The notes under the pieces: generated by a model
The model's input: the letters and a program-made list of their open reading frames with translations, nothing else
What the model was told of the DNA's origin: nothing
Databases searched by the model: none
Made by a program: the position numbers and the translations under genes
Assembly (NCBI GenBank): GCA_011525785.1
Contig: WYBT01000020.1
Location: 1 to 64,000 of the forward strand
Direction: 5' to 3'
Source of the DNA: Planctomycetaceae bacterium
Lineage (GTDB): Bacteria > Planctomycetota > UBA1135 > GCA-002686595
DNA length: 64,000 bases
In this document: positions 1-64,000 of the stretch, one piece after another
Position numbering within the stretch: position 1 is the stretch's first letter
Layout: each line of letters opens with the position of its first letter

Positions 1-1600
<1,600 letters not shown>

Positions 1601-1643
1601 GATGGTGTGTGTTCTCGAGGGTTCGGGAGGTGCGAGAGCGCGC

Positions 1644-1961
1644 TCAGCCTTCGATCACGCCGAGGATGTCTTCCTCGCGCATGATCAGGTACTCCTGGCC
1701 GCCGAACTTGACTTCCGTGCCGGCGTAGGAGGTGAACAGGATGCGGTCGCCGGTCTTGACGCTGAAGGTCGAGCGCTCGCCGTTGTCGAGCGTCTTGCCG
1801 TTGCCGATGGCGATGATCTTGCCTTCCTTCGGCTTCTCCTTGGCGGTCTCGGGCAGCAGGATGCCGCCGGCGGTCTTCTCTTCGGCCTCCATGCGCTGAA
1901 CGAGGACGCGGTCGCCGAGGGGACGGATGATGCCGGACTTGGTTTGGGTCTTGGTGGCCAT
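1644..1961 (-). CDS. groES: 10 kDa co-chaperonin GroES
   Basis: Heptameric lid of the GroEL chamber. The 105-residue product begins [10 protein letters not shown] and contains the family core [12 protein letters not shown] near residues 12-23, the mobile-loop region [18 protein letters not shown] at about 27-44, and the C-terminal segment [19 protein letters not shown]. The reading frame stays open far upstream, but homology begins at this ATG, so the longer frame is not used. It is first in the groES-groEL order with a 43 bp spacer. No CIRCE inverted repeat (the HrcA site) is visible in the 180 bp upstream, so heat-shock control must use another signal, if any. Confidence 0.96.
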
Positions 1962-2142
1962 GGTGGTTGCTTCTCGCGTGTGGGGATGCGTTGGTGAGAT
2001 TGACGCTCGGGACGTCGGGATCAGTGTTGACGGGACAGTGTTGTCGGTGCGTCGCGCGTGAGGGACTCGCCGCGCGGCGTGGTCGCTGGGGTGGACTGGC
2101 TTGGGCTGTGGCGGAGGCGAGGGCTCGAGCTGCTCTTGCGCG

Positions 2143-2532
2143 TCAACCGGCGTTGCGCAGCGCGCGCATGACTTCGCTGCGCAGCTCGGCGGGTTGGACG
2201 GGCTTGCGCAGGAAGGCCCACGCGCCCAGATCGAGCGCCTTGCTGCGCACGAGCTCGGTCGCTTCACCCGAGTAGAGGATGCACGGCGGCACGCGCAGCC
2301 CCGGGGTGGAGCGCAGCGACGTGAACACGTCGAGTCCGTTGCAGCCGGGCATGTGGAAGTCGAGGACGAGGAGGTGGAGCTGGTCGAGTCGCTCCCGCGC
2401 GATGGCCAGGGCCTGCGTGCCGGTCTCGGCGTGGAGCACCTCGAGCCCCAGAGGGCTGAGCAGGTCTTCCACGCCGGCCCGGACCTCGATGTCGTCGTCG
2501 GCGAGCAGCACTCGTCGATTCAGTTGCATCAT
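2143..2532 (-). CDS. Single-domain response regulator (receiver only)
   Basis: Stand-alone CheY-like receiver of 129 residues with no output domain, so it probably acts by protein contact or in a phosphorelay. The acidic pair D12-D13 (VLLADDD), phospho-acceptor D58 (LLVLDFHMP), S88 (ILYSGE) and K110 (FLRKP) occupy the canonical receiver positions. Two adjacent ATG codons (2530-2532 and 2527-2529) offer starts one residue apart. The open frame continues upstream to about 3144, but that part is low-complexity Arg/Pro sequence and not coding-like. It lies 181 bp upstream of groES on the same strand and diverges from the SGNH hydrolase gene. No partner kinase is adjacent. Confidence 0.85.
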
Positions 2533-2786
2533 GGTCGGGGCAGGTCCGGGGTGGCGTTGCGCGGCGCGGGGCAAGCGACCAGGGCATCTGGCGCTTGGCT
2601 CTCCGCCTGAGGCGGCGCGCGCCAAAGCAAAGGCTGTGCCCCTGCTCTGAGCCCACTCTGGACCGCCGCTCCCGTCGTCACGCCGTCGACGGGCTCTGCC
2701 AGACTGGCGGGGCCGGGGGCCCGGGCTGGGGGCTGCTGTCAAAATGGCGCCTGTCGCTGCCCGGCAGCGGCCCGCACAATGGCCGC

Positions 2787-3896
2787 GTGATCCGCCCCCG
2801 CAAGCTCGTCCGCGCCGGACTTGCGCTCGCCCTAGGCGGTTTCGTGGCGCTCGCCGCCGTCGAAGTTGCGCTCCGCTCGACCTCCAGGCCGGTCCCGTTC
2901 CACCTGCGCGCGCCGCGGCTGCGGCAGCTCCTGAACACCGACCCGTCGATCCTGCCCGGGATCGAAGGACCGGGGCTGTTCTCGACGAACTCCGTCGGCC
3001 TGCGCGGGCCCGAGTGGGGGGAGCGCGGGGAGCAGGCGCGCGTGCTGTGCCTGGGCGGAAGCACGACCGAGTGCCTCTACCTGGACGACTCGGAGACCTG
3101 GCCGTCGCTCGTCGCGGCGCAGCTCCGCTCGGCGGCGCTTCCACGCGACGTGTGGGTCGGGGCCGCGGGCGTGACGGGCTACTCGGCGCTGCACCACCTC
3201 GAGTTCGCGCGCGCGAGCGAACTCGTGCGCGAGGTCGATTGCGTGGTCGTGATGCTCGGCGTCAACGACCTGTGGCAGGACCTGCTGGACAAGAGCGACG
3301 CCGAACGCCTCGCGATGGGGGCGCCGCGCGGGCTCGAACGCCTGCGCGTCGTCGCATGGGCGCACGCGCAGTACGACCGGCTGCGCGCAGCGCGCGGCGG
3401 GCTCGAGCACTGGGCCTATCCGATGCCGGATCTGCGGGCCGAGCGCGCGGCTGCGCCCAAGCGCGATCAACCGCCGGCGATGGACGCTGCGCTCGCGCGC
3501 TTCGCGGAGCGCGTCGAAGCGATTGCGACTGCGTTGCGCGAGCGCGGCGTGCGCCCGGTGTTCGTGACGCAGCCCGTGCGCTGGGCCGCGAGACAAAGCC
3601 CCGAGCTCGAGGCCTCGTACTGGTTCGGCTGGTTGCCCGACGGCGCGTACTTGTCGACCGCGAGCCTGCGCGAGCTCATGGAGCGCTACAACGCGCTCAC
3701 CGTGCAGCGCTGCGCCGCGCTGGGAGTCGCGTGCGTCAACCTCGACGAGCTCAACGGCGGCAGCGATTGGTTCTTCGACGACTGCCACTTCAGCGAAGCC
3801 GGCGCGCGCGAAGTCGCGCAGCGCGTCGCGGCGGCGCTGAGCGTGGAGCTCAAGCGGATCGACGACGACGCCGCAGCCAGAGCACGAGCGCGGTGA
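2787..3896 (+). CDS. Membrane-anchored SGNH/GDSL-family hydrolase
   Basis: Predicted esterase or acyl-hydrolase of the SGNH superfamily, 369 residues from a GTG at 2787. That start places a single hydrophobic segment (residues about 9-28, after RPRKLVR) at the N terminus; the open frame upstream is not coding-like. Block I is CLGGSTTE (S92, putative nucleophile), a block II-like glycine lies in AAGVTGYSA, block III is VMLGVND (N160), and block V is D331-D-C-H334 followed by FSEAG. Together these give the full Ser-Gly-Asn-His set. The catalytic domain is predicted outside the cytoplasm. Its last 47 bp overlap the end of the convergent metallophosphoesterase gene. The substrate cannot be told; deacetylation of polysaccharide or lipid would fit the family. 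Confidence 0.8.
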   Translation: MIRPRKLVRAGLALALGGFVALAAVEVALRSTSRPVPFHLRAPRLRQLLNTDPSILPGIEGPGLFSTNSVGLRGPEWGERGEQARVLCLGGSTTECLYLDDSETWPSLVAAQLRSAALPRDVWVGAAGVTGYSALHHLEFARASELVREVDCVVVMLGVNDLWQDLLDKSDAERLAMGAPRGLERLRVVAWAHAQYDRLRAARGGLEHWAYPMPDLRAERAAAPKRDQPPAMDAALARFAERVEAIATALRERGVRPVFVTQPVRWAARQSPELEASYWFGWLPDGAYLSTASLRELMERYNALTVQRCAALGVACVNLDELNGGSDWFFDDCHFSEAGAREVAQRVAAALSVELKRIDDDAAARARAR

Positions 3897-4917
3897 GCAC
3901 GCTGCCCGCGACAGCCGCGCCCAATCCGACGCGCACGAGCCAGGTCATGGCGCGCTCGGGCGTGTTCACGCGGTTGAACACGCGCCGCTCCAGCGAGCCC
4001 TTGTCGTACTCGTAGATCTCGCGCCACACCTGCGGCGAGTACGTGTCGCTCTCGAAGGCCTCGATCACGCGCAGCTCGTGGCGCACGCGCTCGCCGTCGA
4101 CGTGCACCACCAGATAGTTGTCGAGCTGTGCGAGAAGCCCGCGCGACTCTTCTCGATTGCGCAGCATCACCAGCGGCGGCCGATCGGTGTAGTCGATGGT
4201 CGACTGCACGTACTCGATGCCGTCGCGCTCCAGGCGCGAGAACTTGAACGGCCCCATGTCGCCCGCGATCACCGAGCGCACGGGCGCCGAGCGCAGCAGC
4301 GGATGCACCTCGCGCCACCACGGCGCGTCGTCCTCCCACCACAGCATGTGGTGCAGCAGCACGAACACGTGGTTCGCCTCGCGCGCGCCCGCGAGCGTCG
4401 TGCGCAGGAACTCGAGCTGCTCCGGAGGCAGCGGCGCGCCGCGGATGTACATGCCCGGCGTTCGCCCCGTCGCGCCGCTCGGCGTCCAACACGAGTTGAG
4501 CAGCACGAACTGACTGCCGCGGTGCTCGAACGAGCGGTGCAACGGGCCGTAGCGCTCGAGCCAGATGTCGCGCGTGGTCGGATCCCACACGTCGTGATTG
4601 CCCGGCGCGCGGTAGAGCGGCGCGCCGACGCGCTCGAGCAGCTTGTCGAGCGTCTCCCAGTCGCGCCGAATGGCCGCGCCGTCGACCTCGCCGTCGGGGT
4701 AGATGTCGCCCCACACGAGGTCGCCCGTGAGCACCACGAAGTCGAGCTCGAGCGAACGCAGCTCGTCGGTCAGGCGCACGAGCTTCTCAGTCGGGATGTT
4801 GCCGTTGCCCGGCCCGCCGCGGATGTGCCCGACGACGGCGAAGCGCCAGGCTTCGGACTGCGCGGGAGCGGACGCGGCGAGCGCGAGCAGGGCGACGAAG
4901 GAGGCGACACGCGTCAT
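3850..4917 (-). CDS. Secreted, C-terminally anchored calcineurin-like metallophosphoesterase
   Basis: 355-residue metallophosphoesterase with a signal peptide (residues 1-20, ending APAQ) and a C-terminal membrane helix (about 325-347) followed by RRRRRSA, so the catalytic domain should face outward. Visible metal-site motifs are GDLVWGD (D66), GNHD (N107, H108), VLLHHM (H189/H190) and AGDMG (D220). The first motif reads VVGHIRG: where relatives carry GD-x-R, the aspartate is replaced by H31, an unusual metal ligand. It is the last gene of a leftward cluster, 45 bp after the histidine kinase gene, and overlaps the SGNH hydrolase gene end-to-end. The substrate (phosphoester or nucleotide) is not deducible. 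Confidence 0.8.
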   Translation of the reverse strand: MTRVASFVALLALAASAPAQSEAWRFAVVGHIRGGPGNGNIPTEKLVRLTDELRSLELDFVVLTGDLVWGDIYPDGEVDGAAIRRDWETLDKLLERVGAPLYRAPGNHDVWDPTTRDIWLERYGPLHRSFEHRGSQFVLLNSCWTPSGATGRTPGMYIRGAPLPPEQLEFLRTTLAGAREANHVFVLLHHMLWWEDDAPWWREVHPLLRSAPVRSVIAGDMGPFKFSRLERDGIEYVQSTIDYTDRPPLVMLRNREESRGLLAQLDNYLVVHVDGERVRHELRVIEAFESDTYSPQVWREIYEYDKGSLERRVFNRVNTPERAMTWLVRVGLGAAVAGSVLTALVLWLRRRRRSA

Positions 4918-4962
4918 GTGCGCGCGAGGCTACGGCCTGCGCCGCCCGCGTCGCAACCAGCG

Positions 4963-6576
4963 TCACTCCGCCAGCGGCAGCGCGAGGCGGAACACGGCGC
5001 CGCGCGACGCAGGTTCGAGCGTGAGCGATCCGCCCAGCTCGCGCGCCAGCGCACGCGCCAGCGCGAGGCCCAGGCCGACTCCGTGCGCAGGGTCCGACGA
5101 GTCGCGTCCACCGCGCTCGAAGGGCTCGAAGATCGCGCGCGCCAGCGCCGCGGGCACTCCGGGTCCTTCGTCGCGCACCTCGAGCGTGAGCAAGTCGCCG
5201 GAGCGCGCTGAACGCAGTGTCACCGCGCTTGCGCCGGCGCCTTCGGCGTGGCCGTACTTGCACGCGTTCTCGACCAGGTTCGAGAGGATTTGCAGCACCG
5301 CCTCGGGATCGGTCACGAGGCGCGCGCCGCCCTCGACGCGTTCGTCGAGCTCCAAACGCGCTCCGTGCGCCGCACAGGTGCGTGCGAGCTCCGGCGCGCA
5401 GCGCTCGAGCAGCTCCGCGACGCTCAGCTCCGTGCGCGGCGCCGCGCGCTTGCCGTCCTCGAGCCGCGCGTAGCGCAGGACGTTGTCGACCAGCCGCGCC
5501 AGCCGGCCGGACTCGCGCTCGAGCGTCGCGAGGTACTCGCCCTGCCTCTCGGCCGGGACCATCCCGCGCGCGAGCATCTCGCTGTAGAGGCGGAAGGTCG
5601 TCAGCGGCGTGCGCAGCTCGTGCGTCACCGCGTGCGTGAAGCGCCGATGCTTGTCGCCCCACGAGTAGCTAGCACGCAGCGCCAGCGCGCCGGCCGCGAG
5701 CGCGAACAGCAGCGCGGCCCACGCGCCGCCGAGCGTCCACACGTAGCCGCGCGGCAGCTCCTGGGCTGGGCGCGGCGGCGGGACGACCAGTCGCACGGGC
5801 GCCGCGGCCAGTCGCAGCGCTCGCTCGGCGCTCGCCGGCGCCGCGCTCTCGCCTTCGATCGGCTCGAGCCGTGCTGCGGGGAACAGATCGCTGATCTCGG
5901 CCAGCAGCAGTCGCGAGAGTTCGTCCCACTCGATGCGATAGCTCTCGTGGCTCGCGCCGCCAGGTCCCTGGATGCGCCGCGCGAACTGCAGGCCCAGTCG
6001 CGCGCCATCGCGCTCCCAGCGCGAGGCCAGCGGCCCGACGAGCAACTCCTCGCTGCGACCCGCGCTGCCGGCCGGGCTCGCCACCTGCGACTGGAGGTTC
6101 GACCACGCGCGGCGCTCGAACTCGTCGGCGCTGCGCTGAAGGCCGCGGTTGGCGATGTTCTGTTGCTCGGGGTTGGTCCAGCTCTGCGCTTGCGGCTGCG
6201 TCTCCGACGGCGGGCTGCAGGCGAATTCGAAGGCGCGATCGGCGGCTTCCAGGAGCTCGCTGGCAAATGCCGGCGACGGCGCCTGCGCCGGGTTGATCGC
6301 GTTGTCGACGCCCACGATCGCGTTCGCCGCATAGGCGCCCGGCATCGGCGGCGCGAGCGACGCGCGGCTGGTGGTCAGCGCGAGCAGCGCGCCGACGCGT
6401 GTCTCCATGCGCCACAGCGCCGTGCGAACATCCTCCTGATGCAGGGCCTCGGCCACCGCGCGCGCGTGCTCGACCTGCTGGCGCACGACGAGCGCGCTCA
6501 GCGCGACGAGCGCGGCGATCACGATCGCGCTGCCGAGCGCGTACAGCGCCACCAGCGGTCTGCGCGTCGCCTTCAT
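4963..6576 (-). CDS. Sensor histidine kinase
   Basis: 537-residue transmembrane histidine kinase. Helix 1 spans about residues 10-31 and helix 2 about 278-302, enclosing a sensor region of about 245 residues of unrecognised fold. The dimerisation/phospho-acceptor block is FTHAVTHELRTPLTT with H319. The ATPase domain shows an N box (LSNLVENACKYG, N437), a G1 box (DEGPGVP, about 469-475) and a G2 box (GVGLGLALARAL, about 499-510). The start is the ATG at 6574-6576, which overlaps the TGA of the preceding response regulator by 4 bp, so the two are translationally coupled and form a cognate pair. There is no cytoplasmic PAS or receiver domain. Confidence 0.92.
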   Translation of the reverse strand: MKATRRPLVALYALGSAIVIAALVALSALVVRQQVEHARAVAEALHQEDVRTALWRMETRVGALLALTTSRASLAPPMPGAYAANAIVGVDNAINPAQAPSPAFASELLEAADRAFEFACSPPSETQPQAQSWTNPEQQNIANRGLQRSADEFERRAWSNLQSQVASPAGSAGRSEELLVGPLASRWERDGARLGLQFARRIQGPGGASHESYRIEWDELSRLLLAEISDLFPAARLEPIEGESAAPASAERALRLAAAPVRLVVPPPRPAQELPRGYVWTLGGAWAALLFALAAGALALRASYSWGDKHRRFTHAVTHELRTPLTTFRLYSEMLARGMVPAERQGEYLATLERESGRLARLVDNVLRYARLEDGKRAAPRTELSVAELLERCAPELARTCAAHGARLELDERVEGGARLVTDPEAVLQILSNLVENACKYGHAEGAGASAVTLRSARSGDLLTLEVRDEGPGVPAALARAIFEPFERGGRDSSDPAHGVGLGLALARALARELGGSLTLEPASRGAVFRLALPLAE

Positions 6577-7280
6577 CGCACCACTCGCGCGCATTCGCCG
6601 AGGAGGTAGCCCTTGCCGCGCACGGTCCTCACTACGTCGGCGCCCGCCGGGCCGAGCTTCTCGCGCAGCCGCACGACGGTCATGTCGACCGTGCGCGTGT
6701 CCAGGCCGCGCGGATCGAGGCTCCACACCGCGCGCAGCAGCTCTTCGCGCTCGATCGCGCGGCCCGCGTTGCGCGCGAGGTAGGCGAGCAGCTCCGCCTC
6801 GCGCTCGGTGAGGGTCTTCGCGACCGCGTCCGCCAAGGTCACTTCGCGCCGCTCGAAGTGCGCGCTGCCGCCGGGAAAGGCCAGTTCGCGCACATCGGCC
6901 GGGCGCTCGGCGCTGCGCCGCAGAACGGCTTCGACGCGCGCCAGCAGCTCGGAGGAGCTGAACGGCTTGACCACGTAGTCGTCGGCGCCGCTGCGCAGGC
7001 CGCGCACGCGATCCTCTTCCGCGCCGCGCGCGGTCACGAGGATCACCGGCAGCGTCGGCCGCGCCGCGCGCAGCTCGGGCAGGTACTCCAGGCCGTCCAT
7101 GCCGGGCAGCACGACGTCGAGCAGCACCAGGTCGAGCTCGGCGAGCGCGAGCGTGCGCCGGGCCGCAGCTCCGTCGGCGCACGCGTGCACGCGAAAGCCC
7201 GCGAACTCCAGGCTGTCGACGAGGCCTCGGCGAATCGCCGGATCGTCCTCGACGACGCAGATCGTTCGCGGGCGGTTCAT
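6573..7280 (-). CDS. OmpR/PhoB-family response regulator
   Basis: 235-residue DNA-binding response regulator, partner of the overlapping histidine kinase. The receiver occupies residues 1-120, with E11/D12/D13, phospho-acceptor D55 (VLLDVVLPG), T83 and K105 (VVKPF). The winged-helix output domain follows (about 135-230), with the family-typical LTEREAELLAYLARNAGR, the recognition-helix segment DTRTVDMTVVRLREKLG and the wing VRGKGYLLG. It lies 15 bp downstream of the VIT/vWA gene, so the three are probably co-transcribed in the order vWA, regulator, kinase. Its target promoters are unknown. Confidence 0.94.
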   Translation of the reverse strand: MNRPRTICVVEDDPAIRRGLVDSLEFAGFRVHACADGAAARRTLALAELDLVLLDVVLPGMDGLEYLPELRAARPTLPVILVTARGAEEDRVRGLRSGADDYVVKPFSSSELLARVEAVLRRSAERPADVRELAFPGGSAHFERREVTLADAVAKTLTEREAELLAYLARNAGRAIEREELLRAVWSLDPRGLDTRTVDMTVVRLREKLGPAGADVVRTVRGKGYLLGECARVVR

Positions 7281-7295
7281 GCGCTCGAGATCAGC

Positions 7296-9587
7296 CTACT
7301 TCTCCGGCGCAGTGACGAGCACCGTCTCGCCCCGGTGGCGCAGCAGGATCTCGCCCTGCAGCGCGAGTGTTCCCGCGCAGCCCTGCTCGTGCAACTCCGC
7401 GACGAGAGCGCTGTGCTCGGGCGTTCCGAACACGACGCTGCGCTGCGGTGCGAGCTCGCCTTCGCTCAGCGCGAGCGCGCCGTCGATCCAGCGCTCGCCG
7501 CGGCGGAAGAACGTGCGGCCCTGCACGGTCTGCACGGTCGGATTGGCGACGCGAACGCCGTTCGCCGCGAAGAGCGCGTTGTCGTAGTTGGCCCACGCCT
7601 GGTCGCGGTTGATGGCGACGTTCTGCTGCATGGCGACGCCGTCGAGGCCCGTGCGGCAGCTGGCGTTGTCCAAGCCGCGCTGCGTCGTCTGCGCGACGAG
7701 CGTTTCGCGCTCGCCCAGCTGCGTGCCCTCGAGCGCGAGGAACGCGGTCGAGTCGGTCAGCACGCCGAAGTGGGTCGCTAGCTCGAGCATCTCCGTCACG
7801 ATCTCGGCGTACTTGGGGTCGTTGCGCAACGAGGCGAGGGCGCTCGGGTCGGCGCCCGTGCGTCGCAGCGTGTCCTCCAACGCCGCGATGCGTCGCATGG
7901 CCCACAGGCGCTTGACGAAGCCGTTGCGCGGCAGCGCGCGCGCGAAGTCGTAGTCGAGCGTCCAGTGCGTGGCGGTCGTGGCGCGTCTGCCGCTTACGAG
8001 AAAGCGCGCGGGCGCAGCGCCGAGGTAGCGCCCGACGAGCACGAGGCGATCGCCGCGGAACAGGTCGGGCAGCACCTGCGGGTACAGATCGCGCACCAGG
8101 CGCGTGTTCGCGCTCCCGTCCGGGTTCTCGACGTTCACTTCCAAGTCGGTGACGACGGGGCCCGACAGGTCCTCGAACACGTCGGCGACCGCGCGCTCGA
8201 CGTCTTCGTTCGGCCGCACGTAGCTCGCGCGCGCGCGGCTCCCCACGGCGAGCGCGTCGAGCAGCGGCGCGTTGACGTCGTTGCCGACTCCGAAGGTGAA
8301 CACGCGTCGCTTGTGAACGTTCTCGCGCTCGATGCGGCCGCGGATCGCGACCTCGCGCGTCTCGCCCTGCGTCGGCAGTCCATCCGTGAGGAACAGCACG
8401 ACGGGCAGCCGTCCGGGCGTGGGCGGCGCCTCGAGCGCAGCGCCGAGCGCGGCGTCGAGGTTCGTACCGCCGCCGACGGTCAGTCCATCGATGTACGCGC
8501 GCAGCGCGGGCAGCGTGTCGCGCGACTTGATCACTGCCGTCGGAGCGAAGCGCTCGACGCTGTTCGAGTAGTCGATGATCTGGATCGCCTCGCCGAACGC
8601 GAGCCCTTCGAGCACCTGCCGCGCCGCAGCCTTGGCTTGGTCGAACTTCTCGCCCGCCATGCTGCCCGAGCGATCGAGCACGAGCGTGACTTCGCGCGGC
8701 GGCAGCTCCAGGTCTGCAGGAACCTCGCCGAGCCCGGCCAGCAGCAGGAACCAGCCGCCCTGGCCGCTGGGATCGGCGCTGGTGAAGAGCGTGGTCGTGA
8801 GCGGGCCGTCGGCGAGCAGCACGGACACGCGCAGTGCTCCCGGCTGCATCGGCTGACCGGGGCGCGCGGTGAGCTTCACGCGCCTGGCGTCGCCTTCGAC
8901 GCGCGGCAGATCGTGCGTGGGCGAGTACACGTCGGCGATCGGCCGCGCCGAGCGCACTTCGAGCGTCACTTCCCACGGCGCGCCCGTCGCGAGGCTCTCG
9001 CTGCGCGGAAGCTCGTAGTCCCAACGGCCGCCTTCGCTCGGGAGCAAGTGCTCGTAGCGCACGCGCACGCGTTGACCGCGCCCGCTCGGCACGGGGAACA
9101 CGCTCGAGCGCAGCAGCGACGAGCCTGCGAATTCGAGCAGCGCCGGGTCCTTCAAGCGCGCCACGATCGCGTCGTAGCTCTCGCGCGCCTCTTCACGCGG
9201 CAGCACGCGGGCCGTGGGCTTCGTCGCCGCTCCTTCGAAGTCGAAGTGACACACCACCGCGCCTTCGGGCACGGGCAGCAGGAGCTCGGCTTCGGTGTCC
9301 TGCGCGCCGCCGTTGGCGAGCGCGATGTCGAGCGTCGTCGTCGCCAGGCCGTCGACGATCAGGATGTCGGCCTTGACGCTCGTGATCGTCAGCTCGGGCG
9401 CGGCCTCGAGCGTGCGAAACGTCCGCGACTGCGGGACGACGACGTTCGCGCACCACGCGTGGTGCGGATGCGCAGCGCCGCTCGGGAACGCACGCTGGTG
9501 GTGCGCGTGCTGAGCGTGCGTCGCGCCGCTCGAAAGCGCGCCTAGAGACAGGGTCAACGCCCAGAAAACTTGCTTGGTCCGTTGCAT
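7296..9587 (-). CDS. Secreted VIT and von Willebrand factor A domain protein
   Basis: 763-residue exported protein of the inter-alpha-trypsin-inhibitor heavy-chain type. The signal peptide is residues 1-25 (ending ATHA), followed by a His-rich stretch (QHAHHQ...HPHHAW). A VIT domain covers about 55-185, with the diagnostic LPREEARESYDAIVARLKDPALLE region at about 129-152. A vWA domain starts near 295 and has an intact MIDAS metal site, D305-x-S307-x-S309 in VLDRSGSM. The C-terminal 200 residues are less conserved. Unlike many bacterial relatives it has no LPXTG or PEP-CTERM tail and no sortase neighbour. It heads a putative operon with a two-component system 15 bp downstream, which may sense or control its function. 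Confidence 0.88.
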   Translation of the reverse strand: MQRTKQVFWALTLSLGALSSGATHAQHAHHQRAFPSGAAHPHHAWCANVVVPQSRTFRTLEAAPELTITSVKADILIVDGLATTTLDIALANGGAQDTEAELLLPVPEGAVVCHFDFEGAATKPTARVLPREEARESYDAIVARLKDPALLEFAGSSLLRSSVFPVPSGRGQRVRVRYEHLLPSEGGRWDYELPRSESLATGAPWEVTLEVRSARPIADVYSPTHDLPRVEGDARRVKLTARPGQPMQPGALRVSVLLADGPLTTTLFTSADPSGQGGWFLLLAGLGEVPADLELPPREVTLVLDRSGSMAGEKFDQAKAAARQVLEGLAFGEAIQIIDYSNSVERFAPTAVIKSRDTLPALRAYIDGLTVGGGTNLDAALGAALEAPPTPGRLPVVLFLTDGLPTQGETREVAIRGRIERENVHKRRVFTFGVGNDVNAPLLDALAVGSRARASYVRPNEDVERAVADVFEDLSGPVVTDLEVNVENPDGSANTRLVRDLYPQVLPDLFRGDRLVLVGRYLGAAPARFLVSGRRATTATHWTLDYDFARALPRNGFVKRLWAMRRIAALEDTLRRTGADPSALASLRNDPKYAEIVTEMLELATHFGVLTDSTAFLALEGTQLGERETLVAQTTQRGLDNASCRTGLDGVAMQQNVAINRDQAWANYDNALFAANGVRVANPTVQTVQGRTFFRRGERWIDGALALSEGELAPQRSVVFGTPEHSALVAELHEQGCAGTLALQGEILLRHRGETVLVTAPEK

Positions 9588-9734
9588 GGCGTGTGTTCGC
9601 TCGATCCCAGAGCTCTGCGCGAGCTCCCGCGGGGTCCAGGCCGGCGGCCAGGACCCGTTCGAGCGAAACTACGACCGCAACAGCGCTCGCGTCGTCACCG
9701 GCAAGTAACGGGCGCGCCGCCGACGCGCAGCGAG

Positions 9735-12416
9735 CTACGGCTCGATGCCGAACTCGAGCGCATCGGAGAGTTGCGTGGACTTGGCGCTGGGCGGGTCGCG
9801 GAACCAGCCCTGCACGTAGAACGCGCTGCCCGATTGCAGCGGCGCGCCGAGCGCCGAGGGATGCGCCGCGAAGAACGCGAACCAGTCGAGCGCGAGGGCG
9901 CCATCGCATTGACCGCTCACTCCGCCGGTTGAGGCCAGCGTTGTGCGCTGCGTGGGCGGCTTGACGCACAGGAAGCTGGAGCTCGCACCCCAGGGAAACG
10001 CGGCGCGTCCGCTCTGGCCGTAGAACATCAGGCCTTGTCGCTGTCCGTCGGCCTCGTCCATCCGGATGGTGAACCCTGCGCCTGCCGCCAGCGATGGCGC
10101 GCCGGTCCAGCTCATCTGCGCTGCGCAGCCGTTGGTCGTGGTGCCCGCAGTGCAGTAGGTCTGGATCGCCGGCGGCGGAGGCTCGCCGAAAAGCACCGTC
10201 ACAGCGCCGCCGATCGGCGGCTCGGTCCCGAGGTTGGCGAGCACGTCGTCGTGACCGTCGTCGTCGAGGTCCGCCACGTGCACCGCTGCGACCGTTCCGT
10301 TGACGCCGTAGCCCACCGGGGCGCGGAACAGCCCCGCGCCGTCGTTCAAGAACAGCGCCACGTCGTGCGCGCCGTATGCGCCGCACACGATGTCGAGCGC
10401 GCCGTCGCGGTTGGCGTCGAGCGTGGCGAGCGACGTGACGCCGGCGTACTGCAGCGAGTACATGCCGTAGTACGTGCGCGGCGTGTCGAAGCTCAGGTTG
10501 CCAGCGCCGCGCAGGGTGACCAGGTTCTCGCCCAGGCTGTTGTACTCGTAGTTCACGCCGGCGAGGTCGAGCTTGCCGTCGCCGTCGAAGTCGCCCGCGA
10601 CCATGCGCACGAACCCGCCCGCCGCGTCGGAGACGATCGGTCCGCTGAACGCGCCGCCGCCGTTGTTGCGCCACGCCACGGCCTGCCCGTTGCCGTACAC
10701 GATGTCGACGTCTCCGTCGCCGTCGAAGTCCCCCGTGACGAGCGTGCTCCCGCCCGTGATCGAAGCGGCCGAGAGGAAGATCGGCGCGCCGAAGTTGAAC
10801 GCGCCCTGGTTCATCGCGATGACGACGCGGTTCGCGCCGGTGTTTACTGTCCCGCACACGTCGAGATCGCCGTCGCCGTCGAGGTCGGCGAGTTCGAAGT
10901 TCGAGACGTTGCCCAGCGCGCCCGAGAGCGTCGTCAGCGGCCCGAAATAGCCCGGCGCGGCGGCGCCCTCGCTGCGCGCGAAGAGCACGGTGTTCGTCGC
11001 GACCAGCAGGTCCGCCCAGCCGTCGCCGTCCATGTCGGCGAGCTTGGGGAACTTCAGTGAGCCGAGGTTCGCGTTCTGGAAGCTCGGCGTCAGCGCGCCC
11101 TGTCCGTCGTTGAACAGCGCCCAGATGCGCGTGTCGGTCGTGACCACGTCGCGGTCGCCGTCGTGGTCGATGTCGGCCGTCGCGAGACCGTTGCAGAAGG
11201 CGCCGACGGTGGCCGAGTAGGGCAGCGCGAGGACGCCGTTGTCGTTGAGATGAACGGAGATCGTGAGCGAGCCGCTGTTCGCGACGCTCACATCGAGATC
11301 GCCGTCGCCGTCGAGATCCCCAAGCGCGATCGAGCGCGCCATCTCGCCAGCGCGCAGCGTGAAGGAGCTGCCAAAGCCGCTCGGCGTGCTGGGCACGACT
11401 GCGAAGCCGTACTTGTTCGAGTGGCCGACGCACAGGAGGTCCGGCCGGCCGTCGAGCGTCACGTCGCCGACGGCGAAGTCGCCGCCCGAGCCGATGTTCA
11501 CCGCGAACGACTCCGGCGCGCTGAACGCGCCGACGCCGTCGTTGCGGTACAGCGCGATCGAACCGAACAGCCCGACGCTCGCGCCCGCCGAGTACAGCAC
11601 GTCGAGATCGCCGTCGAGGTCGACGTCGGCGAGCTGGATCCCCGGGACTTCGTTGATGCTCCCTTGCGCCGACGCGAACGTCGTCGGAGCGCCGAAGCCG
11701 CCGCTCTGGTTGTTCAGCAGCCGCGCGAACGCCGGGCTTCCGCCGCGCACGCTCACCACCAGGTCCGGCCAGCTGTCGCCGTTCACGTCGCCAGCGCTGA
11801 GCTTGTAGGGCTGCGTGCCGGGGATCGCGAAGTCCGTGCGAGCGCCGAACGCGCCGCTGCCGCTGTTGTAGAGCACGCTCACGTCCGACTCGTTCCACGT
11901 CCAGTTCGCGGTCACGAGGTCCAGATCGCCATCGCGATCGACGTCGACCGCCACGATGCCCGTAGGCCCCGCGCCGCACGAGTACGTCTGCTGCGCGCCG
12001 AATACGCCGCCGCCCGAGTTCTTGAACACGGCCACGCTCTGGCCGCTGGTTCCGTAGCCGCCGACGCACAGCGCCAGATCGATGTCGCTGTCGCCGTCGA
12101 AGTCCGCTGCAACAACGTCGGCGCACTCGCCGGAGACGCTCAGGAACTGCGCCGGCTCGAAGTCGCCGTCGCCCTTGTTTTTCAGGATCGAGACCTTGGG
12201 CGCGATGAAGTTGCCGATCTGCGCGATCACGCAGTCGAGGTCGCCGTCGCCGTCGAGATCGGCGAGAGCCTGCCCCTGCGGGTAGTAGCCCTGGCTCGTG
12301 GTCGTGAGCCCCGCGCCGTACGAGCGTTGGTCGGCGCGGAACAGCGCTCCATCGGCGGCCGCGAGCGAGGTGAGGAGGGTTGTGAAGAGCAGTGCGGCGA
12401 TGGCGCGGCGATTCAT
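9735..12416 (-). CDS. Secreted FG-GAP/VCBS repeat protein with shared C-terminal domain
   Basis: 893-residue exported protein. The signal peptide is MNRRAIAALLFTTLLTSLAAAD. Residues about 30-745 hold a long series of FG-GAP/VCBS repeats, recognisable by recurring DLDGDGDLD-type calcium-binding motifs followed by a short hydrophobic strand and a LxNNG or FxN turn; this predicts one or two integrin-like beta-propellers. The last 140 residues (754-893, DNA 9735-10157) are the C-terminal module found in seven other proteins here. They start YCTAGTTTNGC, contain CVKPPTQRT and CDGALALDWFAF, and finish with GWFRDPP and LSDALEF. It is probably a surface or extracellular structural or adhesive protein. 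No enzyme motif was seen. Confidence 0.88.
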   Translation of the reverse strand: MNRRAIAALLFTTLLTSLAAADGALFRADQRSYGAGLTTTSQGYYPQGQALADLDGDGDLDCVIAQIGNFIAPKVSILKNKGDGDFEPAQFLSVSGECADVVAADFDGDSDIDLALCVGGYGTSGQSVAVFKNSGGGVFGAQQTYSCGAGPTGIVAVDVDRDGDLDLVTANWTWNESDVSVLYNSGSGAFGARTDFAIPGTQPYKLSAGDVNGDSWPDLVVSVRGGSPAFARLLNNQSGGFGAPTTFASAQGSINEVPGIQLADVDLDGDLDVLYSAGASVGLFGSIALYRNDGVGAFSAPESFAVNIGSGGDFAVGDVTLDGRPDLLCVGHSNKYGFAVVPSTPSGFGSSFTLRAGEMARSIALGDLDGDGDLDVSVANSGSLTISVHLNDNGVLALPYSATVGAFCNGLATADIDHDGDRDVVTTDTRIWALFNDGQGALTPSFQNANLGSLKFPKLADMDGDGWADLLVATNTVLFARSEGAAAPGYFGPLTTLSGALGNVSNFELADLDGDGDLDVCGTVNTGANRVVIAMNQGAFNFGAPIFLSAASITGGSTLVTGDFDGDGDVDIVYGNGQAVAWRNNGGGAFSGPIVSDAAGGFVRMVAGDFDGDGKLDLAGVNYEYNSLGENLVTLRGAGNLSFDTPRTYYGMYSLQYAGVTSLATLDANRDGALDIVCGAYGAHDVALFLNDGAGLFRAPVGYGVNGTVAAVHVADLDDDGHDDVLANLGTEPPIGGAVTVLFGEPPPPAIQTYCTAGTTTNGCAAQMSWTGAPSLAAGAGFTIRMDEADGQRQGLMFYGQSGRAAFPWGASSSFLCVKPPTQRTTLASTGGVSGQCDGALALDWFAFFAAHPSALGAPLQSGSAFYVQGWFRDPPSAKSTQLSDALEFGIEP

Positions 12417-12653
12417 GAGTCGCGAGAGGTTGCTAGTGGGGACTTGGCCGCGTCGGAGGGCGCGATAGGGGGCGGCCGCCGCCGGGGAGTGGAGAGAACT
12501 CCCGCAGCGACGGCGCGCCGCAGCCGCACGAGCCGCCGCGCAGGACGCGCGACTCGCTCAGGCCGCGCCGCACCTCACAAGCGCCATTCCACCGCGCCCC
12601 AACGCCCGCGCGCGCGCCTCGCGCGGCCGCGCGTCCAGCTTGCGGACGTGGGA

Positions 12654-13292
12654 TTACAGCCGCTTGAACTCGAGCAGCGTGTCGCCGCGCGTGTAGGCGA
12701 CGCCGCTCGCGCCGACGGTCGGCGGTTCGTACATCACGCCGCGGCCGGTGAGTTTGAACTCGCCCTCGGAGCCGTCGGAGAAGCGCAGTTGGAAGTAGTA
12801 GGTCGTGGCGCCGACCTTCTCGGAGTACTCCGTGCGGCTCTTGCGGTCGAGCACGCGCGCGGGGCGGCGCAGCATCGGTTGGTGCTTGGCGTTGCCGCGC
12901 AGGGTGACGGCGCCCGCGAAGAGGAAGATCGCGATGGCCGAGAGCACGACCGAGCCCAGTACGGGCGGGCGGCCGAGGAAGGGGCCCTCGAAGAACAGGG
13001 CGGCGATCACGATCGAGAGCGCGAGCACGAGCAGGGTGAGCATGCCCCAGCCGTGCAGGCGCGCGGCCTTGCGCTCGACCAGCGGGTCGATCGGCGACCA
13101 GGTCAGCGCGGCCGGGTAGAGCGGATGCGCCTCGATCTTCTTGAGCAGCCTGGCCGTTTCGTCGTCGGGCGGCGCCGAGGCGGTCCCCATGCGCAGGGGA
13201 GCGGCGCAGTAAGCGCACAACGACAGGTCCGTGCGGTGCAGCTTGACGCCGCAGGTCGGGCAATGCGTGAGCGGTTGGGTCGCCGTGGCCAT
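12654..13292 (-). CDS. Zinc-ribbon membrane protein, possibly DUF2500-like
   Basis: 212-residue protein starting at the ATG at 13290-13292; the open frame upstream is low-complexity and not used. An N-terminal zinc ribbon is formed by CPTCG (about residues 11-15) and CAYC (about 28-31). Two hydrophobic helices follow (about 85-105 and 117-137). The C-terminal part (TYYFQLRFSDGSEGEFKLTGRG...YTRGDTLLEF) resembles the beta-rich domain of DUF2500 proteins, which have the same membrane-then-beta layout; this resemblance is from memory and tentative. It diverges from lpdA with a 181 bp intergenic region. The function is unknown. Confidence 0.7.
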   Translation of the reverse strand: MATATQPLTHCPTCGVKLHRTDLSLCAYCAAPLRMGTASAPPDDETARLLKKIEAHPLYPAALTWSPIDPLVERKAARLHGWGMLTLLVLALSIVIAALFFEGPFLGRPPVLGSVVLSAIAIFLFAGAVTLRGNAKHQPMLRRPARVLDRKSRTEYSEKVGATTYYFQLRFSDGSEGEFKLTGRGVMYEPPTVGASGVAYTRGDTLLEFKRL

Positions 13293-13473
13293 GGGACTGT
13301 GCGGGGAGAGAGGGTAATCGGCGCGCGAGCCGCTGTCGCCTGACTCTCCCTGGAGAGAACATCTCGAGCGGCTGCGCGCGACGCGTTCTCTATAGTGCTG
13401 CGCCTTTTCGCGCGCCGCCGACCCTCCGGGGGCTGCGCCGCGTCCTCCGCCAGCCCCTCGCCCCGCCACGCCC

Positions 13474-14877
13474 ATGCCCCGTTCGGTCGTTGTCCTCGGC
13501 GCCGGTCCCGCCGGTTACGTCTGCGCCATCCGCCTCGCCCAGCTCGGACAAAATGTCACGGTCGTCGAGAAGAGCTATCTCGGCGGCACGTGCCTCAACG
13601 TCGGCTGCATCCCCTCCAAGGCGTTGATCGCGGCCGGCGCGTTGGTCGACCGCATCGCCCACGCGAGCGCCATGGGCATCAGCGCCGACAACGTGCGCGT
13701 CGACGTCGACAAGCTGGTCGCCTGGAAGGCGGGCATCGTCGCCAAGCTCACCGGCGGCGTCGGCGGGCTCCTCAAGAACCACAAGTGCGAGGTGCTGATG
13801 GGCTCGGGCTCGATCGTGGACAAGAACACGGTCGCGGTGAAGCTCGCCGACGGAACGACCAAGACCGTCAAGTGCGACGACATCGTGATCGCCACGGGCT
13901 CGGTCCCGATCGCGATCCCCGGCTTCGCCTTCGACGAGAAGGACGTGTGGAGCTCGACCGGCGCGCTCGCGCCCAAGTCGATTCCCAAGCACTTGGTGGT
14001 GATCGGCGGCGGCTACATCGGGCTCGAGCTGGGGATGATGTACCGCAAGCTCGGCAGCGAAGTGACCGTGCTCGAGGCGACGGCGGGCGCGCTGCCCGGC
14101 CAGGACCGCGACTGCGTCAAGGTCATCGAGCGCTCGATGAAGAAGATGGGGATCAAGTTCCTCACCGAGACGTTCGCGCAGGGCTACGAGCGCAAGAAGG
14201 ACGGCCTGCACGTGCGCATCAAGACCAAGAAGGGCGAGGAGACGGTCGTGTGCGACCAGATCGGCTCGATGGTCGGGCGCAAGCCGTACAGCGAAGGGCT
14301 CGGGCTCGAGAAGGTCGGACTGAAGCTCGACGCCAAGGGCTTCCTCGCTGTCGACAAGCAGATGCGCACGAGCGTGCCGAACATCTACGCCGTGGGCGAC
14401 ATCGCGGGCCAGCCGATGCTCGCGCACAAGGGCAGCAAGGAAGGCCTCGTCGCCGCGGCGGTGATCGCCGGCCAGAAGGAAGAGTACGACGTGCGCTGCG
14501 TGCCGGCGGTGATCTTCACCGCGCCTGAGATGGCCTCGGTCGGCGCGCAGGAAGAGGAGCTCAAGACCAAGGGCGTCGCCTACAAGTCGGGCTCGTTCCC
14601 GTTCGCCGCTTCGGGCCGCGCGATGAGCCTGATGGAGACCGAGGGCTTCGTGAAGATCCTCACCGACGCCAAGAGCGACGAGATTCTCGGCGTGCACATG
14701 GTCGGTCCCGAAGTGACCGAGCTGATCGCCGAGGCGGCGCTCGCGATCGAGATGGGCGCGACCGCCGAGGACCTCGCGCGCACGATCCACGCGCACCCCA
14801 CGCTGCCCGAAGCGATGATGGAAGCCGCCGAAGCCGTGCACGGCATGGCGGTGCACATCTTCCAGCCGAAGAAGTAG
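13474..14877 (+). CDS. lpdA: Dihydrolipoyl dehydrogenase (E3)
   Basis: Flavoprotein disulfide reductase that reoxidises dihydrolipoamide in the pyruvate/2-oxoglutarate dehydrogenase and glycine-cleavage complexes. The 467-residue length is typical. The FAD-binding VVVLGAGPAGYVCAI is at 5-19, the redox disulfide C40-x4-C45 lies in GGTCLNVGCIPSKAL, a second dinucleotide motif is VIGGGYIGLELG, the central FAD block is YAVGDIAGQPMLAHK, and the C-terminal interface catalytic pair is HAHPTLPE (H441, E446). Genes for E1/E2 components are not in the window. lipB, which attaches the lipoyl precursor, lies about 6.5 kb away and is not in the same operon. Confidence 0.95.
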   Translation: MPRSVVVLGAGPAGYVCAIRLAQLGQNVTVVEKSYLGGTCLNVGCIPSKALIAAGALVDRIAHASAMGISADNVRVDVDKLVAWKAGIVAKLTGGVGGLLKNHKCEVLMGSGSIVDKNTVAVKLADGTTKTVKCDDIVIATGSVPIAIPGFAFDEKDVWSSTGALAPKSIPKHLVVIGGGYIGLELGMMYRKLGSEVTVLEATAGALPGQDRDCVKVIERSMKKMGIKFLTETFAQGYERKKDGLHVRIKTKKGEETVVCDQIGSMVGRKPYSEGLGLEKVGLKLDAKGFLAVDKQMRTSVPNIYAVGDIAGQPMLAHKGSKEGLVAAAVIAGQKEEYDVRCVPAVIFTAPEMASVGAQEEELKTKGVAYKSGSFPFAASGRAMSLMETEGFVKILTDAKSDEILGVHMVGPEVTELIAEAALAIEMGATAEDLARTIHAHPTLPEAMMEAAEAVHGMAVHIFQPKK

Positions 14878-14881
14878 CCGC

Positions 14882-15121
14882 TTGTCAGCCGCTGAAGTCT
14901 GCGCGTGCATTCATGGCTTCCTGCGCGGAACGGGAGGCCCTTGGGACTGGGACGATTTCATCAGCGTCCCGTTGGAGGATCCGTATCTCGATGCCGTGCG
15001 CGTGCGCTGCGCATCGCTCCCTGATCGATTCCCGCCAACGCACTCGAGCTACGACTGCAGCGCAGAGGGACTAGCAGAACTCGAGCGAATCCTGAGCGAG
15101 TTGCGCGGGCGAATCGAGTAG
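14882..15121 (+). CDS. Small conserved-type hypothetical protein
   Basis: 79-codon frame beginning at a TTG 4 bp after the lpdA stop. The product has a tryptophan/aspartate-rich core (GTGGPWDWDDFISVPLEDP at about 17-35) and a C-terminal amphipathic helix (AEGLAELERILSELRGRIE). The WDWDDF pattern recalls a family of small uncharacterised bacterial proteins known to me only as hypothetical. No ATG or GTG in frame precedes the core, so the TTG start is tentative and the real start may lie inside lpdA. It sits at the border between a housekeeping gene and an accessory block, and its function is unknown. Confidence 0.5.
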   Translation: MSAAEVCACIHGFLRGTGGPWDWDDFISVPLEDPYLDAVRVRCASLPDRFPPTHSSYDCSAEGLAELERILSELRGRIE

Positions 15122-15165
15122 TTCGCTCGCCTCGAGTCCCTTCGGGGCGCTCCACGCTCACGCAA

Positions 15166-16410
15166 TCAGAGCATTTGCCACGGCAGCGCCAGAACGCGTT
15201 CGGAGAGCTGCTGAGGTCTCGGGCAACGACAGATGACGTAGCCCAGCTTGGCCGACTTCGAATGCAGCTCGAGGAATCTCTCGAGCTGTCGCGCGTCGTG
15301 CGGGCTCGGCCGGTCGGTCCATTTCACTTCGATGGGCGTGACGTGGCGGTCGAGCGAGAGGACGTAGTCGACCTCGGCGCCGTCGTGAGTTCGGAAGTAG
15401 TGCAGGTCGCCTCGGCCGAGGTACTGCAGGCGCCTGTAAAGCTCCAGGCCGACCCACTGTTCGAACAGCGGGCCTGGATCTGCCAGCACCGTGGCGTGCG
15501 ACGCCTCCAGGCCGGCGGCTGCATGGCGCACGCCAAGGTCGAACAGCAGGAAGCGCGGGGCCGCCATGACGTTCTTTCGCGGACTCTTGGCCCAAGGCGT
15601 CACGCGCACGCCTAGGAACATGTCCTCGAGAAGCTGGTAGTAGCTCTTGACCGTCGGCTGCGAGAGTCCGGACTCTCGGGAGATCGAGGCGTAGTTCACG
15701 ATGCCGCCCGATTCCGCTGCGGCGAGTCGAACGAAACGCACGAACGCCGCCCAATCCCGAACCAGCGCTTCGCGCCGGATCTCTTCCTCCATGTAGACGA
15801 GCGCGTACGAGCGAAGCAGTTCGGCTCGGTCTGCGGCCGGGGCTGTGACGACGCCCGGTAGATCACCCCAGGCCAGTCGATCGATGAGACTGCTGGGAGG
15901 GAACGGCTGCTGGTGCGCCGACCCATCAAGCCAACCGAACGGCAGCGGTCCCACGACCGCCCCTGGAATCGGCGGCGTGGCCCCTCGCTCCGCCAGCACC
16001 AGCGGTTGCAAGCGATGCACCATGCTGCGACCGGGAAGGAGGTTCGCTCCTGTAGCCCGCAGCTTGCGCGCTGAACTCCCGCACAGAACGAAGCGCCACC
16101 GCTTCTTGTCTGAGTCGTAGAGGTGCTGCACGGCGTCGAAGATCGCCGGTACGGTTTGCGCCTCGTCGATGAACACGTACCGCGGCGATGCGGAGCGGGG
16201 CAGGGCGCGGCACTCGCGCACCAACTCGTCGGGGTCGGCCGCGAAGCGCAGGCGTTGGCCTGCTAGCGTCAGATCGAAGCGCAAAGCGTCGTCCGGCAGC
16301 ACCTGGCCGACGAGCGTGGACTTCCCGGTCTGGCGCGCGCCAAACACCAGGTGCACGTACGGGCGTGCGAAGCGCTCTTCGAGGCCCGCGCGGAACCAGC
16401 GATCCAGCAT
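15166..16410 (-). CDS. AAA-type ATPase with C-terminal DUF4143 domain
   Basis: 414-residue protein of the widespread ATP-binding, DUF4143-containing family. Walker A is FGARQTGKST (K30), Walker B is YVFIDEAQ (D82, E83), and FVLCGSSARKL at about 112-122 resembles sensor I. A winged-helix-like stretch (YASISRESGLSQPTVKSYYQLL) follows near 245-266. The C-terminal DUF4143 part has the restriction-endonuclease-like signature GAEVDYVLSLDR...IEVKW (about 347-368), a D-x(n)-E-x-K arrangement. Such genes are scattered and mobile; roles in defence or toxin-like systems have been proposed, but biochemical function is unclear. It ends 45 bp from the small orphan gene and is convergent with it. Confidence 0.88.
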   Translation of the reverse strand: MLDRWFRAGLEERFARPYVHLVFGARQTGKSTLVGQVLPDDALRFDLTLAGQRLRFAADPDELVRECRALPRSASPRYVFIDEAQTVPAIFDAVQHLYDSDKKRWRFVLCGSSARKLRATGANLLPGRSMVHRLQPLVLAERGATPPIPGAVVGPLPFGWLDGSAHQQPFPPSSLIDRLAWGDLPGVVTAPAADRAELLRSYALVYMEEEIRREALVRDWAAFVRFVRLAAAESGGIVNYASISRESGLSQPTVKSYYQLLEDMFLGVRVTPWAKSPRKNVMAAPRFLLFDLGVRHAAAGLEASHATVLADPGPLFEQWVGLELYRRLQYLGRGDLHYFRTHDGAEVDYVLSLDRHVTPIEVKWTDRPSPHDARQLERFLELHSKSAKLGYVICRCPRPQQLSERVLALPWQML

Positions 16411-16626
16411 GGCCCCAGCTTACGTCGCCAGGAATGCAAACGCGACCTTAGATATCTGGCTGAAATGAAAAGTCTCGTTGTGATTTCTTGGAGTTCAGCG
16501 CGGTCTGGCAGGCCGCGTTTGGCCCTGAGGGGGGGCGCGTGCGCAGAGCCAGAAGTCGACACGCGTTTCGCATCTAGGCGTGTCCCGATCTGGGGCTGCC
16601 AGCGGATGCTGACGGCTCTGCTGCGC

Positions 16627-16657
16627 TTGTGGCAGCGCCGCAAGTGACTATAGTCAC
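16627..16657 (+). promoter_or_regulatory. Promoter with overlapping palindromic operator for the toxin-antitoxin operon
   Basis: A perfect 14-bp palindrome, GTGACTATAGTCAC, lies at 16644-16657 and abuts the first antitoxin ATG (16658). It contains a TATAGT hexamer at 16649-16654 that fits a -10 element; TTGTGG at 16627-16632, 16 bp upstream, fits a weak -35. Phd/YefM antitoxins bind palindromes over their own promoter, so autorepression here is a natural reading. Transcription would start near 16661, making the second ATG (16664) nearly leaderless. The palindrome is directly seen; its role is inferred. Confidence 0.55.
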
Positions 16658-16894
16658 ATGACCATGATCCACAAGCCGCGCACCGTTGGCGCCGCCGAAT
16701 TCAAGGCCAAGTGTCTGGCGTTGCTCGAGGAGGTCGCGGCCACAGGAGTGCCGATCGTCGTCACCAAGCGCGGCCGGGCAGTCGCGCGTGTCGAGCCGAT
16801 GGACAGCGATCGCAACGACGACCTGCGCGGGAGTGTCGTTCGTGAGCGCGACCTGATTGCGCCCATCGACGACGAGTGGAGTGTGGGAACGTGA
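16658..16894 (+). CDS. Phd/YefM-family antitoxin
   Basis: 78-residue antitoxin partner of the downstream PIN toxin. The fold signature is VGAAEFKAKCLALLEEVAATGVPIVVTKRGRAVARVEP (about residues 10-47), the typical Phd/YefM DNA-binding N-terminal domain in which the KRGRAVA turn follows the beta strand. The C-terminal tail (DLRGSVVRERDLIAPIDDEW) is the toxin-wrapping part. Two starts are possible, ATG 16658 and ATG 16664; the second would follow a leaderless transcript. Its stop codon overlaps the toxin GTG start (GTGA), the classic coupling that keeps antitoxin in excess. A palindromic operator lies immediately upstream. Confidence 0.88.
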   Translation: MTMIHKPRTVGAAEFKAKCLALLEEVAATGVPIVVTKRGRAVARVEPMDSDRNDDLRGSVVRERDLIAPIDDEWSVGT

Positions 16895-17274
16895 TCGTTC
16901 TCGATACGCATGCTTGGATCTGGTGGACCAGTTCGCCGAGCACCCTTTCGAAGCGAGCACGCGCTGCGATCGACGCAGGGGGCGACCTGATCGTTCCGGC
17001 GATCAGTTGCTGGGAGGTCGCGATGCTCGTGGCCAAGAAGCGGCTCGAACTCGACCGCGATGTGCTGGTGTGGATTCGCCAAGCGCTCGCGCAGCCGCGC
17101 ATCGAACTGGCGCCGCTGACGCCTGAGATCGCCGCGAAGTCTGCCTCGCTACCCGACTTCCACGGTGACCCGGTCGATCGCTTGATCGTCGCGACGGCGC
17201 TCCAACATCGCGCGCTCCTGCTGAGCAAGGATGAGCGTGTTCGCGCGACGGATCTGGTCGACGTCGTGTGGTGA
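16891..17274 (+). CDS. vapC: VapC-family PIN-domain toxin
   Basis: 127-residue PIN-domain ribonuclease toxin. The start is the GTG at 16891, overlapping the antitoxin stop by 4 bp; a longer in-frame start at 16876 would add five residues that do not fit the family. The four acidic residues of the Mg-binding site are D5 (VLDTHAWIWW), E42 (SCWEVAML), D96 (GDPVDRLIVATA) and D114 (SKDERV). VapC toxins cleave initiator tRNA or other structured RNAs; the target here cannot be predicted. A third gene follows 3 bp after the stop, which is unusual for a two-gene toxin-antitoxin module. Confidence 0.9.
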   Translation: MIVLDTHAWIWWTSSPSTLSKRARAAIDAGGDLIVPAISCWEVAMLVAKKRLELDRDVLVWIRQALAQPRIELAPLTPEIAAKSASLPDFHGDPVDRLIVATALQHRALLLSKDERVRATDLVDVVW

Positions 17275-17277
17275 CAA

Positions 17278-18063
17278 GTGGCGCCGAAGCCGGAGGTTGA
17301 GAGGTCGGTCTTCGAGGCGTTCCTTCGCGCTCGTGGGCTGGAGTGCACTTCCGACGAGATCCACCAACCAGGTCCCCCGGCTCCGGACGTCCTGTGGCGA
17401 CCTGCTGCCGGAACGCCGGTGGAGTTCGAGCTGACGGAGGTCGTCGAAGAGCGAGTTGCCGAGCATCTCGCCGTGACCCAAGCCGCCAATCGCGCATGTT
17501 GGGAGGAGTTTCAGCGCCTTCCCGACGAGCGCAGGTCCGCGCTCGACGGGAGGCTGACATCGATCCGGATGCATCCGAGCATCGGCAAGCGACTGGTGAT
17601 CGATCCTTGCCGGGTAGTGGTTCGAGAATTGTCTAGTCGCAGCGCTGAGTTCGAACCGAGCCGAAGCGTGGACTTGCACGTGGCTATCGGTTCCTCGCCA
17701 ACGCCCGTCGAAGTCAGTGTGTCTGAGCCCCTTGGATTCACGAGCTTTCGCCTCGGCTGGATGGGGCGGTGGCAAGAGCGGTGGCCAACCGTGCGGGCGA
17801 TCGAGTCCAAGCTCCGCAAGTCCTACGGGACCTCGCTGGACGTCGAACTGCTGGCGTACTTCTCGAAACAGCACTCGGGGTACTTCGATCGCTTCGAGCG
17901 ATCGGAGCTGGAGGCGCGCTTCGATTCGGACGCGGCGCGCGCGCCGTTTCGACGAATCTGGGTCTTCGACGCGCGCCGTGGAGTGATCCTCGCCTTGTTC
18001 CCAGAGAGCGACGCCGCATCGTTGGGCGTCAACCTCGGGCAAGCCGACCCAGGCGTCGGGTAG
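17278..18063 (+). CDS. Hypothetical protein in the toxin-antitoxin operon, possible nuclease-like fold
   Basis: 261-residue protein starting at a GTG 3 bp after vapC, so almost certainly co-transcribed with it. I do not recognise the family. The N-terminal half has PAPDVLW (about 34-40) followed by PVEFELTEV (about 47-55). This D...E-x-E pattern between predicted strands superficially resembles PD-(D/E)xK nucleases, but the lysine is missing, so the link is weak. The C-terminal part has a helix (ESKLRKSYGTSLDVELLAYF) and a strand pair (RIWVFDARRGVILALFP). There is no signal peptide or membrane helix. It could be a third toxin-antitoxin component, an accessory defence gene or a passenger. Confidence 0.65.
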   Translation: MAPKPEVERSVFEAFLRARGLECTSDEIHQPGPPAPDVLWRPAAGTPVEFELTEVVEERVAEHLAVTQAANRACWEEFQRLPDERRSALDGRLTSIRMHPSIGKRLVIDPCRVVVRELSSRSAEFEPSRSVDLHVAIGSSPTPVEVSVSEPLGFTSFRLGWMGRWQERWPTVRAIESKLRKSYGTSLDVELLAYFSKQHSGYFDRFERSELEARFDSDAARAPFRRIWVFDARRGVILALFPESDAASLGVNLGQADPGVG

Positions 18064-18263
18064 CGCTTCGACTCCTTTGTTGGCCGCCGAGCAAGTAGCG
18101 AGGCTCTTGTACGCAGAAACTTCGCCCCGTGGGCCCGCTCGCGCAGCGGGGCGCTCGACAGTCGCACGCGCGCTGCCTCCAGGCGTGCCTCGATCTCGGC
18201 GCCCGCGCAGCCTCGCTCGGCGCGAGGCTTACAGCGCGGAATTCGTTCACGTAGCAGCGCGCC

Positions 18264-19376
18264 TCAAGGGCCGATGACCGCGGTCAGTCCGTTGCTCAGG
18301 CCCGCGGAGAAGTTCGACGCCGGATCGCGGTAGTACCACTGCGTCCACACCTGCTGTCCCACGGTCAGCGCCGGGTCGACGCCGCTCGCGATCCACGCGT
18401 TGAAGTCCAGGCTGAACTGACCGCTGCAATCGTTGGGCGGCGGGTTGCCGCCCGAGCTCGACGGGGGCGTGCGCCGCAGCGGCGCGCTGGCGCACAGCGT
18501 GCCGCCGACGAACGGTCCGCCGCCCGGGCCGATGAGGCTGTAGAACAGCAGGCCGTTCTTGTTGTTCAGCACTTGGCTCGCCGAGATCGTGAAGCCAGCG
18601 CTCGCCGACGCGCTCGCGCGCCCGCTGAAGCCGATGGCCGGCACGCAGCCCAGCGAATTGGTCTTCGCCGTGCAGAACACAGCGGGCGGCGTGGTCGTGA
18701 ACTGCACGCGCAGCAGCGGCGCCTCGCTCGCAATCGCGCTCTGGAGCGAGAGGTAGCGGCGCGCGGATTGATCGACGGTCTCGTCACCGATCAGGATCCA
18801 GCCGAAGTTCGCTGCGGGGTTGTCGAGCCAGTCCTGGACGTCGAGCACCAGCTGCGCGGTGGAGCTCCAGGTGTAGACCGCGGGCTGATCCACCAACGTG
18901 CTTGCGCTCGCGCTTGCAACGAAATCACCGCCCGCGTTCGTCCAGTTGCTGCCGGGGAAGAACGTGTGGATCCACGTCGCGTCGCCCGGCGTCGACGCCG
19001 CGCCCTGGCCGCCTGGCGGGAAGGGCAGCGACGCGCCCTCGCCCCAGTCCGCGAGCAAGCGGTGCAGCGCGACGGGCGTAGGCGTCGCGGTGGGCGGCGC
19101 GCCATCGCAGTGGAGCACCAACTCGACCGCGTCGATGGTGGACCCGGCCGGAATCGCGCCCGCGATGTCGAATGCGAGCACCGCGCGGCGCACCTCGCTG
19201 TTGCCGAACTGTCCGACGCGGCCGGCGAACAGATGGTCGCCTTGTCCGTTGCTCAGCGCGCCCGTGGCGCTCTGGTAGAGCGTGTTGTCCTTGGTGGGCA
19301 ACAGCTCGACCTGGTGGGCGAACGCGGGTGCTGCGCAGAACGACAGTGCGAGGGCGAGCATGGAGTTGCGATGCAT
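18264..19376 (-). CDS. Secreted DNRLRE-domain protein with shared C-terminal domain
   Basis: 370-residue exported protein. The signal peptide is residues 1-20 (ending APAFA). Residues about 25-230 form a DNRLRE-type beta-sandwich, seen in the opening PTKDNTLYQSATGALSNGQG, the RRAVLAFDIAG strand, the DAVELVLHC strand and VLDVQDWLDNPAANFGWIL. Such domains occur in secreted carbohydrate-associated and surface proteins. The last 137 residues (DNA 18264-18677) are the shared C-terminal module, subtype B: it starts FCTAKTNSLGC and contains GGTLC, PLRRTPP, CSGQFSLDFNAWI and YYRDP. It ends VIGP with no anchor. No catalytic motif was found, so an adhesive or structural role is inferred. Confidence 0.83.
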   Translation of the reverse strand: MHRNSMLALALSFCAAPAFAHQVELLPTKDNTLYQSATGALSNGQGDHLFAGRVGQFGNSEVRRAVLAFDIAGAIPAGSTIDAVELVLHCDGAPPTATPTPVALHRLLADWGEGASLPFPPGGQGAASTPGDATWIHTFFPGSNWTNAGGDFVASASASTLVDQPAVYTWSSTAQLVLDVQDWLDNPAANFGWILIGDETVDQSARRYLSLQSAIASEAPLLRVQFTTTPPAVFCTAKTNSLGCVPAIGFSGRASASASAGFTISASQVLNNKNGLLFYSLIGPGGGPFVGGTLCASAPLRRTPPSSSGGNPPPNDCSGQFSLDFNAWIASGVDPALTVGQQVWTQWYYRDPASNFSAGLSNGLTAVIGP

Positions 19377-19465
19377 GGTGTCTCCGTTGGTTTGGGTCCG
19401 CCGCTGACTCGGAGCGCGAATTGTCCGTCGCGCCGCGCGCGGCCGCTACTCGAAAGCCGCGCGGC

Positions 19466-20002
19466 TCACGCGCGCTTCAAGCTGCGCCACAGCGCGACCA
19501 CGAAAACGCCGAGCGAGAGCGCCATGGCGATGTGCGAGAGCCCGTACACGCCGTGGCGCAGCCACTTCAGTCCGCCGAAGTAGCTCGCGTCGATCGCATC
19601 GAAGTCGCGCGCGCCGAAACGCACGCTCAGCAGCGTGTGGTAGCCCTTGTAGAGCATCAGCAGCACCGCGAGCGTCACGAACGGCAGGTAGCCGCGCGTC
19701 AGCCAGCGCAGCGGAGTGGGGGAGAGCTCCGCGCCGCCCGCTTTGCGCGCGAGCAGCAGCGCGCCGCCCATCGCGATCGGGATCAACACGCCGGCGAGGA
19801 ACACGTGCCCGTGGACGAGCGCCAGCGAGAGCACCGCCTCGAGCCGCGCGCCGGGCGCGACTTCGGCGTAGTCGAGCTTTTTGGAGGACTCCTGGAACAG
19901 CACGCCCGAGAGCAGGCCGACGATCGTCATCACGACCGAGTAGCGCAGCAGCGTGCGCAGGGCCTCGCGGTAGTGCGCCGGTGTCGGATCGCTCGCCGTC
20001 AT
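19466..20002 (-). CDS. Four-helix membrane protein, DUF2871-like
   Basis: 178-residue integral membrane protein beginning MTASDPTPAHY at the ATG at 20000-20002. Four hydrophobic helices lie at about 17-36, 54-85, 100-125 and 150-175. Histidines sit within or beside the helices (LVHGHVF, YKGYHTL, LSHIAM), a pattern reminiscent of heme-binding or DUF2871 membrane proteins; that assignment is from memory and tentative. It lies 8 bp downstream of the SnoaL-like gene and shares its strand, so it is probably the last gene of an aldo/keto reductase-SnoaL-membrane protein operon. The function is unknown. Confidence 0.68.
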   Translation of the reverse strand: MTASDPTPAHYREALRTLLRYSVVMTIVGLLSGVLFQESSKKLDYAEVAPGARLEAVLSLALVHGHVFLAGVLIPIAMGGALLLARKAGGAELSPTPLRWLTRGYLPFVTLAVLLMLYKGYHTLLSVRFGARDFDAIDASYFGGLKWLRHGVYGLSHIAMALSLGVFVVALWRSLKRA

Positions 20003-20010
20003 CGCGCCGC

Positions 20011-20388
20011 TCAGCGCATGCTCTCGTAGGGCAGGTGCGTGTCGGCAAACACGTGCCAGAGCGAGACCAGGTCTTCCTTGGTCTCGGCGCGGATCGCAAT
20101 CGGAATGCGCCAGGCGCGGTCGGCGCGGCCGTGGTAGCTCGCCGAAGCGTGGCCGAGCACGAGCGCTCCGCCCACGGCCGGCTGCTCCTTGTCGATCTCG
20201 ATCTTGTAGTCCGGGAAGGTCGCGAAGTAGTTGCGCCAACCCATCATCAGCGCCTCGCGGCCCTCGAAGCGCTTGCCGTGGGAGTCGACGAACACCACGT
20301 TCGGCGCCAGCGTCGCAGCGACGGCGGCGGCGTCGCGGCGGTTGATGGCCTCGATGGTCCGACGCACGATTTCGATGGCTTCGCTCAT
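20011..20388 (-). CDS. SnoaL-like / NTF2-fold protein
   Basis: 125-residue protein of the NTF2-like superfamily. The first 40 residues (EIVRRTIEAINRRDAAAVAATLAPNVVFVD) show the classic N-terminal helices and first strand. GKRFEGREALMMGWRNYFATFPD carries the conserved phenylalanine-proline helix, and the C-terminal strands (IRAETKEDLVSLWHVFAD) close the cone. Members are small-molecule enzymes (isomerases, cyclases) or ligand binders, and the family alone does not give the substrate. It lies between the aldo/keto reductase gene (22 bp upstream) and a membrane protein gene (8 bp downstream), suggesting one leftward transcript. Confidence 0.85.
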   Translation of the reverse strand: MSEAIEIVRRTIEAINRRDAAAVAATLAPNVVFVDSHGKRFEGREALMMGWRNYFATFPDYKIEIDKEQPAVGGALVLGHASASYHGRADRAWRIPIAIRAETKEDLVSLWHVFADTHLPYESMR

Positions 20389-20410
20389 GGTGCGCGCAGT
20401 ATACGGCGCG

Positions 20411-21400
20411 TCAGTAGCGCGGCGGCGGCGCGGGCTTGTTCGCGACGATCGTCTCGATGCGCTCGAGCACGGCCGTGTTCAGCTTGGCGACGACCTCGAG
20501 CGCGCCCAGGTTCTCGCGCAACTGCGCCGCACTCGTGGCCCCGAGGATCACCGTGCTCACGTTGGGGTTGGCGAGGCACCAGGCGATCGCAAGTTGCGCG
20601 GTGGTGGCGCCGAGGTCGCTCGCGAGGCGCCCGAGTTCGACCGCCTTGCGCACGCGCGCCTGGCCCTCCGCGCTCTCGAGCTCGTCGCGCAGCCACTGAT
20701 ACTCCGGCAGCGCCATCCGCGAGTCCGCGGGCACGCCCTTGGCGTACTTGCCCGACAGGATCCCCGACGCAAGCGGCGACCAGATCGTCGTGCCCAGCCC
20801 GATCGTTGCGTAGAGCTGCGCGAACTCGCGCTCGACCTTCTCGCGCACGAACAGGTTGTACTGCGGCTGCTCCATCGTCGGCGGCGTGAGGCCCATGGCG
20901 CGCGCGATGCCGTGCGCTTGCGCGATCTGATCCGCGCTCCACTCCGACGTGCCCCAGTACAGCACCTTGCCGGCCATCACGAGTTCGTGCATCGCACGCA
21001 CCGTCTCTTCGATGGGCGTTTCGAGGTCGGGCCGGTGGCAGAAGTACAAGTCGAGGTACTCGACCTGCAGCCGCGCGAGCGCCGCATCGCACGCATCGCG
21101 CACGTGCTTGCGCGAGAGGCCGCGTTGCGTCGGCAGCTTGCCGCCCCAGAACACTTTGCTCGAGACCGTGAACGTGTCGCGGCCCCAGCCCAGCCGCTTC
21201 AGCGCGCGGCCCATGATGCGCTCGGAGTCGCCGGCCGCGTAGGCCTCGGCGTTGTCGAAGAAGTTGACGCCCGCGTCGTAGGCGAGCTTCATCAGCTCGA
21301 CGGCCGCTGCGTCGTCGACCTGGTTCTTGAAGGTGACCCACGAACCGAACGAGAGTGCGCTGAGCTTGAGCCCAGACTTTCCCAGAGAGCGGTGCTGCAT
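20411..21400 (-). CDS. Aldo/keto reductase resembling voltage-gated K+ channel beta subunits
   Basis: 329-residue NADPH-dependent aldo/keto reductase. The catalytic tetrad is visible: D49 and Y54 (FFDNAEAYAAGDSE), K82 (SSKVFWGGK) and H122 (FCHRPD). It is strikingly close to the Kv-beta subgroup: RGLSRKHV, RPDLETPIEETVRAM, YWGTSEWS, REKVE and WSPLASGILSGKY all have near-identical counterparts in animal Kv-beta subunits, which carry Asn where this protein has the catalytic His. It should therefore be an active oxidoreductase on aldehydes or ketones. It heads a three-gene leftward cluster and diverges from lipB with only 30 bp between starts. Confidence 0.92.
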   Translation of the reverse strand: MQHRSLGKSGLKLSALSFGSWVTFKNQVDDAAAVELMKLAYDAGVNFFDNAEAYAAGDSERIMGRALKRLGWGRDTFTVSSKVFWGGKLPTQRGLSRKHVRDACDAALARLQVEYLDLYFCHRPDLETPIEETVRAMHELVMAGKVLYWGTSEWSADQIAQAHGIARAMGLTPPTMEQPQYNLFVREKVEREFAQLYATIGLGTTIWSPLASGILSGKYAKGVPADSRMALPEYQWLRDELESAEGQARVRKAVELGRLASDLGATTAQLAIAWCLANPNVSTVILGATSAAQLRENLGALEVVAKLNTAVLERIETIVANKPAPPPRY

Positions 21401-21430
21401 CGCCCCACGCTACACTCCGGCGCAACCTCG

Positions 21431-22141
21431 ATGGAGCCGCTTCCCACGCCGCAGCGCTATCCCGAAGGCGTGCTCGACGTGCGCCGCATTGGGCGCATCG
21501 ACTACGAGGCGGGCCGACGCTTGCAGCTCGAACTGCTCGAGCAGCGCATCGCAGGCGCGGTGGGCGACACATTGGTGCTGTGCGAGCACGAGCCGGTGAT
21601 CACGCTCGGCCGCGGCACGGCGCCGGCCGATGTCGCGGGCGCGACGATCCCGATCGTCGAGGTCGAGCGCGGCGGAGAAGCGACCTACCACGGCCCGGGG
21701 CAGCTCGTGGCCTATCCGATCTACGCGCTTCCGCAGGCGCGCCGCGATCTGCATCGCTACTTGCGCGACCTCGAGCAGGTCGTGATCGACGTGCTGGCCG
21801 AAGTCGACATCGAGGGCCGGCGCGTGGACGGGCTCACGGGCGTGTGGATCGGCGAGAAGAAGGTCTGCTCGATCGGCGTCGCGGTGCGGCGCTGGGTCGC
21901 GTGGCACGGACTGGCGCTCAACCTCGCCGCGGACCTCGGCGCCTTCGCGCAATTCCGGCCGTGCGGCCTGGACGCGAGCGTGATGACCAATGTCGCGGAG
22001 CACGCCGCGATGCCGCCCTCGCGCCTGTTGTACGAGGTGCTGCTGGTGAAGCACTTCTGCGCGCGCTTCGAGCTCGAGCTCCCGCCCCTGCCGCCGCCGC
22101 CGCCGCTCGACCCGCGCGAACTGCCTCTGTATCCGGGCTGA
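21431..22141 (+). CDS. lipB: Octanoyl-[acyl-carrier-protein]:protein octanoyltransferase
   Basis: Transfers octanoate from acyl carrier protein to lipoyl domains, the first step of lipoate attachment. The product is 236 residues from the ATG at 21431; the much longer upstream open frame is antisense to the reductase gene and is not used. Family motifs are EHEPVITLGRG, the substrate-binding RGGEATYHGPGQLVAYPI (80-97), the catalytic-lysine segment GEKKVCSIGVAV (K144), WHGLALNL and the catalytic cysteine FRPCGLD (C178). The C terminus has an unusual run of prolines (PPLPPPPPLDP). lipA is not adjacent. The product would serve lipoyl enzymes that use the lpdA product encoded at 13474. Confidence 0.95.
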   Translation: MEPLPTPQRYPEGVLDVRRIGRIDYEAGRRLQLELLEQRIAGAVGDTLVLCEHEPVITLGRGTAPADVAGATIPIVEVERGGEATYHGPGQLVAYPIYALPQARRDLHRYLRDLEQVVIDVLAEVDIEGRRVDGLTGVWIGEKKVCSIGVAVRRWVAWHGLALNLAADLGAFAQFRPCGLDASVMTNVAEHAAMPPSRLLYEVLLVKHFCARFELELPPLPPPPPLDPRELPLYPG

Positions 22142-22259
22142 GCCCCGCGAATCGCGCGCTGCGCTCGGAAGAACTTTCCGATCGACGCAGCAAAACGGGC
22201 GAGCGCTGGAGTGCGGGCGCGCCGCTGGACGATTTGCCTCCCGTCCACCCACGCCCCCC

Positions 22260-22646
22260 TTGCACCACGACACCACGCCCATGGCCGAGGCCTCATCCGA
22301 GCCCGTGCTCGACCCCGCTGCTCTCCAGGCGTTGCGCGCGCTCGGAGGCGACGAGGATCCGTCGCTGTTCGTCGAAGTGATCGAGCTGTACCTCGACGAC
22401 GCGCGTGCGCACGTCTCGAACCTGCGCGCGGCCCTGGCGAGCGGCGACCTGCGGCTGCTCGAACGCTCGGCGCACACGCTCAAGTCCTCGAGCGCCAACG
22501 TCGGTGCGCTGAACTTCTCGGAGTTGTGCCGCGAGCTCGAACAAGCCGCGCGCGCCGAGCGACTGCAGTCGACGCCGAGTCTGGTCGCGCGCGCCGAGCG
22601 TGAGTTCCAGGCGGTGTGCGCGGCGCTCGAGGCCGCGAGAGGCTGA
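22260..22646 (+). CDS. Histidine phosphotransfer (HPt) protein
   Basis: 128-residue stand-alone HPt protein that would shuttle phosphate between receiver domains. The four-helix core carries the phospho-accepting H72 in SAHTLKSSSANVGA, the canonical HPt context, preceded by the helix LFVEVIELYLDDARAHVSNLRAAL. An internal ATG at 22281 (MAEASSEP) is an alternative start. The next gene, 21 bp downstream on the same strand, encodes a receiver-containing diguanylate cyclase, so this HPt probably phosphorylates that receiver. The free receiver at 2143-2532 is another possible partner, but at a distance. Confidence 0.88.
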   Translation: MHHDTTPMAEASSEPVLDPAALQALRALGGDEDPSLFVEVIELYLDDARAHVSNLRAALASGDLRLLERSAHTLKSSSANVGALNFSELCRELEQAARAERLQSTPSLVARAEREFQAVCAALEAARG

Positions 22647-22667
22647 TTCCAGATCTCGCACTCCGCG

Positions 22668-24605
22668 ATGAAGGATAAGCAGTTGGACGAACTCAAGCTC
22701 ACAGGAGCGCTGCCCTCCCCGACGGGGGTAGGACTCGCGATTCTCGAGCTGACGCGCGGCGAGGACTACGCGATGGGCGATGTGACGCGCGCCATCCAGT
22801 CCGATCCTGCGCTCACCGGCCGCATCATCAAGATCGCCAACAGCGCGGGCTTCGCCGGATCGCACGCCGTCACGAGCGTCGCGCAGGCCGCCATGCGACT
22901 GGGTGTTCGCTCGGTGCGCAACGTGGCGCTGGGCTTCACGCTCGTGAGCGGCAATCGAGGCGGCGGCTGCCCGGGCTTCGACTACGAAGGCTATTGGGCG
23001 CGTTCGCTGGCCGTGGCCGTGCTCGCACAGCGTTTCGCCGAGACCTTGCGGTTGGCGGCGCCGGCCGACGCCTTCACCTGTGGACTGCTCAGCGGCATCG
23101 GCGAGCTCGCGCTGGCGAGCATTCACCCCGACCGCTATGCGCAACTGCTCGAGCAGCGCCGATCGCAACCGGAGGCCGACCTCCTGCGCCTGGAGCGCGA
23201 GATGTTCGACCTCGACCACAGCGAGCTGGCGGCGGCCATGCTGGCCGACTGGCGCTTGCCGGAGTCGTTCTGCTTCGCGGTCTCGGCCTTCGAGCGCCGC
23301 GATGCGCTCGCGGGCGCGCCGGACGAGAAGGCGCAGCGCATGACGCGTCTGCTGCGGGCGGCCTCGATCGTGGCCGAGGTGTGTTTCGTGGCGCGCTCCG
23401 CCAGCGAGCGCGACGAACAGCGCCTCGCTGAATTGCTCGCGGAACTCGAGCTCCCGCGCGAGCAGTTCGAGCGCGTGCGCGCCGAGGCGTTGCTCGAGTG
23501 GCGCGAGTGGGGGCGCGCCCTGTCGATCCCGACCGACCGCGAAGTCAAGCCGGCGGAAGTCTCCGCCGAAGCGCAGCGCGCGCTCGCGGTGCCGACCGAT
23601 GCTCAGGTGCGCGGACAGGCGCCGGAGCGCAAGGGACTGCGGATCCTGGTGGTCGACGACGACCCGGTCTCGCTGCGCGTGATCGAGCACCACCTCACGC
23701 GCGACGGCCATCAGGTGACGCGCGCGATGAACGGCCGCCAGGCGCTGATCATGGCGCTCGAGAGCGCGCCGCAGATGGTCGTGTCCGACTGGAACATGCC
23801 CGAAATGGACGGCCTGGAGCTGGCGAAGTCGCTGCGGCGCTCGAGCGAGACGCGCGCGACGTACGTGCTGCTGCTGACGGGCCGCGAGGAAGAAGATCGC
23901 GTCGTCGAGGCCTTCGACGCGGGCGTGGACGAGTACATCGTCAAGCCCTTCAACCCCAAGATCCTGCTGGCGCGAGTGCGCGCCGGACAACGCATGATCG
24001 AGCTGCGCGAGCAGGTCGAGCACGAGCGCGTCTCGCGCGACCGCCAGATGGCCGAGATGGCGGTGCTCAATCGCAAGCTCGAGGCCGCGGCGATGACCGA
24101 TGTGCTCACGCGCCTGCCCAATCGCCGCTACGCCATGCGCAAGCTCGAAGAGGAGCTCAACGCCGCGCTGGCCGGCGGGTCGCCGCTGTCGGTGATCATG
24201 ATCGACATCGACCACTTCAAGCAGGTCAACGACCGCTACGGTCACGACATGGGCGACCTGGTGCTGCGCGAGACCGCCACGGTGCTGCGCAACACGACGC
24301 GCAAGGGCGACTCGGTGTGCCGGCTCGGCGGCGAGGAGTTCCTCGTGATCTGCAGCAAGGCGTCGCTGGCGCAGTGCGCCATGACGGCCGAGCGCATTCG
24401 CGCCGCGGTCGAGGAAAACGTGATCGGCTTCGGCTTCGAGCGCGCCGTGACCGTCAGTCTGGGGGCCGCCTCGCTTGCGTGCGGAACGCAGACGGTCGAC
24501 GAGCTGCTCAAACTGGCCGATCGACGCGTGTACAGCGCCAAGGCCACGGGCCGCAACCGCGTGTGCTCGCAGGACGTTGGCCCGGGGCAGGCGCGCTCCG
24601 CGTGA
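22668..24605 (+). CDS. HDOD-receiver-GGDEF signalling protein (putative diguanylate cyclase)
   Basis: 645-residue cytoplasmic signalling protein with three domains. An HDOD domain covers about residues 12-235 (LPSPTGVGLAILEL, SDPALTGRIIKIANSAGF, AMRLGVRSVRNVAL). A receiver spans about 323-440, with D330-D332 and phospho-acceptor D374 (VVSDWNMPEMDG) and K427 (IVKPF). A GGDEF domain spans about 474-635 with active-site GGEEF at 554-558, the DIDHFKQVND strand and an intact inhibitory I-site R545-x-x-D548 five residues upstream. It should make cyclic di-GMP under phosphorylation control and product inhibition. It is co-transcribed with the HPt gene 21 bp upstream. Confidence 0.94.
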   Translation: MKDKQLDELKLTGALPSPTGVGLAILELTRGEDYAMGDVTRAIQSDPALTGRIIKIANSAGFAGSHAVTSVAQAAMRLGVRSVRNVALGFTLVSGNRGGGCPGFDYEGYWARSLAVAVLAQRFAETLRLAAPADAFTCGLLSGIGELALASIHPDRYAQLLEQRRSQPEADLLRLEREMFDLDHSELAAAMLADWRLPESFCFAVSAFERRDALAGAPDEKAQRMTRLLRAASIVAEVCFVARSASERDEQRLAELLAELELPREQFERVRAEALLEWREWGRALSIPTDREVKPAEVSAEAQRALAVPTDAQVRGQAPERKGLRILVVDDDPVSLRVIEHHLTRDGHQVTRAMNGRQALIMALESAPQMVVSDWNMPEMDGLELAKSLRRSSETRATYVLLLTGREEEDRVVEAFDAGVDEYIVKPFNPKILLARVRAGQRMIELREQVEHERVSRDRQMAEMAVLNRKLEAAAMTDVLTRLPNRRYAMRKLEEELNAALAGGSPLSVIMIDIDHFKQVNDRYGHDMGDLVLRETATVLRNTTRKGDSVCRLGGEEFLVICSKASLAQCAMTAERIRAAVEENVIGFGFERAVTVSLGAASLACGTQTVDELLKLADRRVYSAKATGRNRVCSQDVGPGQARSA

Positions 24606-24644
24606 CGCGCGAGAGCGCTTTCACGCGCCCACCCAGTCGCTGCG

Positions 24645-26609
24645 TCACTCGACGAACACTGGACTCGTCCACGCCATTCCGCCGTTGACCTGCACGACGC
24701 GCAGGTAGACCCAGTCGCCCGCGGCGAGGTCGGTGAGCGTCGCCGAGGCCGCGAACTCGAGCAGTCCGTCGCCGGGCAGCGAGAGCACGCGTTCGCCGCG
24801 CATCACGATGTCGATGCTCTTGATCGGCGCGGTGGCGATGATCTGGGCGAACAGGTTGGCGTCGGCGGCCTGCGCCGCGGGCAGCACGCCGCCCATGCGC
24901 GCATTGCCGACGGCGAAGCGCAGCAGGATGCGCGGACCGCTCGTGGCGTAGCAGCGGCGCGCGATGAGCGCCTGACGCACGCTCGCGCCCTCGAGCTCCT
25001 CGGCCAAGATCGCCGCCAGGCCGCCCGTCGGGTAGTGAGGTCCCTTCCACGCCAGGCCCGGATGTCCGTCGTGGCCGTCGCCGCTGCCGATCACGCCCAG
25101 GCGCCGGCCGCGCTCCAGCGCGTCGCGCACGAAGCTGCCCGGGCGCGGCGAGTGGATCACGCGCGGCGAGTCGAGCGACTCGCTCGAGCCGTGCGCGGAG
25201 CAGATCTCGACCACCGGCTCGAGCTCCTCGTCGCCGGCGACGCTCCAGTCGATCGCGATCGGGCCGCCGCCCGGATGGTGCGGGATGATGAGCGCCTCGC
25301 TCCCGCGCAGCGCCGCGCGCAGCTCGAGCGGCGTGTCGTAGCGCTCGTCGAAGGCCGAGAGCAGCGGCGTCTGCGCTCCGAAGAACACCACGTGGCGATG
25401 GCCGCCGATCCAGTCGGTGTACTCGTAGCCCGGCAGCGCGAGGAAGCGGCCGGGACGCTGCGCCGCGCGGGCCGCGGCCACGTTGCGCTCCCACAGCGCC
25501 GGATGCTCGTCGAGGAACTCCATGCCCCAGTGGTCGTGGTCGGTCAGCGCCGCGAGATCGAGCGCCGCCACGTCGCGCGCGAACTCGAAGTAGTCCTCGG
25601 GCGAGCCGGTGCCATCGGAATCCGCAGTGTGGCCGTGCAGATCGCCCCACAGGATGCGCGGGCCGCTGGAGACCAGCAGCGGATTGGCGTTCGCCTCGAG
25701 CACACGGCCGTCGACCAGCGCGCGCACGCGCGGACGGAACACGCCCTCGGCCAGCGCGCGGCCTTCGAGCGTGATCGCGCCGCGCGCATCGGGCGCGAGC
25801 GCCACTTGGCGCGGCAGCTCGAGGCCGGGCTCGAGGTCGAGCAGCTCCAGCTCGGCCGCGGTGGGCTCGACGCGGTTCGCGCGACTGTCGAGCAGCGCGA
25901 CGCACAGCCGCACGCGGTCGTTCACGCGCGCGGTCGAAGTCAGCGTCGCCACGAGCATCGCGGCCGGCCCCGGCCTCACATCGACGCCCGGCGAGCGCGC
26001 GATCAGTCGTCGCACGCCGTCGCCGTCGCCGTCGACCGCGATGAAGAACTTGGAGTCGCGCTCGGCGTAGGGATCGGCCTTCGCCCCGGCGGGGCCGGCG
26101 CCGTACTCCAGGAGCAACTGCTCGCCCGCCGCGAGCGCGCGCCCCGCGATGCGCACGCCGAGCAACTGTTGATCGATGCTGCGCGCTTCGAGCTCGACGC
26201 CGGACGCCGTCGTGCTGACGCGCGTGTAGCCGAGCGCATTCGGATCAACGGTCTGCGGGCTCGACCACTCGAAGAACGGCGAGACTTGCAGAAACACTTC
26301 GCCGCCGACGGCCACGCCCCGCTCGCCGGCTTCGTAGACGATTTTCCACTGGCGGCTGCGGCCGGCGACCACGGAACCGTCGTCGCCCTGGTCGAGCGCG
26401 AGCCAGGCCCGGCCGCCGCCGTCGGCGGGATGCTGGAGCGCGTCGCGCGCCGCTTCGAAGGCCGACTTGATGTCGCGCCGCGCCGTGGGCGGGTCGTCGG
26501 GATGCGCGGGCGCGCTCGGCGGCGCCTGGGGGCTCGGTTCGGAGCGCTCACAGCTCGCGCACACGAGCGCTAGCGCGATGAGGGTGCGCGCCGCGCGCCA
26601 GGGGCTCAT
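24645..26609 (-). CDS. DUF3604 lipoprotein with PHP-type metal site
   Basis: 654-residue exported protein. The N terminus MSPWRAARTLIALALVCAS-C20 reads as a lipoprotein signal, though the residue at -3 is an unusual Cys. DUF3604 begins near residue 318 with ILWGDLHGHTADSDG (D323, H325, H327) and ALTDHDHWG (D357, H358, D359, H360), the metal-binding clusters of the PHP phosphoesterase fold. Later blocks include IIPHHPGGG and IGSGDGHDG. Family members are uncharacterised, with a phosphoesterase- or hydrolase-like role assumed. The start overlaps the end of the glycosyltransferase gene by 4 bp (ATGA), so it is translationally coupled and last in the HIT-glycosyltransferase-DUF3604 operon. Confidence 0.88.
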   Translation of the reverse strand: MSPWRAARTLIALALVCASCERSEPSPQAPPSAPAHPDDPPTARRDIKSAFEAARDALQHPADGGGRAWLALDQGDDGSVVAGRSRQWKIVYEAGERGVAVGGEVFLQVSPFFEWSSPQTVDPNALGYTRVSTTASGVELEARSIDQQLLGVRIAGRALAAGEQLLLEYGAGPAGAKADPYAERDSKFFIAVDGDGDGVRRLIARSPGVDVRPGPAAMLVATLTSTARVNDRVRLCVALLDSRANRVEPTAAELELLDLEPGLELPRQVALAPDARGAITLEGRALAEGVFRPRVRALVDGRVLEANANPLLVSSGPRILWGDLHGHTADSDGTGSPEDYFEFARDVAALDLAALTDHDHWGMEFLDEHPALWERNVAAARAAQRPGRFLALPGYEYTDWIGGHRHVVFFGAQTPLLSAFDERYDTPLELRAALRGSEALIIPHHPGGGPIAIDWSVAGDEELEPVVEICSAHGSSESLDSPRVIHSPRPGSFVRDALERGRRLGVIGSGDGHDGHPGLAWKGPHYPTGGLAAILAEELEGASVRQALIARRCYATSGPRILLRFAVGNARMGGVLPAAQAADANLFAQIIATAPIKSIDIVMRGERVLSLPGDGLLEFAASATLTDLAAGDWVYLRVVQVNGGMAWTSPVFVE

Positions 26610-27628
26610 CGCTTCGGCCCCGGCCGCAGTCGATACGTCGCATGGGTCCACGCGAACGCCACTCCGCCGTACACGAAGTACAAGAGGTGCAGCGGAATCG
26701 CGCCCAGCATGAACGCGAGGCCCCGGCGGCGCGCGAACAGCCCGTACAGGCCGCGGTTGATCCACAGCACCGGCGCAAGCAGCGCCAGCGAAGCGGCGCA
26801 CCACCACGCACTGAGCCCGTGCGTGCGCATCAAGACCTGCGCGAGCGGCGGCCAGGCCAGCGCGGCGAACACGAGCACGACGCACAGCTTCTGCTTCCAC
26901 TCCAGGTTGAGGTCGCCGCCGACGTTCGGGCGCTCGATCAGAAGCCGCGTCCAGGGAATCGCCCGCTTGGTGACATCGACCGCGATCATGTCGAGCAAGC
27001 GCCAGCGCTTGAGGTGTTTGCACTGGATCTGCGGCAGCAGCAGGATCCGATGCCCCGCCGCGCGCAGGCGCATGCCGAGCTCGATGTCTTCGATCGACGG
27101 GCGGCGGTAGCGCTCGTCGAAGCCGCCCACGGCCTCGAACACGCGCTTGCGAATCGCGCCGCAGCCGGCCCAGAAGGTGCTCGCCTCGCGCGGGCCGTTG
27201 TGGTGCGTCCAGTGGTGGAGCAGGTTGCGGTACTCCGTCACCAGTCCAGGGCTCGCCGGTGAGTCGTCGTAGGAGCCGAACAGCGCCGCGGCCGAAGGCT
27301 CCGCCGCCAGCGCCGCGCGCATCTGCTCGAGCGTGCGCGGCGTGACGACGCAGTCCGAGTCGACGAACACGAGCACATCGCCGCTGGCCTGCTTCGCGCC
27401 AGCGTTGCGGGCCACGGCCGGTCCGCTGTTGCGCTCAAGGCGCAGGCAGTGGCGCGTCGCGCGCTGCGCCGCCTCGCTCGCGCGCGGGTCGCGACTGGCG
27501 TCGTCGACGCAGATCAGCTCGAACTCCACGCTCGAGGCCGCCAGGGCCGCCAGGCACAGCTCCAACTGCCCGGGGTTGTCGTGGAAGGGCACCACGACGC
27601 TCAGGCGCAACTCGGGCACGCTCGACAT
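26606..27628 (-). CDS. Family 2 glycosyltransferase with C-terminal membrane helices
   Basis: 340-residue GT-A-fold glycosyltransferase. The N-terminal nucleotide-sugar domain shows SVVVPFHDNPGQL, ICVDDASRD, NSGPAVARNAGAKQASGD and the metal-binding D90-S-D92 (VFVDSDCVV). GGFDERYRRPSIEDIELGMRL supplies the acceptor-site ED motif at about 178-180. Two or three hydrophobic segments at about 246-325 anchor it to the membrane. The sugar donor and acceptor (lipid carrier, glycan or protein) cannot be inferred. It starts 7 bp after the HIT-like gene and overlaps the DUF3604 start by 4 bp. Confidence 0.92.
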   Translation of the reverse strand: MSSVPELRLSVVVPFHDNPGQLELCLAALAASSVEFELICVDDASRDPRASEAAQRATRHCLRLERNSGPAVARNAGAKQASGDVLVFVDSDCVVTPRTLEQMRAALAAEPSAAALFGSYDDSPASPGLVTEYRNLLHHWTHHNGPREASTFWAGCGAIRKRVFEAVGGFDERYRRPSIEDIELGMRLRAAGHRILLLPQIQCKHLKRWRLLDMIAVDVTKRAIPWTRLLIERPNVGGDLNLEWKQKLCVVLVFAALAWPPLAQVLMRTHGLSAWWCAASLALLAPVLWINRGLYGLFARRRGLAFMLGAIPLHLLYFVYGGVAFAWTHATYRLRPGPKR

Positions 27629-27635
27629 GTGCGCG

Positions 27636-28112
27636 TCAGCGTACGCGCGCGGCCTGGACGGACTCCAGCGCGCGGCGCAGGCGCTCGAACAACTCGCGGT
27701 GTACGCCGCTCACGTCCGCCAGCGGCGCGCTCGCGAAGTCGTACGCCGCGAACGGGTCCAGCGTGCGCAGGCGCGGGTCTTCACTGGCGAAGCGCGGGAT
27801 GCAGTGGGCGTGGAGCTCGGGCACGAGGTTGCACAGCACGAGATAGTTCACGCGCTCGGCGCCGGTGGCGGCGAGCACGGCGTCGCCCAGCGCCGCGAAG
27901 TCCGCGAGGAACTGACTGCGCTCCGCCTCGCCGAGCGCGTTCAGCGAGGGCGCGACGGGATCGGGCAGCAGCATGCAGCCGCCGGCGATGGCCTCGGGCT
28001 GCTGCTTGGCGAAGATCGCCCAGCCCGAGCGCATGCGGGCCAGCAGGGCGGGATCCGTGCCGGCGCGCAGTCGCGCGACGCGTCCGGAAATGGCGCGAGC
28101 GAGGTCGGTCAT
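27636..28112 (-). CDS. HIT-like family protein
   Basis: 158-residue protein from the ATG at 28110-28112, resembling histidine-triad nucleotide hydrolases or transferases. Recognisable parts are SGWAIFAKQQPEAIAGGCMLLP (about 29-50), LGDAVLAATGAERVNYLVLCN (75-95) and the triad-like PELHAHCIPRF (98-108) with H101 and H103. The first triad histidine position is Glu (E99), so the site is a variant of the canonical HxHxH. It is the first gene of a three-gene leftward operon, 7 bp before the glycosyltransferase, and diverges from the aminotransferase gene across 180 bp. The substrate is probably a nucleotide ester, by family only. Confidence 0.75.
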   Translation of the reverse strand: MTDLARAISGRVARLRAGTDPALLARMRSGWAIFAKQQPEAIAGGCMLLPDPVAPSLNALGEAERSQFLADFAALGDAVLAATGAERVNYLVLCNLVPELHAHCIPRFASEDPRLRTLDPFAAYDFASAPLADVSGVHRELFERLRRALESVQAARVR

Positions 28113-28292
28113 GTGGAGCGCGAGTGTCCCGCGCGCGAGCGCCGCCGTCCATCCGCAGTACCCGGCGCGGCGCATGGAGTTGACCGCGGCTGCGGCGCGT
28201 CGAAGCGCGTGCCCGCCGCGCGCGTGAGCGGTTCGAGAAGTTGCAGCTCAAAAGGGTTGCGCCGGGCGGAGCTGCGGCCGAGGCTGGGGCCC

Positions 28293-29618
28293 ATGGCTCC
28301 GCAGGTGCACCTGAACATGAACGTCCGCGGACTGGAGATGTCCGCCACGGTGGCGATCAACGAACTCTCGGCGGAGCTGATCCGCCAGGGCCGCACGATC
28401 TCCAAGCTCGGACTGGGGCAGTCGCCCTTTCCGGTGCCGGGCACGGTCGTCGACGCGCTGCGCGCGAACGCGGCGCAGAAGGCCTACCTCGCGGTGCGCG
28501 GGCTCGCCGAGTTGCGCGACGCGATCGCCGACTATCACCAGCGGCGCAACGGCGTGCCGGTCTCGGGCGACGACGTGCTCGTCGGCCCGGGCTCGAAAGA
28601 GCTGATGTTCGTGCTCCAGATCGTGTTCTACGGCGAGCTCGTGATCCCCACGCCCGCGTGGGTTTCGTACGCGCCGCAAGCGCAGATCGTCGGCCGGCGC
28701 GTGGCCTTCGTGGCGTGCGATCGGCGCGACGGCTGGCGACTCACGCCCGAGAAGTTCGAAGCGCTGTGCGCCGGCGATCCGCAGCGCCCGCGGCTGATCG
28801 TGCTCAACTACCCGAGCAACCCGACCGGCGCGACGCTGGCGCCCGTCGAACTCCAGGCGCTGGCCGAGATCGCGCGCAAGTACGGTTGCCTCGTGCTCTC
28901 CGACGAGATCTACGGCGAGCTGCACCACGCGGGCGAGCACGTCTCGATCGCGCGCTACTACCCCGAGGGCACGATCCTCTCGAGCGGCCTGTCGAAGTGG
29001 TGCGGCGCCGGCGGATGGCGACTGGGCACGTTCACGTTCCCCAAGTCGCTGCGCTGGCTGCTCGACGCGATGGCGACGGTCGCGAGCGAGACCTACACCA
29101 CGACCAGCGCGCCGATTCAGTACGCCGCCGTGCACGCCTTCCGCGGCGGCATGCGCATCGAGCGCTACCTCGCCTTCGCGCGCAAGATCCTCGCAGCGCT
29201 CGGCGCCGCGTGCCGCCGACGGCTCGTCGACGCGGGCGTCGACGTGCTCGAGCCGCAGGGCGGTTTCTACTTGTTCCCCGACTTCAGTGCGCACGCCGAG
29301 AGCTTGCGCGCGCGCGGCGTGCGCACCAGCCCCGAACTCGCGCGTCGCCTGCTCGACGAAGCGGGCGTCGCGCTGCTGCCCGGCTCGGACTTCGGCCGTC
29401 CGCGCGAGGAGCTCACGCTGCGCATCGCGTACGTCGACTTCGACGGCGCCAAGGCGCTGGCCAGCCTCGAGGCGCGGCCGCTCGACACGCCAGTGGACGA
29501 GCACTTCCTCGCGGTTCACTGCCACTCGGTGCTGCAGGGCGTCGAGCGCATCTGCGCCTGGCTGCGCGGTGACCTCGAGGCTTCGCAAGCGCCGCGCGCG
29601 CAGGAGTTGCGAGCATGA
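28293..29618 (+). CDS. PLP-dependent class I/II aminotransferase
   Basis: 441-residue fold-type I aminotransferase. The start ATG at 28293 (MAPQVHLNMN) is chosen because coding character begins there. PLP-site residues are visible: LNYPSNPTGA (N176), LSDEIYGEL (D204), the Schiff-base lysine K235 in SSGLSKWCGAGGWRLG, and the substrate-carboxylate arginine near TLRIAYVDFDG. The layout resembles the aspartate/aromatic aminotransferase group. Its stop overlaps the start of the symporter gene (ATGA), and the symporter overlaps the acetoacetyl-CoA synthetase gene in the same way, so the three are one tightly coupled operon. A role in using imported amino acids or dicarboxylates is inferred. Confidence 0.92.
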   Translation: MAPQVHLNMNVRGLEMSATVAINELSAELIRQGRTISKLGLGQSPFPVPGTVVDALRANAAQKAYLAVRGLAELRDAIADYHQRRNGVPVSGDDVLVGPGSKELMFVLQIVFYGELVIPTPAWVSYAPQAQIVGRRVAFVACDRRDGWRLTPEKFEALCAGDPQRPRLIVLNYPSNPTGATLAPVELQALAEIARKYGCLVLSDEIYGELHHAGEHVSIARYYPEGTILSSGLSKWCGAGGWRLGTFTFPKSLRWLLDAMATVASETYTTTSAPIQYAAVHAFRGGMRIERYLAFARKILAALGAACRRRLVDAGVDVLEPQGGFYLFPDFSAHAESLRARGVRTSPELARRLLDEAGVALLPGSDFGRPREELTLRIAYVDFDGAKALASLEARPLDTPVDEHFLAVHCHSVLQGVERICAWLRGDLEASQAPRAQELRA

Positions 29619-30879
29619 ACGTCGCGCCGCCGGGACGCGGCGATGCGTGGCGTTTGCCGCTGTTCATGGCCTTGGGCGGCCTGGGCGGCGTGTGGATCGG
29701 CTGGGCCTGGGGCGGGCGTTGGAGTGCGCCGGAACTCGAGCCCTTCGTGCTCGCGGTGCGAACGCTGGGCGCGGTGTTCCTCGCGGCGCTCAAGGCGCTG
29801 ATGGTTCCGCTCGTCGTGCTGAGCATGGTGCTCGGCGTGCAGCAGCTCGGGGCCGGCCGCGCCGTCGGACGCATGGCGGGCCTCACCACGCTGTACTTCG
29901 GGCTGACGACGTTGGTCGCGGTGGTGATCGGCTTGGCGCTCGTGACTTGGATTCACCCAGGCGCGTCGGGCGCGGCCGAGCTCGCGCGCGAGGCCGTCAA
30001 CGTCGAGCGCGTCTCCGCCTGGCAAGCCATCGCCGACGTCGTGACCGGCATGTTTCCGCCCAACTTGGTCGACGCCGCGGCCCGCGGCAACGTGCTCGGG
30101 CTGATCGTGGCGAGCCTGGTGTTCGGTCTCGCGCTCAGCCGCACCTGCGCGCCGGACTCTCCGCTGATCGAAGCACTGAGCGCGATCAACCGCGCGCTGT
30201 TCATCGTCGTGCACTGGGTCGTGGCGCTCGCGCCGATCGGCGTCGGAGCGCTCGTAGCCGATCGACTCGGACGCGCGGGCGGCGGCGAAGCGGTTTTCGC
30301 CGAACTGCAGCGACTCGTCGGTTACTCGCTCACGGTGCTCACCGGCCTCGCCGTGCATGCCTTCGTGGTCTTGCCGGCGATCTTGTGGCTCTTCACGCGC
30401 CGCAATCCGCTGCGCTACTTCCTCAACGTCTTCGAAGCGCTCGCGACGGCCTTCGGTACAGCTTCTTCGGCGGCCACGCTCGGCGTGACGCTGCGCTGCG
30501 TGGTCGAGCGCAACAGCGTCTCGCGCAAGTCCGCGGACTTCGTGCTGCCGATCGGCGCGACGGTCAACATGGACGGCACGGCGCTGTACGAAGCCGTCGC
30601 GGCCGTGTTCATCGCGCAGACGCTGGGTGTCGAGCTCGACCTCGTCGGTCTGGGCGTCGTCGCGTTGACTGCGACGCTGGCCGCCGTCGGCGCCGCCGCG
30701 ATTCCCGAAGCGGGGCTGGTGACGATGGTGCTCGTGCTCCAGGCGGTCGGGCTTCCGGCCGAGGGCGTGGGGCTGCTGCTGGCGGTCGACTGGGTGCTCG
30801 ATCGCTTCCGAACAGCGCTCAACGTGTGGGGCGACACAGTGGGGGCGGCGGTGATCGACGAAGTCGCGGTGAAGCGCGC

Positions 30880-30883
<4 letters not shown>
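29615..30883 (+). CDS. Dicarboxylate/amino acid:cation symporter (SLC1/DAACS family)
   Basis: 422-residue inner-membrane secondary transporter of the GltP/DctA family, carrying glutamate, aspartate or C4-dicarboxylates with Na+ or H+. Family hallmarks are ALKALMVPLVVLSMVLGV, the hairpin-1 serine-rich segment TAFGTASSAATLGVTL, the NMDGTALYEAVAAVFIAQ motif (transmembrane segment 7) and LDRFRTALNVWGDTVGAAV in segment 8, where the substrate-binding Asp/Arg and Asn lie. Length and hydrophobic profile fit eight helices and two re-entrant loops. It is translationally coupled (4 bp overlaps) to the aminotransferase upstream and to acetoacetyl-CoA synthetase downstream. Confidence 0.94.
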
Positions 30884-32820
<1,937 letters not shown>

Positions 32821-32844
32821 GCGCGGCGGCCGCCGGCGCGAGCG

Positions 32845-34533
32845 TCAGGGCAGCACGCTGAAGCGCAACGCGTCGCTCAAGTTCGTTCCGCGCGGCGCCG
32901 TCGGATCGCGGAACCACGCTTGAGCGTTGACGGTCTCTCCGCCGACGAACGGCGCGCCCAGCGAGCCCGGCGCGGCGTGCACGAAGGCGCTCCAGTCGAG
33001 GCTGATCACGCCCGTGCACTGCGCGAGCACGCCGCCCGAGTTGGTGATCGGCCCGCGCTGCGTCGGCGGCCGCACGCAGAACCAGCTCGTGCTTCCCGCA
33101 GCCCACGGCAGCGGGGTGAAGCCGCCGTTGTCGAGCCCGTAGAACACCACGCCCAGGCGCTGGGGTTCGACGTCCGTGGCGCGCAGCACGAAGCCGCTGC
33201 TGGCGGAGGCGCTGGGCGAGCCCGTGGCGCCCATGCGCGGCGCGCAGCCGAGCGTGGTCGTGGAGCTCGTGCAGTAGTTCGCGAGCGTGGCCGCGTACTC
33301 GCGCCGCAGCCACTGCGTGTGCACGCCGGCGTACTCCTCGATCCCGCCGACGTAGAACCCGCGGCCGCCGTCCCACGCGCCGCACAGCGCCTGCTCGTGC
33401 GCGTTCGAATCGCCCTGGCGGATCCACACCAGCGCGCCCGCGCCGTCGAGCCGCGCAGTCCACGTGTCGCGCAGGCCGGCGCTCGAGCCGCTCACGACGC
33501 CGTCGGTGCTGCCGATCACGAACGCGCCGCCTTCACCGTCGCGACAGCAGGCGGCGACGGAGTCCTCCTCCGACGACCCCAACTGCCTGGTCCACAAGCG
33601 CTGGCCCGTCGCAGCGACACGCGCGATCCACGCGTCGACGCTGCCGATGTAACTCGCCGCGCCGGCGAGGTCGCCCTCCGTCGTCCCCGCGACGAACAGG
33701 CCGCCCGCGCCGTCGCTCGCCGCGCCGTTGACCATGTCCGTTGTGTCGCTGCCGAACTGTTGGAGCCACAGCGTGGTCCCGGCGCCGTCGACGCGCGCGA
33801 TCCAGGCGTCCCAGCCGCCGATGAGTCCGGCGAGATCGCCATCGTTCGTCGAGCCGACCACGAACACGCCGCCGGCGCCGTCGTCGACGAGTGCACTGAC
33901 GGCATCGAGCTCGCTCGAGCCGAACTGGCGCCGCCACAGCTCCGCGCCCGACGCATCGAGCTTGACCAGCCACACGTCGTTCGAACCCGCGTTGGGCCCG
34001 GCGATGTCGCCGTTGGTGACGCCCGCGACGAACAGTTCGGCGCCGCTCGAGCAACCTGCTCGCGCCTCGTCGTAGTGCAGCGTTCCGAGCTGCCGCGCCC
34101 AGCTCAGCGCGCCCGCAGCGTCGAAGCGCGCGACCCACGCGTCGAGATCGCCGAAGGCGGCGCCGCCGAGCACGCCGCTCGTCGAACCCGCGACTACGAA
34201 GCCGGCGCTCGCGTCGCGCCAGGCGGCGTGGGGGATGTCGTGCCCGGTCGAGCCCAGCGACGTGGTCCACAGCGTCGCGCCCGCGGGCGAGGTGCGGCGC
34301 AGCAACACGTCACTGGCGCCGGCGGTCGTCCCCGCGCTCGGCGTGAGCACGCCGGCGACCAGCGCGCCGTCCAAGCGCTCGGCGGCGATGGCGCGCGGCA
34401 CGAGCGCGGGCGCGTCGAGCGGCACGGTCCAGGTGCTTGTTTGCACGCTCGCAGCGCTCGCCAGCGCGACCAGGAGCGAAAGCACAGCGCCGCAGGCGCG
34501 CACTCTGGGAAGTTCGCAACTCGACATGGCCAC
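32845..34533 (-). CDS. Secreted beta-propeller (SBBP-type) repeat protein with shared C-terminal domain
   Basis: 562-residue exported protein. The N-terminal hydrophobic segment (about residues 12-28) acts as signal peptide. Residues about 60-410 hold about seven repeats of the form WxRQLGSxxxDxxxAxxxDGxGGxFVxGSTxG, the SBBP/beta-propeller pattern. The last 143 residues (DNA 32845-33276) are the shared C-terminal module, subtype [39 protein letters not shown] and LSDALRF, ending VLP. The propeller has no visible active site, so an extracellular binding or structural role is likely. It is convergent with the acetoacetyl-CoA synthetase gene. Confidence 0.85.
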
Positions 34534-34657
34534 ATGCTGCCCGTCGCTCGGCCTGAACCGTTATAGACCGAGCCTTTGAAGACGCGAGCAGCGCCCGCCG
34601 CCGGTCGAAACCGGGCGCGCGGACGCTGCTGTGGCTCTCGCTGGATCGCGCTGCGCG

Positions 34658-35638
34658 TCAGCGGTTCTTGTTGAGCACGGCGCGCAGCTGCTCGATGAGC
34701 TGCTCGGCTTCCGTGGCCGCGTAGCCCGCGCTCGGCGTCTTCTGGATCTTCTTGAGATCCTCGAGCGCGCCCTCGATGTCCTTGCGCTTGGTCGGCGCCT
34801 TCTCACGGATCTTGGCGATCTGCTTTTGGAGCTTGATCACCTCTTCCGCGGCCGGGTTGGCCTTGACGTCGGCCGCGATCTTCTCGACCTCGGCCTGCTG
34901 CGGAAGTCCCGCGAGCTCCTTGACCAGCGCCGCCGCGCTCTTCTCCGCGCCGAGGAAGTCGCCTTGCTCGTACGCCAGGCGCGCGAGCTCGACCTTCGAC
35001 TTCACCATGCCTTCGATCGCCGCGCGGATGGTCGCGCCGTCGTCGGCCTCGCCCAGCTTGGCCGCTTCGTCGAGCGCCAGCTTGTACTGCCGCTTCATCA
35101 GCGCGGCCTTGGTGTTCTTGGTCGCGGCCGACCATTCCCACAACGGCTTGGGCAGCGCGCCCGCCGTCGCCTTGGCCAGGATCGCGTCGCTGTAAGCGCC
35201 TGCGCCGCCGTTGTAGACCACCGTGCCGCTCGCATCGACGATCACGACGTGCGGGATGCCGCGCACGCCGAAGTAGTTCGAGAGCTTGCCAGCCTTGTCG
35301 TAGCCGTAGGCGTACTTCGCGCCCTTGTCGGCCACCCACTTGTCGGTCTCACCCTTGCCTTCACCGGTCACGCCGATGATCGACAGGCCCTTGCTACCCC
35401 ACTTCTCTTGAAGCTCGTTGAGGTGCTTGACCTGTCCGCCGCACGGGCCTCACCAGTAGGCGAAGAACTCGAACAGAACGGCGCGGCCGAGGAAGTCGTC
35501 GTAGCTCTTCGCGCCGGTCTGGGTGAGCTCTTCGAGCTCGACCGGCGGGAGCTTGCTGCCCGGGGCCTGGGCTTGGAGCGGCGCGGCGAGTCCCGCGACG
35601 ACCAGCGCCAGTGCGCCCAACCATTTGAACTGGAACAT
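34658..35638 (-). CDS. TlpA/thioredoxin-like selenoprotein (UGA decoded as selenocysteine at residue 63)
   Basis: 326-codon frame, open throughout except for a TGA at 35450-35452. The start ATG at 35636-35638 has a good ribosome-binding site (AAAGGA, 8 nt upstream). The signal peptide is about residues 1-24 (ending LQAQ). The thioredoxin-like domain runs VLFEFFAYW-U63-GPC66, so the TGA falls exactly on the first cysteine of the W-C-G-P-C motif. After it the frame continues with clear TlpA features: HLNELQEKWGSKGLSIIGVTGEG, the cis-proline GVRGIPHVVIVD and GTVVYNGG. A C-terminal charged helical region (about 175-326) looks like coiled coil. A SECIS-like hairpin follows the UGA. The alternative is a nonsense mutation or sequencing error at that codon; conserved coding on both sides argues against decay. 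Confidence 0.82.
35413..35452 (-). promoter_or_regulatory. Candidate bacterial SECIS element following in-frame UGA
   Basis: In E. coli fdhF the SelB-binding hairpin begins just after the UGA and presents an AGGUC sequence at nucleotides 21-25 counted from the U. Here AGGUC lies at nucleotides 20-24 (35433-35429). It is inside a loop closed by GUGC (35444-35441) pairing with GCAC (35426-35423), with possible extra pairing of GAG in the UGA region to CUC. The loop of 14 nt is larger than in fdhF, so the fold is plausible, not proven; it was paired by eye without energy calculation. Confidence 0.55.
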
Positions 35639-35646
35639 GCGTAGGG

Positions 35647-35652
35647 TCCTTT
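35647..35652 (-). promoter_or_regulatory. Ribosome-binding site fixing the selenoprotein start
   Basis: On the minus strand AAAGGA precedes the ATG at 35638 by 8 nt, one of the clearest Shine-Dalgarno matches in a window where most genes lack one. It supports the start at 35638 over the in-frame ATG at 35686 and places the signal peptide directly at the N terminus. Confidence 0.6.
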
Positions 35653-35737
35653 CTCGCAGTCGAGCACCGCTCGATGCCTCGACCATCGTAGCGCTCGCTC
35701 CTGCGCCCGCCGCCGGTCGAGCACTGGGCTCGCCGCA

Positions 35738-38700
35738 TCAACGATGCTGGGCGCGGGCGCGCCAGTGCTGAGCTCGCTCCGCGTGACCGGCGCCGCTGTC
35801 GAGGGCCTCGAGCGCGTCGAACAGCCGCGCGAGGCGTTCGCTCGCTTCGACGCGAGGGTCGGCTTGCCCGGGGCGGCTGGCGGGGGCGTCGTTCGCGGCG
35901 CCGAGTTGCTCGGCGGCCTCGATCAGCGTCGCGCGCGCCGGCGCCAGAGCCGCGGGCTCGGCCGAGGCCTGGCCCAACTGCGCTTCGCCGAGCAGCACGC
36001 GTGTGTACGCGATGCGCCAGCGCGACTCGCGCGGGTTGCGCTCGCGCAGCACGAGGCTCTCGCGCGCCGCCGACTCGGCTTCGTCCCAGCGCTTCAGCTC
36101 GAGCGCGGCCGCGGCGAGCGTCGAGAGATCCTGCGCGAGCTCGACTCCACCGCTGCGCCGCAGCGCCTCGGTGCAGCGGCGCAACGCCTGCGCGGCGGAC
36201 TCGAAGTCGCGACGCGCGCTGGCGATCACGCTCGCGTTGCGCCAAGCGCGCACGACGCGGTCGTGGTCGGCTCCGAGCGCCGCCTCGAGCGCCACCGCCG
36301 CGCGGCCGTAGCACTCGGCGGCTTCGTCCAGGCGCCGCAGGCCGTGCAGCGTCGAGCCGAGCGCCTGCGCGGTCGTCGCGGTGTCGACATGGGCCTCGCC
36401 CAGGGCCGCGCGCCGGGCCTCGAAGGCGCGCCGCAGGATCGGCTCGGCTTCGTCGAAGCGTCGCAGGTTGAAGAGCGCGACGCCGAGGTTGTGCGCGCAG
36501 GAGTGGAAGGCCGGGCGCGCGTCTTCGAGCAGCGCATCGAGTCCTGCGTACGCCTCGCGCAGCAGCACGATGGCGTCCTCGTAGCGTTGCTGCGCCGAGC
36601 GCAGGCGGCCCACGCGCGCCAGCACGTGGTGCAGCTCGGTCTCGCCCACGCCGTTCACGCGGCGCAGTCGCTCGACGAGTTCGACGAACAGCGGCTCGGC
36701 CTGCTCGACGCGGCCAGTGTTGAGCAGATTGCCGGCGAAATTGTCGAGCAGGCCCAGCGTGATGGTGTGGTCGTCGCCGTGCGAGCGCCGCGCGATCGCG
36801 AGACCCGCCTCGAGCTCGCTCAAGGCCTCGTCGGTGCGCCCGAGCATCATCCACGCCGTCCCCAGCGAGTGCAGCGCGCGCAAGCTCCGTCGATCGCCCG
36901 CGCCGAAGCGGCGTCGATAGCCGGCCAGCGCGGCCTCGAGCTCCGCTGCGCCTTCGTCAGTGCGCTGCAGGTGGATCAGCACTCCGCCCAGGCTGCTCTG
37001 AACGTCGAGCGCGTTCTCGTCGTCGGGCCCGTGCGTGCGCGTCCAACCCTCCAGCGCCGCGCGGAACGAGCTCTCAGCGGCCTCGTGCGCTCCAGCGTAG
37101 GTTTCGAGCGTTCCGAGCGCGTTCAGCGCGTGCAACTCGAGTTCGTGATCCGCTCCCAGTTCCGCGCGCAGCTCGCGAGCGAGTTCTTCGAGAGCCGCGC
37201 GCCGGTCCTCGACTTCGCCGCGGTTCGCGTTGGACCGCAACACGTTCAGGCGCGCCCGCAACGTGAGCTCGTGCCGCGCACCGAGTTCTCGCTCGCGCAG
37301 CTCCAGCACGCTGCTGCGCAACTGCGCTTCCGCCTCGAAACGCCCCAGATTCGCGAGCGACTGCGCCAGGCGTTCGAGCAAGCTCGCGCGCACCAGCGGC
37401 TGCGTCGCGAACTGCTCGTCGATCGCACGCCGCGTCGGCTCGAAGATCGAGTGCTCGAGCGCGTCAACGGCCAGCGTGGTCAAGTTCGCTTCGCGCAGCA
37501 CGCCCTGCAGGCGCGCAAGCTCGGCTTCGACTTCGGCCGTATCCGCGGCGGCGCGCGTCGCCCACGCGCGGCGCTCGGCCAGGAGCCTCTCGCGCAAGCG
37601 CAAGCCCATCGACTCGGCGTCGATCTGCTCGAACTGCGCTTCCTGGAAGGCGACGACCTGCTCGAGCTCGTCGGCGCGGCGCTGCGCTTCACGCTCGGCG
37701 AGCGTCGCACGCTCCGCGGCGGCCTCGGCGTTCCGGCGCGCTTCGTCGGCCAGCGCGCTGGCGCGTTCGGCGTCGACCCGACGCTCTTCGGCGCGCAGGG
37801 CGAAGTGCGTGCTCGCCGCGATCCCCGCCACGAGCGCCACGAACAGCGCCGCGGCGGCTGCGACCTGCCAGCGGTTGCGCCGCACGAACTTCGAGAGCTG
37901 GTAGGCCGTGCTCGGCGGTCGCGCGAGCACCGGTTCGTCGCGCAGGAAGCGCTCGACGTCATCGGCCAGCGCGCTGGCCGAGTCGTAGCGCCGCGCGCGG
38001 TCCTTCTCGAGCGCCTTGAGCACGATCCAGTCGAGGTCACCCGAGAGTTTGGAGGCGAGCTCCTGCGGCGCGAGCGCGCGCAGCAGCGCCGCGCGCTGGG
38101 TCTGTTCGTCGTTCGTGGCCGCGCGCGTCGACGGCCGCGTCGGCTCGCCCTCGCGGATCGTGCGCAGCACCTCGTCGTAGCCGCGCTCGAACGCCGCGCG
38201 CAAATCGTGCGGCTTGGCGCCCGTCAACAGCTCGTAGAGCAGCACGCCCAGGCTGTACACGTCGGCGCGCGTGTCGATGTCGATCCCGCCCAGCGCGGTC
38301 TGCTCCGGCGCCATGTACTCGGGCGTGCCGAGCAGCTGCTGGAAGCCCGTGAAGAGCGTTTTCTCGGTCAGCTCGACGCCCGTGGCCTTGGCGATGCCGA
38401 AGTCGATCACCTTGGGGCACGGCGCGCCGTCGGCGAGCGTGACGAGCACGTTCGAGGGCTTCACGTCGCGGTGGATCACGCCCTTTTGGTGCGCGTGCTG
38501 CAGTGCGCGGCAGGTCGTGACGAACAGCGCGAGCCGGTCCTCGAGCGACGAACGCGCTTCGTCGCAGAAGGTCGTGATCGGCACGCCGCGCACCAGCTCC
38601 ATCGCGAAGTACGGACGTCCGCTGCGCGTCACGCCGGCGTCGAAGACCTTGGCGATGCTGGCGTGCTCCATCAGCGCCAACGCCTGTCGTTCGGCCTCGA

Positions 38701-39076
38701 AGCGCGCGACGACGGCCTTGGTGTCCATGCCGAGCTTGAGCACCTTCAGCGCCACCTTGCGCTTCACCGGCTCGAGCTGCTCGGCCATCCAGACCTCGCC
38801 GAAGCCGCCCTCGCCGATGCGCTCGAGCAGCTTGAAGCGGCCGACGAGTTCGCCGACCTGCTCGGCGTCCGCAGTGCGCGCTGAGTTCGTGAGGAAGCCC
38901 TCGGCGCGCGCATCGGCGGCCAGCAGGCGCTCGACGCGGGCGCGCAGCTTCGAATCGCCGCCGCAGGCCTGCTCGAGCAGCCGAGCGCGCTCGCGCGGGT
39001 CGGCGACGGCGCGCGCGCGGTGGAACAGCTCTTCGACGTTCGGGGTGGAGCTCACGGCCTGGGGCTCAATGCGCAA
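35738..39076 (-). CDS. Ser/Thr protein kinase with transmembrane helix and TPR region
   Basis: 1112-residue membrane kinase of the planctomycete type. The cytoplasmic kinase domain spans about residues 80-380: glycine loop IGEGGFGEVW, K111, HRDVKPSN (D204), DFG (D225), GTPEYMAPE and DVYSLGVLLYELLTG. A membrane helix lies at about 403-425, followed by a coiled-coil stretch rich in Ala, Glu and Arg. The C-terminal 650 residues are TPR-like helical repeats (ALHSLGTAWMMLGRTDEALSELEAGL and similar), predicted outside. The ECF sigma factor gene is 39 bp upstream on the same strand, the usual pairing for this group, so the two probably work in one signalling circuit. The selenoprotein gene follows 99 bp downstream. 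Confidence 0.93.
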   Translation of the reverse strand: MRIEPQAVSSTPNVEELFHRARAVADPRERARLLEQACGGDSKLRARVERLLAADARAEGFLTNSARTADAEQVGELVGRFKLLERIGEGGFGEVWMAEQLEPVKRKVALKVLKLGMDTKAVVARFEAERQALALMEHASIAKVFDAGVTRSGRPYFAMELVRGVPITTFCDEARSSLEDRLALFVTTCRALQHAHQKGVIHRDVKPSNVLVTLADGAPCPKVIDFGIAKATGVELTEKTLFTGFQQLLGTPEYMAPEQTALGGIDIDTRADVYSLGVLLYELLTGAKPHDLRAAFERGYDEVLRTIREGEPTRPSTRAATNDEQTQRAALLRALAPQELASKLSGDLDWIVLKALEKDRARRYDSASALADDVERFLRDEPVLARPPSTAYQLSKFVRRNRWQVAAAAALFVALVAGIAASTHFALRAEERRVDAERASALADEARRNAEAAAERATLAEREAQRRADELEQVVAFQEAQFEQIDAESMGLRLRERLLAERRAWATRAAADTAEVEAELARLQGVLREANLTTLAVDALEHSIFEPTRRAIDEQFATQPLVRASLLERLAQSLANLGRFEAEAQLRSSVLELRERELGARHELTLRARLNVLRSNANRGEVEDRRAALEELARELRAELGADHELELHALNALGTLETYAGAHEAAESSFRAALEGWTRTHGPDDENALDVQSSLGGVLIHLQRTDEGAAELEAALAGYRRRFGAGDRRSLRALHSLGTAWMMLGRTDEALSELEAGLAIARRSHGDDHTITLGLLDNFAGNLLNTGRVEQAEPLFVELVERLRRVNGVGETELHHVLARVGRLRSAQQRYEDAIVLLREAYAGLDALLEDARPAFHSCAHNLGVALFNLRRFDEAEPILRRAFEARRAALGEAHVDTATTAQALGSTLHGLRRLDEAAECYGRAAVALEAALGADHDRVVRAWRNASVIASARRDFESAAQALRRCTEALRRSGGVELAQDLSTLAAAALELKRWDEAESAARESLVLRERNPRESRWRIAYTRVLLGEAQLGQASAEPAALAPARATLIEAAEQLGAANDAPASRPGQADPRVEASERLARLFDALEALDSGAGHAERAQHWRARAQHR

Positions 39077-39115
39077 ACACGCCGCGCGGCGCCCCGCAAT
39101 CTGTCGCTGCTCGGC

Positions 39116-39685
39116 TCACGCTTCGTCGCTGAGCGCGTCGAGCAGCCAGGCGCGCGCGTAGGCCCAGTAGCGATCGGCGGTGGTGGTGGAGATGCCCAGC
39201 AGCGCTGCGGCCTCGCGCTGACTCAGTCCGCCGAAGAAGCGCAGCGAGACCAGCTCGGCCTTCTGTGGATCCTCCTGCGCCAGGCGTTCGAGCGCCTCGT
39301 CGAGGTCGAGCAGCTCGGGCGGCGGCGCGTCGACGAACAGCTGCGAGGCGTCGAGTTCGATGCGCTGGCGCTTGCCGGCCCGCTTCTGGGCCCCGCGTTC
39401 GCGCGCGCGATCGACCAGGATGCGCCGCATGGCCTGCGCCGCCGCGCCGAAGAAGTGCCCGCGGCCTTCCCAGCCGTCCGCGCCGCGATTTTCCGGCCCC
39501 AGGATGCGCAGGTAGGCCTCGTGCACGAGCGCCGTGGCGTTCAGCGAGGGCGCGCCGGCCTCGCGGCGCAGGCGCTGGGCCGCGAGCTCGCGCAGCTCGG
39601 CGTAGACCAGCGGCAGGAGCTCGGCCGCCGCCCGCGGATCGCCGGATCGGGCCGCCTCGAGCGCTCGCGTCAGCTCCAGATTCAC
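39116..39685 (-). CDS. ECF-subfamily RNA polymerase sigma factor (TIGR02999-like)
   Basis: 189-residue sigma factor from a GTG at 39683-39685, where homology begins (NLELTRALEAARSGD). Region 2 includes LLPLVYAELRELAAQRLRRE and ALVHEAYLRIL, characteristic of the sigma group found with planctomycete and acidobacterial Ser/Thr kinases. HFFGAAAQAMRRILVDRARER is conserved in that group. Region 4 carries the helix-turn-helix LSQREAAALLGISTTTADRYWAYARAWL. No anti-sigma factor is adjacent; the membrane kinase gene 39 bp downstream is the likely regulatory partner. The GTG start is tentative, since the frame is open far upstream. Confidence 0.92.
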   Translation of the reverse strand: MNLELTRALEAARSGDPRAAAELLPLVYAELRELAAQRLRREAGAPSLNATALVHEAYLRILGPENRGADGWEGRGHFFGAAAQAMRRILVDRARERGAQKRAGKRQRIELDASQLFVDAPPPELLDLDEALERLAQEDPQKAELVSLRFFGGLSQREAAALLGISTTTADRYWAYARAWLLDALSDEA

Positions 39686-39768
39686 CCCCTGATCGTACTC
39701 GCCCGAACGAAAGCGCTTTTTGACCTGGGGTAGTCCGTGCGCGCTTTGCGCATGGAGCGGCGAGTGAC

Positions 39769-39798
39769 CTTCCCGCCCCGACGGTTCGGGGCGGGAGG
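39769..39798. promoter_or_regulatory. Long perfect inverted repeat between sigma-factor and protease genes
   Basis: TCCCGCCCCGA (39771-39781) and TCGGGGCGGGA (39786-39796) pair perfectly around a CGGT loop. One C-G and one T-G pair extend the stem to 13 bp. It lies in the 166-bp divergent region, 54 bp before the subtilisin start and 84 bp before the sigma-factor start. No T-run follows on either strand, so it is not a typical terminator. It may be an operator read as DNA or an RNA hairpin in either 5' leader. Confidence 0.5.
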
Positions 39799-39851
39799 TC
39801 CTCGCCGGACGCCTCGATGCGGCCGGCCGGTCCCTCAAGTTTGGAATCTCC

Positions 39852-42800
39852 ATGAGCAGCGAGCGAAGTGTGGCGGCGCGCGTACGGCGCGGGGTGTCGG
39901 GCGTGGCGGTGTGGTTGGCGGCGGCGGCGTTGGCCGGCGCGCAGCGCGTAGAGGTCGGCGGCGTCGAGCTCCCGGCCGTCGAGCTTGCGCCAGCGCAGGA
40001 TGGCGGAGCGGCGTTTGTGCCCTTCGCGCTGACGCCGACGACCGGTGAGGTGAAGGTGCTCGTCGCGCTCGAGGCGCTCGACGATTTCGTGGCCTCGGGC
40101 GCCGCCGCGGGCGCCGTGCTCGTGAGCGAATCGGCGCTGGCGCACGTGTACCGCATCGACGCGCGCGACGCAGCGCTCGTCGAGGGCCTCGCGGGCGTCG
40201 AAGTGCGCCCCGAGTTCCACCAGGTGTGGCTGCGCCGCGGCGTGCTCGACACGCGCAGCGGAACGCGCGCGGCGGATGGCGTGCTGCACGCGTCGTTCGA
40301 CGTGCGCCGCATGGCGCTGGCGCAGTTCCATGGCCCGGTCAGCGACGCGGAGCACGCTGCGCTCGTCGCCACTGGCGTGGAGCTCGTCCACTACCTGCCG
40401 CAGAACGCGTATCTGGTGTGGATCGCCAGCGACGATGCCCGCGCGCGACTGCTCGCGCTCCGCGGCGACTCGAGCGGCCTCGCCTTCGTCGACGCGTTGC
40501 TGCCCGAGGACGTCGTGTCGCCGCGGCTCGACGGCGCACAAGGAGTGATCGAGGTCACGCTGCAGGTCTTCAATCCGGCCGCAGAGCGCTCGACGAAGCC
40601 GCTCGAGCGCGCGGCCGTGCTCGAAGCGATCGGACTGACCGAAGGTCTGCTGCGCGAGCCCGAAGACGTGCTCGGCGGCGTCTACACGAACATCACCGCG
40701 CGCGTGGCGGTGCAAGCGCTCGAGACGCTCGCGCTGCTCGATGCTCTGGTCAACGTCGAACCCTTCCAGCTGCCGCACCAGATGAGCGAGCGCCAGGCGC
40801 AGGAAGTGCGCGGCGCGTGGAACGCGGCCGGCACGGGCGCCGCCGGGCCCGGTTACGCCAACTTCCTCAACGCAAGCGGCTTTCCGACGACTCCGTCCAG
40901 CTACCCGGTGGTGGCGGTCGTCGATTCGGGCATCGACAACGGCACGACCAGTCCGCTCGACAACTCGCTTCGCACCGGCGGAATTCCCGGACAGCCGTCG
41001 CGCGTGATCGCGACCGCCAACCTCAGCAACGAGTCGAGCGCGAGCTGCATCAACGGGCACGGACACCTGTGCGCGTCGGTGATCGCAGGCTCTGGGATCG
41101 CCGATGCGTGGCCGGACGGCGCGTTCGTGCGCGGGCTTGGAATCGCGCCGGCCGCGCGGCTCTCGAACATCAAGTACCTGAACAACAACAACTCCGGCTC
41201 TCTCACGAGCCACGCGACGCTGGCCGAAACGGCCTGGGGCCACGGGGCGCGCATCAGCTCGAATTCGTGGGGCTCGGACGCGTTTGGCGCGTACACCGCC
41301 AGCTCGCAGCAGCACGACCAACTCGCGCGCGACGCGAGCTCTGCGGGCGGCAACCAACAGATGCTGTTCGTGTTCTCCGCGGGCAATGACGGAGTGGCCG
41401 GTGTCGGCGCGCCGGCGACGGCCAAGAACGTGCTCACGGTGGGCGCGACGGAGGGCTCGGACGCTCAGAGCGGCTGCGGCGGTTCGTCGACGGCGGACAA
41501 CATCCAGCAGATCGCCTCGTTCTCATCGCGCGGACCGACGACGGACGGTCGCAGCAAGCCGGAAGTCGTCGCGCCTGGCACGCACGTCGTGGGCACGGCC
41601 AGTCCGGCGTCCTCCTACAACGGATTCTCCGTATGCGACGACTACTACCCCGCGGGTCAGACGACGTACACGTGGGCCAACGGTACGAGCTTCTCCGCGC
41701 CCGCGCTGTCCGGCGTGCAGGCGCTGACCACGAACTACCTCTCGCGCGTGCACAGCATCGCGAACCCGTCGCCTGCGTTGCTCAAGGCCTACACGCTGCA
41801 CCAGACGCGCTTCTTGAACTCGACGGGCGGCAACTTGCCGAGCTTCAACCAAGGTTTCGGCTTCCCTTGGCTCGACCTCGCCTTCGACCAGACCTTCGTG
41901 CGCAAGTTCGCCGACCAGAACTCGCTGTTCAACTCGACCGGCGAGTATCGCGAGTACGTCGGAACGGTGGCGAACGTGCTGCGGCCCGTGCGCGTCGCGC
42001 TGGTGTGGACCGATGCGCCCGGCAGCACGGTCGGCGCGTCGTGGGTCAATGACCTCGACCTGACCGTGATCGTCGGCGCCAACACGTACCGCGGCAACGT
42101 GTTCTCGGGCGGGCTGTCGACGACCGGCGGCTCGGCGGACCTCAACGACAACAGCGAGCTCGTCGTGTTGCCCACGGGCTTCGCCGGAACGATCCGCGTG
42201 CGCGTGAGCGCTGCGAACATCGCGGGCGATGGCGTGCCCGGCAACGCCGACGCGACGGACCAGGACTTCGCGCTCGTGATCGCCAACATGAACTACTCGA
42301 GCGGCTGCACGCCGCCGACGTTGACCACGAACTTGAGCGCAAACGCCGCGAGCGCGTGCACGGGGTCTCCGCTCACGTTGTCCGTGGCGGCGAGCGGATC
42401 CAACCTCTCCTACAAGTTCTATCGCAACGGTCAGACCGTGCAGAGCGGGAGCTCGAACACCTACACCGTCCCCAGCCCGACCGCGGTCGACGCCGGAACG
42501 TACACGTGCCAGATCGGCAACGCCTGCGGGGACGTGCTCTCGGCGCCGGTGACGGTGGTCGTGAACAGCGCGCCGAGCGCGGTTCAGCAACCGACCGGCC
42601 TGGGTCTGTGCACGGGTTCGTCCGGTCAACTGCAGTTCGTCGCCAGCGGAACGCCCGCGCCGACCTACCAGTGGAAGCGCAACGGCGTCGACATCCCCGG
42701 TGCGACCTCCAGCACTTACGCGATTGCCTCGATGAACGCGGGTCTGGCGGGCTCGTACCAGTGCAACGCCACCAACGTGTGCGGCGTGACGATCTCGAAC

Positions 42801-45086
42801 GAGGTGCTGCTCACGAACTTCACCACGCCGGTGTTCTCGACGCAGCCGCAGAGCACGAATGCCTGCCAGGGAAGCACCGTGCAGCTCACGGCGGCGCTCG
42901 CCAACCCGATCATCGGCACGACCTACAGCTGGACCCGCAACAACGTGCAGGTGATCGGCGCCAACGGGCCGAGCTTGACGATCACGAACCTGTCCACGGC
43001 CAACACGGGAACCTACTTGTGCCTGGCGTCGAACCCGTGCGGCAACACGTGGTCCGCGCAGGCTGTCGTCGGCCTCTACACGACGCCGGTCATCACCACG
43101 CAGCCCGTCAGCCAGAGCTTCTGCGTCGGCGTGCCGTTCGGATTCTCCGTGGCGGTCTCCAACACGACGCCGACGCCCAGCTACCAGTGGCGCAGGAACG
43201 GCGCGCCGATCGCTGGCGCGACGAACTCGAGCTACACCGGCGCGGGTTCGAGCGCCAATGACGGCCTGTACGACTGCGTCGTCACCAACAGCTGCGGGAG
43301 CACGACCTCGACGGCCGCGACGTACACCGCGCGCGTTGCGCCGGCGATCACCGTCCAGCCGCAGAACACGGCCCTGTGCGCGGGCGTCAACGGCGTGCTG
43401 AGCATCACGGCGAGCGGCACGGCGCCGATCGCGTACGAGTGGTTCCGCAACGGAGTCGGACTGGGCGGCTTCACCAACCCGGCGTACACGATCTTCAATC
43501 CCTCGGGCGCAAACGCCGGCCAGTACTTCTGCCGCGTGACGAACGCGTGCGGCTCGGTCGACTCGAACGTGATCACGGTCACGGTCGATACCGCGCCGAC
43601 GATCCAGACGCAGCCGGTGGGAGCGACGCTGTGCGCGCCTGCGCCGATCTCGCTCAGCGTGGGCGCCTCGGGTTCGCCGAACTTGAGCTACCAGTGGCGG
43701 CGCAACGGCGCGCCGCTCGCCGGAGCGACGAACGCGACGCTCGTGCTCGCCTCGACGGGCGCGGCGGACGCGGGCAGCTACGACTGCGTGGTCTCGAGCA
43801 CTTGCACGAGCATCACCTCGAACGCTGCGGTGCTGGTGGTCAACGTTGGTCCGCTCGTGACGCAGCAGCCGCTCGGCGCCGCGCCCTGCGTCGGCTCGCC
43901 GGCGCTGTTCACGGTCGCTGCGAACGCGACGCCGACGCCGACCTTCCAGTGGCGCAAGGGCGGCGCGCCGATCGCGGGCGCGACGGCTGCGACGTTCTCG
44001 ATCGCAGCGGTGAGCGCGGCGGACGTCGGCAGCTACGACTGCGTGATCAGCAACTCGTGCGGTTCGACGACCAGCGCGCCGGCAGCGCTCTCGCTGGGCG
44101 CGCCCGATGCGTGCATCGCGGGCGGCCCGGGCGGCGCGTGGCCGGCGCCGGGCGCTGCGGACGGCGGATGGCCGAGCGTGCTGCCGACCGGAGCGCTCAC
44201 CTCGACGCTCAGCGTCAACGTGCCGGCGGGCGCCGCGCGCATCAGCGCGGTCAAGCTCAACGGCTTCGCGCACCCGTGGTCGGGCGACAACCAGGTCGTG
44301 CTCGAGACGCCCAGCGGCGCGCGCATCAACCTGTTCCAACAGGTCGACGGGGCCTTCGGCGCCGGCTGCGGCTCGCCCTTCGTCGGAGACTACGTGTTCG
44401 TGGACGTCAACGCGGCCTCGGGCTCGTGCGGCGTCGCCGCGAGTGACTTCGCGTGCGTCGGCGGCGCGATCGCGCCGGGCGTGTACCGCCAGTTCTTCGG
44501 CGCATGGCCGAGCGGCGCGGCGGGCATCGACAACACTGCGCTCAGCGCGCTGCCGCTCGCTTCGGGCGTCTACACGCTGCGCATCTACGACTGGTTCGTC
44601 GGCGCCGACAGCGGCTCGCTCGCGAGCTGGGAGCTGTGCTTCGACGCGTCGACGCCTCCGCTCGCGTACTGCACCGGCGGCACGACGACCAACGGCTGCG
44701 CGGCGAGCATCGACGCGAGCGGCCAACCGAGCGCGAGCTTTGCGACGCCGTGCGTGCTCAGTGTCACGAACGTCGAAGGCGGCAAGTCGGGCCTGGTCTT
44801 CTACGGTGTCTCGGGCTCGCAGGCCGTGCCCTGGAACAACGTGAGCCTGTTGTGCGTGAAGACTCCGGTGCAGCGCACGACCGGCCAGTTCTCCGGCGGA
44901 ACTCCGGGCGCGTGCGACGGGCAGTTCACGCTCGACTGGAACGCGTACCAGACGCAGAACCCGCTCTCGCTCGGCAACCCGTTCGGGCCCGGCGCAAAGG
45001 TCTGGGCGCAAGCCTGGTTTCGCGATCCGCCGGCGCAGGGCACGACGAACTTGTCGAACGCTGTGGAGCTGACCTACTCGCCCTGA
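39852..45086 (+). CDS. Giant secreted subtilisin-family (S8) protease with seven Ig-like domains, P-domain and shared C-terminal domain
   Basis: 1744-residue exported serine protease. The signal peptide is about residues 1-31. After a prodomain of about 300 residues, the S8 catalytic triad is D358 (VVAVVDSGID), H403 (NGHGHLCASVIAG) and S613 (NGTSFSAPALSG), with SSNSWGS supplying the oxyanion Asn. A beta-sandwich follows (LVWTDAPGS...NDLDLTVI). Seven Ig-like repeats of about 85 residues come next (DNA 42306-44108), each with a disulfide pair and a YQWRRNG-type strand, then a proprotein-convertase-like P-domain (SVNVPAGAARISAVKLNGFAHPWSGD...). The shared C-terminal module, subtype A, closes the protein (DNA 44667-45086; YCTGGTTTNGC, CVKTPVQRT, AWFRDPP). 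It is likely an extracellular or surface protease. It diverges from the sigma-factor operon and overlaps the DTW gene end by 13 bp. Confidence 0.93.
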   Translation: MSSERSVAARVRRGVSGVAVWLAAAALAGAQRVEVGGVELPAVELAPAQDGGAAFVPFALTPTTGEVKVLVALEALDDFVASGAAAGAVLVSESALAHVYRIDARDAALVEGLAGVEVRPEFHQVWLRRGVLDTRSGTRAADGVLHASFDVRRMALAQFHGPVSDAEHAALVATGVELVHYLPQNAYLVWIASDDARARLLALRGDSSGLAFVDALLPEDVVSPRLDGAQGVIEVTLQVFNPAAERSTKPLERAAVLEAIGLTEGLLREPEDVLGGVYTNITARVAVQALETLALLDALVNVEPFQLPHQMSERQAQEVRGAWNAAGTGAAGPGYANFLNASGFPTTPSSYPVVAVVDSGIDNGTTSPLDNSLRTGGIPGQPSRVIATANLSNESSASCINGHGHLCASVIAGSGIADAWPDGAFVRGLGIAPAARLSNIKYLNNNNSGSLTSHATLAETAWGHGARISSNSWGSDAFGAYTASSQQHDQLARDASSAGGNQQMLFVFSAGNDGVAGVGAPATAKNVLTVGATEGSDAQSGCGGSSTADNIQQIASFSSRGPTTDGRSKPEVVAPGTHVVGTASPASSYNGFSVCDDYYPAGQTTYTWANGTSFSAPALSGVQALTTNYLSRVHSIANPSPALLKAYTLHQTRFLNSTGGNLPSFNQGFGFPWLDLAFDQTFVRKFADQNSLFNSTGEYREYVGTVANVLRPVRVALVWTDAPGSTVGASWVNDLDLTVIVGANTYRGNVFSGGLSTTGGSADLNDNSELVVLPTGFAGTIRVRVSAANIAGDGVPGNADATDQDFALVIANMNYSSGCTPPTLTTNLSANAASACTGSPLTLSVAASGSNLSYKFYRNGQTVQSGSSNTYTVPSPTAVDAGTYTCQIGNACGDVLSAPVTVVVNSAPSAVQQPTGLGLCTGSSGQLQFVASGTPAPTYQWKRNGVDIPGATSSTYAIASMNAGLAGSYQCNATNVCGVTISNEVLLTNFTTPVFSTQPQSTNACQGSTVQLTAALANPIIGTTYSWTRNNVQVIGANGPSLTITNLSTANTGTYLCLASNPCGNTWSAQAVVGLYTTPVITTQPVSQSFCVGVPFGFSVAVSNTTPTPSYQWRRNGAPIAGATNSSYTGAGSSANDGLYDCVVTNSCGSTTSTAATYTARVAPAITVQPQNTALCAGVNGVLSITASGTAPIAYEWFRNGVGLGGFTNPAYTIFNPSGANAGQYFCRVTNACGSVDSNVITVTVDTAPTIQTQPVGATLCAPAPISLSVGASGSPNLSYQWRRNGAPLAGATNATLVLASTGAADAGSYDCVVSSTCTSITSNAAVLVVNVGPLVTQQPLGAAPCVGSPALFTVAANATPTPTFQWRKGGAPIAGATAATFSIAAVSAADVGSYDCVISNSCGSTTSAPAALSLGAPDACIAGGPGGAWPAPGAADGGWPSVLPTGALTSTLSVNVPAGAARISAVKLNGFAHPWSGDNQVVLETPSGARINLFQQVDGAFGAGCGSPFVGDYVFVDVNAASGSCGVAASDFACVGGAIAPGVYRQFFGAWPSGAAGIDNTALSALPLASGVYTLRIYDWFVGADSGSLASWELCFDASTPPLAYCTGGTTTNGCAASIDASGQPSASFATPCVLSVTNVEGGKSGLVFYGVSGSQAVPWNNVSLLCVKTPVQRTTGQFSGGTPGACDGQFTLDWNAYQTQNPLSLGNPFGPGAKVWAQAWFRDPPAQGTTNLSNAVELTYSP
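42306..44108 (+). repeat. Seven tandem Ig-like domain repeats inside the subtilisin gene
   Basis: Seven units of about 255 bp encode Ig-like domains. Each has an early Cys after a QPxxxxxC motif, a central YxWxRNGxxIxGA strand, and a late DAGxYxCxxxNxCG segment. Units 2 to 7 start near TQP or QQP. The units are diverged at residue level (no two near-identical), indicating old duplication under selection, unlike the near-identical 33-residue repeats at 46539-47924. Confidence 0.85.
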
Positions 45087-45700
45087 TCGAGCCGCTCCGC
45101 GCCGTAAGGGCGGGTGCGGAGCGTGCGCGCGACCTTCTCGTCCAGCAGCGCTTCCAAGTGCTGCTGGACGTGCGCGCCTTCGAGCACGCCGAGTGCGCGC
45201 GCGAGCGCCTCGAAGGTCGCGAGGAAGCGCGGGTCGGGATGTTTGCGCAGCGCGTAGCGCGAAGGTGGGCCGGGCGGCAGGCGCACGCGCGGCAGCTCGG
45301 CGAGCAGCGGTTCGCGGCGCGCGAGCTTGTGGGCTTGGCGCCAGTTGCCGTCGGGCACGACCAGCGTGATCGGTATCGCGGCCTGCGCGGCGTCGAGCTC
45401 GAGCGCGTCGTCGGAGGGGAACAGCAGTCGCGCGTCGCGCCAACGAGCGGCCGCGGCCTCGAGCTCGACGCGATCTTCGGCGAGACCCATCACGCACACC
45501 TGCGCGTTGGCCAGCGCGAGCGGCACGAGGCGCGCGGTGTTGGTCGTCTTGTGCACTTCGCGGCGGTGCATCACGACCACGACGCGCGTTCGCAGCTCGA
45601 GTGGCGCGGCGAACTGGCACAAGCAGCTCTCGAGCGGCAACGCGCAGCGCGCGCAACGCCGCTGGCCGTGGCGTGCGCGGTGGGGCGGGAGCTCGTTCAT
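45074..45700 (-). CDS. DTW-domain protein, tRNA-uridine aminocarboxypropyltransferase-like
   Basis: 208-residue protein from the ATG at 45698-45700. The DTW family transfers an aminocarboxypropyl group from S-adenosylmethionine to uridine in tRNA (TapT-type), giving acp3U. Visible elements are an N-terminal zinc-binding CARCALPLESCLC, VVVMHRREVHKTTNTARL, the DTW-position motif VVPDGNWRQAHKL (D-G-N-W in place of D-G-T-W) and SRYALRKHPDP with the conserved Arg. Its stop overlaps the protease stop region in a convergent 13-bp overlap. The paralogue type (TapT or another DTW clade) cannot be told by eye. Confidence 0.85.
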   Translation of the reverse strand: MNELPPHRARHGQRRCARCALPLESCLCQFAAPLELRTRVVVVMHRREVHKTTNTARLVPLALANAQVCVMGLAEDRVELEAAAARWRDARLLFPSDDALELDAAQAAIPITLVVPDGNWRQAHKLARREPLLAELPRVRLPPGPPSRYALRKHPDPRFLATFEALARALGVLEGAHVQQHLEALLDEKVARTLRTRPYGAERLDQGE

Positions 45701-45785
45701 GCGGCGCCGGATCGGAGAGCGCAGCGGCCAGCGCCTGGTCGGGCGCTGGCCGCTGCTGGTCACGACACGTTACTGCGCCGACGCG

Positions 45786-48700
45786 CTACGGGCACACGGT
45801 GAACGTCAGCGAGTCGCTGAAGCCCGTAGTGAACTGCGCTTGCGGGTCGCGCATCCACCAGCGCGCGAACACGTTCGTGCCGGGCACGAGCAGCAGGTCC
45901 GAGCCGCCCGCGATCCAGACGTTGAAGTCGAACGAGTACGCGCCGCCGCACACGCCCGCGCCGGTCGAGAGCTGCACGCCCGTGCGACGGAACGGGGGCC
46001 GTACGCACAGGAAGCCGCCTTGGAAGGGCGCGAAGCTCGCGGCGTAGCCGTAGAACAGCATGCCGCTGCGGTCGGGGATCGCCTGCGAGCAGGTGATCAC
46101 GAAGCCGCTGCCGGCCGTTGCGCTCGGCGCGCCGCTCCAACCCATCGACGGCGGACAACCTTGGCTGTTGATCTTGGCCGTGCAGTAGACCTGGATCGCG
46201 GGGCAGGGCGCCTCGCAGTCGTCTGGGATCGTGTTGATGTTCGAGTCCAGGCTCGTGCCGAGCAGGATGTCACAGGCGTCGACGCGGCCGTTGGCGTTGC
46301 AGTCGGGCTCGCAGTTGTCCGGCACGCCGTTCTCGTCGCAGTCGATCTCCGTGCCGAGCGCCAGCTCGCACACGTCGCCCGCCAAGTCGCCGTCGCAGTC
46401 GTCCTGGCCGGGGTTGAAGTGCGCCGGGCAGTTGTCGCACTCGTCGCCGCGTCCGTCGAGGTCGAGGTCGACCTGCAGCGGGTTGGCGATCGCGGCGCAG
46501 TTGTCGACGCAGTCGAACACGCTGTCGCCGTCGCTGTCGACTTCCGCCACGCCGCAGCCGCACACGCCGGGCGTGGTCTTGAGCGGATCGCTCGGGCAAC
46601 CGTCGAGGCAGTCGAGCGCGCCGTCGCCGTCGCTGTCGACGTCGGCCACGCCGCAGCCGCAGGCGCCGGGCGCGGTCTTGAGCGGATCGCTCGGGCAACC
46701 GTCGAGGCAGTTGAGCACGCCATCGCCGTCAGAGTCGACGTCCGCGGTTCCGCAGCCGCACACGCCGGGCGCGAGCTTCAGCGGGTCGTTCGGGCAACCG
46801 TCGTTGCAGTTGGGCGTGCCGTCGCCGTCGCTGTCCGCGTCGCTCACGCCGCAGCCGCACGTCCCAGGCGCCGTCTTGAACGGATCTGCGGGGCACAGGT
46901 CGTTGCAGTCCGCCGTTCCATCGCCGTCGCTGTCCGCATCGCTCACGCCGCAGCCGCACTGGCCCGGCGCCGTCTTGAGCGGATCGCTCGGGCAGCCGTC
47001 GACGCAGTTCGGCGAACCGTCGCCGTCGCTGTCGGTCTCCGGAACGCCGCACCCGCAGAAGCCGGGCGTGCTCTTGAGCGGATCGCTGGGGCAACCGTCG
47101 ACGCAGTCCGCCACTCCGTCGCCGTCGCTGTCCGTGTCGGCCGCGCCGCAGCCGCACTGGCCGGCCGCGATCTTGAGCGGATCGAGCGGGCAGCCGTCGT
47201 TGCAGTCGGCCGTGCCGTCGCCGTCGCTGTCGGTGTCGGCGACACCGCAGCCGCACTGGCCCGGCGCGATCTTGAGCGGATCGAGCGGGCAGCCATCGAA
47301 GCAGTCGAGCGTGCCGTCGCCGTCGCTGTCCACGTCAGCAACTCCGCAGCCGCAGGCGCCGGGCGCGATCTTCGCGGGGTCGTTCGGGCAGCCGTCGTTG
47401 CAGTTGGGCGTGCCGTCGCCATCGCTGTCGGCGTCGCTCACTCCGCAGCCGCACACGCCGGGTGCGAGCTTGAGCGGGTCGAGCGGGCAGCCGTCGTTGC
47501 AATTGGGCGTACCATCGCCATCGCTGTCGGCGTCGCTCACTCCGCAGCCGCACACGCCGGGCGCGATCTTGAGCGGATCGCTCGGGCAACCGTCGTTGCA
47601 GTTGGGCGTGCCGTCTCCGTCGCTGTCGAGGTCGCTTACGCCGCAGCCGCACACGCCGGGCACGGTCTTGGCCGGATCGCTCGGGCAGCCGTCGTTGCAG
47701 TTGGGCGTGCCGTCGCCGTCGCTGTCGACATCGCTGACGCCACAGCCGCACGCGCCGGGCGAGGTCTTGAGCGGATCGCTCGGGCAGCCGTCGTTGCAGT
47801 CGGCCGCGCCGTCGCCGTCGCTGTCGACATCGCTGACGCCGCAGCCGCACACACCCGCCGCGGTCTTCAACGGATCGAGCGGACACCCATCGAGGCAGTC
47901 GGCGGTTCCGTCGCCGTCGCTGTCGAGCGTGCAGGCGCTCACGCCGACGTCGAGCGAATAGCCCTGGGTCGCGGCCGGCGTGTTGCTCTCGAACACGCGC
48001 ACGAAGTACGTCCCCGCGGCGCTCAGCGGCGCGAGCAGGATCTGTTCGGTCGCGCCCGGGCCGTTCGCGTTCGCGCTCGCGAGCACGGTGCTGCCGTTGG
48101 GGGCGATCAACTCGACGCTCAGGTCCGCTACGGACAGCGCATCGAAGGGCGAGCTCGTCGTGCAGCCGCCTCCGCCGTTGGGACCCAGGTTGTACGTGCT
48201 GCCGATCGGCGTGATGGTGATGCTCGCGACGGCCGGCGTGCTCACCGAGAACGAGAAGAAGTCCGAATCGCCGTCGGCGTCGATCGAGAGCAGTGAACTG
48301 CTCGCCGCGTTGGGGCCCGTGAGCGGCGGCGGCAGAGCTCCGCGCGAAACGCTGTTGCCCACCGCGATCGCGCCGAGCGCCGTGGCCGTCCCGGTGCTGT
48401 CATCGGCCTCGAACGCGTCGCCGTAGTGGCGCTGCATGCCGCGGATGTCGTCCTGGCGCGGACCGTCGAAGCCGAACGGGATGATCGGCTCCATCAACTT
48501 GGTCCCGTCGGCGGGGCACGCGAGGTCCACGCCGCAGGCGATGCCCTGCGCCCAGTTCATCGAGTTGCGCAGCACGCGGTGCAGGTCGCCCGGCGTCTCC
48601 CAGGCATCGAAGCGGTCGAGCACGATGTCGCCGTTGCCGGGGAATGCGGCCACGACGGTCACGCCGCCGGGGCCGTCGAGGCGCTTCATCGCGACGCGGA

Positions 48701-49193
48701 TGTCGCCGCGCGTGGCGCTGCCGAGCGAGCCCCAGGTCGCGCCGTCGTCCCACTCGACGCCCACGCCCTGGATGCGCTGGAAATCGATGCCGGTGAGCTC
48801 TTCCCAGCGATCGAAGGACTGCTGGATGCGCTGCACCCAGGTCGCGCGTCCGCCCTGCGACGCGAACAGGAAGTCCATGCGAGAGAAGAGCGACGAAGTG
48901 CCGCCGTTCTCGCCGATGATCGACGGGATCACGACGCCGTCGGGCACGAAGCTCCAGGTCACGACACGCGGTGAACCCTGCGGTCCGGGCCAGCGCGGGC
49001 CGAGGAAGTACTCGGGCGGTGGCGGCAGTTGGCGATTGGCGCGTTCGATGTACTCGGCGCTCGGCGGGTTGAGCGAGTCGAAGCCCAGCGCGTAGACGTC
49101 TTGTGCGAGCGCGCGGGGCGAACCCGCGAGTGAGAGTCCGAATGCGACGCACGAAGCGAGCACGGATCCGGCGCGAGCCATTGTGAATTGCAT
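45786..49193 (-). CDS. Secreted matrixin-like protein with degenerate zinc site, 33-residue Asp/Cys repeats and shared C-terminal domain
   Basis: 1135-residue exported protein. The signal peptide is about residues 1-30 (ending RALA). Residues about 75-258 align with matrixin-type metalloproteases (TWSFVPDG, IQQSFDRWEELTGIDF, CPADGTKLMEPIIPF, DDIRGMQRHYGD). Where HExxHxxGxxH is expected the sequence is WAQGIACGVDL (214-224), so no zinc site remains. A PPC-like beta domain (about 300-420) follows. Then come 14 tandem 33-residue repeats with DSDGDG and CGCG motifs, a dockerin/thrombospondin-3-like Asp-Cys region, and the shared C-terminal module, subtype B (DNA 45786-46187; YCTAKINSQGC, CVRPPFRRTG, WWMRDP). 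A binding, not proteolytic, role is inferred. Confidence 0.88.
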   Translation of the reverse strand: MQFTMARAGSVLASCVAFGLSLAGSPRALAQDVYALGFDSLNPPSAEYIERANRQLPPPPEYFLGPRWPGPQGSPRVVTWSFVPDGVVIPSIIGENGGTSSLFSRMDFLFASQGGRATWVQRIQQSFDRWEELTGIDFQRIQGVGVEWDDGATWGSLGSATRGDIRVAMKRLDGPGGVTVVAAFPGNGDIVLDRFDAWETPGDLHRVLRNSMNWAQGIACGVDLACPADGTKLMEPIIPFGFDGPRQDDIRGMQRHYGDAFEADDSTGTATALGAIAVGNSVSRGALPPPLTGPNAASSSLLSIDADGDSDFFSFSVSTPAVASITITPIGSTYNLGPNGGGGCTTSSPFDALSVADLSVELIAPNGSTVLASANANGPGATEQILLAPLSAAGTYFVRVFESNTPAATQGYSLDVGVSACTLDSDGDGTADCLDGCPLDPLKTAAGVCGCGVSDVDSDGDGAADCNDGCPSDPLKTSPGACGCGVSDVDSDGDGTPNCNDGCPSDPAKTVPGVCGCGVSDLDSDGDGTPNCNDGCPSDPLKIAPGVCGCGVSDADSDGDGTPNCNDGCPLDPLKLAPGVCGCGVSDADSDGDGTPNCNDGCPNDPAKIAPGACGCGVADVDSDGDGTLDCFDGCPLDPLKIAPGQCGCGVADTDSDGDGTADCNDGCPLDPLKIAAGQCGCGAADTDSDGDGVADCVDGCPSDPLKSTPGFCGCGVPETDSDGDGSPNCVDGCPSDPLKTAPGQCGCGVSDADSDGDGTADCNDLCPADPFKTAPGTCGCGVSDADSDGDGTPNCNDGCPNDPLKLAPGVCGCGTADVDSDGDGVLNCLDGCPSDPLKTAPGACGCGVADVDSDGDGALDCLDGCPSDPLKTTPGVCGCGVAEVDSDGDSVFDCVDNCAAIANPLQVDLDLDGRGDECDNCPAHFNPGQDDCDGDLAGDVCELALGTEIDCDENGVPDNCEPDCNANGRVDACDILLGTSLDSNINTIPDDCEAPCPAIQVYCTAKINSQGCPPSMGWSGAPSATAGSGFVITCSQAIPDRSGMLFYGYAASFAPFQGGFLCVRPPFRRTGVQLSTGAGVCGGAYSFDFNVWIAGGSDLLLVPGTNVFARWWMRDPQAQFTTGFSDSLTFTVCP
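46539..47924 (-). repeat. Fourteen tandem 99-bp repeats encoding Asp/Cys-rich calcium-binding-type units
   Basis: Fourteen exact 33-codon units, no unit longer or shorter, each of the form DSDGDGTPNCNDGC, then PxDPxKxxPG, then xCGCGVxDx. A fifteenth unit decays (DSDGDSVFDCVDNC). The DSDGDG stretch matches thrombospondin type 3-like calcium loops, and each unit has four cysteines. The DNA units are highly similar and GC-rich, so copy number may vary between strains and assemblies. Substitutions are mostly confined to the same few positions. Confidence 0.95.
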
Positions 49194-49285
49194 GGGAGTG
49201 AGGCCTTGCGGCGGGCGTAGACCTCTCCCGGGTTGCGATGGGCGATGCGTGGCCTGCCGGGGAAGTCGAGAGCGCCGCCGTTCCC

Positions 49286-49318
49286 AAAAATGCTACTAGG
49301 CGCACGCAGGGCGCCTAG
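49286..49318 (-). terminator. Intrinsic terminator-like hairpin downstream of the kinase gene
   Basis: On the minus strand CTAGGCGC (49318-49311) and GCGCCTAG (49303-49296) form a perfect 8-bp stem with a 7-nt loop, followed by TAGCATTTTT. It lies 159 bp after the stop of the signal-peptide kinase gene and about 90 bp before the start of the matrixin-like gene on the same strand, in the 283-bp gap between them. It could end the kinase transcript or act as an attenuator in the leader of the matrixin-like gene. Confidence 0.55.
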
Positions 49319-49476
49319 ATGGGTGCGAGCGGGACGCCCAGCGCTCCAGTTGCCCTCGGAAGACCTTTCGCGCGAGTGGCGCGCTGCGGGCAGTTGGCGG
49401 ACGCGTCTGTCGGGGACGCTTTCTCGAGGCGCGCGCCGCGCTCCGCGGGCCCCGCAGGGCCCATGTCGCCTCGATT

Positions 49477-50628
49477 TCAGATCAGGGCGGCCAATCCGGC
49501 TGCGAGTCCGGCGCCGAGCGCAGCCGCCGCGCCCAGGGCCAGCGCCCCGCGCCGCAGCACGGCAGCCTGGGCATGGCGCGAGAGCTCGCTTTCGACCTCG
49601 AGCGCGAGTTGGGCGGCGCTGGCGGTGCGCTCTTCGCGGCGCAGGGCGCTCGCGCGCTGGACCACGAGATCCAGGCCGGCCTCGAGGCGCGCCTGAAGGC
49701 GTTGCAGGCTCGAGCGCCGCAAACGGGCCAGGGCGCCGCCGCGTGCGCCGCTGGTCCGCAGTTGTTCGCTCGGGCTCACGCGCGGCGCAAAGGCTGCGAG
49801 CCACGGCGCAGCAGCGAGGCGCAGCGAGTCGAGCGCGTGTCCCGCGCCGCCGACGAGCAGCTCGCGCAGCACGACCCCGAGCGCGAACACGTCGGCGCGC
49901 GCGTCGAGGCTCTCGAGTTCTGCGCCGAAGTGCTCGGGCGCCATGTAGGCCGGCGTGCCCATCACCAGGTCGGTCGCATCGCCGCTCGCCGACTTCAAGC
50001 GCGCCAGCCCCAGGTCGATCACCTTGGGGATCGCGCGGCCATCGCGCTCGCACACCAGGATGTTGGCCGGCTTGAGGTCGCCGTGCAGCACGCCGCGGCG
50101 GTGCATGTGCTCGACCGCGTGCGCGACCTGTGCGAACAGCTCGAGGCGTTGATCGAGCGCGAGCTCGCGCTTGTCGCAGTAGTCGGTCAGCGGCTCGCCG
50201 TCGACCCACTCCATCGCCATCCACGGCCGGCCATCGTCGTCGGCGCCGACTTCGTACAGCCGCGCGACGTGTTCGTGCTCGACGCTGGCGAGCGCCTGCG
50301 CCTCGACTTCGAACTGCGCCAGGATGCGCGGCGAGAAGATGCCCTCGTTCAGCACCTTGAGCGCCACGCGGCGCTGGATGCGGCCCTGCGATTCGGCGAG
50401 GTACACGCGCCCCATGCCGCCCGCGCCCAGTTCGCGCAGCACGCGATAAGGCCCGATCTGCCGCGGTCGCAGCGCGGCGTCCTCGTCGACCGGCTCGGGC
50501 GTCGGATCGAACTCTTCGTCGGAGCGCGCGGCGAGTTGCGGCGCGGGCAACGCTTGCGCCGAGAGCGGCGTCAGCGCGGCGGCGAACAGGAACGAGAGCA
50601 GGGCTGCGAAACGGAGCGGTCGGGTCAT
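49477..50628 (-). CDS. Ser/Thr kinase-like protein with N-terminal signal peptide and altered catalytic motifs
   Basis: 383-residue protein from the ATG at 50626-50628. A signal-peptide-like N terminus (residues 1-26, PLSAQA) precedes an acidic linker and a kinase domain (about 58-330) with glycine loop LGAGGMGRVY, K91, E109, and GTPAYMAPEHF. The catalytic loop is HGDLKPAN (G183 in place of Arg, D184 kept) and the DFG motif is DLG (D205). A C-terminal hydrophobic helix (about 360-382) ends the protein. If the signal is cleaved or acts as an anchor with this polarity, the kinase domain would be outside the cytoplasm, unlike normal bacterial kinases. An undetected non-standard downstream start is the alternative. 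Confidence 0.82.
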   Translation of the reverse strand: MTRPLRFAALLSFLFAAALTPLSAQALPAPQLAARSDEEFDPTPEPVDEDAALRPRQIGPYRVLRELGAGGMGRVYLAESQGRIQRRVALKVLNEGIFSPRILAQFEVEAQALASVEHEHVARLYEVGADDDGRPWMAMEWVDGEPLTDYCDKRELALDQRLELFAQVAHAVEHMHRRGVLHGDLKPANILVCERDGRAIPKVIDLGLARLKSASGDATDLVMGTPAYMAPEHFGAELESLDARADVFALGVVLRELLVGGAGHALDSLRLAAAPWLAAFAPRVSPSEQLRTSGARGGALARLRRSSLQRLQARLEAGLDLVVQRASALRREERTASAAQLALEVESELSRHAQAAVLRRGALALGAAAALGAGLAAGLAALI

Positions 50629-50834
50629 GGCGGGGGCCTCGCGGGGCGGCGCGCGTACGCACATGGCGGTCCAGCGCGGCGATTCACACCGAACTGACGT
50701 GCGAGCGCGTTTCAGAGCCTGTGCGAGGCTCTCGGGGCTCACGCATGCGCTGCGTGCATGACGGATTGGCAGCGCGCACCCGCGCTCACCTGCCGCTTCG
50801 GCGGTCCCGCGCCGCGCCCTACGATCCGCACACC

Positions 50835-51653
50835 ATGCCGCGCTCCCTGCTCCACGTCGCCACGCCCGCAGAGTTCGAATTGGCCCGTCGCTCGGGCATG
50901 CATGTTCCCGCGTCGCTCGCGAGCGAGGGATTCGTGCACTGCTGCTACCTCGAGCAGCTTTCAGGCGTGCTCGAGCGCTACTTCCGCGGCGCCGGCGAGC
51001 TCGCGCTGCTCGAGTTCGACGCTCACGCGGTGGGCGAGCTGCGCCACGAGTCGCCGCCCGGCGTGCGAGAGCGCTTCCCGCATGTGTACGGCGCGCTCCC
51101 GATGAGCGCCCTGCGCCGCCACTTCACGCTCGCGCCCGAACACGGCGGTCATGCGCTCCCGCTCGAGCTGCGCGAAGTGCTCGCGAGCACGCAGCGCGAC
51201 GTCGACGCGCTCCTCGCCGCCTATGCCTGGTACGACCACCCCGAGGGCCCCAAGTTCGTCGAGACGCACCGCGACGAGCACCGCACGAGCGGTCACTGGC
51301 TGTTCCTGCCCGGCGCGATCAGCGCGTTCCACCGCGTGCTCAACAACGAGGAGCTGTGGATCGCACAGCGCGGCGCGCTGCGCATCCACGTCATCGACGA
51401 GCGCGGCGCGCACAGCGAGCACACGCTCGGACTCGACCTCTCGGCCGGCCAGACGCCCGTGCTCTCAATCCCGCTCGGCGTCCTCCAGGCCGCCGAGTTG
51501 CTCGACGGCGAGAGCTTCGCCTTCGGCGCCAACGTGTGCGCGCCGCCGTTTCACTTCGAGCGGTTCGAACTAACGCCGCGCGCGGTGCTGCAGGAGCGTT
51601 TCCCGCAGCACCGCGCGCTGATCGAGCGCTTGACGCACGCTCGCGGCGCGTAA
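50835..51653 (+). CDS. DUF952-DUF985 (cupin) fusion protein
   Basis: 272-residue soluble protein joining two uncharacterised families. Residues 1-100 match DUF952: SLLHVATPAEFELARRSG, EGFVHCCYLEQLSGVLERYF, LLEFDAHAVGELRHE and RFPHVYGALPM. Residues about 115-270 match the DUF985 cupin: YDHPEGPKFVETHRDEHRTSGHWLFLPG, AFHRVLNNEELWIAQRGALRIHVID, LGLDLSAGQTPVLSIPLGVLQAAEL and FGANVCAPPFHFERFEL, with histidines placed as in cupin metal sites. The start MPRSLLHVA at 50835 is preceded by an unused open frame. It diverges from the kinase gene (206 bp apart). The function is unknown; the fusion suggests the two families act together. Confidence 0.85.
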   Translation: MPRSLLHVATPAEFELARRSGMHVPASLASEGFVHCCYLEQLSGVLERYFRGAGELALLEFDAHAVGELRHESPPGVRERFPHVYGALPMSALRRHFTLAPEHGGHALPLELREVLASTQRDVDALLAAYAWYDHPEGPKFVETHRDEHRTSGHWLFLPGAISAFHRVLNNEELWIAQRGALRIHVIDERGAHSEHTLGLDLSAGQTPVLSIPLGVLQAAELLDGESFAFGANVCAPPFHFERFELTPRAVLQERFPQHRALIERLTHARGA

Positions 51654-51680
51654 ACGAGCCGCTCGACTACGGCCGCTCGA

Positions 51681-52109
51681 CTACGGCCGGTACGTGAGTT
51701 CCAAACCGTTCGAGAGGCTGGTCGTGCGGCACGCGCCCGGGTCGCGGAACCAGGCCTGCACGTAGACCTTGTCGCCCGCGCTCCAGGGCGTGCCGAGCGC
51801 GCCCGGCGTGGCCTGTTGGAAGGCGTTCCAGTCGAGCGCGAGCGAGCCCGTGCAGGTCGCGTTGGTCCCGCCGGAAGTCTGCGGGAAGCTGCGCTGCGTC
51901 GGCGGCTTCACGCACAGGAAGCTCGAGCCCACGCCGCCCGGACACCAGGCCTGCGGCAGCGCTTGCAGCCCGTAGAACATGATGCCGGTGCGCTGGCCCT
52001 CGACGTTGGCGACGTTGATCGTGCAGGAGTTCGCGAAGCTCACGCTGGGTTGGTTGTTCGCGGACATCGAGGCGTTGCAGCCGTTCGTGGTCGTGCCCGC
52101 GGTGCAGTA
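51681..52109 (-). repeat. Left copy of inverted C-terminal-domain repeat
   Basis: Encodes the shared 142-residue module and is the inverted partner of 53341-53769. By eye 114 of 142 aligned residues are identical, the closest pair among the eight copies in the window. The two copies flank about 1.2 kb containing the divergent N-terminal halves and the common intergenic region. Confidence 0.8.
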
Positions 52110-52673
52110 GGCCGTCGGCGGCACGTTCGCGAGCATGTAGGTCTCGAACGACATGCGCCAACCGCAGTCGGCGAAGCAGCCCGTCGCGTTGGGGCCGAGG
52201 TAGAGGAAGTTGGGATAGGAGGGCGCAGCCGGCGGCGCGATGTAGGACCCGAGGAAGCTGCCGCCCGTGTTGTTGCCCTGGATCTCGATCACGAAGACAT
52301 CGTTCGCGTTCAGCGCGATTCCCGCCGACGAGCAGTCGATGAACACCACTTCGTTGAAGTTCGAGTTGGTCTTGGTCGCCACGCCTTGGAACGCGATCGG
52401 GCCGGTGTTCCAGCCCGCGCCGACGCGCACGCGCACGTCCATCGTCGAACCGGCGGAGCCGTTGAGGAACAGCGAGAAGCCCTCGAGCACTCCGGTCAGT
52501 CCGCAGCGCACTTCCTGTTGCCACTCCAGGCTCGAGGCGGAGCCGTTGAAGCTGGCGGTCTGGATCGGGGGCGGCGGCGGGAACGCGTTGGACTGATCGA
52601 GCACGCCGGTCTGTGCGCTCGCGACCGATCCGAACAACGCCAAGGTGAACGCCAATCGCAGGGACGAAGTCAT
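51681..52673 (-). CDS. Secreted protein with shared C-terminal domain (inverted paralogue 1)
   Basis: 330-residue exported protein. The signal peptide is residues 1-21 (ending SVASA). Residues about 35-180 form an unrecognised beta-rich domain with Cys pairs (VRCGLTG...FIDCSSAG, CFADCGW). The last 142 residues (DNA 51681-52109) are the shared C-terminal module, subtype A: YCTAGTTTNGC, VEGQRTGIMFYGLQALPQAW, CVKPPTQRSFPQ, CTGSLALDWNAF and AWFRDPGACRTT. This module is about 80% identical by eye count to that of the divergently transcribed neighbour at 52795, while the N-terminal domains differ, pointing to recent duplication or conversion of the module. Confidence 0.8.
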   Translation of the reverse strand: MTSSLRLAFTLALFGSVASAQTGVLDQSNAFPPPPPIQTASFNGSASSLEWQQEVRCGLTGVLEGFSLFLNGSAGSTMDVRVRVGAGWNTGPIAFQGVATKTNSNFNEVVFIDCSSAGIALNANDVFVIEIQGNNTGGSFLGSYIAPPAAPSYPNFLYLGPNATGCFADCGWRMSFETYMLANVPPTAYCTAGTTTNGCNASMSANNQPSVSFANSCTINVANVEGQRTGIMFYGLQALPQAWCPGGVGSSFLCVKPPTQRSFPQTSGGTNATCTGSLALDWNAFQQATPGALGTPWSAGDKVYVQAWFRDPGACRTTSLSNGLELTYRP

Positions 52674-52794
52674 TGTGCGCCTCGTGGAGGTGGGGGCGAG
52701 AAGGGGGGACGACTTGCGCGGTCGAGCTTAGCCCGTTCGCGCAGCGCCGTGGGCACGCGCGCGCAACTTCGCGAGCGAGTACCCTTGAGCACCC

Positions 52795-53769
52795 ATGAAG
52801 ATCCCTGCGCTTTCTCGCGTCGTTGTGCTGATTCTCCCGCTGCTCCTCGCCTCGAGCGCGCGTGCGCAAGCGCCGTGCTACGCCGAGAACGACGGCCCGA
52901 ACTTCAACAACGGCGTGTCGATCAGCGCCGTCACGCTCGCGATCCGTTTCACGACGCCCACGGACTTCAGCGCGACGCAGCTCGAGATCTTCACCGGCGA
53001 AGCGAGCGCCTCGCACACGCTGCAGCTGTGGTCGCACAACGCGGCGACGAATCGGCCCGCGCTGCTGCTCTCGAGCGGCAGTGTTGCGGTGGGCGCGGCC
53101 AACCAGTGGTATCGAGCGACGCTCGGAGCGCCGGTCGCGCTCACGGCGGGGCAGACCTACTGGTTCGGCTGGGTCACCAGCGAAGGCGCGCAAGCGGCCG
53201 TCGACACGCTCAACGTCGGTCTCGGCCAGCCTTACACCGCGTCGAGCAACTCCGGCGCGAGCTGGGGCAACGTGTTCCAGTTCGTCGATCGCCACTGGAA
53301 GATCCGGCTGCTGGGTTCGTGTGGCGGCCCGCCGCTCGCGTACTGCACGCCCGGCACGACTTCGAACGGCTGCAACGCGCTCGTTTCGGCGAGCGCGCAG
53401 CCCAGCGCGACCCTCGCGAGCCCCTGCGCGATCACCGTGTCGGGCGTCGAAGGCCAACGCACCGGCATCGTGTTCTACGGACTGCAAGCGCTGCCGCAGG
53501 CCTGGTGCTCCGGCGGCATCGGCTCGAGCTTCCTGTGCGTGAAGCCGCCGACGCAGCGCAGCTTCCCGCAGTCGTCGGGTGGAACCAATGCGAGCTGCAC
53601 GGGCTCGCTCGCGCTCGACTGGAACGCGTTCCAACTGGCGACGCCGAGCGCGCTGGGCACGCCGTGGGGTGCGGGCGACAAGGCCTTCGTGCAGGCCTGG
53701 TTCCGCGATCCGGGCGCGTGCCGCACGACGAGCTTGTCGAACGCGCTCGAGTTGACGCACGTTCCCTGA
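52795..53769 (+). CDS. Secreted protein with shared C-terminal domain (inverted paralogue 2)
   Basis: 324-residue exported protein. The signal peptide is residues 1-25 (ending SARAQ). Residues about 40-175 are a jelly-roll-like beta domain (TLAIRFTTPTDFSATQLEIFTGE, LTAGQTYWFGWVTS, NVFQFVDRHWKIRLLGSC) of a type seen in planctomycete exported proteins; no enzyme motif is visible. The last 142 residues (DNA 53341-53769) are the shared C-terminal module, subtype A: YCTPGTTSNGC, CVKPPTQRSFPQ and AWFRDPGACRTT, ending LTHVP. It is transcribed away from the 51681-52673 gene across a 121-bp region and lies 21 bp upstream of the carboxypeptidase-regulatory-repeat gene on the same strand. Confidence 0.82.
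   Translation: MKIPALSRVVVLILPLLLASSARAQAPCYAENDGPNFNNGVSISAVTLAIRFTTPTDFSATQLEIFTGEASASHTLQLWSHNAATNRPALLLSSGSVAVGAANQWYRATLGAPVALTAGQTYWFGWVTSEGAQAAVDTLNVGLGQPYTASSNSGASWGNVFQFVDRHWKIRLLGSCGGPPLAYCTPGTTSNGCNALVSASAQPSATLASPCAITVSGVEGQRTGIVFYGLQALPQAWCSGGIGSSFLCVKPPTQRSFPQSSGGTNASCTGSLALDWNAFQLATPSALGTPWGAGDKAFVQAWFRDPGACRTTSLSNALELTHVP
53341..53769 (+). repeat. Right copy of inverted C-terminal-domain repeat
   Basis: Partner of the inverted copy at 51681-52109. It encodes the same subtype A module and is the most similar pair in the window. Inverted repeats of this length could recombine and flip the intervening intergenic region, though no evidence of inversion is visible in a single sequence. 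Confidence 0.8.
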
Positions 53770-53790
53770 TTCGTTCGAGGCCACTCCGCC

Positions 53791-56346
53791 ATGCGCAAGC
53801 TCGCGCTCGTCGTCGCACTCGCGTCGTTGGTGCTCGCGGTGCTCTGGCTCGCCACGAGCGACCCCCAGTCGTCGCAGGCGGCCGCGGATCCCGCGGCGAG
53901 CGCGAAAGTGGCCCAAACGCCGTCGGATTCGAGCGCGAGCAGCCTGCCTGCGCCGCTCGAAGTCGCCCCAACGCCGTCGGCGCCAGAGTCCGTGCGCGAG
54001 TCCACGCGCGAGGAGGCCAGCGCGCCGGCGCCGGCCGCACCCGGCGTCAACGACTGCGCAGCCTTCGGCCGCGTCGTCGACGAGCGCGGCCAGCCGCTCA
54101 GCGGACTGGTCGTGCGGCTCGCGGCCTTCAAGAGCTGGTCGACACGCGCCGAAGCGCCTCGATTGCCGGGCCCGCGCGAGTTCATGGGCTTCGAGACCAC
54201 CACCGACGCCACGGGCGCGTTTCGTTTCGAGGTTCCGACGCCGACGAGCGAGTTCGTCGAGCTCTCGATCAAGCCCGAGATCTACCGCGACTCGCTTTCG
54301 GTGCGCTTCACCGCGCGCGACCCGCGCGCGAGAGCGCCGCTCATCGCCGGCGACAACGACCTGGGCGTGTTCGAACTGGTCGCGACGGGCGCGATCGAAG
54401 GCTACGTGCGCGACTCGCGCGGCGCGCCGATCGAAGGCGCGAAGTTGACGCTCGCGCAGCAGCCGTACTCGACGCTCGGGCGAGACGCCGTCAGCGACGC
54501 GAGCGGTCACTACGTTCTCGGTCACGTCGCGCCGGGCGAGTTCGGAGTCAACTGCCGGTCCGAGCGCCGGCTCTCGCAATTCCGAAAGCCCATCGCCGTC
54601 GAAGTGCTGCGCAGCACGACTGGCATCGACTTCGTGCTCGCGGATGCGCCGACCTTGAGTGGTTTCGTCGTCGACGAATCCGGCGCGCCGATCGAAGGCG
54701 CCAAGGTGTGGTGCTGGCCCAGCAGCAGCGGTTCAGGCGCCGGCGCGACGAGTGCGGCGGATGGCGCCTTCACGGTGTTCTTGCCGCAGGACGAGCCCTA
54801 CACGTTGGAGTGCAAGCGCGAGGGCTTCGAGCCGATTGGCGTGGGAGATCGCAGCCGAACCTATGCGCAGGGGACGGCGGATATCCGAGTTGTGATGCGC
54901 GCGGGAGCACGCACGCGCTTTCGCGTCGTCGACGCGCCCAGTGGCCAGCCGCTCGAGCGCTTCGGCATCGCGGTGTACCGCGAGAACTTCTCGCAGCCGC
55001 CGCGCGCGACGGTGCGCGACTATCCGGGCGGCGAGGTCGAGCTCGCGGCGACGAACGCGCTCGACAAAATCGCGATCCACGCGCCTGGGTTTCAGCTCTA
55101 CGCCGGGCCGGTCGAGCGCGACGCGGCGGCCGAAGCCGTGCAGACGGTGCGTCTGATCCCATCGAACACGGTGCGCGGGCGCGTGCTGCGCGAAGGTGAG
55201 CCCGTCGCGGGCGCTCAGGCCGTGCTCGAGCAGGGACGCCACGAAATTCGCTTCGAGGGCGGCGAGGTGAGCGTCGTGAAGGGCTCGTTTCAGGTCAGGG
55301 GCGCCGAGCAGCGAGCGGTGCGCTGCGATGGCGAGGGACGTTTCGTATTCGAGGGGCTCGACGACGGAATGTGTCGCGTCGTCGCGGAAGATGGGAGCGG
55401 CGCCCTGGTCGTGTCGAACGTCCTCGAGCTCAGCGGAGGGCGCGAAGTCGACCTCGGCGATCTGAGCTTGGGCCAAGGCGGCGTCGTGCTGGGGCGCGTG
55501 CTCGTGCCGCCCGGTCGCGCGCTCGAAGGCGTCGAGATCGAACTCGACGGACCGATCGCCGGACGCAAAGCGCGGACCGACGCGGGCGGCGCGTTTCGCT
55601 TCGACGGCGTGCGGCCCGGTGAGCACCACGTGCGCGCGCTCGAGCGCGCGGGACAGCACGCGGGCAGCGAGCGAGTCACGTTCGAACTCGCCGCGGGAGC
55701 GACGCACGAGCTCGAACTCGACCTGTCGAGCTTGGGCGTCGGTCGGCTGAGTCTGACGGTCACGCTCAACGGCGAGCCACTGCCCAACACCGAGGTCTCG
55801 ATCGTGCCGCTCGCTGCCAACGGGCCATTCACGCAGCTTGGCAAGACCGATGCGAGCGGACGTGTGACCGGCTGGGCGCGCGCGCTCGGGCCTTCAACGG
55901 TCGAGATCACCTCGCCGCACCACTTCACGCTGCGCAACCCCGAGCGCGTGCTCGACGTCGCACTCGACTCGAAGCTCGACGAACGTGTCGACTTCGCGGT
56001 GACGACGCTCACGGTCCGCTTGCCCGCCGGCGTGAACTGGCCCGAGCAGGGCCGCGCGCAGCTTGTGTTCCTCGGCCCGGACGATCGCAGCCTCGGCGGC
56101 GGCCAGTTGTTCTTCAACGAGGGCGAACTCGTGGCCGGCGGCGTGGCGCTCGACGGCGCGAGCGTCGAACTCGACATGGTCCCGCTGAGCGCGACGGCGC
56201 TCGAATTCACGCTCTCCGGCCCGACCCGCATCGAGCCCGTCGCAGGCGCTCCTGATGTGTACACACACCGCGCCGAGACACTTCTGCAGTCGCGCACGTC
56301 GCTGCAGCTGAGCGCCGGCAGCCGCAACGAAGTGCAGTTGAAGTGA
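53791..56346 (+). CDS. Membrane-anchored carboxypeptidase-regulatory-like repeat protein
   Basis: 851-residue exported protein. An N-terminal hydrophobic segment (about residues 3-22) is followed by a Ser/Pro/Ala-rich linker (about 25-85). The rest is a string of beta-sandwich repeats of the carboxypeptidase-regulatory type, each starting GRVVDERGQPLSG-, GYVRDSRGAPIEGA- or GFVVDESGAPIEGA- and continuing with a TDASGxFRF-type strand; at least six can be seen. No protease or sugar-binding motif was found. Unlike neighbouring secreted genes it lacks the shared C-terminal module, ending NEVQLK. It lies 21 bp downstream of the preceding secreted protein gene and may be co-transcribed. Confidence 0.82.
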   Translation: MRKLALVVALASLVLAVLWLATSDPQSSQAAADPAASAKVAQTPSDSSASSLPAPLEVAPTPSAPESVRESTREEASAPAPAAPGVNDCAAFGRVVDERGQPLSGLVVRLAAFKSWSTRAEAPRLPGPREFMGFETTTDATGAFRFEVPTPTSEFVELSIKPEIYRDSLSVRFTARDPRARAPLIAGDNDLGVFELVATGAIEGYVRDSRGAPIEGAKLTLAQQPYSTLGRDAVSDASGHYVLGHVAPGEFGVNCRSERRLSQFRKPIAVEVLRSTTGIDFVLADAPTLSGFVVDESGAPIEGAKVWCWPSSSGSGAGATSAADGAFTVFLPQDEPYTLECKREGFEPIGVGDRSRTYAQGTADIRVVMRAGARTRFRVVDAPSGQPLERFGIAVYRENFSQPPRATVRDYPGGEVELAATNALDKIAIHAPGFQLYAGPVERDAAAEAVQTVRLIPSNTVRGRVLREGEPVAGAQAVLEQGRHEIRFEGGEVSVVKGSFQVRGAEQRAVRCDGEGRFVFEGLDDGMCRVVAEDGSGALVVSNVLELSGGREVDLGDLSLGQGGVVLGRVLVPPGRALEGVEIELDGPIAGRKARTDAGGAFRFDGVRPGEHHVRALERAGQHAGSERVTFELAAGATHELELDLSSLGVGRLSLTVTLNGEPLPNTEVSIVPLAANGPFTQLGKTDASGRVTGWARALGPSTVEITSPHHFTLRNPERVLDVALDSKLDERVDFAVTTLTVRLPAGVNWPEQGRAQLVFLGPDDRSLGGGQLFFNEGELVAGGVALDGASVELDMVPLSATALEFTLSGPTRIEPVAGAPDVYTHRAETLLQSRTSLQLSAGSRNEVQLK

Positions 56347-56355
56347 GGCGGACCG

Positions 56356-57318
56356 TCAGCAGCCGCGCGCCAAGCGCAGGCCGCGCTGCGCGCAGTGCCG
56401 AGCCAGCGGGCAACGCGAGGAGTCGGGCGTGCTCAGGCCCATCGAGCCGTAGCGATCGGAGCAGTCGGGGAAGAGCGTGGCGACACGCAGGCCGCGCTCG
56501 ACCAGGCGGCGCGCGGCGGCGAGGTTGGCGCCCGAGCTGATGCCGACGCAGTGGCCGTAGTGCTCGTGGATTTGGCGCGCCGCTTCGTGCGCGAGCGCTG
56601 AAGGCACGTCGATGACCTCGTCGACCTCGTTCATGTCGACCAGCGGCGGGATGAAGCCGTCGCCGATGCCCTGGATCGTGTGCTCGCCCGCGGGGCGGCC
56701 GCACATCACGTTCGACTCGCTCGGTTCGACGGCGACCAGGCGCAGGTCGGGATAGCCCGCGCGCAGCGCTGCGCCGACGCCCATCAACGTGCCGCCGGTG
56801 CCGACGCCCGCCACGAACGCGTCGAGCTTGCGAACGCCGTGCGCGCGCAACTGCGCGAGCAATTCGGCGCCGGTGGTCTCGCGATGACAGCGCGCGTTGT
56901 CCGGATTGGCGAACTGATCGGGCACGTAGTAGCCCGCGCGTCCCTTGAACGTGTCGCGCGTCGCGATCGGACCTTCGAAGCCCTGCTCGCGCGGCGTGGT
57001 GCGCAGCTCCGCGCCGAGAGCCTGGATGTAGTGCTGGCGCTCGGCGCTCATGTGCTCGGGCATGTAGATGATCACGCGGTGGCCGAGCTCGCGGCCCACC
57101 AGCGCCATGGCGATGCCGGTGTTGCCGCTGGTGGCCTCGACGATCACGTCGCCGGGGCGCAGCTCGCCGCGGCTGCGCGCCTCGAGCAGCATGAAGCGCG
57201 CGATGCGGTCCTTGACGCTTCCACTGGGGTTGGAGCACTCGAGCTTGACGTACACGTGCTCGAGTTCGACCAGCGGCGTGACCCCGATCGTGTCGAGCAA
57301 AGCGGGTTGCAGCAGCAT
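56356..57318 (-). CDS. Cysteine synthase / PLP-dependent beta-replacing enzyme
   Basis: 320-residue enzyme of the O-acetylserine sulfhydrylase family, making L-cysteine from O-acetylserine and sulfide. The PLP lysine is K36 in NPSGSVKDR. The substrate loop is EATSGNTG (61-68), the phosphate-binding glycines are VAGVGTGGTLMGVG, and HCVGISSGANLAAA is the C-terminal Ser block. IGVTPLVEL opens the fold. The C terminus has an unusual CPLARHC...RGC extension with three cysteines. It is convergent with the carboxypeptidase-repeat gene, 9 bp away. Assignment to CysK, CysM or a cystathionine beta-synthase-like paralogue is uncertain, so no symbol is given. Confidence 0.9.
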   Translation of the reverse strand: MLLQPALLDTIGVTPLVELEHVYVKLECSNPSGSVKDRIARFMLLEARSRGELRPGDVIVEATSGNTGIAMALVGRELGHRVIIYMPEHMSAERQHYIQALGAELRTTPREQGFEGPIATRDTFKGRAGYYVPDQFANPDNARCHRETTGAELLAQLRAHGVRKLDAFVAGVGTGGTLMGVGAALRAGYPDLRLVAVEPSESNVMCGRPAGEHTIQGIGDGFIPPLVDMNEVDEVIDVPSALAHEAARQIHEHYGHCVGISSGANLAAARRLVERGLRVATLFPDCSDRYGSMGLSTPDSSRCPLARHCAQRGLRLARGC

Positions 57319-57532
57319 GCCTCGATTCGAGCTTGCGCGAACCGCGGGCGCCCTGCGCAGTGCTCCGTAGCGCGAGCGCGCTCACTGCGGCGCTGGCGCC
57401 GCGCGAAAGGCGACGAGGTTCCTGGCGTGCGGTCTTGCGTGTCACGCGCGCCGCGCGGCGGTCGCAATCGCCGGAGAATTCGGCCAGCCGACAGTGGCTG
57501 AAGCGCGTCGCAAGTTCTGGAGCGCGCCCGGC

Positions 57533-59737
57533 TCAGCGCTCGAGCGACTCGAGGTGGCGTGCGAGCTGCTCGGCCAGCTTCTCGAATTCCACGCCGTCGA
57601 AACCCGCGTCGACGACGGCGCTCTGGGGCGCGCGCTCGACGATCTTGTCGAGCATGCGGTCGAGGCAGCGCCGCCACAGCGGAGTCGAGTTCATCAGGAA
57701 GTGCGTCAAGGCCCAGCCGCGCGCGTAGTTCAGCCCGCCGTCGGCGTAGAACTCCGCGGGAGTGACGCGGATGAAGCGCTCGATGGCGTGGGCGGCAAAA
57801 CGTGTGCTGCCGAGCTGACGCAGGTGCTCGGGATGCGAACGCAGCTCCTCCGAGGGGCCGCGCTGGAACTGGGCGTTCTCGAAACACTCGGCCAGCCCTT
57901 CGTTCAGCCACACGGGCACGTCGTCGCTGAGGCGGTGCATGTACTGGTGCAGGGCCTCGTGGCGGATGGTCTCGAACATCTCGGCGCGCGAGGGCTGATT
58001 CCAGACGAGCAGTTGGCGCAGGTCGCGGCTGTAGAGGCCGGCCGTGTGCTGCGCGCCGAAGTCCAGCGCGTCGCTGGCGTAGCGCGTGTACCCGGCGCGT
58101 CCAGAGAAGACGTACGCCGTGAAGCGCTCGACCCGCTCGCGCGGCGCCGGGCGCAGTCGCGCCTCGAAACGCTTGAGCGACTCCTCGAGCATCTGCGCCG
58201 TCTCGCGACAGGTCTTGAGGTCGATGTCGCTGACGATGCGGTAGCGCTCGGACTCGAGCGTGTGGCTCTGCGCCCAGCGCGGGCCGCGCTGCGCGCGCAG
58301 GCGCGAGGCGTTGATCCGATCGAGCGTCTCGGTGAGTCCTCCGCGGGTGACGCGCTCGAGCAGCAGACGGTCGAACTCTTCGTAGCGCTTCAAGTTGAAC
58401 AGCAGTTGGGCGAGGTCGGCCAGCGCGTCGAAGTTGTCGGGTTCGACCACCAGCGCTGCACGCAGGTCCGTCTCGGCTTCGTCATAGCGCTGCATGCGCG
58501 ACTTCAGGTACGCGCCCAGATGCAGCGCTGGAGCAAAGCGCGGCTCCTCGCCGACGACCTTCTCGCAGGCTTCCGAGGCCCGGCTCCAAAAACCGCCGAG
58601 GCTCATGGCCAGCGTGGTCAGCCAGTCGCGCATGCACGCGTCGAGCTGCGCGTCGGGCGAGTTCTTGATCTGCGCGACGAGCAACGAGAGTTCCAGCGCA
58701 TTCACCTTCTCGAGCTTCTCGGCCAGCGCGAGTGCGTGCTCGCTCGGCGCGCGCGGAAAGCGATCCCAGCGGAGCGGACTCCTGTACTCGTGGAACAACG
58801 GCCGCAGCGGTTCCGGCAAGACTCGATAGGCCGCACGACCCGCGAATTGCTTCTGCCACGCCTTGTCGAGGTGCTCGTCGCGCTTGCCCTGCAGCCACGA
58901 GGTCTGTGCGCGGCCTTGGATCAACACTTCTTCGACGCCAGCCATGCTGGTGAGTGCGAAGCTGCCGAAACTGCCCGAGGTCTTCTCCGCTGAGAGAAGC
59001 GGCCGTCCCTTGAAGGTCACGTTCAGCCGGTTGTGGCCGATGGCGAACTTCAGCGCGAACGGCTCGCGCGTGACGCACGGAGATTCATCGCGTTGCGCGT
59101 CCTGTGTCCAGACGTCGCCGCGCAACGTGCGGACGGTGGCGGGAACGCGCGGCCCCGAGCCATCGGCCTTGACGATGGTTCGCGAGCCGGAGGAGACGAG
59201 CGCCACCTCGCCGTCGTTGAGGAAGAAGACCAGCTCGACCGGTCGCTCCAGTGCATTGCCGCGCAGCTCGACGGAGTAGTCGCCGTGGAAGTGCGCAGGA
59301 TGCACGTAGAGCCAGGCGTACTTGTGGAGCGCGCTGGCCAGTGTCGACCTCGGCACACGGCTGTCGTTGAACTCGAGCTTGCTGAAGTCGGCGATCGTCT
59401 TCGGCGCATAGCGCAGCTTGATGGACCCGGAGTTCTCGTTGTAGCTGAGCAACTCGCCGCTGGTCAGCTCCTCCCAGCGCGGCGCCTTGTACTCGGCGTG
59501 GAAGCGCGCCATCTGCAGCGCATCGCACAGATCCGGCAGCTGCAGCCAGACGTAGGGCTGGTCGGCGTGCGCCTCGAGCAGCGCCTGAGCGGCCTCTCCG
59601 AGCGCACGCCAGTCGGCCTTGGCGATGTGCGTCTCGAGCTGGTCAATGCCCGAGCGCAAGGCGGCCTCGTCCTGGCGCGGGTTGGCGACTGAAGCGAGTG
59701 CGGGGAGGGCGGCGAGGGCGAACTGTGCGAGCAGCAT
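57533..59737 (-). CDS. DUF1570 gluzincin-like exported protein with TPR region
   Basis: 734-residue exported protein with a short signal peptide (about residues 1-16). The middle region has TPR-type helices (FAPALHLGAYLKSRMQRYDEAETDLRAAL...DNFDALADLAQLLFNLKRYEEF). The C-terminal DUF1570 domain carries a metalloprotease-like site H593-E594-x-x-H597 (RHEALHQYMH) with a downstream glutamate E613 (VWLNEGLAE), the gluzincin pattern. The N-terminal third includes a laminin-G/concanavalin-like beta region. DUF1570 proteins are abundant in planctomycetes and uncharacterised. It diverges from the lectin/dehydrogenase-like gene across 117 bp. Zinc-dependent peptidase activity is inferred from motif geometry only. 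Confidence 0.85.
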   Translation of the reverse strand: MLLAQFALAALPALASVANPRQDEAALRSGIDQLETHIAKADWRALGEAAQALLEAHADQPYVWLQLPDLCDALQMARFHAEYKAPRWEELTSGELLSYNENSGSIKLRYAPKTIADFSKLEFNDSRVPRSTLASALHKYAWLYVHPAHFHGDYSVELRGNALERPVELVFFLNDGEVALVSSGSRTIVKADGSGPRVPATVRTLRGDVWTQDAQRDESPCVTREPFALKFAIGHNRLNVTFKGRPLLSAEKTSGSFGSFALTSMAGVEEVLIQGRAQTSWLQGKRDEHLDKAWQKQFAGRAAYRVLPEPLRPLFHEYRSPLRWDRFPRAPSEHALALAEKLEKVNALELSLLVAQIKNSPDAQLDACMRDWLTTLAMSLGGFWSRASEACEKVVGEEPRFAPALHLGAYLKSRMQRYDEAETDLRAALVVEPDNFDALADLAQLLFNLKRYEEFDRLLLERVTRGGLTETLDRINASRLRAQRGPRWAQSHTLESERYRIVSDIDLKTCRETAQMLEESLKRFEARLRPAPRERVERFTAYVFSGRAGYTRYASDALDFGAQHTAGLYSRDLRQLLVWNQPSRAEMFETIRHEALHQYMHRLSDDVPVWLNEGLAECFENAQFQRGPSEELRSHPEHLRQLGSTRFAAHAIERFIRVTPAEFYADGGLNYARGWALTHFLMNSTPLWRRCLDRMLDKIVERAPQSAVVDAGFDGVEFEKLAEQLARHLESLER

Positions 59738-59854
59738 GAAGTCGTCAACAAAGCGTTGAGCGGAGGGAGCGTTCCGTGGCAGGCGGTGGACGTCGGCACG
59801 ATAACGGGAGCGAGTTCACCCCGCGGCGGCGCAGCGCTGGTTCTAATCAGCGGC

Positions 59855-62800
59855 ATGCACACCGCCAATCGCACGCTGATTGCCCCGCGCTTCGCCTATG
59901 TCTTGACCGGAGCGCTCGTGCTCGCGGGCCGCGCGCGCGCCGACTTCGACTACTTGAACTTCGCGAGCACGGCCGGCCTCACGCTCGTCGGGGCGGCGAG
60001 TTCTACGGGCGGCGTGCTGCGCCTGGTTCCGGCCGCGGGCGACTCGGCGGGGGGCGCGTGGTTCACGACCAAACAGTCGGTCGGCGCGGGTTTCGAAACG
60101 ACCTTCCAGTTCCAGTTGCAGAGCACCAACGGCGCCGACGGCTTCGCGTTCGTGCTCCAGAACACAGCTGCGAGCCCGCTCGGCGGCACGGGCTGCGAAC
60201 TCGGCTACCACGGGCTCGCCAACAGCCTCGCGGTCGAGTTCGACATCTACTCGAACTCGAGCTGCGCGGTCGCGAACGTCAACGACCCGGGCGCGCTGCA
60301 CTTGAGCGTGCACACGCTCGGGCCGGGCGCGAACAGCGTCGCGGAGTCGGCCTCGATCGCGTCGACGACCGCTGTAGCCAACTTCGCCGACGGAGCAGTC
60401 CACACGGCGCGCGTGCGCTACACGGGCGGAGTGCTGAGCGTGTTCGTCGACAACCTCTCGCAGCCGGCGCTGAGCGTCGCGGTCGCGCTGGACTCGCTGC
60501 TCTCGCTCGATGCGGGGCGCGCGTGGGTGGGCTTCACCGCAGCGACGGGCGGACTCGCTGAGAGCCACGACGTGCTCGCGTGGAGTTTCGACGAGACGCC
60601 GCCGCCCGCGGGCAACTTGCCGCCGTTCACGCCGACCATCACCGAACCTGGCGTGAGCGGGCAGATCGTCAACGCCGCCGACGTGCACATGGAGTGCGCG
60701 CCGTTCGCGGATCCGGATGCGGGCGATCTGCACGAGTGCACCGACTGGGAGATCTGGACCGTCGCGCCGTCGCAGCGGGTGTGGTCGACGCTCTGCATCG
60801 GCGGCGTCGAGCGCCTGCACACGCACTTGGGCGACGGCGTGTTCGAGAACTCGCACGCCGGCCGCGCCGAGCTGTTCCCGAGCACGAACTACGTGCTGCG
60901 CGTGAGGCACTCCGACGACAGCGGCGATGCGCTGACGCGCTGGAGCGCCTGGGCGCAGCGCACGTTCACCACCGGCGCGCTGGCGCAGATCTTCCCGCTC
61001 GAGCTCGACGACTTGTCGCACACGCCGCCGGCGCGCTGGCGCTTCGCCGACAACTCCGGCCCGGTCGCACTCCCTGCCGCGACGACGCCGACGCGCCTGT
61101 TCATCGAGAGCGCGACGGGCCAGCCGCTGCTCGAGCTGCGCGCCAACAACGGCGTCACCAACCTCGCGTTCGACTTCGCCGCGCTCGCCGTGCACGACGC
61201 CGTGCGCGTGCGCGTCGCGACCGGGTCTGCGAGTCTGAGCCTCGCCGCAAGCGACCTGACCGTCGTCGACCACGACTGCGAAACGCACACGCTCTATTTG
61301 CCGGCCATTTCGATGCCCGGCGGCGCGCAGGCGGTCTGGTGGATCAACTCGGCGGGAGCTTCGTTCGTCGGTTCGCCCGGGCAGAGCGCGCCGGTGTTCA
61401 CGACGCTCGCGCGAGCGCCGTCGCCCGCGTGGCGCGCGCTCGAAGACGGTTTCGAGGTCGAGGTGGTCGCCACCGGCTTCAAGCTGCCGATCAACATCGC
61501 CTTCAAGCCCGACGCGGGCAGCGCTCCGAGCGATCCGTTCCTGTACGTGAGCGAGCTCTACGGCTCGATCAAAGTGCTCTCGCGCGACCGCACGGTGAGC
61601 ACGTACGCGAGCGGGCTGCTCAACTTCAGTCCGACCGGCGCGTTCCCCGGCTCGGGCGAGCAAGGGCTCACCGGCCTGGTGGTCGATCCGCTCAGCGGCG
61701 ATCTGATCGCGGGCATGCTCTACGCGCCGGTCGTGAACCCCGCGAACCACTTCCCCAAGCTGGTGCGCTTCTCGAGCGTCGACGGCGGACGCACGGCGTC
61801 GAGCGCAATCACGATCCTCGACATGGTCGGCGAGACTCAGGGCCAGTCGCACCAGATCTCGAACCTCACGCTGCTGCCCGACGGCACGCTGCTGTGCCAC
61901 ATGGGCGATGGTTTCGACGCTGCGACGGCGCAGAACCTCGACTCGTTCCGCGGCAAGATCCTGCGCCTGAACCTCGACGGCACGCCGGTGAGCTCGAACC
62001 CGTTCTACAACGCGTCGAACGGCATCACGGCGCGCGACTACGTCTACGCGTACGGCGTGCGCAACCCGTTCGGCGGCGAGTGGCGCGCGGCCGACGGCTC
62101 GCAGTACTGCGTCGAGAACGGTCCGAGCGTCGATCGCTTCGCGAAGATCGTTTCGGGCCGCAACTACGGTTGGAACGGCAGCGATCAGAGCATGACCAAC
62201 TTCGCGCTGTTCAACTGGAACCCCGCGACCGGGCCGGTGAACCTCGCCTTCGTTCAACCGCAGAGTTTCGGCGGGAGCGGCTTTCCCGCGCAGTTCCACG
62301 GTCACGCGTTCGTGACCGAGTCCGGCCCGACCTACGCGACGGGCCAGAACGCGCAAGGCAAGCGCATCACGCGCTGGGTGCTCGATGCGAGCGGCGCGCT
62401 CGTCTCTGGTCCGCTGCCGTTCGTCGAGTACTCGGGCTTTCAAAAGGCGACCGCCTGCGGCCTCGAAGCGGGGCCCGACGGTTTGTACATGACCGACCTG
62501 TACCGCGATTTCGGCACGAATCCCGTCGCGGCGGGCGCGAACCTGCTGCGCATCCACTACCGCGCGCCGCTCGACTGCAACGGCAACGGCATCGACGACG
62601 TCTGCGATCTCGTGCACGGAGCCAGCGCCGACGTCGACCTCAACGGCGTCCCCGACGAGTGCGACTGCCGCGGCGTGACCTACTGCACGGCGAAGCTCGC
62701 GAGCATCGGTTGCACTCCGCAGATCGCGGCGAGCGGCTCGGCCACGCTCGGCGGCCCAGACGACTTCGTGGTCAGCGCCAGTGATTTCATCAATCGCCGA

Positions 62801-63091
62801 CCGGGTCTGCTCCTCTGGGGCGTCGCGCCCGCGGCGACGCCGTTCGCCGGAGGAACGCGCTGTGTCGCGCCGCCGTCGGTGCGCACGCCGCTGCAGGACT
62901 CGGGCGGCTCGGCCTCCGGCGTCGACTGCACGGGCGCGTACTCGTTCGCCGTGACCGACGCGTACATGGCGAGCCGCGGCTTCACCGCCGGAACCTCGGT
63001 GTACTTCCAGTACTGGTCGCGCGACAGCGGCTTCGCGCCGCCGGAGAACGTCGGCCTCTCCGATGGTCTGCGCGTGCTGATCTGTCCGTAG
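59855..63091 (+). CDS. Secreted L-type lectin plus glucose/sorbosone dehydrogenase-like propeller with shared C-terminal domain
   Basis: 1078-residue exported protein from the ATG at 59855; this start puts a signal peptide at the N terminus (about residues 8-29, ending ARA). An L-type lectin-like domain covers about 30-245 (GADGFAFVLQN, LAVEFDIYSNSSC, GRAWVGFTAATG). A beta-sandwich linker follows. A six-bladed glucose/sorbosone dehydrogenase-like propeller covers about 530-890 (GFKLPINIAF, GEQGLTGLVVDP, SNLTLLPDGTLLCHMGDG, YGVRNPFGGEW, GRNYGWNG). Next comes a calcium-type DCNGNGIDDVCDL...DLNGVPDEC segment and the shared C-terminal module, subtype B (DNA 62681-63091; YCTAKLASIGC, GGTRC, YWSRDS). 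A cell-surface carbohydrate-binding or oxidising role is inferred. Confidence 0.87.
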   Translation: MHTANRTLIAPRFAYVLTGALVLAGRARADFDYLNFASTAGLTLVGAASSTGGVLRLVPAAGDSAGGAWFTTKQSVGAGFETTFQFQLQSTNGADGFAFVLQNTAASPLGGTGCELGYHGLANSLAVEFDIYSNSSCAVANVNDPGALHLSVHTLGPGANSVAESASIASTTAVANFADGAVHTARVRYTGGVLSVFVDNLSQPALSVAVALDSLLSLDAGRAWVGFTAATGGLAESHDVLAWSFDETPPPAGNLPPFTPTITEPGVSGQIVNAADVHMECAPFADPDAGDLHECTDWEIWTVAPSQRVWSTLCIGGVERLHTHLGDGVFENSHAGRAELFPSTNYVLRVRHSDDSGDALTRWSAWAQRTFTTGALAQIFPLELDDLSHTPPARWRFADNSGPVALPAATTPTRLFIESATGQPLLELRANNGVTNLAFDFAALAVHDAVRVRVATGSASLSLAASDLTVVDHDCETHTLYLPAISMPGGAQAVWWINSAGASFVGSPGQSAPVFTTLARAPSPAWRALEDGFEVEVVATGFKLPINIAFKPDAGSAPSDPFLYVSELYGSIKVLSRDRTVSTYASGLLNFSPTGAFPGSGEQGLTGLVVDPLSGDLIAGMLYAPVVNPANHFPKLVRFSSVDGGRTASSAITILDMVGETQGQSHQISNLTLLPDGTLLCHMGDGFDAATAQNLDSFRGKILRLNLDGTPVSSNPFYNASNGITARDYVYAYGVRNPFGGEWRAADGSQYCVENGPSVDRFAKIVSGRNYGWNGSDQSMTNFALFNWNPATGPVNLAFVQPQSFGGSGFPAQFHGHAFVTESGPTYATGQNAQGKRITRWVLDASGALVSGPLPFVEYSGFQKATACGLEAGPDGLYMTDLYRDFGTNPVAAGANLLRIHYRAPLDCNGNGIDDVCDLVHGASADVDLNGVPDECDCRGVTYCTAKLASIGCTPQIAASGSATLGGPDDFVVSASDFINRRPGLLLWGVAPAATPFAGGTRCVAPPSVRTPLQDSGGSASGVDCTGAYSFAVTDAYMASRGFTAGTSVYFQYWSRDSGFAPPENVGLSDGLRVLICP

Positions 63092-63104
63092 GTCGCGCGC
63101 CCGC

Positions 63105-64000
63105 TCAGCGCCACTCGAGCGAGCGCACGGCGACGCGCAGCTTGCCGTCTGCGACTTCCGTGAACGCGAACAGCACGCCTTCACCGCTCGCGATCAAGCG
63201 TCCGATGCCGCTGTCGCGGCCGGCCGAGGCGGGCGCGATGGTCTGCGCACCCGGCGACTCGAGCTCGTCGTCGAGTCGAACGACGCGCCAGAGCGCGGAT
63301 TCGCCGCTCTGTTCGAGCCACGAGACGATCAGCGCACCGCGCGCATCGAACACGGCGTCGACGCGGCCGATGGCTTCGGATCCGGCGAGTTGGGCGCGCT
63401 GCGCGAACGTGCGGCCGCGGTCGTTCGACACGGCGACGTGGACGGCCGCTGAGTTCGCGCTGCCCATGCTGAACCACGCGATCGCCAGTCGCTCGTCCGC
63501 CGCGGCGAGCGCCGGTCCGTTCACAGGGCAGCCCGCGATCTTCCACGCGTCGCCGCTGGTCCACACGCGCTCGGGTTCGCGACCCGGCTCGAGGCGCAGG
63601 AGCGCGATGTCGCGCACCTCGGTTTCGTCGCGGTCACGATAGGCGATCCACCCGGCGCCGTCGGCGCTGCGCAGCGCCGCGGTGGGGCAGCAGTCGCACA
63701 CGCGCTCGTCGAGCTCCAACTCCTCGCCGAGCGCGCCATCAGCGGCGACTTCACGCGTGTAGAGCGCCATCGCGCCGCTGTGCTCTGCGTGAGCGTCATG
63801 TCCGCCCTCGCCCATCCGCCGACCGTCGAGCCACACCGCGCGCCAGCCCCGTTCTGCGAGCGGCACGAGCGAGACGAAGCCGTGCTCGCCGGGGCCGTCG
63901 TGCGAGTGCAGCCGCTCGGGCGCAGACCAAGTCGCACCGCCGTCGACGCTGCGCGCGAGCTGAACCGAGTAGTCGTAACGTCCTTCGGCGCTGCGCTGGA
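63105..64000 (-). CDS. Sialidase-fold (BNR-repeat) protein, N-terminal part beyond window edge
   Basis: 298 codons are open from the right edge to the stop at 63105. The product has BNR/Asp-box-type repeats (RSVDGGATWSAPERLH, SNDRGRTFAQRAQL), typical of the six-bladed sialidase fold, and a CDCCPTAA motif (VCDCCPTAALRSADGAGWIAYRDRD) that recurs in uncharacterised bacterial sialidase-fold proteins. The Arg triad of true sialidases cannot be assessed because the N terminus is missing. A GTG at 63866 could serve as an internal start, but the repeat continues upstream of it in frame, so the gene surely extends past base 64000. It is convergent with the lectin/dehydrogenase-like gene, 13 bp apart. 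Confidence 0.75.
   Translation of the reverse strand, partial: QRSAEGRYDYSVQLARSVDGGATWSAPERLHSHDGPGEHGFVSLVPLAERGWRAVWLDGRRMGEGGHDAHAEHSGAMALYTREVAADGALGEELELDERVCDCCPTAALRSADGAGWIAYRDRDETEVRDIALLRLEPGREPERVWTSGDAWKIAGCPVNGPALAAADERLAIAWFSMGSANSAAVHVAVSNDRGRTFAQRAQLAGSEAIGRVDAVFDARGALIVSWLEQSGESALWRVVRLDDELESPGAQTIAPASAGRDSGIGRLIASGEGVLFAFTEVADGKLRVAVRSLEWR

Follow-up and report, generated by a model that had tools for sequence, protein, structure and literature searches.

Thioredoxin-like selenoproteins with a UxxC active site are a known kind. The thiol-disulfide isomerase-like or thioredoxin-like UxxC proteins of the Sargasso Sea and GOS surveys (cd02966, COG0526; a table of PMC13188914, parts of PMC2398784) combine a thioredoxin fold with selenocysteine (Sec) at the first position of the motif. 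PMC13188914 also lists a Prx-like thiol:disulfide oxidoreductase (PF00578, UxxC) and a Redoxin family selenoprotein (PF08534, UxxC, HEU0032618.1). Both Pfam families score above cut-off in the protein described here, which shares the UxxC placement with both; HEU0032618.1 is a possible member of the present family. Compared by description with the Sargasso/GOS proteins, the present family has in addition an all-helical C-terminal domain some 155 residues long, is mostly of the TGA form and is found in Planctomycetota. It differs from ResA, DsbE (CcmG) and TlpA in having Sec for the first Cys and a helical C-terminal extension, and from the ResA-like selenoprotein model NF041054, which by its name has the motif WAxxUGC, in having WUGPC. 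Within the phylum, part of PMC4807772 describes the Sec trait and selenoprotein genes including fdhA and fmdB in the planctomycetes P1 and P2 of Porphyra; the phylum-level Sec trait and the presence of several selenoprotein genes are common to these bacteria and the genome studied here.

The gene lies in a stretch of 64,000 nucleotides (the window) from a genome of the Planctomycetota. An earlier note, made from the letters of the window alone, had described a TlpA-like frame of 326 codons broken only by a TGA, and we found this break at 35450..35452, on the minus strand; the note had given no strand. The coding sequence (34658..35638, minus strand) runs from an ATG to a TGA stop at 34660-34658, and its 326 codons count the ATG as well as TGA codon 63 (35452-35450), the sole internal stop and the predicted Sec63. 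In frame, the context reads FEFFAYW-U-GPCGGQV, with the active-site motif W62-U63-G64-P65-C66 at 35441..35455 (minus strand); the TGA stands where W-C-G-P-C has its first Cys, as the note had stated. The signal-peptide-like start and ribosome-binding-site-like stretch that the note had mentioned are both present, and their functions are predicted ones. The predicted protein begins MFQFKWLGALALVVAGLAAPLQAQA, by eye a signal-peptide-like N-terminus of residues 1-25 with an AQA end (35564..35638, minus strand), and AAAGGA at 35647..35652 (minus strand) would serve as the ribosome-binding site; GAAAGGA likewise stands upstream of the homologues L018, L020 and L024. The plus strand of the same stretch holds only a 337-aa shadow frame. 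Codon-position G+C is near-identical on either side of the TGA (GC3 0.90 before and 0.92 behind), and the chance of 263 open codons at the 70.2% G+C of the window is 0.007 by a naive estimate. From these two measures and the recurrence of the TGA in 45 of 47 inspected loci, we judge that an in-frame TGA with an open frame behind it is not a product of chance. When the window was scanned for in-frame TGAs flanked on both sides by coding-like sequence, eight candidates came up, of which, by eye, only the TGA at 35452-35450 looks like an active-site replacement.

Residues 27-160 (35159..35560, minus strand) form a thioredoxin-fold domain according to Pfam (PF00578, 60.3 bits, cut-off 26), the structure model and fold matches. 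The model (pLDDT 91) combines a ResA/DsbE-type thioredoxin fold with an all-helical C-terminal domain. Helix 64-83 begins at residue 64, right at the redox pair, so that this pair opens the first active-site helix, and the Pro loop lies opposite, as in a thioredoxin fold. Pro129 (35252..35254, minus strand; GIPH) is the predicted cis-Pro, a role assigned from the fold. The N-terminus is hydrophobic by eye, and residues 10-22 of the model have low confidence. The C-terminal domain (residues 171-325; 34664..35128, minus strand) is without a Pfam match, and Foldseek with this domain alone gave no match at E<=0.001, the best being BamD (3qky, E 0.12), which is no proof of a new fold. Among 59 family members, PF20308 (TPR-S) matched the C-terminal domain of one at E<=0.01 and PF06133 (Com_YlbF) matched five (best 5.2e-4), while NF010209 matched one member (2.8e-5); the window's protein is matched by neither of the latter two. 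The YlbF-type matches may be caused by helical composition, and the domain is perhaps TPR-like.

With the read-through protein as query and stops read through, we searched the own genome together with 60 relatives. The 30 best loci, out of many more rows, were inspected as a first set: the Cys codon is TGA in 28 of them, the own gene included, and TGC in two (L033, L036). A class-level search of 154 genomes (E<=1e-20) gave 96 rows in 86 genomes, 90 with at least one internal TGA and six without (by eye), and TGA stood at the Cys position in all 17 further loci fetched. Altogether, 47 loci were inspected at the codon of residue 63, which the note had proposed to compare among homologues: 45 have TGA, all but one of these from other genomes, and two have TGC; the position of the TGA was inspected in fetched rows only, and the other rows are counted by presence of a TGA. 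A sample of 294 genomes from the phylum gave 59 matching rows in 53 genomes, 48 with and 11 without TGA (by eye). Rows lacking a TGA are not all Cys forms, as one G016 copy lacks both active-site residues and others cover only part of the protein; 14 full-length Cys proteins of the family were found. Because the rows are related, these counts are not independent.

In an alignment of 28 first-set rows, from which L029 (a further in-frame TAA) and the fragment L041 were left out, P65, C66 and Pro129 are invariant. Decay behind the TGA, which the note had named as a sign against its reading, was absent from the homologues: matches extend along almost the whole protein, and between the own gene and its same-genus copy dN was below dS both before the TGA (0.150 and 0.654) and behind it (0.168 and 0.466). 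Several further relatives were seen. One genome, G016, has a paralogue (G016:C1:2719775-2720704, in L162) about 1.8 kb downstream of its Sec copy that lacks both active-site residues and is a possible non-catalytic partner. Adjoining pairs of family members occur in G079:C475, G071:C591, G095:C191 and G214:C180, with TGA in one row of the G095 pair and in both rows of the other three. Viral contigs held 27 distant relatives of 20-34% identity. Two contig scans with a pattern that had Cys written at the TGA gave no named close relative; one was empty, and the best 80 of 179 rows had at most 37% identity.

The own genome, a draft of 63 contigs that is 90.66% complete, encodes the full Sec gene set. 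The note had set the search for selA, selB, selC and selD beforehand as a test of its reading, and all four were found: tRNA-Sec scored 72.5 bits (cut-off 47) and was called by ARAGORN as tRNA-SeC with anticodon tca, SelA (486 bits) and SelD (315 bits) are above cut-off, and so is SelB (342.8 bits), with its SelB wing 2 and 3 domains. On contig 19, selA, selD and selC lie inside about 13 kb. Five of the 22 AhpC-TSA matches in the genome have an in-frame TGA, the gene under study among them. Loci L164, L170, L172 and L182 carry TGA at an active-site position, and by eye these are a BCP-like peroxiredoxin (DTPG-U-TRQGC), two W-U-GPC proteins and a W-U-VTC lipoprotein-like protein; SelD itself (L154) has an in-frame TGA (CAG-U). 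Counting SelD and the gene under study, at least six genes of the genome have TGA at a catalytic or active-site position. The note had expected a notable addition to the bacterial selenoproteins; it is not an isolated one, as at least five further TGA genes accompany it and thioredoxin-like UxxC proteins are already known. A genome-wide count of the WUxPC pattern was rejected as a Sec census: the pattern matched 19 times and its reversed control 3 times, and three of the 19 (C12, C40, C46) are Sec genes recognised by other routes.

The Sec-trait marker gene SelA is itself common, above cut-off in 59 of 61 genomes (own and relatives) and found in 192 of the 294 phylum genomes. Of the 46 phylum-sample genomes whose match carries a TGA, 45 have SelA (E<=1e-60), against the 192 of 294 overall (Fisher p 1.5e-8, kinship ignored), and the exception, G353, is 77% complete. 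Five of seven genomes with stop-free matches have SelA and two do not. Both first-set genomes with the Cys form (G021, G034) keep SelA, so Cys replaced Sec there without loss of the SelA gene, although the SelA match of G021 has an in-frame TAG. We placed 59 rows, 43 of them Sec and 16 Cys, in a tree with the Sec/Cys column masked. It needs four Sec/Cys changes, and its basal groups are Sec. The window's gene falls in a nine-row Sec clade whose sister is a clade of 12 Cys proteins. The tree was built by a quick method; 17 of its 56 inner branches are open, and the chosen outgroup is not fully one clade. On this tree Sec appears ancestral and Cys nested, pointing to change from Sec to Cys.

The tests used showed no shared or canonical bacterial SECIS. 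RNAalifold found no common structure in 28 UGA-anchored windows. Constrained SECIS-like hairpins were no better than codon-resampled controls (mean z 0.17) or, in the published-constraint test, codon-shuffled controls (mean z 0.11), and simple hairpins 14-24 nt behind the UGA showed no overall excess (mean z -0.14), with single genes (e.g. L035, L039, L196-L199) in the best 10% of their own controls. The published bSECIS constraints, applied in our own implementation and not with the bSECISearch program, fitted 11 of 43 Sec genes against 25% of codon-shuffled controls, and other places in the same genes fitted in 73%. The window's gene does not fit the published bSECIS model, 32 of the 43 Sec rows miss it, and the 44 nt from the UGA of the window's gene fold like shuffles (z 0.12). 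An Rfam search of 141 bases around the UGA returned one chance-level match. Among sliding windows compared with codon-shuffled sequences, the best lay 24-66 nt from the UGA (mean z -1.19, standard error 0.21); it is the strongest of 41 offsets, and others reach -0.95 and -0.93. A weak hairpin, AGGU-CAAGC-ACCU (-1.5 kcal/mol), stands 17-29 nt behind the TGA (35421..35433, minus strand), keeps all four pairs in 13 of 43 Sec genes and is a possible candidate for the SECIS core. Synonymous conservation in 14 close rows is slightly raised behind the UGA (0.738 against 0.655 upstream) and reaches 0.823 in codons 14-30 behind it. Among the other Sec genes of the genome, hairpin z was about -2.8 for SelD, -3.1 for L182 and -1.9 at best for L172, with no clear excess over shuffles for L164 and L170. 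Section 5 of PMC13188914 describes a subset of selenoprotein genes that fails the published SECIS model.

How, then, is the TGA best read? For a sequencing error (the codon being really TGC or TGT) or a dead gene speak the draft state of the genome and the further in-frame TAA of L029; this reading is opposed by the TGA in 45 of 47 loci, 44 of them from other genomes, and by the intact frame, matching codon composition and dN below dS behind the TGA, and it is already close to refuted and extremely improbable. Scarcely more credible is that UGA 63 is read through as another amino acid, by a suppressor tRNA or as near-cognate Trp or Cys, or that UGA has been reassigned in this lineage. In its favour, the tests applied did not establish a SECIS signal, which leaves SelB recruitment without an explanation. 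However, the own gene ends in TGA, as do 19 of the 29 complete first-set frames (own included), the genome has tRNA-Sec (tca) and Sec genes, at least six genes, including SelD, have TGA at a catalytic or redox-active position, and the TGA form co-occurs strongly with SelA.

Unlikely too, if less so, is the view that the UGA is mainly a selenium-sensing switch, giving a 62-residue secreted fragment without selenium and the full oxidoreductase with it, and that the switch is what was selected. Cys homologues are usually far commoner than selenoenzymes (section 8 of PMC13188914), and the family, which keeps Sec far oftener than Cys, runs against that pattern; a weak SECIS could also render decoding inefficient. 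Nevertheless, the TGA falls on precisely the catalytic residue and there are Cys versions of full length, both of which chemistry alone explains, and this argues against a switch. With the TGA kept in 45 of 47 loci and the full Sec gene set present, the gene most likely makes a selenium-containing redox protein that is predicted to be exported. The selenocysteine reading put forward in the note is supported by the Sec genes of the genome and by homologues free of decay, and we consider it highly probable, judging from sequence, that the TGA is decoded as selenocysteine; the product would be a thioredoxin-like oxidoreductase, predicted to be exported, with U-G-P-C in its active site.

By analogy, the protein is most likely a periplasmic thiol-disulfide oxidoreductase working on the reducing side, as ResA/DsbE-type proteins do, with export, donor and client all predicted. 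SelB-GTP would deliver Sec-tRNA(Sec) to UGA 63, aided by a putative cis signal, while the terminal UGA of the same frame would still end translation. The signal peptide would send the product over the inner membrane, where the Sec63 selenolate may react with oxidised sulfur, for instance in a disulfide. The resulting mixed selenosulfide would be resolved by Cys66, and an electron donor in the membrane would re-reduce the Sec-Cys pair. The helical C-terminal domain, perhaps TPR-like, may hold a client or partner. More tentatively, and on balance doubtfully, the exported thioredoxin-plus-helical family may have been Sec-first, having had Sec from its origin or very early in Planctomycetota and retaining it in many families of the phylum, with Cys as a rare derived form and a SECIS outside the published model; such a SECIS could consist of a very short stem, or planctomycete SelB could read a signal in the sequence context.

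The sigma factor-kinase pair that the note had placed beside the gene is there as described. A Ser/Thr kinase with TPRs (35738..39076, minus strand) is separated from the Sec gene by a 99-bp gap on the same strand, and an ECF sigma factor (39119..39670, minus strand; PF07638, 185.6 bits) lies upstream of the kinase. Among five relatives compared, the kinase adjoins the gene in same-genus G001 and not in G025, G032, G043 or G016; G032 has a kinase-domain match of 37% identity about 3.5 kb from the gene. Because the kinase adjoins in only this one relative, the neighbourhood says little on function and was dropped as a functional clue, and the gene belongs at most to a kinase operon within this genus. 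Scans for consensus promoters and terminators gave nothing beyond chance, and no tandem repeats were found. Just downstream of the gene, on the same strand, 32845-34533 encodes a 562-aa protein with SBBP beta-propeller repeats, and a 1744-aa frame at 39852-45086 is by eye a subtilisin-like protease with repeated Ig-like domains.

The genome belongs to the Planctomycetota, and G016, placed in the same family, has the Sec form. Over the 20,000 bases compared, the second contig of G016 matches plasmid CP036297.1 of Planctomycetes bacterium Pla86 at 100% identity; its identity to CP036288.1 of Pla133 is 99.8%. We take both strains to be Engelhardtia mirabilis of the 'Saltatorellus' clade, and Pla86 is presumably in culture. 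A G+C of 70% is given for the 'Saltatorellus' clade in part of PMC11032199, against 70.2% in the window.

The piece behind the TGA matches 93 database proteins, 88 of at most 262 residues and five of at least 319, and all 12 short ones that were read begin behind the Sec position. Gene callers thus start behind the UGA, with the result that the active site is missing from the databases. No NCBIfam model reached its cut-off for the window's protein: the top selenoprotein model, NF041054 (WAxxUGC_long), gave 38.3 bits against a cut-off of 300, though 43 of the 59 rows in the tree alignment match it at E<=1e-3, and ResA NF002854 (50.2 of 170 bits) and DsbE TIGR00385 (44.3 of 123.15) also fell below. 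Among the open-access PMC papers listed, no title or abstract opening names the family, with subscription papers, supplements and preprints outside the scope of that search. Within this open literature, what is new is a Sec-dominated family that carries a helical domain, spreads widely in Planctomycetota, is annotated in truncated form and lacks a recognisable SECIS.

With active sites lost from database proteins, the family can serve to test how Sec is annotated. Should the absence of a canonical SECIS be confirmed, it would put to the test what SelB truly requires. The contig match links a Sec-form relative, G016, to the plasmid record of strain Pla86. As the TGA form dominates (90 of 96 class-level rows) and Cys is apparently derived, the family is well suited to asking why Sec is retained by selection.
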